A stretch of 21,398 nt of DNA from a virus. Positions 1 to 21,398 of the stretch are shown here, one piece after another (the stretch's first letter is position 1; each line of letters begins with the position of its first letter). Both the position numbers and the translations under genes were made by a program. The DNA lies in IMG/VR virus record IMGVR_UViG_3300021859_000175, positions 1 through 21,398 of that record. One strand, written 5' to 3'. The notes under the pieces are model-generated. The model was not told the DNA's origin. It saw only the letters and a program-made list of their open reading frames with translations, and searched no databases.

Positions 1-2
1 CT

Positions 3-548
3 GTTCGGTTGTGGGACTGGGCTGTCCATCGGTCGAAGGTCCCGCGTCCGCGCATCCTCGAGCCATCCGCCGGTCGTGGCGCGCTGCTCCGTGCTGCCTT
101 CGAGTCCGAGCATCCTCCGGCACATGCCGTCGCCTACGACGTGGACCCAGACAACGTGGCGGTGCTGCGTGAGCTTGCCGAGCGCTACCCGATCGACGTC
201 ATCGAGGGCGACTTCCTCGCGAGTGAGATCGACGTCGAAGATGGCTTCCACTTCGCGCTGATGAATCCTCCATTCGAGGACGGTCAAGACGTCGCGTTCA
301 TCGAGCATGCGTGCAAGCGGTCGCCGTGCGCGTTCTCGGTAGCGCAGGCTCGCATCGAGTTCAGCGAGGGTCGATCCGAGTTCTGGGCGTGGCACGACGC
401 ACCCAACAAGGTCGTGCTCGAAACCCGTCCGCGCTTCGGTGGGCACTCGCAAGGGATGACCGACTTCGTGCTTCTTCACACGCTGCGTCGCCATCGAAGG
501 CGCGAGCGCGGAGAGACGATGCCGCAAGCAGTGCAGAGGTGGGCGTAG
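3..548 (+). CDS. DNA N6-adenine-type methyltransferase, 5' end cut by window
   Basis: The protein reads as a SAM-dependent DNA methyltransferase that would methylate adenine in phage or host DNA. Motif I (SAM binding) is EPSAGRGAL near residue 18 and the catalytic motif IV is NPPF near residue 86, which is the N6-adenine/N4-cytosine class signature. A later segment, RPRFGGHSQGMTDF, resembles the C-terminal part of small phage methylases. The frame is open to the left edge and the first start-like codon is a TTG at 9, so the true start is probably outside the window. No target-recognition domain is visible, which is usual for small phage orphan enzymes. It lies directly upstream of the clamp gene and no restriction partner is seen. 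The class is well supported; the target sequence is unknown. Confidence 0.8.
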   Translation, partial: VRLWDWAVHRSKVPRPRILEPSAGRGALLRAAFESEHPPAHAVAYDVDPDNVAVLRELAERYPIDVIEGDFLASEIDVEDGFHFALMNPPFEDGQDVAFIEHACKRSPCAFSVAQARIEFSEGRSEFWAWHDAPNKVVLETRPRFGGHSQGMTDFVLLHTLRRHRRRERGETMPQAVQRWA

Positions 549-579
549 CTCAGAAATAGAATCGCGCGTGATGGAGCGC

Positions 580-587
580 GGAGAAGG
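580..587 (+). promoter_or_regulatory. Shine-Dalgarno of the clamp gene
   Basis: GGAGAAGG sits 7 nt before the ATG at 595. This favours that start over the GTG at 568 or ATG at 571, which lie upstream of it. Confidence 0.7.
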
Positions 588-594
588 AAACTGT

Positions 595-1383
595 ATGACT
601 GGGAAAAAGAAAAAGCCTGATGACAAGCCTCGGATCGACATTGGCGCGGAGCCGCTCCTGCGCGCTCTGAAAGCCGCGCTGCCTTTCGCGAGCAAGGACC
701 AAGAGCGGGCGCACATGATGTCGATTCGATTCGTTCACGACGAAGGCACCGAGATGGAGGTCAACTCAACCGACGGACACGCGCTAGCGCGTCTTCGGGT
801 ACCGACGTTCGGCGCCACTGAACCGATCGTCTTCTGCATGATGACCACGCACATTCCAACGTTGATCAAGGTGCTCGACAGAATCGAGCCGAAGACTCGA
901 AGCGAGACGACTGCCTCGCTCGAAATCGGAAAGTTCAAGGTCAAGCTCACGGCCGGAGAGACCGAGCTTTTCGTGCCGAAGGTCGAAGAGCAACTCGAGT
1001 TCCCATCCGTGGAGAAGATTGCTCCAGAACGTCAGACGACTGCGCGCTCTGTGATGTCGTTTGGCATGGGACCACTCCTGCTTGCGAAAGCGCTGAAGGC
1101 CGCCGCCGAGGTCACGCACTGCGTGGAGTGGAGTATCCCAACAAATCCGGTAATGCCATTCCGGCTCGACTGCCGACCAGGGACGACCGGAATCGAGGGC
1201 TTCTTCGTCGTGATGCCGATGAGACTCGGTGACGAGGAATCCAAGGACGAAGCGATGCCGGCCTCGATGCTTCAGGACGCCTCGAAGCGCTTCCATGAGT
1301 CAGCGAAGAGCATGGGCGCGAAGGTGAGCGTGCGTTTCGGAGACGAAGAAACGGTGATTGCAGACTACAGAGACCAGACGTGA
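595..1383 (+). CDS. DnaN-like DNA polymerase sliding clamp, short form
   Basis: This 262-aa protein looks like a beta sliding clamp, the ring that tethers a DNA polymerase to its template. Residues 21-70 show the usual domain opening (helix, then beta strands ending in NSTDGHALARLRVP, compare the ATDG-H/Y-RLA motif of DnaN). Residues 205-211 read VVMPMRL, the exact kind of ending seen at the C-terminus of bacterial DnaN, where it forms the partner-binding pocket. Bacterial DnaN is about 366 aa with three domains; here only about 211 residues lead to the MPMRL motif, enough for roughly two domains. A further 51 residues follow the motif, which is unusual. The start at 595 is chosen by its good ribosome site. 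It is followed by the initiator and helicase genes, fitting a replication role. Assignment rests on motif reading, not a search. Confidence 0.72.
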   Translation: MTGKKKKPDDKPRIDIGAEPLLRALKAALPFASKDQERAHMMSIRFVHDEGTEMEVNSTDGHALARLRVPTFGATEPIVFCMMTTHIPTLIKVLDRIEPKTRSETTASLEIGKFKVKLTAGETELFVPKVEEQLEFPSVEKIAPERQTTARSVMSFGMGPLLLAKALKAAAEVTHCVEWSIPTNPVMPFRLDCRPGTTGIEGFFVVMPMRLGDEESKDEAMPASMLQDASKRFHESAKSMGAKVSVRFGDEETVIADYRDQT

Positions 1384-1439
1384 GCAACGAGTGAGAGGTC
1401 GCGCGGTCCGTAGGTACGCGCAGGGAGATGGATGGACCG

Positions 1440-2315
1440 ATGCCTTGGTTTACTGTCGACGACGGATTCGCAGATCACCCAAAGGTGATCCAGTGCTCGC
1501 TCGCTGCGATTGGTCTGTGGACCAAGGCTGGCTCCTACTGCGCTCACCATCTCACCGACGGCAAAATCCCCAAGGCGATGGTGCGGGTGTGGGGTGGCAC
1601 ACCGAAGCTTGCCGCCGAGCTCGTAGCGTCCGGGTTGTGGCTGGACACCGGGCCCGACCACTACGAGTTCCACGACTGGGGAGAGCGCAACCCGCTGAGC
1701 GCCGAGGTCAAGGCCAAGCGAGCCGCCGACGCCGCACGCAAGAAAGCCGAGCGAGCAGAATCCAGAAGGAGTCCGAACGGACGTCCACACGGACACATGC
1801 CGGACGTCCGAGCGGAGTCCGATGAGCACAACGCCGATCCGTCCGGCGGGAGTCCTCGCGCGCGCGCCCGCGTCCCATCCCATCCAATCCCATCCCATCC
1901 CATCCCGACCGAGAGCGAGACACGCGCGCGCCCGGACCCCGACCAAGACCCCGACGAAGCCGACGAGCCTTGGCGGCGGCTTGACCTCACGGCGAAGCTC
2001 GTCACCGACCTTGCGGCGCTGTGGGACGGCGCTGGCGGGCTCACGGTGTCGCCGAAGCTGCGAGCCGTCTTCGAGGCACGGGTGCCCATGCTGCGGGCTG
2101 CAGCGGCGAAACGCGGCGGCGATCCGGTCGAGGAGTTCCGAACCGCGGCCGCGAGATTCCGCGCCGACCCCGTCGTCCGCGAGAAAAAGCTCGGGCTGCC
2201 GGTGCTGCTTTCACAGCTCGACCAGTGGCTCGAGGACGCGCCGGCTCGAGCCACCGAGCCCACCGACCGGCGCGCGTACCACGCCGAGTGGCAACCCCCG
2301 GCGGACGAGCGATGA
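1440..2315 (+). CDS. Phage replication initiator-like protein
   Basis: The N-terminus, MPWFTVDDGFADHPKV followed by a GLW...G-YCA...TDG...V...GG pattern and FHDWGERNP, matches a family of phage proteins with a winged-helix DNA-binding N-terminus found beside DnaB-type helicases, thought to act in origin recognition or helicase loading. Residues from about 90 to 180 form a charged, Arg/Pro-rich, low-complexity linker that includes SHPIP repeats encoded by a CCCAT tract. The C-terminal third (about 190-270) is helical and may be the helicase-contact part. The ATG at 1440 is preferred because the family begins MPWF; an in-frame ATG at 1428 sits directly against a GGGAG and is possible. The stop overlaps the helicase start as ATGA. 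Function is inferred from pattern and neighbours. Confidence 0.65.
   Translation: MPWFTVDDGFADHPKVIQCSLAAIGLWTKAGSYCAHHLTDGKIPKAMVRVWGGTPKLAAELVASGLWLDTGPDHYEFHDWGERNPLSAEVKAKRAADAARKKAERAESRRSPNGRPHGHMPDVRAESDEHNADPSGGSPRARARVPSHPIPSHPIPTESETRARPDPDQDPDEADEPWRRLDLTAKLVTDLAALWDGAGGLTVSPKLRAVFEARVPMLRAAAAKRGGDPVEEFRTAAARFRADPVVREKKLGLPVLLSQLDQWLEDAPARATEPTDRRAYHAEWQPPADER
1873..1906 (+). repeat. CCCAT pentanucleotide tandem repeat
   Basis: About six or seven CCCAT units run in tandem with one variant (CCAAT) inside the linker region of the initiator-like gene. In frame it encodes SHPIPSHPIP. Five-base units do not preserve frame unless gained or lost in threes. Confidence 0.85.
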
Positions 2316-3676
2316 CCGCGCAACCCGGACGCGTTCCCCCGAACGACCTCGGCGCCGAGCGCGCGCTGCTTGGTGCCGCGCTGCTCGATCCCGACTGTCT
2401 GCACTCGGTGCTCGACGTCGGGCTCGAGGCGTCGGACTTCTATGCCTGGGCTCACGGCGCCGTGTGGGGCGCGCTGCTCGCGGTCGTGCGTGACCACAGC
2501 CGCGCCGACGTCACGCTGCTACGCGGGCAGCTCGCGCAAGCAGGGGACCTCGCCAAGGTGGGCGGCGACGAGTTCCTGCTCGAGCTCACCGACACGATCC
2601 CGCAGGTCGATCACGCCGAGCGCTACGCCTGCCGCGTGCGTGACCTGTCGGCTGCTCGAGCCACGATGAACGCCGCCTACGCGCTCCTAGCCGAGGCGTA
2701 CGGCGGGCTCGAGGACGTCGGCGCCTGGCTCGACCGTGCCGAGGTTGACCTCGCCCGTGCTGCCGAGCGCCGCGTGCAGCGCGCCGAGGTCGTCACGCTG
2801 GGCCAGGCGACCGAGGAATCGATCCGCGAGCTGACCGAGCGCGCCGAGCAGAAGCGTAGGACGCGCGGTTACCCGTCGGGGATCGTGAACCTCGATCGCA
2901 TCCTGTCGGGCTTCGCGCCGGGGCAACTCGTGGTCCTCGCCGGTCGGCCCGCCATGGGCAAGACGGCGCTCGGGATGCAGATCGCGACGGGAGTTGCGAC
3001 GCTCACCGAGGACGCCGCGGCGCTCGTCTTCGAGCTCGAGATGGGCAAGAGCGAGATCGGCGACCGCGCGATCGCAAGCGATGCCGGCGTCGACCTTCGC
3101 CGCTACCGCAACGGCGTCATCACGAGGGAGGACTGGCCGGCGATCATCGCCGCAGCCGGTCGGCTGTCCGAAGTGCGCGTGAAGATCTGCGACACGCCCG
3201 CGCTGTCCGCGCTCGACATCGCGCGAAGGACTCGGCAGGAGAAGCGGCGTAACGAGAACCTTCGCATCGTGGTCGTCGACTACCTGCAGCTACTACGCGC
3301 GATCACGGCGCGCGAAAACCGCGAGCGCGAGGTCGCAGAGTCGAGCGCGCGACTGAAGCAACTCGCGAAGGAAGAGCAGGTCTGCGTGCTCGCGCTGTGC
3401 CAACTCAACCGCAAGTGCGAAGAGCGCAAGGACAAGCGCCCGCAGCTCAGTGACCTTCGCGAGTCAGGCGCCATCGAGCAGGACGCTGACGCCGTGCTCT
3501 TCGTCTACCGCGACGAGGTCTACGACCCGCACAGCAACGACAAGGGGATCGCCGAGATCATCATCGGCAAGCAACGCAGCGGACCCGCGGGCATGGTGCG
3601 AACACGGTTCGTTCCGGAACACACGCGATTCGACAACCTCGAGGAGAGCCATGCGCCCCATCACTACTACGACTGA
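2312..3676 (+). CDS. dnaB: Replicative DNA helicase, DnaB family
   Basis: This 454-aa protein is a DnaB-type hexameric helicase that unwinds DNA at the phage replication fork. The N-terminal DnaB domain (about residues 9-110) begins with P-NDLGAERALLGAALLDP. The RecA-like C-terminal domain carries Walker A GRPAMGKT at 211-218 and Walker B VVVDYLQL with Asp323. It also has the QLNRKCEERKDKRPQLSDLR and SGAIEQDADAVLF segments typical of DnaB motifs H3-H4. Length is close to the bacterial family (about 450-470). The ATG at 2312 overlaps the upstream stop as ATGA, and it opens on the conserved N-terminal domain, so the longer frame back to 2021 is not used. A loader protein is not identified; the upstream initiator may take that role. 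Confidence 0.95.
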   Translation: MTAQPGRVPPNDLGAERALLGAALLDPDCLHSVLDVGLEASDFYAWAHGAVWGALLAVVRDHSRADVTLLRGQLAQAGDLAKVGGDEFLLELTDTIPQVDHAERYACRVRDLSAARATMNAAYALLAEAYGGLEDVGAWLDRAEVDLARAAERRVQRAEVVTLGQATEESIRELTERAEQKRRTRGYPSGIVNLDRILSGFAPGQLVVLAGRPAMGKTALGMQIATGVATLTEDAAALVFELEMGKSEIGDRAIASDAGVDLRRYRNGVITREDWPAIIAAAGRLSEVRVKICDTPALSALDIARRTRQEKRRNENLRIVVVDYLQLLRAITARENREREVAESSARLKQLAKEEQVCVLALCQLNRKCEERKDKRPQLSDLRESGAIEQDADAVLFVYRDEVYDPHSNDKGIAEIIIGKQRSGPAGMVRTRFVPEHTRFDNLEESHAPHHYYD

Positions 3677-3902
3677 GCGCACGCGCCGCGAAGCCTGGGA
3701 ACTTGTCGGTCGCTGCATGCAAGCCGGTGACTATGACGAAGCGCGCAGGCAACTCGAACGCATCCGCGAACTCGGCGAGCCGCAGTCAGCGCGACCACGT
3801 CGAGCACCGCTACTGCCGCCGCTGCAAGGACATCAAGCAAAAGACCGCGGTCCACGTCGCGACAGTGGAGCATCCGCAGTTTGGAAAGGTCCGGGTGATT
3901 GA
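3651..3902 (+). CDS. Small helical protein, possibly the front half of a frame-switched gene
   Basis: The ATG at 3651 has a clear ribosome site (GAGGAG, 5 nt upstream) and overlaps the helicase end by 26 bases. The first 47 or so residues look like a natural helical pair (REAWELVGRCMQAGDYDEA followed by RRQLERIRELGEPQ), similar in style to a TPR-like hairpin. After about base 3795 this frame turns into Pro/Arg-rich sequence typical of a non-coding frame, while the +1 frame begins a convincing zinc-ribbon sequence. Either two genes overlap heavily, or one protein is made by a frame change near 3780-3800, or the sequence has an indel there. No function can be named. Confidence 0.45.
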   Translation: MRPITTTTERTRREAWELVGRCMQAGDYDEARRQLERIRELGEPQSARPRRAPLLPPLQGHQAKDRGPRRDSGASAVWKGPGD

Positions 3903-3939
3903 ATGGCACTGCGAGGCATGCGGGGAACCGTGGCTGTGA
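3733..3939 (+). CDS. Small zinc-ribbon protein
   Basis: The C-terminal two thirds contain a zinc ribbon: HRYCRRCKDI, then about 20 residues, then EWHCEACGEPWL, giving two CxxC pairs that would bind one zinc ion. Such small proteins occur often in phage replication and lysogeny regions, but no specific role can be inferred. The ATG at 3733 (a TTG at 3703 is an alternative) has no good ribosome site and the first 25 residues are Ser/Asn/Ala-rich and look non-coding. This suggests the real N-terminus may come from the upstream frame starting at 3651. The stop overlaps the next gene as GTGA. Confidence 0.6.
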   Translation: MTKRAGNSNASANSASRSQRDHVEHRYCRRCKDIKQKTAVHVATVEHPQFGKVRVIEWHCEACGEPWL

Positions 3940-4523
3940 GCGACGACGATCCGACGATGTGCGAGTACGAGGTGGATGAATACGGCTTCGGTGAGTTGAT
4001 CAGGGTTCGCGGGAAGCGTTTCGGAGACTTTGCTCTGAGACGTGAAGCAAAATCATGCATAGCGATCGACGACAGCGGGGGAGCAATGCTCCTGGAACCC
4101 GGCGACTTCGTGATCGATCATCTGCCTTCGAGAATGCGCATTGCATCGTCGAAGGAAGTCAATGAGCGCGCCGTCGACGTGTTCATCGATAGCATCGCGG
4201 TAGAGCTGGACGGTTGCGCCAACTTCGACGAGATCGACTCTCGATGCGACGAGATCGGGTTTCACCCGTATCGCAAGTGGTTGTTTGACAATCAGACCGC
4301 CGAGCCCCTCACCTTCCGACAGTGGAAGCGCAAGCGTGACGAGGCGTGCGACTCCGACACGAACCCGTTCCGTGTCATCTACGACGCGCGCGACAAGATC
4401 ACACCGTGGTACGTGGTCGATGAGCTGGGCACGTTCGTAATCGGATGCGGCGACGAAGCAGGCGCGCACTGCGAGGCGGAAGCGGCGTGGAACCACCGTC
4501 GCAAGCAGGAGCAGGGGCGATGA
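3936..4523 (+). CDS. Hypothetical protein, 195 aa
   Basis: Not recognised. The GTG start at 3936 overlaps the preceding stop (GTGA) and has a GGGGA about 9 nt upstream; an ATG at 3957 is an alternative. The protein is acidic with mixed alpha/beta character, with a segment resembling a phage phosphorylation-independent small domain only in size, and it ends in a charged helix (AEAAWNHRRKQEQGR). Residues about 145-185 (DTNPFRVIYDARDKITPWYV followed by VDELGTFVIGCGDEAGAHCE) look like a compact beta-rich domain. It lies in the chain of stop/start-overlapping genes between helicase and RusA, so it is probably an early accessory protein. Confidence 0.7.
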   Translation: MSDDDPTMCEYEVDEYGFGELIRVRGKRFGDFALRREAKSCIAIDDSGGAMLLEPGDFVIDHLPSRMRIASSKEVNERAVDVFIDSIAVELDGCANFDEIDSRCDEIGFHPYRKWLFDNQTAEPLTFRQWKRKRDEACDSDTNPFRVIYDARDKITPWYVVDELGTFVIGCGDEAGAHCEAEAAWNHRRKQEQGR

Positions 4524-4945
4524 CGACCGCGTCTCGCAAGCGCAGGGGAGCGCGAGCCGCGACTGGCGCGGTTCTGCTTCCGCCGTTCCTGTCCCACAAC
4601 AGCGTCGAGCTTCCGATCCGCATCGTGAGCGAAGCCAACGCGCGCGAGCATTGGCGAACCAAACACAGGCGAGCGGCATCGCAAAAACTGTGGGTGCGCA
4701 GTTGGCTAGATCCGGAGGCGAAGCACAACGCGAAGCCAAGCCTGCCGTGCGTGATTACGCTGACTCGAATCGCCCCCAGGAGATTCGACGGCGACAATCT
4801 GCAACGCGGGTTCAAGGCTGTACGCGATCAGGTCGCCGCGTGGCTTGGCATCGACGACGGCAGCGCGCTGATCACGTGGGAGTACCGCCAAGGGCGTGGA
4901 GCGCCGCACACGTACGGGGTGCGGATTGAGTGGAGGGATGCATGA
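4520..4945 (+). CDS. RusA-like Holliday junction resolvase
   Basis: This 141-aa protein fits the RusA family, magnesium-dependent homodimeric endonucleases that cut four-way DNA junctions and are common in phage replication blocks. The motif RRFDGDNLQRGFKAVRDQV (Asp90 and Asp92, with Lys99 downstream) followed by GIDDGS (Asp112, Asp113) and then a WEYRQG strand matches the DxDN...K...D acidic active-site layout. The N-terminal strand (ELPIRIVSEANAREHWRTK) matches the typical opening. E. coli RusA is 120 aa; this one has about 25 extra N-terminal residues. The start overlaps the upstream stop as ATGA, and its own stop overlaps the next ATG the same way. The role is likely resolution of recombination or replication intermediates before packaging. 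Confidence 0.82.
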   Translation: MTTASRKRRGARAATGAVLLPPFLSHNSVELPIRIVSEANAREHWRTKHRRAASQKLWVRSWLDPEAKHNAKPSLPCVITLTRIAPRRFDGDNLQRGFKAVRDQVAAWLGIDDGSALITWEYRQGRGAPHTYGVRIEWRDA

Positions 4946-5541
4946 AACGCTCGCTCCCAATGCTGCGCGGACGGCGACCAGTTCTACGACACGTCAAGCA
5001 CCCGCGCCCTGCGACCCGTGCCGACTGTCTCACTGGTGGCATGAACGCCGAGCGTCCTTGTCCTTACGTCGGGTGCGTCTGGAACCTCGCGCTCGACGTG
5101 ATGCCGAACGGAACGCTCCACTTCAACGCGCCGGTGACGTTCCACGACGGCGACCCGATCCCGGAAGTGCACATCGAGCAGATGCCCGACACCTGCGTGC
5201 TCGACGTCTGCGAGCGAGAAGGGGAAACGCTCGAGGGCATCGGCGCCTACTACGGCGTTACGCGCGAGCGCATCCGGCAGATCGAAACGACGGCGCTGCG
5301 CATGCGGCGCGACCAGTTCGGAGCGGTGGAGCAGGGCGAGACGATCCCTGCGCCGTTGTCGCGCCGGCAGCTCAGCCGGAGGAAGGTTGGAACCGCAGGT
5401 GAGCAAGCGGTCTGCGCGCACGACGACTGCTCGAACGTGTTCACGCGCAAGTGGCACACGCAACGATACTGCTCGGAGTTGTGTGCAGTGAAGGCCGACC
5501 AAGACCGTCGCAAGGCGTACAAGCGGAGCGTGCGGGTATGA
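4942..5541 (+). CDS. Sigma region 4-like HTH protein with C-terminal zinc finger
   Basis: This 199-aa protein has a central segment closely resembling sigma-70 region 4.2: GETLEGIGAYYGVTRERIRQ and IETTALRMR, residues about 94-122, the helix-turn-helix that reads the -35 element. No region 2 is present, so it cannot be a complete sigma factor. Before it is a cysteine-bearing segment (ERPCPYVGC, then MPDTCVLDVC). The C-terminus (about 157-181) has CAHDDCSNVF...RYCSELC, a probable C4 zinc finger. The ATG at 4942 overlaps the RusA stop as ATGA and has GGAGGG 4 nt upstream. The first 33 residues are basic and weakly conserved-looking, so the ATG at 5041 is an alternative start. It may regulate transcription, for example early-to-late switching; this is inference. 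Confidence 0.75.
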   Translation: MKRSLPMLRGRRPVLRHVKHPRPATRADCLTGGMNAERPCPYVGCVWNLALDVMPNGTLHFNAPVTFHDGDPIPEVHIEQMPDTCVLDVCEREGETLEGIGAYYGVTRERIRQIETTALRMRRDQFGAVEQGETIPAPLSRRQLSRRKVGTAGEQAVCAHDDCSNVFTRKWHTQRYCSELCAVKADQDRRKAYKRSVRV

Positions 5542-5756
5542 AGGCTCGCATCCGCGTCACCGACTTCAAGCACTTCGGGACCCTGGACCGAGGAGACGTG
5601 CTTGCCAGCAAGAAGTGGAATGCACACAGAACCGTGATCAAGCGTGGCGCCGACTGGATAGCGCTGCACGTCCCACAGCGTCTCGGATGGGTCCACGTGG
5701 TGTGCTCGACGCTACCGCGAGATGTGAGGCTAGTTCGCCGGGTAGGCTCAGCATGA
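5538..5756 (+). CDS. Hypothetical small protein, 72 aa
   Basis: Not recognised. A basic, beta-rich small protein beginning MKARIRVTDFKHFGTLDRGD, with the pattern of a small barrel. Its ATG overlaps the upstream stop as ATGA and its own stop overlaps the next ATG the same way, which is the main support for it being real. It sits in the early gene chain. Confidence 0.6.
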   Translation: MKARIRVTDFKHFGTLDRGDVLASKKWNAHRTVIKRGADWIALHVPQRLGWVHVVCSTLPRDVRLVRRVGSA

Positions 5757-6073
5757 GCCGCTACGTCGAGCGCCCCGCCGAGCCGCCGAGCATCCCGCGC
5801 CCGCGCGAGCAGCGGCACACGCACTGCCGATCCAAGCGCGCGTGCGACGGCATCGAGCTCACCGCTGATCGCGTCGAGACCGGCGTGTGTCAGCCCTGCG
5901 CGCGCGTGCTCACCGCGGAGTCGATCGCGCGCAACCCGAAGCTGAAGCCTGGATACGACAACGCGCGGGTGTTCAAGCGCTCGCGACCGAAGAAGCAGCG
6001 CAACGCGAACGCCAACGCGATCGGGATCGTGGCGTTTGGGGCGGCGTACGTGGGGAAGCGGGAGCGACGATGA
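5753..6073 (+). CDS. Small basic protein with putative C4 zinc site
   Basis: A 106-aa protein, rich in Arg and Pro. Residues about 24-50 contain HTHCRSKRACDG followed by GVCQPCARVL, four cysteines that could bind zinc. The C-terminus is strongly basic (RSRPKKQRNANANA) with a short hydrophobic stretch (IGIVAFGAAYVG). It overlaps both neighbours by ATGA. Nucleic-acid binding is plausible, but no family is recognised. Confidence 0.62.
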   Translation: MSRYVERPAEPPSIPRPREQRHTHCRSKRACDGIELTADRVETGVCQPCARVLTAESIARNPKLKPGYDNARVFKRSRPKKQRNANANAIGIVAFGAAYVGKRERR

Positions 6074-6327
6074 TCAACGTAGCAAAGTGCCCGCTCGACC
6101 ATGTCCACGAACGGCTCGCCGGTGATGTCGAAAGACCGTGGAGATGTGTCGACTGCGGTAGCGAGGTAGTGCACGCGCAAGCAGCTAGCGACGGCCCCGA
6201 TGAAGCATACGACTACGCTGTTTGGTGCACGAGCGCAGACTGCGCGCATCACGTGTGCACGCAGGTAGGCGACATGGACTGTCCGGAATGGGCACACGGA
6301 TCAAGGGAACGGAAGGCAAGGGAATGA
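6070..6327 (+). CDS. Small cysteine-rich protein, 85 aa
   Basis: This protein carries several Cys/His clusters: KCPLDHVH, WRCVDCGS, WCTSADCAHHVC and DMDCPEW, consistent with one or two zinc sites. It is otherwise acidic. The ATG at 6070 overlaps the upstream stop (ATGA) and its stop overlaps a further ATG at 6324. It is the third small cysteine-rich protein in this chain. Function unknown. Confidence 0.6.
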   Translation: MINVAKCPLDHVHERLAGDVERPWRCVDCGSEVVHAQAASDGPDEAYDYAVWCTSADCAHHVCTQVGDMDCPEWAHGSRERKARE

Positions 6328-6473
6328 CCGACGACAAATCAAACGACCAGGCATCTTCCCTACCACTACGTGACGTCTGCATGGTTCGGCGTCCCGGTTG
6401 CGAACGCTCTAGAAACACGAAGCCCCCCAGCGCGGCTAACGCTGAGGGGCTTCTACCCAACGGAGGAAGGTGA
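6324..6473 (+). CDS. Possible small ORF ending across the terminator hairpin, 49 aa
   Basis: An ATG at 6324 overlaps the upstream stop as ATGA, with GGAA/AAGGGA just before it, continuing the chain of coupled genes. The 49-residue product is hydrophilic and unrecognised, and its second half is encoded by the hairpin at 6420-6452. It may be a genuine short gene or only an accidental open frame into the terminator. Confidence 0.3.
   Translation: MTDDKSNDQASSLPLRDVCMVRRPGCERSRNTKPPSAANAEGLLPNGGR
6420..6452 (+). terminator. Hairpin closing the replication block
   Basis: The arms AAGCCCCCCAGCG (6420-6432) and CGCTGAGGGGCTT (6440-6452) pair over 13 positions with one mismatch around a 7-nt loop. 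The A-start and T-end of the stem are typical of phage terminators. The T-run after it on the + strand is short (TTCT), so termination may be partial; it could also act on the - strand. Confidence 0.6.
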
Positions 6474-6509
6474 CGCAGCTCCGATCCGATTCGACAGAAG
6501 GGATCATGC

Positions 6510-7307
6510 ATGGCCACACCCGACAACGCAACCGAGTACGCGCCGCGCAGAGTCACCCGCGCGCTGCGACTCACCGACACCGGGCGCGCCGACGCCGACC
6601 TCGCGTGGTACTACGGCCCAGCGCGCGCAGCCCTGGAACGCAGTACGAGCGGCGGCATCTACGAGAAGCTCTCGATGCACTGCCCCGAGCTGATCCGCGC
6701 CGCTGGGCACGAATACGGCATGCCGAAGCCGGAGCCGGTGTACGGCTCGAAGGGGCAGGTGATCGGCTACCACGAGCCGGCGACGGTGGAGATCACCGGC
6801 GACGAGGGCATGGACATCTGGGCGTGGAAGGAGATCGCCGACCCCGTGCTGCGGCGCTACGCTGCGATCAGCCGGCGCGAGCAACTGCTCTCCGAGCTCG
6901 CGCGCGCTGTCCTCGCCGACTACTACGGTGGACCCGGCGATCACTTCGTCTCGACGCGCCTTAGCGACTGCAAGTGCGACGACGGCAAGCACGGCAAGAC
7001 GTGCCGCGCCGTGTCGATCCCGCCGTCGAAGGGCGCCACGCGCTTGTGGGGGCTTTTCCACCGGACGCCCGCCGGCACCGACTGGCTCGCGCGTGTTGCT
7101 GCGAAGGCGGCGAAGGCGAACGAGCCGGACCTCGGGCTCTCGGACCTCGCGCGCATGCAGACGCAGATCTGGCTTTGGCGCAGCCCGCCGAGCGGCGAGG
7201 ACAAGACGTTGACGGCTCGGCGCCATGAGTCGATGTCGGCAGCGACGGTGCAGGCGCAGCGCATCTACCGCGACGCGATCGCGGAGTGGATCGAGACGGC
7301 GCCATGA
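6510..7307 (+). CDS. Hypothetical protein, 265 aa
   Basis: Not recognised. It opens the block after the hairpin, with a good ribosome site AGAAGGGA 6 nt before the ATG. The protein is mostly helical and well composed. A middle segment, about residues 150-175, contains DCKCDDGKHGKTCRAVSIPP, a possible small metal-binding or structural loop, followed by KGATRLWGLFHRTPAGTDWL. It overlaps the next small HTH-like gene by ATGA, so the two may work together. Its place before the terminase genes would fit a regulatory or pre-packaging role, but this is only position. Confidence 0.75.
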   Translation: MATPDNATEYAPRRVTRALRLTDTGRADADLAWYYGPARAALERSTSGGIYEKLSMHCPELIRAAGHEYGMPKPEPVYGSKGQVIGYHEPATVEITGDEGMDIWAWKEIADPVLRRYAAISRREQLLSELARAVLADYYGGPGDHFVSTRLSDCKCDDGKHGKTCRAVSIPPSKGATRLWGLFHRTPAGTDWLARVAAKAAKANEPDLGLSDLARMQTQIWLWRSPPSGEDKTLTARRHESMSAATVQAQRIYRDAIAEWIETAP

Positions 7308-7567
7308 AGAAGCGCAACCCGTTCACGCCGCGCAAGATGACGCGCGAGGAAGCGATCGAGATGCTCAACGACCCGAAGGTGCGCATGTTCCCAACGGCGA
7401 TGCTCGCTGCGTTCTTCGGCTGGTCGACGCGCCAGGCTCGCGACTACTTCCGCAAGGCGATGATCCAGCGCAAGAGGAATGGAGTGCTCTACGCGACGCG
7501 CGGATCGCTGCGAGAGCACTACCGCGAGGAGCTGCAGGACATGATCGAGCAGGCGGGTGATTGGTGA
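7304..7567 (+). CDS. Small HTH-like DNA-binding protein, 87 aa
   Basis: The centre reads FPTAMLAAFFGWSTRQARDY followed by FRKAMI, a good fit to a helix-turn-helix (LAAFFGWSTRQARDYF), then a short beta wing (GVLYATRGSLREHY), as in small winged-helix or excisionase-like proteins. The N-terminus is basic (MKKRNPFTPRKMTREEA). The ATG overlaps the upstream stop as ATGA, and its stop shares a base with the next ATG (TGATG). Likely a regulator; target unknown. Confidence 0.68.
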   Translation: MKKRNPFTPRKMTREEAIEMLNDPKVRMFPTAMLAAFFGWSTRQARDYFRKAMIQRKRNGVLYATRGSLREHYREELQDMIEQAGDW

Positions 7568-7764
7568 TGGCAAGCGGAACAGCGCGAGCACGGATCGATG
7601 CCGAGCAAGCGAAGCGCTGCGCCGTTGACGAGCGCACGCGCGAGGTGACTTTCGAGGGTCACGTGCTCGGCACCCTCGTCGCACGTCGCGAAGACGGAGC
7701 GCTCGTCGTCGATGCGCCGTTCTTCGACGAGCACGGCGGCTACCGGATCACGGGCAGGATGTAG
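7567..7764 (+). CDS. Hypothetical small protein, 65 aa
   Basis: Not recognised. The start shares the upstream stop in TGATG. The product is a short beta-rich sequence (TREVTFEGHVLGTLVARRED followed by GALVVDAPFF) with regular alternation of hydrophobic residues, so it is probably a folded small protein. Confidence 0.55.
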   Translation: MASGTARARIDAEQAKRCAVDERTREVTFEGHVLGTLVARREDGALVVDAPFFDEHGGYRITGRM

Positions 7765-7766
7765 CG

Positions 7767-8036
7767 ATGCCGGTGCATAAGAACGCTGGCCGCTACGCGA
7801 GCGAGCACCTTCTCGTGCTTGGCTTCATCGTTCGCGTGTCTGTACGCAAGCCGATGAACGGAGATCAGGTGCTGCGAAGTCAGCGATCCATCGAGAGACG
7901 GCTCAGGCTCCGCAACCCAGGCAAGCGACTCGTCGAGATGAGCAACGGCGTGAATCAGTCTTTCGTCGATGGGCTCGCCATGCACGGCGTGGAACTCGTG
8001 GAGCCGCCATTTCTCGTCGGTCCATGCGGGAACTGA
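7767..8036 (+). CDS. Hypothetical protein, 89 aa, weakly supported
   Basis: Starts 2 nt after the preceding stop, with AGGA 7 nt before the ATG. It is basic and unrecognised. Third codon positions are about 74% G or C, moderately supportive but lower than in clear genes nearby. An overlapping open frame on the opposite strand (7740-8144) cannot be fully excluded. Direction and spacing favour the + strand. Confidence 0.42.
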   Translation: MPVHKNAGRYASEHLLVLGFIVRVSVRKPMNGDQVLRSQRSIERRLRLRNPGKRLVEMSNGVNQSFVDGLAMHGVELVEPPFLVGPCGN

Positions 8037-8080
8037 ACGCATCCGAAACCGCCCTCGGCAGGCAAGCGGCCGTTTCCCGT

Positions 8081-8092
8081 GAAAGCGCTTTC
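8081..8092. repeat. Perfect 12-bp palindrome
   Basis: GAAAGCGCTTTC is its own reverse complement, in the gap before the terminase genes. It could be an operator half-site pair or chance. Confidence 0.4.
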
Positions 8093-8306
8093 TACATCTC
8101 GCACCCGCTACAACCAGAGCGAAGCTGTGCACGGCTGTGCCCAAGAAGACGGATTTCCATTGCAGTAAGGATCAAGGAGAAGTGAATTGCTGTAGCTCGT
8201 AGGAGCGAACGACGACGCGAGCAGCGGGTCGACGCAGACAACTGGCCGGGCTCGCCGAGCCGGAACTCGACCCTCCGATGTTGCAGCATGCTTCTCGCGG
8301 GCGAGA

Positions 8307-8326
8307 CCGAAGTCGGGCAACTTCGG
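8307..8326 (+). other. Hairpin with 7-bp stem
   Basis: CCGAAGT and ACTTCGG pair perfectly around a 6-nt loop. There is no T-run after it, so a terminator role is weak. Confidence 0.4.
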
Positions 8327-8381
8327 CGCGGCTACGCAACCCGGCGAGCTGAAGTGAGTGAGTGCTTTCGCGAGGCGCGAC

Positions 8382-8807
8382 ATGGGCGGACGTAACGGGC
8401 GCGAGTGGAGAGACCGGGGTGCTCGCTCAGTGGCGAGCGATCCATCGACCGCCGGCAACTTCGTATCCGCTGGGGGAAAGGGGGGCGATCCTGTGCAGCG
8501 CGTTCTCGACGCTGCTCGGCAGAACGCGCCCGCCGCCTTCGATTCCGTGATCGCGATCCTGAGTGGCGGCAAGGGAGGCAAGGCGCAGCGCAATGCGATG
8601 GCGACCTTGCAAGCCTCGAAGCTGGTGCTCGACATCGCTGGCGTCATGGCGAGCGCGAGTGACGAACATCGAACCGCATTGCTGCAAGCACTCAAAAGCA
8701 GGGTGAGCGAGCGCGCATATGAGGAAGTCCTTGGCGTGCTCGCCGAGATGGCGGGCGCAGGTTCTTCGGGACCTGGCGGAGTCGAGGAGCCGGAGCGCAC
8801 GCACTGA
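8382..8807 (+). CDS. Putative small terminase subunit
   Basis: A 141-aa mostly helical protein placed directly before the large terminase, the usual place of the small subunit that recognises packaging sites on phage DNA. The C-terminal two thirds (DPVQRVLDAARQNAPAAFDS to VSERAYEEVLGVLAEM) form several regular helices. The N-terminus is Gly/Arg-rich with two GGKGG stretches and an A/G homopolymer area (8472-8487). The ATG at 8382 has GAGG 7 nt upstream; a GTG at 8358 is an alternative. No HTH is obvious, so the call rests mainly on position. The end overlaps the large terminase frame by up to 89 bases. Confidence 0.5.
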   Translation: MGGRNGREWRDRGARSVASDPSTAGNFVSAGGKGGDPVQRVLDAARQNAPAAFDSVIAILSGGKGGKAQRNAMATLQASKLVLDIAGVMASASDEHRTALLQALKSRVSERAYEEVLGVLAEMAGAGSSGPGGVEEPERTH

Positions 8808-10350
8808 TCGTTTGCTCGCGGCGCCACCGGGCACGTCGCTGACCGAGAGGTTGCTGACATCGCCACAAGCGTTCGGAATCGAGACGGCGACGCCGGCGCA
8901 GCGGGCCGTATGCCGCATCTTGGACGGCGTGCCGCTGGGTGATCTCGCTGCGCATGATGATGTCCGCGCGCTTCTTGGCGGGGCTGAAGCGGTCGCCGTC
9001 CTGACCGGACAGCCGCTCGAGTTGGTGTTCCTGGCTGCGATTCGTGCTGCGAAGACGGTGATCGCGTGCGCAGCCGCGTTACGCATGACGCAGACGGTGG
9101 ATACCTCGGGGCTTGGTCCCGGCGAAACTCCACGCGTCTCGCTGATCTCGTTGAAGATCGACACGGCTCGGACCGCGTTCAACATCTTTCGAGGCGCAAT
9201 CGAGGCGTCTTCCGAGTTGCGCTCATTGCTCATTGACGAGCCCACGCAAGACGCGCTTTCGATTCGACACCCGAGCGGAAGGCCGATTGAGGTCAAGGTC
9301 ACACACGGAGCAAAGGCCGGCGGAGGTCTCGTGTCCGTGTGGTCGGCAGGGGTCATCTTCGACGAGGCCCCGCGCATGAACGGCGCAGACGATGCGGTCG
9401 TGAACCTGGACGACGCGCGGAAAGCAGTGCACGGACGCTTGCTGCCTGGCGCTCAAGCACTCTACATCGGCTCGCCATGGGCGCCGCATGGCCCAGTCTA
9501 CGACATGGTCAAAGAGGGTTGGGGCAATCCGACCAGGACGCGCGTCGTGCTTCGCGGAACGGGCCCAATGCTCAACCCGGTGTGGTGGACACCGGAGCGT
9601 TGCGACGCGCTACGCAATGACAATCCCGGTGCATACCAGACCGACGTGCTCGGCGAGTTTGCAGACCCCGATGGGGGACTCATCGCGATCGATGCGCTCA
9701 AGCGCAGTACGCGCACGCTTCAGGGCGATCTTCCATACGAGCTGCGCGGACAGTACACCGCGGCGATCGACCCAAGCGAAGGCGGCGCCAACGGCAACCC
9801 GTGGACGCTCGTGATCGTGAAGCGTGAAGAGCGGATGAAGCCGGCGAGCAAGCCGGATGGTACGCCGCTGTTCAACAACGATGCGACGCGCACCATGCGT
9901 CCACACAAGTTCTATCGGGTTGCGCTCGTGCGCGAATGGCGCGGCGCTCGTCCCGGGCAGGTGCTCGAGGAAGTCGCGCGAGCGTGCCGGGGATACGGGC
10001 TGAGCAAGGCGGTCACCGACCAATACGCGGGCGCCGCGAACGCTGACCTCGCAGCACAGCACGGTCTGACGCTAGAGATCATTCCGTGGACAGCTCCGCG
10101 CAAGGTGCAGGCGTTCACGGACATGGCGACGCACATCGAAAGCGGAGACATCGAGCTGCACGCAGATCCGCAGCTACAACGCGATCTCGCAAGTGTTCGC
10201 AAGCGAACGACGCAGCAAGGAGTTGCAATCGTGCTGCCGCAGATGGGCGACGGCCGACACTGCGACTATGCGCCAGCACTGGCAAGCGCCATTGAGAATG
10301 CTGGCGCATCCGAGTGGAGCTCGAAGACGTTCTCGGTGCGTGGGCTGTGA
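8719..10350 (+). CDS. Terminase large subunit
   Basis: The packaging motor ATPase and nuclease. The ATPase domain has a degenerate Walker A, AAIRAAKT at 106-113 (Lys112), and Walker B VIFDEAP with Asp215 and Glu216. The RuvC/RNase H-like nuclease domain shows AAIDPSEGG (Asp351), AVTDQYAG (Asp434) and a final HCDYAPALASA (Asp516), the expected three acidic positions. Length (543 aa) fits the family. The start is uncertain: the ATG at 8719 implies an 89-base overlap with the putative small subunit and lacks a good ribosome site, while a TTG at 8812 also lacks one; the conserved-looking part begins near SLTERLLTSPQAFGI. The stop shares a base with the next gene (TGATG). Confidence 0.9.
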   Translation: MRKSLACSPRWRAQVLRDLAESRSRSARTDRLLAAPPGTSLTERLLTSPQAFGIETATPAQRAVCRILDGVPLGDLAAHDDVRALLGGAEAVAVLTGQPLELVFLAAIRAAKTVIACAAALRMTQTVDTSGLGPGETPRVSLISLKIDTARTAFNIFRGAIEASSELRSLLIDEPTQDALSIRHPSGRPIEVKVTHGAKAGGGLVSVWSAGVIFDEAPRMNGADDAVVNLDDARKAVHGRLLPGAQALYIGSPWAPHGPVYDMVKEGWGNPTRTRVVLRGTGPMLNPVWWTPERCDALRNDNPGAYQTDVLGEFADPDGGLIAIDALKRSTRTLQGDLPYELRGQYTAAIDPSEGGANGNPWTLVIVKREERMKPASKPDGTPLFNNDATRTMRPHKFYRVALVREWRGARPGQVLEEVARACRGYGLSKAVTDQYAGAANADLAAQHGLTLEIIPWTAPRKVQAFTDMATHIESGDIELHADPQLQRDLASVRKRTTQQGVAIVLPQMGDGRHCDYAPALASAIENAGASEWSSKTFSVRGL

Positions 10351-10622
10351 TGGGCGAGATTTTCAGCTTGGACGCGGCGCGCCCGCACCTCAGCGGGCCT
10401 GCTCGGTGTCTCGACTGCAAAAACGAATGGGACGCTGTTTGCCCGATAGGCGCTCTGTGGCTGCAGTGTCCGCATTGCAGCCTGATGCGAGGCAGGCTCA
10501 TCGGTGAGCACGTGCGCGACGGCGCGCACTGGACATGCTCGTGTGGCAACGACCTTTTTCATTTCCACGATCAAGCCGGCATGTACTGCCCAAACTGCGG
10601 AGCGGTCCAGTCAGGCATGTGA
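10350..10622 (+). CDS. Small double zinc-ribbon protein between terminase and portal
   Basis: This 90-aa protein has four Cys pairs: RCLDCKNEW, LQCPHCS, WTCSCGND and YCPNCGAV. These give two likely zinc ribbons in tandem, about residues 19-50 and 72-86. It starts inside the terminase stop (TGATG) and ends 6 bases before the portal ATG, so it is expressed with the packaging genes. A role in packaging, such as contacting DNA or terminase, is possible but is only inferred from place. Confidence 0.78.
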   Translation: MGEIFSLDAARPHLSGPARCLDCKNEWDAVCPIGALWLQCPHCSLMRGRLIGEHVRDGAHWTCSCGNDLFHFHDQAGMYCPNCGAVQSGM

Positions 10623-10628
10623 GCGACC

Positions 10629-12239
10629 ATGGCTGACCTCGTAGACCGACTCACAGCAACGCGTGACGGCTACAAGGAAGAGCTGGTATGGCACCGGTTC
10701 TTGCTCGACTCGTACACGGGTGCCGGCGGTTTCGCTGGCCGCGTGAAGCCGCCACCGTCAGACTATCTCGGATGGGCAGCGGCGGTCTACTCGGGCGGCT
10801 CGATCGCTCAGTCACTCGCAAGCGGTGACACGCGCGACACGTACCTCGATCGGTTCCCGCGCGAGGACCAAGCCAAGTTCGATCGGCGCTGCGACGTCGC
10901 ACACTTCGTCAACTACGTGGGTCCGATCTGTGACCTGCTCGGGAGCTACCTCGCAGGAGCGCCGCCCAACCGAGAAGGCATCGAAGGTAGCGATCTCGAA
11001 GGGTGGGCGCAGGACGTCGACGGGCGCGGCACCACGTGGGACGACATGCTCGGCTCCACGATCATCCCGCGCGCGCTGCAACTCGGGTGGTGCCCGGTGC
11101 TGTTCGACCGTGACCAGCCGGCGCAAGGCGTCACGACTCGAGCGCAGGAGCGGCAGACCGGAGCACGAACCCGAGCAGTTCCGTTGTTTCCGGGTCAGAT
11201 CCTTGCCTGGGAAGTCGACGACAGCGGCAAGCTGGTGTGGGTGAAGATCAGGCTCGATTACGTCGAGCAACCCGACCCGCTCAGCGAGCCCGTCAAGTAC
11301 ACCAAGATCCAGATCTGGACGCGTGAGAACGTCACCGTCTACCGAATCGACGAGAACAAGGGCAAGAGGACCGCGAGCGTCATCCAGGGGCCAACGAGCC
11401 ACAACCTGGGCATGGTTCCGCTGGTTCGGTTCCGAGCCATCCCGGCACCCGATGATGCGGTTCGAGGTATCTCCGCTGTCGGCAACGTCGCCGTGGAGAA
11501 CCGCCGGCACTTCAACTGCCTGAGCGAGCTCGACGAGCATCTGCGCAGCACGGTGTTTGCGCTGCTGCAAGTGCCTGTGCCGCCGAAGAGCGAAGCGCCC
11601 AAGGAGCTGCTCACCGGCAACGGAAACGCGGTCCCGGTCCCAAGCGACGCGACGCAAGGTTACGAGTTTATCGCGCCGCCGCAGACGGTGGCGGACACGT
11701 ACGAGAACAGGCTCAAAGCCATCGAGCGCGAGATCTACCGCATCGCGTCTGTGCCGTTCGACAACGACTCGGGCGCAGCTCAGTCCGGCGTGTCGCGCGC
11801 ATACCAGTTCGAGGGCACCAACAAGCGTCTAGTGAAGATCGCCGCCGGCATGGCGAGCGCAGAGCAGACCGGTCTGCAAATCGTTGCGCGCCAGATGGGT
11901 CGTGGCGACAAAGAGGTAACCGCGATCCGCGTCACGTCGCAGCAGGACTTTCGTGTCGACGATCTCGCCGTCGACCTCGACAACCTGATCAAGGCCATCG
12001 GCGTCGAAGGAATGAGCGCGACAGCGCACATGCTCATGGTGCTGCGCAACGTTCTCAAGCTGCTGCCGAACCTGACCGCGGACCAGCGCAAGACGATCGA
12101 ATCCGAGCTAGAGGCAAACCGGCTCCGGATGTTGGCGCAAGCGGAGTCGTCAGTCGACGAAGACGACAGCGACGACGACTCGGAACCGGACGACAGCGAC
12201 GAGTCCGACGAAACCGACCAACAAGGCGCAGCCGCCTAA
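10629..12239 (+). CDS. Portal protein
   Basis: A 536-aa protein in the standard place after terminase and before scaffold and capsid. The portal is the ring at one head vertex through which DNA is packaged. The N-terminal part (YLDRFPREDQAKFDRRCDVA, then HFVNYVGPICDLLGSYLAG) matches the style of SPP1 gp6/DUF4055-like portals. The middle contains the beta-rich wing region (VWVKIRLDYV, KIQIWTRENVTVYRI), and the region around IERE-IYRIASVPFDNDSGAAQSGVS matches the stem/crown end of the family. The last 28 or so residues are extremely Asp/Glu/Ser-rich, a disordered acidic tail. The ATG at 10629 opens on a good protein start although its ribosome site is weak. Confidence 0.85.
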   Translation: MADLVDRLTATRDGYKEELVWHRFLLDSYTGAGGFAGRVKPPPSDYLGWAAAVYSGGSIAQSLASGDTRDTYLDRFPREDQAKFDRRCDVAHFVNYVGPICDLLGSYLAGAPPNREGIEGSDLEGWAQDVDGRGTTWDDMLGSTIIPRALQLGWCPVLFDRDQPAQGVTTRAQERQTGARTRAVPLFPGQILAWEVDDSGKLVWVKIRLDYVEQPDPLSEPVKYTKIQIWTRENVTVYRIDENKGKRTASVIQGPTSHNLGMVPLVRFRAIPAPDDAVRGISAVGNVAVENRRHFNCLSELDEHLRSTVFALLQVPVPPKSEAPKELLTGNGNAVPVPSDATQGYEFIAPPQTVADTYENRLKAIEREIYRIASVPFDNDSGAAQSGVSRAYQFEGTNKRLVKIAAGMASAEQTGLQIVARQMGRGDKEVTAIRVTSQQDFRVDDLAVDLDNLIKAIGVEGMSATAHMLMVLRNVLKLLPNLTADQRKTIESELEANRLRMLAQAESSVDEDDSDDDSEPDDSDESDETDQQGAAA

Positions 12240-12249
12240 AGGTTGACCG

Positions 12250-12846
12250 ATGCTCCGGAACGGACTCTTTACGCGATCGTTCACGCTCGCCAAGGCGAGC
12301 GGGCACTACTCCGATCCCGATGGCATCAAGACTTCGGTCGCGACCGTTGCGGAAGACGTAAGCTACTCGGGCTCAGCGCTCGACGGCGTCGGCGCCAACA
12401 CGTGCGGCGGAGGGTTCAACGCGCTTGCATCATGGCCGACCGTTTCAACTGCTGCTCAGGCAGCGGGATACGAGGCTGATTCGACCGTTACATTTACCGG
12501 TACGTTCCAAGGCGTTCCGGCCACGCGCACGGCAACCATTGTCGAAGCCAACGGGGGCGAAACGTTGATCGCCGACGGACCGCTCGACATCGGATCGGTG
12601 ACGCAAATCGATATTCAGGAACAGCCTGGCACCGATGGCACCTTCACCTTCGGGTGGACCGACCTAACGCCTAGAACGCCGGACACGGCTTGGATGGTGG
12701 TCGTGCGTAGCGGCATTGGATCGATCACCGTGCAGAGCGAAACGCTCGACCAAGATACGATCACGCTTCAAGCCGATGGCGAGCACAAGGCTTGGGTGAA
12801 GCGCATCCTTGATGCGACTGAAGTAGACGTCACGGTCTACGAATAG
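12250..12846 (+). CDS. Beta-rich structural protein, possible head decoration
   Basis: A 198-aa protein between portal and scaffold, not recognised as a named family. It is rich in Thr, Ser, Gly and Val, with alternating beta strands (STVTFTGTFQGVPATRTATI, later SITVQSETLDQDTITLQADG) and few Lys/Arg, like head decoration or fibre proteins. The C-terminus (VKRILDATEVDVTVYE) forms a final strand. A good ribosome site (AAAGG) lies 8 nt before the ATG. Its place and composition suggest a capsid-surface protein; this is inference. Confidence 0.65.
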   Translation: MLRNGLFTRSFTLAKASGHYSDPDGIKTSVATVAEDVSYSGSALDGVGANTCGGGFNALASWPTVSTAAQAAGYEADSTVTFTGTFQGVPATRTATIVEANGGETLIADGPLDIGSVTQIDIQEQPGTDGTFTFGWTDLTPRTPDTAWMVVVRSGIGSITVQSETLDQDTITLQADGEHKAWVKRILDATEVDVTVYE

Positions 12847-12966
12847 ATCACGCCCAGTGCCTGACCGACCAGGCGCGATCAAGGGCAATCGTCGGACACG
12901 GCGACCCGCCGCCTAAGCGGGATACAAGTGGCACCCGGGCCACCGAAACCGGGAGCGGAGAGACCC

Positions 12967-13749
12967 ATGTTTGTAAAGCTGATGCGCGCCCATGCGCTTG
13001 TGGTTCCGTCTCGAACATCGTTGTGCAGCGCCGATGCAGGAGATGGCGGCGATGGCGGCGATGGCGGCGGTGCCGGAGACGGCGTCAAGAAGCAGCTGTC
13101 GCAGGACGAGGTCAACCGCATCGCCGCGAAGCAGAAAAAGGAAGGCGAGCGTGCCGGCCGAGAAGCAGCGGAGGCCGAGTGGAAAGAGAAGTACGCCGAA
13201 CTTGAGGCGAAGCTCGAGGAACAGCGCAAGGCAGCGATGACCGCCGACGAGCGCGCCGCCGAGGAGCGCAAGCAGCGCGACGAAGCCGAGAAGCGCACCC
13301 GCGACGAACGCGAGGCGAAGCTCAAGAAAGAGCGCGACGAAGCCAAGGCCGGCCACGCCGCCGCGGTCGAGCGATGGAAGAATGATCGGCGCGACCGTGA
13401 GCTTCAGACGGCACTGATTGCAGCCAAGGTCTACGTGCCAGCATCCGAGGACGCTGCGGCGTCGATGCTCCGCAACGCGAAGATCGAGCTCGACGACGAC
13501 GGCTCAATCAAGAGCATCGTCTACGCCGGAAAGGCGTACGACACGCTCGAAGAAGCGGCGAAGAGGTTCATCGAGGACAAGCCGCACTTCGCGCAAGCGT
13601 CGGGCGTTGGCGGCGCGGGCACACGCGCTGGAAACAGCGGCGGGGCCGGAGCCAACAGCAATACGAAGCTGCACGAGTTGAGCCGCGAAGACCTGACGCA
13701 ACGGATTCTCGAAGAAGACAAGGCAAGCGGTCGCGCAAGCCGGATGTAG
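12967..13749 (+). CDS. Scaffolding protein
   Basis: A 260-aa protein with a long charged coiled coil (about residues 42-150, rich in Glu, Lys, Arg and Ala), typical of phage scaffolds that guide capsid assembly and are then removed. A Gly/Asp-rich repeat (DGGDGGDGG, residues 26-33) lies before it. The C-terminal part has a small domain (VYVPASEDAAASMLRNAKIE then LDDDGSIKSIVY) and a Gly-rich linker leading to a final helix (SREDLTQRILEEDKASG), a plausible capsid-binding tail. The ATG at 12967 has GGAG 6 nt upstream; an in-frame GTG-type start at 12928 lacks one. It sits immediately before the capsid gene. Confidence 0.85.
   Translation: MFVKLMRAHALVVPSRTSLCSADAGDGGDGGDGGGAGDGVKKQLSQDEVNRIAAKQKKEGERAGREAAEAEWKEKYAELEAKLEEQRKAAMTADERAAEERKQRDEAEKRTRDEREAKLKKERDEAKAGHAAAVERWKNDRRDRELQTALIAAKVYVPASEDAAASMLRNAKIELDDDGSIKSIVYAGKAYDTLEEAAKRFIEDKPHFAQASGVGGAGTRAGNSGGAGANSNTKLHELSREDLTQRILEEDKASGRASRM
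13042..13068 (+). repeat. 9-bp tandem repeat in scaffold gene
   Basis: GATGGCGGC occurs three times in tandem, encoding DGG repeats at the start of the scaffold's disordered segment. The repeat keeps reading frame. Confidence 0.85.
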
Positions 13750-13793
13750 CCCACATGGGGTTTGCCAGGTGGGGCCGAGTCATAAACAAAAGC

Positions 13794-13799
13794 AAGGAG
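13794..13799 (+). promoter_or_regulatory. Strong Shine-Dalgarno of the capsid gene
   Basis: AAGGAG lies 8 nt before the ATG at 13808 in an A-rich stretch, giving low structure and consistent with very high translation of the most abundant virion protein. Confidence 0.75.
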
Positions 13800-13807
13800 A
13801 TCGATAG

Positions 13808-15055
13808 ATGACTACCACCCTGCTCGAGGCAGAGCGCGCTTCGCAAAAGCCGTTCGCCGCTGCAATCCTGAAGGAACTCGTTCTATCGGACGAGCTGCTG
13901 CCCATGCTGCCGTTTGTTCCGAAGGTCGGAATCGGGTTCACGTACCAGCGCGAAAAGGCTCTGCCGAGCTTTGCCATGATCTCGGACACCGCGACCAGCA
14001 TCGCGCAGTCGACGGGTCAGACCGAGACGATCTCGGTGATGAACCGTCGCGCCGTGAGCGACTTCTACGTACAGGCGATGGCCGAAGAGATCGGCCCCGA
14101 GTTCGTCAAGCAGGCGCTCATGAAGACCAAGGCAGCGGGCCGGTTGCTGAGCGACAAGATCATCAACGGTGGATTCATCACCGGATTCACGCTGTCGTCT
14201 GGTACCATCTTCACGCAAGGCGGATCGGCCTCGACGCCGTTCGTCGATGCGCTCGTGGCCGCGTCCAGCTACATGGACAGCACCCGCGAAGGCCCGGGCT
14301 CCATCAAGTACACGCACACCGGCACGCTGGTGCAGTTCCGCGCGCCGGGTGACACCGAGTTCGGTGCCGCCGTCGACATCTCCGGCGGCGATGGCAACTA
14401 CACGCTCTACAGCGTGAACCCCAGCAAGTGGATCACGGTCACGCTCGACGTGACCGACGCTTCGGCCGATACCCAGGCGCACATCTACTTCACCTCGAGC
14501 ACCGACGACTTCGACGGACTCAAGGTGCTGATCCCGCCTGGCCAGGTGCGTTCCAGCGTCGGTGCCGCGGGTGACGCGCTGTCGCTCTCCATACTCGACG
14601 AGTTGATGCACTCGGTCTACGCCGGCCGCAACCGTGCGTTCCTGATGAACGCGCAGCTCATCCGGAAGTACAACGCGCTGATCCGCGCAGCGGGCGGTGC
14701 CACGATGATGGAACTCGCGACCGGACAGGTCGTGCCGTCCTACAACGGCGTGCCCATCCTGCGCAACGACAACATCGCGAGCAACGAGGTCAAGTCGGCC
14801 ACCACGCTTTCGAGCGTGTACCTGGTCTCGCTCGACCCCGATGAGGGTCTGTACATGGGTGCGTGCGGCGGCGAGACGTTCGACGTCTCCGCGGACCCGC
14901 GCAACGCCTCGCTGATGGGCTTCCGCCTGCGCGAGCTCGGACCGATCCAGGGCACGGGCGGCGACGTCATCGGCGGTCGCTTGGCGTTTTACGGCGGTCT
15001 CGCTCTCGGCAGCACCAAGAGCGCGGCTCGAGCCAAGGAAATCGTCACCGTGTGA
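13808..15055 (+). CDS. Major capsid protein, HK97-type fold, with internal insertion
   Basis: The 415-aa protein forms the head shell. The N-terminus (LLEAERASQKPFAAAILKEL followed by VLSDELLPMLPFVPKVGIGF) and the segment DFDGLKVLIPPGQVRSSV leading to LSLSILDELMHSV and YNGVPILRNDN match a family of HK97-fold capsids. Between residues about 121 and 233 there is an extra beta-rich stretch (TLVQFRAPGDTEFGAAVDIS then GGDGNYTLYSVNPSKWITVT). It interrupts the usual join of these two blocks, so this may be an inserted surface domain. The gene has a strong ribosome site and follows the scaffold. A hairpin at 15061-15097 follows the stop. No separate protease is visible in the window. Confidence 0.88.
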   Translation: MTTTLLEAERASQKPFAAAILKELVLSDELLPMLPFVPKVGIGFTYQREKALPSFAMISDTATSIAQSTGQTETISVMNRRAVSDFYVQAMAEEIGPEFVKQALMKTKAAGRLLSDKIINGGFITGFTLSSGTIFTQGGSASTPFVDALVAASSYMDSTREGPGSIKYTHTGTLVQFRAPGDTEFGAAVDISGGDGNYTLYSVNPSKWITVTLDVTDASADTQAHIYFTSSTDDFDGLKVLIPPGQVRSSVGAAGDALSLSILDELMHSVYAGRNRAFLMNAQLIRKYNALIRAAGGATMMELATGQVVPSYNGVPILRNDNIASNEVKSATTLSSVYLVSLDPDEGLYMGACGGETFDVSADPRNASLMGFRLRELGPIQGTGGDVIGGRLAFYGGLALGSTKSAARAKEIVTV

Positions 15056-15060
15056 TGAGA

Positions 15061-15097
15061 GCGGCGGCGCCTTAGCGAAAGCTCTGAGCGCCGCCGC
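15061..15097 (+). terminator. Strong hairpin after the capsid gene
   Basis: The arms GCGGCGGCGC (15061-15070) and GCGCCGCCGC (15088-15097) pair perfectly over 10 bp, with an inner AGC-GAAA-GCT stem closing on a GAAA tetraloop. It lies 5 bases after the capsid stop. There is no clear T-run (only GCTTCC), so it may be a partial terminator or an mRNA-stabilising or processing hairpin. Confidence 0.6.
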
Positions 15098-15118
15098 GCT
15101 TCCAATCCCGAGGACCAC

Positions 15119-15502
15119 ATGGCCACTGACATCTGGAAAATCCCGCTCGACGACAACGGCGCGGTGCGCGGCAGCTACTACCTGCGGCACGCAAGCGTGA
15201 TCGACGACACGATCGGAACCACCCAGTTTGTCAACGGCCGGTCAGTCGAACCTGTGACAGGCACGAAGCTGATGAGCATCGTCGCAGCCGTCGGAGCCGA
15301 TCTCGATCTCGAGCCAGCCGACGACGATGCGCGAGCGGCGCTCGGCATCAAGTCCGAAGCGACCAAGCCGCTTCCCGAAGCTGCTGTCGATGGCCGCAGC
15401 TCCGGACCGGAGGCGAGCGATGTGGCCTCTGATGAATCCGAGGATCGCCAACCCAAGCATCAATCCCGGCAAGAAGTCGGTGGCCGTCGGGGCAGGCGGT
15501 GA
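15119..15502 (+). CDS. Small head protein, position of Mu gp35
   Basis: A 127-aa protein right after the capsid gene and its hairpin. The first 65 or so residues look folded (IWKIPLDDNGAVRGSYYLRH, then TKLMSIVAAVGADLDLEPAD); the remainder is charged and low-complexity (Glu/Ser then Arg/Gly-rich), likely disordered. GAGG lies 6 nt before the ATG. Its stop overlaps the next gene's GTG (GTGA). The position after capsid and before a gp36-like protein resembles Mu gp35, but no motif confirms that. Confidence 0.65.
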   Translation: MATDIWKIPLDDNGAVRGSYYLRHASVIDDTIGTTQFVNGRSVEPVTGTKLMSIVAAVGADLDLEPADDDARAALGIKSEATKPLPEAAVDGRSSGPEASDVASDESEDRQPKHQSRQEVGGRRGRR

Positions 15503-15894
15503 CTATCGCGCTGTCGAGCGTCGCATTGGTCGATGACGTCGCGGCAGAGTTGGGGAGCCAAGAGGTCGTCGACTCGCTGGAGACGGTTACCTCAAACGCG
15601 TCATCCGCGATGCAGTGGGCACTCGATGAGGCGCTGTGGCACCTGCGCAACCGGGTACCACCAATCGCAGACTCTGACCTCGCAGACGTCACCGAGCTCA
15701 AGATGATCGTGGTCTATGGAGCCATCGCGCGTCTGTACCGGCAAAACATCACGACCGGCATGGGCGACGACGTCTCGAGCGCGAAGCACGACATCTACAA
15801 CAAGATGTTTTCGCAGAGACTCAGTAGCCTGCGACCGACGCTTGCGGCGTCGATGGTGGCTGCGCCCGCGTCCATAGCGCTCCACAGGCGGTGA
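15499..15894 (+). CDS. Head-tail connector, Mu gp36/DUF1320-like
   Basis: A 131-aa mainly helical protein. The pattern ALDEALWHLRNRVPPIADSD followed by VTELKMIVVYGAIARLYRQN matches the gp36/DUF1320 and gp6-like connectors (a helix, a short loop with Pro, then LK...A..IA.Y.L). These proteins join head and tail. The GTG start at 15499 overlaps the upstream stop (GTGA). The neighbouring order supports the call. Confidence 0.68.
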   Translation: MTIALSSVALVDDVAAELGSQEVVDSLETVTSNASSAMQWALDEALWHLRNRVPPIADSDLADVTELKMIVVYGAIARLYRQNITTGMGDDVSSAKHDIYNKMFSQRLSSLRPTLAASMVAAPASIALHRR

Positions 15895-15901
15895 ACGCTT
15901 C

Positions 15902-16384
15902 ATGAACGCTCACCTCGAAGTGCACGGCGTAGCGCACGCCATGGCCGTCGTGCTCTCCGAGATCGGCGAGGCAACCCGCGAGGGCCTTGCTCGAGCCGGC
16001 GAGATCGTGGCCGAGGAAGCTCGGCAGAACCACGAATACAAAGACCGGACGTTCTGGCTCACGCGCTCGATCGCTTCCGACGATCCAGTGGGCAACTTCT
16101 TCGGCGGGACGCTCGAGTGCGAGGTAGGCGCCGACGCGCCGCACGCGGCAGCCATCGAAGTGGGATCGCGAGCGCACGTGATTCGCGCGCGTAACGCCAA
16201 GATGCTGCGCTTCACCGGGCGCGACGGGCGCCTGCACTTTCGCAAGCAGGTGAACCACCCAGGGACGAAGGCGTACCGGTACCTCGCTGGCTCGCTCGAG
16301 CGCGAAGCGGATGCCGTAGCAGAAGCCGTGATCGACGGCGCGCTTGAGGCCTTCGAGGCCGCTGGCTTCGACGTCGAGCGCTGA
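15902..16384 (+). CDS. HK97 gp10-like neck/tail completion protein
   Basis: A 160-aa protein with the usual pattern of HK97-gp10-like neck proteins: an N-terminal helix with RAGEIVAEEARQNHEYKDRT, a turn with LTRSIAS, then strands ECEVGADAPHAAAIEVGSRA, a Phe-rich strand, and HFRKQVNHPGTKAYRYL leading to the final helix. This family acts in head-tail joining. Start ATG at 15902 has AGGCGG upstream. It sits between the gp36-like and tail terminator-like genes. Confidence 0.8.
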   Translation: MNAHLEVHGVAHAMAVVLSEIGEATREGLARAGEIVAEEARQNHEYKDRTFWLTRSIASDDPVGNFFGGTLECEVGADAPHAAAIEVGSRAHVIRARNAKMLRFTGRDGRLHFRKQVNHPGTKAYRYLAGSLEREADAVAEAVIDGALEAFEAAGFDVER

Positions 16385-16387
16385 CCC

Positions 16388-17068
16388 ATGCCGATCGATG
16401 GAAACGAGGACGTCGTTATCGCGACTCTCGCGAAGCTTTCGCGAGCTGCCATCGAGTCTGAGATCGGTTCGGACGCGGTAAGGGTCGTGTTTGAAGATCC
16501 AAGGGACCTTCAAAACGCCGGATCGGCCGCGCTGCCTGCGCTGTGCGTGTACAGGCACTCCGAGACCCGCAAAAGGATCAGCTCTGCAAGCGTCGCAAGG
16601 AACATCGTGGTGGCGTTTGAGTACACGATGCCAGCGGCTTCGATGGAACGAAGAGTTGGGCGCTGGCCGACTCTTCCTCTCGTATGGGGCGCCGTTTCTG
16701 ACGTCTGCTGTGCAGGGCACCATCCAAACGTCAACGACGACGCCGACGTGTTCGCGCTTGCGTCGATCGACGTCTATGAGGACACGGCTCGCGTTGAGTA
16801 TGGACTCGCGCCGAGCGGCGGTGACTCCTACGGGATGTTTCGAGCACGTCTTACGGTTGAACACGTTCCAGAGAACATCAGCGCGAGCGATCTCTACAAG
16901 TTCCTCGGCTTGGACTCGGCCTTCGACATTGCGACGAGCTTCCTTGCCGAGGCGTACGTCGACGAGGCCACGGCCGACACCCCTGGTCAGCCTGGCGTGA
17001 GCACCGGCGAGGGACCGGTTGCAACCGACGTCGATGGCCACCCTGACGGATTGCCGGAGCCACCATGA
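16388..17068 (+). CDS. Putative tail terminator, Mu gp37 position
   Basis: A 226-aa mixed alpha/beta protein directly between the gp10-like protein and the DUF2635 gene. In Mu, gp37 (the tail terminator, which caps the growing tail) precedes gp38, and here the same order is seen. The N-terminal helix (EDVVIATLAKLSRAAIESEI) and strands (LCVYRHSETRKR, RNIVVAFEYTMP) fit a small terminator fold. The C-terminal 45 residues are Pro/Gly-rich and disordered-looking. The stop overlaps the next gene as ATGA. The call is by position and general fold pattern. Confidence 0.55.
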   Translation: MPIDGNEDVVIATLAKLSRAAIESEIGSDAVRVVFEDPRDLQNAGSAALPALCVYRHSETRKRISSASVARNIVVAFEYTMPAASMERRVGRWPTLPLVWGAVSDVCCAGHHPNVNDDADVFALASIDVYEDTARVEYGLAPSGGDSYGMFRARLTVEHVPENISASDLYKFLGLDSAFDIATSFLAEAYVDEATADTPGQPGVSTGEGPVATDVDGHPDGLPEPP

Positions 17069-17340
17069 AGAAGCCTGAGAGCCACTCGACCGGGCGCGTG
17101 TTCGTTCGTCCGAACCTGAACGCTGCGACCGGCGAGGCGTACAGCACGCACCACCCGTCGAACCGCAACGAGCGGATCCCGAGCGCTGGCGCGTTCGTGC
17201 CGAACGACATGTTCACCAAGCGCCGGATCCGCGAGGGCTCGTGGGCGCTCTCGCAACCCACGGCGCCCGAGCCGCAAGCCGTCGCCGCCGAGCCGACCGA
17301 AGACATCGGGCGCAAGCGCTCGCGCGCATCGGCCGAGTGA
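17065..17340 (+). CDS. DUF2635 family protein, Mu gp38-like
   Basis: A 91-aa protein with GRVFVRPNLNAATGEAYSTH leading to GAFVPNDMFTKRRIREGSW, which matches the DUF2635 pattern (FVKP...G.P...G..VP...YW.RRL..G.V) found immediately before the sheath gene in Mu-like phages. The C-terminal 30 residues are Pro/Ala/Glu-rich. It overlaps the upstream stop as ATGA. It is probably needed for tail assembly; the exact role is not known. Confidence 0.75.
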   Translation: MKKPESHSTGRVFVRPNLNAATGEAYSTHHPSNRNERIPSAGAFVPNDMFTKRRIREGSWALSQPTAPEPQAVAAEPTEDIGRKRSRASAE

Positions 17341-17375
17341 CACACATCCCCGTCGCAAACCGCTGAGGGCAAAAC

Positions 17376-18851
17376 ATGACCGTTCCGTTCAACACGATCG
17401 CGTCTGCGGGTCTGATCCGCACCAACGTGCACGCCATCGAGGCCGACGGCTCGCGCGCGATCCAGGGACGCACCGCGCGCTCGCACAAGATCCTGTACAT
17501 CGGGCGCAAGCTGACCGCGGGCTCGGTGGCCGAGCTCGTCGCAACGCGCGTGTTCTCGGGTGACGAAGCCGACGCTTATTTCGGCGTGGGTTCCGAGCTC
17601 GCAGAGATGGTCCGCGCTGGCAAGACCGCGAACAGCTTCACCGAGATGTGGGCGATCGGAATCGACCCGCTGACCGGCGGCACCGCTGGAACGGTCACCG
17701 TCACGATCACGGGGCCGGCGACGGCCGACGGCACGATCCATCTCTACATCGCTGGTCATTACATCCCGGTCGCAGTGTCGAATGGTGACGTGCAGAACGA
17801 CATCGCCACCGCGGTCAACGCTGCGATCCAGGCGTACGGCAAGTACGCGCGCCTGCCGTTCACAAGCAGCGTCGGCACGAACGTCGTCACGCTCACCATG
17901 AAGTGGAAGGGCGTGGACGTCTCCGACGTGCGCACCAACTACAACGACGGCGACTTCACCCCGGCGGGCCTCACCGTCGCGGTTGCAGCCGGTGTCGCGG
18001 GCGCGGGCAACCCCGACATCAGCGAGGTGATCACCGCGATCGCTGCGCAGCATTACGACACGTTCGCTCACCCGTTCATCGACGCGACCAACATGGGTCT
18101 GTGGAAGACCGAGATGGCCCGCCGCTGGGAGGGCATGGTCAAGAAGTGGTCGAGCAGCTTCGTCGGCCACGTGGGCAACCACGGTGCGGCGACCTCACTC
18201 GGCAACGCGCACAACAGTCCCTACGTGACGATCGTCGCAGGCAACACGTCGCCGACGCCCCACTACATCTGGGCGGCCGTCGGCGCCGCGGTCGACGCGA
18301 AGGAGCCGATGCCGTCGCGCCCGCGCCAGACGCTTGCGCTTCCGGGCTGCTTGCCTGCCGCGCGCGACGAGGTGTGGACCGACGACGAGCTCAACGCGCT
18401 GCTGTTCGACGGCGTCAGCACGCACCGAGTCAGCGAGTCTCGCGACGTCACGATCGATCGATTCATCACCACCTACCAGACCAACGCCCAGGCGGTGGCC
18501 GACCCGACGTGGCTCGACATCTGCACGCCGCGCACGCTCGCGGCGATCATGTACGACCTCGACAGCTCGGTGAGCATTGCGTACCCGCGTCACCTGCTGT
18601 CGGACGACGGCGGGGAGTTGCCGATCGGATTGCCTGTCGTCACGCCCAAGGTGATGAAGGGCCACATCCACAACCGCTGGAAGTTGTGGCGTGACGCCGG
18701 GTGGGTCGAGCCCGCGAGCGAGGAAGACTTCCTCGACACGCTGATCGTGGAGCGCCCCGACGACTCGCGTACGCGCCTCGACGCGCAGCTCTCGCCCGAC
18801 ATCATGAACCAGTTCCGCGGCCTGAGCGCGCAGGTGTCGTTCGTCCTGTGA
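17376..18851 (+). CDS. Contractile tail sheath protein, Mu gpL-like
   Basis: A 491-aa protein, almost the length of Mu gpL (495 aa), that forms the contractile outer sheath. The segments MTVPFNTIASAGLIRTNVHA (N-terminus), KILYIGRKLTAGSVAELV, then a beta-rich central domain (GTVTVTITGPATADGTIHLY) and a C-terminal core with STHRVSESRDVTIDRFITTY and DTLIVERPDDSRTRLDAQLS match Mu-type sheaths. GAGGG lies 6 nt before the ATG. It is followed by a hairpin and then the tube gene, the usual sheath-tube order. Confidence 0.92.
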   Translation: MTVPFNTIASAGLIRTNVHAIEADGSRAIQGRTARSHKILYIGRKLTAGSVAELVATRVFSGDEADAYFGVGSELAEMVRAGKTANSFTEMWAIGIDPLTGGTAGTVTVTITGPATADGTIHLYIAGHYIPVAVSNGDVQNDIATAVNAAIQAYGKYARLPFTSSVGTNVVTLTMKWKGVDVSDVRTNYNDGDFTPAGLTVAVAAGVAGAGNPDISEVITAIAAQHYDTFAHPFIDATNMGLWKTEMARRWEGMVKKWSSSFVGHVGNHGAATSLGNAHNSPYVTIVAGNTSPTPHYIWAAVGAAVDAKEPMPSRPRQTLALPGCLPAARDEVWTDDELNALLFDGVSTHRVSESRDVTIDRFITTYQTNAQAVADPTWLDICTPRTLAAIMYDLDSSVSIAYPRHLLSDDGGELPIGLPVVTPKVMKGHIHNRWKLWRDAGWVEPASEEDFLDTLIVERPDDSRTRLDAQLSPDIMNQFRGLSAQVSFVL

Positions 18852-18858
18852 CGTCGCC

Positions 18859-18880
18859 GCGCGTTCGGTAACGAGCGCGC
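18859..18880 (+). terminator. Hairpin with GUAA tetraloop between sheath and tube
   Basis: GCGCGTTCG and CGAGCGCGC pair over 9 positions (one T-G wobble) around GTAA, a GNRA-type loop. It starts 7 bases after the sheath stop. The following TCTTC is a poor T-run, so partial termination or mRNA protection is more likely than full stop. Confidence 0.5.
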
Positions 18881-18940
18881 TCTTCAAGCCCAGCCAAGCA
18901 ACTAGCCGGCGCCATCGAGCGCGCGGCGAAAGGTACCGCC

Positions 18941-19291
18941 ATGGCCCGAACCGCAGGCGTAGTGAAGGTGCTGCTCGACGGCATCGACTACGGAACCAAG
19001 AGCGCCACCTACCGCATGGGTGGCAAGACCAAGACCTCGCAGTTTGCGAGTGGAAAGCGCACGGGCTCGAGCGAGCAGCCGAACGCTGGGCACATCGAGG
19101 TCGTGTATGAGCACCTCTCGACGACCGACTTCGCGACGCTGAGGGAGTGGGAGGGCACGGCGACGGTCATCTTCGACACCGGAGACGTGCACACCGTGGC
19201 GAACGCCGAGGTGATGGATTCCGTCGAGCTGCAAGGGCAAGGCAACGGCATCAGGCTCATGATCGAGGGCGACCCCGGGCAGCCAGGCTGA
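18941..19291 (+). CDS. Tail tube protein, Mu gpM-like
   Basis: A 116-aa protein, close to the 118 aa of Mu gpM, that forms the inner tail tube. The beta-rich sequence (GVVKVLLDGIDYGTKSATYR, HIEVVYEHLSTTDFATLREW, EGTATVIFDTGDVHTVANAE) matches the gpM pattern, including the strand-loop FATLREW-GTATVIF. It has a good ribosome site (GAAAGG, 7 nt). It directly follows the sheath, as expected for a contractile tail. Confidence 0.85.
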   Translation: MARTAGVVKVLLDGIDYGTKSATYRMGGKTKTSQFASGKRTGSSEQPNAGHIEVVYEHLSTTDFATLREWEGTATVIFDTGDVHTVANAEVMDSVELQGQGNGIRLMIEGDPGQPG

Positions 19292-19298
19292 TCACAAC

Positions 19299-19892
19299 AT
19301 GCAGGCCAAAGACGAACGCGTACGGGCGATGCTCTCAGGGCGTCGCTTCGTACGCGTTATTCCTTTTCCAGGGTCAGACGATATCTCGGTCGGGCTTCGC
19401 GTGCTCACCGAGCGCGAGATCGACGAGGCGCGGCTCGACGCGATCAGTTACGTGCGCGGTGAGGCCGACAAGCGGCGGATCGACCCGGTGCAGATGCTCG
19501 CGATCGACTCGCAGCTCGTGGACCGCGAAGCCGAGCGCGCGATGCTGTTCCGCGCATGCATCGATCCGGAGACCGCTAGCGACGCCGATCCGAAGCGGTT
19601 TTTCGACACGCAAGAGCGTCTCCGACAGATCGACTCGGTGATCGTCAAATCGCTGTTCGAGGCGTACCTCGATCACCAGGACTACGTGAGCCCGTATCGC
19701 TTGCTGAGCGACGACGAGGCGCGGGAGCTGGCAGACGCCATCTCAAAAGGGCAGAGCGCGACGGCACTCTTGGCGCAGTTCGATGCGCCCATGCTCAGGC
19801 GCTTGCTGCGTTCTATGGCTGCCCTGCTGTCGAGTGCTCCGACGTCCAAGTCCGATACTTCTGGGAGCTCCAACTCCGATGGGCCGAGCTGA
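19299..19892 (+). CDS. Tail assembly chaperone, Mu gp41 position
   Basis: A 197-aa protein between tail tube and tape measure, where the gpG-type chaperone sits. The N-terminal part has a short beta strand region (FVRVIPFPGSDDISVGLRVL) then a long helical domain (EREIDEARLDAISYVRGEAD to SLFEAYLDHQDYVSPYRLLS). The C-terminal region (ATALLAQFDAPMLRRLLRSM) fits such chaperones, after which the frame runs into Ser-rich low-complexity sequence. Another frame takes over (see 19743-19909), as in phages that make a longer form by ribosomal frameshift. These chaperones bind the tape measure and bring tube subunits. Function is inferred from position. Confidence 0.65.
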   Translation: MQAKDERVRAMLSGRRFVRVIPFPGSDDISVGLRVLTEREIDEARLDAISYVRGEADKRRIDPVQMLAIDSQLVDREAERAMLFRACIDPETASDADPKRFFDTQERLRQIDSVIVKSLFEAYLDHQDYVSPYRLLSDDEARELADAISKGQSATALLAQFDAPMLRRLLRSMAALLSSAPTSKSDTSGSSNSDGPS

Positions 19893-19909
19893 ACAAGCGC
19901 GAAAGCTGA
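19743..19909 (+). other. -1 frame extension of the tail chaperone (probable programmed frameshift)
   Basis: The -1 frame relative to the chaperone is open from 19580 to 19909 with no start codon in the stretch examined. From about 19810 it gives a protein-like sequence (AAFYGCPAVECSDVQVRYFW, then ELQLRWAELNKRES) with high G/C in third positions, ending 3 bases before the tape measure ATG. A candidate slip site AAAAGGG lies at 19745-19751 (0-frame codons AAA GGG), although the Y position is not ideal and a site nearer 19810-19840 is possible. This mirrors the lambda gpG/gpGT arrangement. Confidence 0.6.
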
Positions 19910-19912
19910 GCC

Positions 19913-21398
19913 ATGCCGGGACAAGTGACGACGAGCGCACGCGCGATCATTCGGATCGGCGCCTTGCCCGAAAGCGGGTTACAGCGCGCGCTCACCGGCA
20001 CCGTGACTGCTGTGCGCCGTGCGCAGCGCGACGTCGACGCCGACAACACGCGAAGCGTTCGTGAGCGCCAAAAGAACGAGGAGCGTTTGCAGCGCTGGAT
20101 CGCGAAGCAGCAGCAGGACGGCGCCAACACCCAGTTTCGGATCAATCAGCAAAAGCGGCGCGAGGAGCAGCGGCTCGCCGCTGACAAGCAGCGCACTGAG
20201 GAGCGCTCGCGCAGGGAGTCTGAGCGGCGCGCTCAGGACCTCGCCAGGATGGAAATGCGGATCCGTCGCGAGGTCGCTCGCACGGCTTCTCGCGAGGCCG
20301 AGCGCACGGCACGCACGCAGATCCGAGAAGCGCAGCGCGCCGCGCGCGAGGAGCAGCGGCTCGCGCGGCAGACATCCGACCGAAGGCGGGCGCTCATCGC
20401 TGGCGGTGTCGGTGCAGCCTACGGGGCCGCGGCCGGCACGCTCGGACTCGTGCAGCGTGCGCAGGGCGTCGCGGGCGTGGGATCGATCGAGCAACGCCTG
20501 CAGACCGCTACCGACTTCCGACAGACGTTGATCCGGACGGCAGGCGAAGCGGGCATGAGCGACGAAGAGCGCTCTGGGCTCGAAGAGAAGCTTCTCAAGA
20601 CATCCGAGCGCACGAACATCTCGATCGCTGACCTCGCCGCTGGCATGGCCACTGCGCAGGTGCGATTCGATGCGCTGCGCGATTTTGCCGAGGTGATCGA
20701 CGACCTTGCTGTCGTGGCTACGGCTACAGGCGAGCCGCTAGAGGATCTGATCGGAGCGCTTGGCTCTGCGCGAAACGCATTTCAACTCGACGCGCAGGGG
20801 ATGAAGCAGTTTGTCGACGTTCTCGCTTCGACCTCTGCTCGAGGCGCGATCGGTGCTGGCGATATCTCGCGCGACCTTGCGGCGTCGATGGGAACCTTCG
20901 CGCTGTCGAGCGGTAAGCGAGGCATCGAAGGGGCACGAGAGTTCCTCGCGACCGCTCAGGTAATCGGCGGCTCGTCGCAAGCTGGATCGGCTGAAACGTC
21001 GACGATGCTCGAGCGGTTTCAGCAGCAGATTGCGCTTCCAGATATCCAAAAGAAACTGGCACGCGCGGGAGTGCGCGTTCTCGACGATCAGGGTAATCAG
21101 CGAAGCATCGGCGACATCGCGCAGCAGATGGCTGCGAGCAAGCCGTTTCAGAGCCAGGAAGTTCGCAAGCTCGTGTTTCCCGAGCTCCGTGCCATGCGTG
21201 GCGCGGAGTTCTTGATGAGCGCTGTGCAGGCAAACCCAGAGGCGTTTACCTCGTTGCGTGATGTCGAAGCCGGCGCCGGAGACGAACTCATCTCGAAGCA
21301 GTTCAACAGGCTTTCAAACGACGCGCTTTTCAGCTTCCAGAATATCGGCACGCGCGCGCAAGCGACGACAGTGCGTGACGCTGACCGCATCGTCAAAG
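19913..21398 (+). CDS. Tail tape measure protein, 3' end cut by window
   Basis: The frame is open to the right edge, giving at least 495 residues. The protein sets tail length and is injected with DNA. The N-terminal 155 residues are a long Arg/Glu/Gln-rich coiled coil, followed by a small hydrophobic segment ALIAGGVGAAYGAAAGTLGLV (about 160-180). Next comes a region matching the phage tail tape measure core of the TP901 family: a helix (FRQTLIRTAGEAGMSDEERS), ISIADLAAGMATAQVRF, and later ASTSARGAIGAGDISRDLA and a QANPEAF. The ATG at 19913 lies 3 bases after the -1 frame stop of the chaperone, and its ribosome site is weak, suggesting translational coupling. Confidence 0.85.
   Translation, partial: MPGQVTTSARAIIRIGALPESGLQRALTGTVTAVRRAQRDVDADNTRSVRERQKNEERLQRWIAKQQQDGANTQFRINQQKRREEQRLAADKQRTEERSRRESERRAQDLARMEMRIRREVARTASREAERTARTQIREAQRAAREEQRLARQTSDRRRALIAGGVGAAYGAAAGTLGLVQRAQGVAGVGSIEQRLQTATDFRQTLIRTAGEAGMSDEERSGLEEKLLKTSERTNISIADLAAGMATAQVRFDALRDFAEVIDDLAVVATATGEPLEDLIGALGSARNAFQLDAQGMKQFVDVLASTSARGAIGAGDISRDLAASMGTFALSSGKRGIEGAREFLATAQVIGGSSQAGSAETSTMLERFQQQIALPDIQKKLARAGVRVLDDQGNQRSIGDIAQQMAASKPFQSQEVRKLVFPELRAMRGAEFLMSAVQANPEAFTSLRDVEAGAGDELISKQFNRLSNDALFSFQNIGTRAQATTVRDADRIVK

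Follow-up and report, generated by a model that had tools for sequence, protein, structure and literature searches.

Long-tailed phages share a conserved frameshift in a tail gene, including that of lambda gpG/gpGT (reviewed in PMC5009743), and in Mu itself the shift is -2 (PMC5009743). Tetramers of the form Z_ZZN are an established class of -1 slip site in E. coli and occur in insertion sequences; of the six active ones, A_AAA had the lowest activity and depended on strong stimulation (PMC4066793). One such tetramer site, G_CGA_AAG, is the -1 slip site of the insertion sequence IS1222 (PMC5009743, PMC4066793). We analyzed a complete virus record of 21,398 bases (the window), which is a fragment of a tailed phage, and found a gene pair that we read, with a probability of roughly 0.9, as a gpG/gpGT-type programmed -1 frameshift of the lambda kind in the tail assembly chaperone gene. 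Frameshifting of this kind is long known, and what is new here is the member itself, which had not been annotated and whose slip site is reduced.

The gene pair lies in a tail module on the plus strand. The module consists of the genes encoding the tail sheath protein (17376-18851; PF04984, 3.7e-15; phrog_165, 1.1e-129), the tail tube protein (18941-19291; PF10618, 2.8e-11; phrog_185), the putative chaperone (19299-19892), and the tape measure protein (19913-21398; PF10145, 4.7e-13; phrog_28, 2.1e-15), the last of which is truncated where the record ends. The putative chaperone gene is thus flanked by the tail tube gene upstream and the tape measure gene downstream. The order sheath, tube, chaperone, tape measure is common to Mu, SfV, and Bordetella phage PBb001. 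The sheath is of the Mu/SfV type, and the named phages nearest to it by sheath are Bordetella PBb001, Paraburkholderia IPK, SfV, and Mu, with 33-38% identity. Four distant sheath relatives (L011, L012, L013, and L016) carry an inserted gene between sheath and tube whose product has a start like KPFWDDKPVAIVGGGPSL, and some of the four have a second, glycosyltransferase-like gene there. Elsewhere in the window, positions 4930-5541 encode a possible phage transcription regulator of 203 aa, which combines a helix-turn-helix of sigma-70 region 4 (PF04545, 1.3e-7) with a C-terminal part rich in cysteine. A 271-aa protein encoded at 568-1383 had no Pfam match and resembles a sliding clamp by eye.

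The 0-frame product of 19299-19892 has 197 aa (22.0 kDa) and did not match a named chaperone family in Pfam or PHROGs. A weak match to phrog_389 (XkdN-like) was found in two of its relatives, with a best E of 0.024, and a Pfam and PHROG search with the -1 extension gave no matches. The structural model of the 0-frame protein had a mean pLDDT of 77. Its best PDB match by Foldseek was the HK97 tail assembly chaperone 2ob9 (prob 0.99, TM 0.61 by target length, E 0.063), and the name tail assembly chaperone is also carried by several viral matches of lower rank. Because the fold match and the gene order suffice together, the predicted product can be called a tail assembly chaperone.

We then considered the -1 reading frame in the window. 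This frame is open from 19580 to 19906 and ends with the stop codon TGA at 19907-19909, which adjoins the tape measure start at 19913. It contains zero ATG, GTG, or TTG codons. The end of the frame reads FYGCPAVECSDVQVRYFWELQLRWAELNKRES, and the C-terminus of the 0-frame protein is rich in serine (APTSKSDTSGSSNSDGPS). Both the start-less -1 frame open to 19909 before the tape measure gene and the Ser-rich turn of the 0 frame had been pointed out in the initial annotation. The pattern of GC content by codon position changes from the 0-frame type to the -1 type near 19800. Codon-usage log-odds were 50.1 for a switch from the 0 frame to the -1 frame vs 38.0 for the 0 frame only; the best switch point was at about 19797, and the 0-frame codon signal remained strong up to about 19790. 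With the switch placed at the slip site described below, the log-odds were 43.7. A codon-usage switch near 19797, and not at 19748, fits dual coding and does not pin the slip site. The openness of the -1 frame is weak evidence on its own and is near chance, as the shared segment downstream of the window's slip site stays open in 48% of synonymous-codon permutations.

The same pair of open reading frames was found in five independent viral contigs (L003, L004, L005, L007, and L024), which were obtained through queries with the sheath and with the chaperone alignment; L006 is near-identical to L005 and was counted with it. No relatives were found by searching the chaperone protein against phage records, by a single-protein viral scan, or by a chaperone-based genome scan, and a sheath-based genome scan returned distant prophages only, with chaperone genes unlike that of the window. 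Identity between the window's 0-frame protein and its five homologues was 38-48%. In all five relatives, the -1 frame extends beyond the slip region and terminates next to the start of the tape measure gene, and the -1 extensions of all five share the motif A-L/S-x-x-Y/F-Y/F-G-x-P-A-x-x-x-T/S-x-x-Q-V.

Conservation was assessed by permuting synonymous codons within each 0-frame gene and recomputing the aligned -1-frame similarity. After the site, this similarity was far above the null that preserves the 0 frame, both for all pairs (z=15.1, 0/1000) and for the pairs including the window (z=9.5). The same test on four upstream segments gave z of 1.2-3.9, which is the background of shared ancestry; phylogeny is not part of the permutation null, and scores should be judged against the upstream bins. 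In finer bins, the -1 excess rose from z 2.0 in the 12 codons before the conserved Lys codon AAA to 7.3 in the first 8 codons after it (1.95 to 4.3 in the window pairs). In the converse test, z for the 0 frame was 5.5-6.9 within the first 24 codons after the site, falling to 2.4 in the next eight. Conservation of both frames, with a -1 excess that starts at the codon after AAA, indicates on this comparison that both products are maintained and that the shift is at the AAA codon.

A -1 frame that is open and coding-like by chance, with only the 0-frame protein made, is barely credible in the light of these results. Many long spurious ORFs do occur in G+C-rich DNA, and the permutation result for openness is in favour of this explanation. 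However, conservation of the -1 peptide in the five relatives greatly exceeds that under a null with unchanged 0-frame proteins, and the -1 stop adjoins the tape measure start in all of them, so that chance opening is already refuted by the conservation test, barring an alignment artefact. Unlike openness, conservation is decisive evidence for the frameshift. The initial annotation had named an unconserved or interrupted -1 frame in homologues as grounds for rejection; the five relatives are open and conserved from the slip position to the stop, and, together with fold and synteny, they bear out the gpG/gpGT arrangement that it proposed. It had also described the last 30 codons of the -1 frame as strongly coding. 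The coding signal was recovered in codon usage and GC pattern, while the extent needs revision, as the conserved segment spans 53 codons from 19748 (with the stop TGA, 19748-19909).

The position of the slip was narrowed by the relatives. After codon 95, each of the five has exactly one X_XXZ_ZZN heptamer, at the same codon pair: G_GGA_AAA in L004, L005, and L007, and A_AAA_AAA in L003 and L024. In the window, this column reads C_TCA_AAA (19742-19748) followed by GGG, which does not have the X_XXZ_ZZN form found in all five relatives. The tetramer A_AAA, which belongs to the Z_ZZN class (PMC4066793), is kept at 19745-19748. Of about 4,580 codon junctions checked across the genes of the window, no other has A_AAA, and TCA (15/277 Ser codons) and AAA (17/165 Lys codons) are both rare, so that TCA AAA at the slip column represents a codon choice of about 0.6%. 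For these reasons, the presence of A_AAA at the heptamer column is unlikely to be due to chance. The initial annotation had put forward AAAAGGG at 19745-19751 as the slip sequence and suggested that the site might be of a new type. The sequence was correct, and its position is the column of the single heptamer of all five relatives. The suggestion of a new type is borne out only in part: AAAAGGG is indeed not a heptamer of the standard form, but A_AAA is of a known class (PMC4066793). As judged from the alignment, the unusual feature is a tetramer in a gene family whose relatives use heptamers.

A programmed -1 frameshift elsewhere in the window, for example on T_TTC at 19601-19604, is very unlikely. 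In E. coli, T_TTC outperforms A_AAA as a tetramer (PMC4066793), and the window's -1 frame has no stop from 19580 onwards. However, -1 stops in the relatives occur as late as codon 150 (L004), 143 (L007), and 142 (L003), between the T_TTC point and the common site; the stop at codon 150 of L004 means that the shift must take place at the common site or later. The strong 0-frame codon signal and the onset of -1 conservation only after the AAA codon also argue against T_TTC, and no Z_ZZN motif was found in the window's overlap after codon 149.

At the common site, judging from the codons, tRNA-Lys can step back one base and re-pair on A_AAA because AAA and the preceding A survive, while the Ser codon TCA cannot re-pair on CTC. 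We lean slightly towards a reading in which a single tRNA-Lys slips on A_AAA, the P-site half of an ancestral heptamer having been lost and an unrecognised stimulator compensating for it. Slippage after translocation, when AAA occupies the P site and the A site at GGG is empty, or slippage of both tRNAs on A_AAA_GGG as proposed initially, is a doubtful but not negligible alternative. Slippage of tRNA-Lys in the A site and in the P site are indistinguishable by sequence, as both give ...SK-RAERD (junction ELADAISK-R). On the other side, the heptamers of the relatives place AAA in the A site, and in the tandem form the re-pairing of tRNA-Gly from GGG to AGG would, from the codons, involve a first-position mismatch.

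It is also improbable that the slip site is damaged in this genome, or altered by a sequencing error, and that the phage of the window frameshifts inefficiently. The reduced site was seen in the window alone; a scan with a DNA pattern of the slip region and a separate scan with the tape measure yielded no further relatives and no second case of the reduced form. However, ATCTCA in the window vs TTGGGA in L005 amounts to four substitutions, not a single error; the sheath, tube, and chaperone ORFs are intact, as is the tape measure ORF up to the record end; and the -1 extension is still conserved.

The slip sites of L003 (6315-6325) and L024 (about 4449-4461) sit within runs of eight A, where transcriptional slippage could occur alongside ribosomal slippage. 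For the window, production of the -1 extension by transcriptional slippage, or as a separate protein by internal initiation, is hardly conceivable, as its run is only A4 and its -1 frame lacks ATG, GTG, and TTG.

We also looked for stimulators of single-tRNA slippage. The predicted fold of the RNA downstream of the window's site (19752-19830) was not unusual (z 0.13). Across the set, downstream hairpins had no excess stability except in L003 (z=-2.0), pairing in a consensus stem downstream of the site was no better than in shuffles, and an Rfam search gave a sub-threshold chance match only. As A_AAA is weak in E. coli and relies on strong stimulation there (PMC4066793), these results count against the proposed reading. 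Upstream, a Shine-Dalgarno-like GGGAG lies at 19723-19727, 14 nt before C_TCA_AAA. It occupies a position common to the window, L005, and L007 and is absent in L003, L004, and L024; for 11% of random codons, a core 4-mer of this kind occurs 8-20 nt upstream. GGGAG may therefore be regarded as a weak candidate for an upstream stimulator. A pseudoknot or the host translation machinery could also be a factor in the slip rate.

In the proposed mechanism, most ribosomes would stay in the 0 frame and produce the 197-aa chaperone, while a minority would slip back one base at TCA_AAA. The tRNA-Lys would leave AAA at 19746-19748 and re-pair with the overlapping AAA at 19745-19747, and reading would then continue in the -1 frame as AGG GCA GAG and onwards to the TGA at 19907-19909. 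The predicted frameshift product of 203 aa (23.3 kDa) would carry the conserved C-terminal domain RAERDGTLGAVRCAHAQALAAFYGCPAVECSDVQVRYFWELQLRWAELNKRES and would be 1.3 kDa larger than the 0-frame product. Peptides predicted to be specific to the -1 product are DGTLGAVR, YFWELQLR, and WAELNK, and those specific to the 0-frame product are GQSATALLAQFDAPMLR and SMAALLSSAPTSK. What the two products do is suggested by analogy with lambda (PMC5009743): the part common to both would coat the tape measure protein, and recruitment of tail tube subunits would fall to the extension.

The locus resembles lambda gpG/gpGT in that the gene lies just upstream of the tape measure gene, the -1 shift is near its 3' end, the C-terminal extension is short and has no start codon, and both products are conserved. 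The slip site of lambda is G_GGA_AAG, and that of the window, C_TCA_AAA, differs from it. In addition, the extension in the window replaces rather than lengthens the 0-frame C-terminus (197 vs 203 aa), and, unlike the lambda pair, the window pair has no detectable sequence similarity to named Pfam or PHROG families. Contractile tails of the Mu/SfV type (SfV orf13, Bordetella phage PBb001, and the metagenomic L039, L046, and L054) share with the window a homologous sheath and the same gene order. Their -1 extensions have a weakly similar motif, with an hhalign E of 6e-4 and a probability of only 29%. Their chaperones differ from that of the window in having U-rich heptamers, such as T_TTT_TTG and T_TTT_TTC, right where the 0-frame ORF ends. 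In Bordetella phage PBb001 (L027:5471-5862), a conserved-looking -1 extension follows T_TTT_TTG, and only the 0-frame chaperone is annotated. The site of the window is like that of IS1222 in that re-pairing in the -1 frame is possible for the A-site Lys codon and not for the codon before it. Unlike IS1222, the window has AAA in place of AAG, a tail gene in place of a transposase, and a stimulator candidate only.

These results identify a chaperone pair that had not been annotated, in a group of contractile-tail phages about which little is known. The gene would escape any scan based on a heptamer, though comparison with its relatives shows that the frameshift is maintained. With a heptamer in five of the six homologues and a reduced site in the sixth, the set represents a small natural experiment on how much of the site slippage requires.
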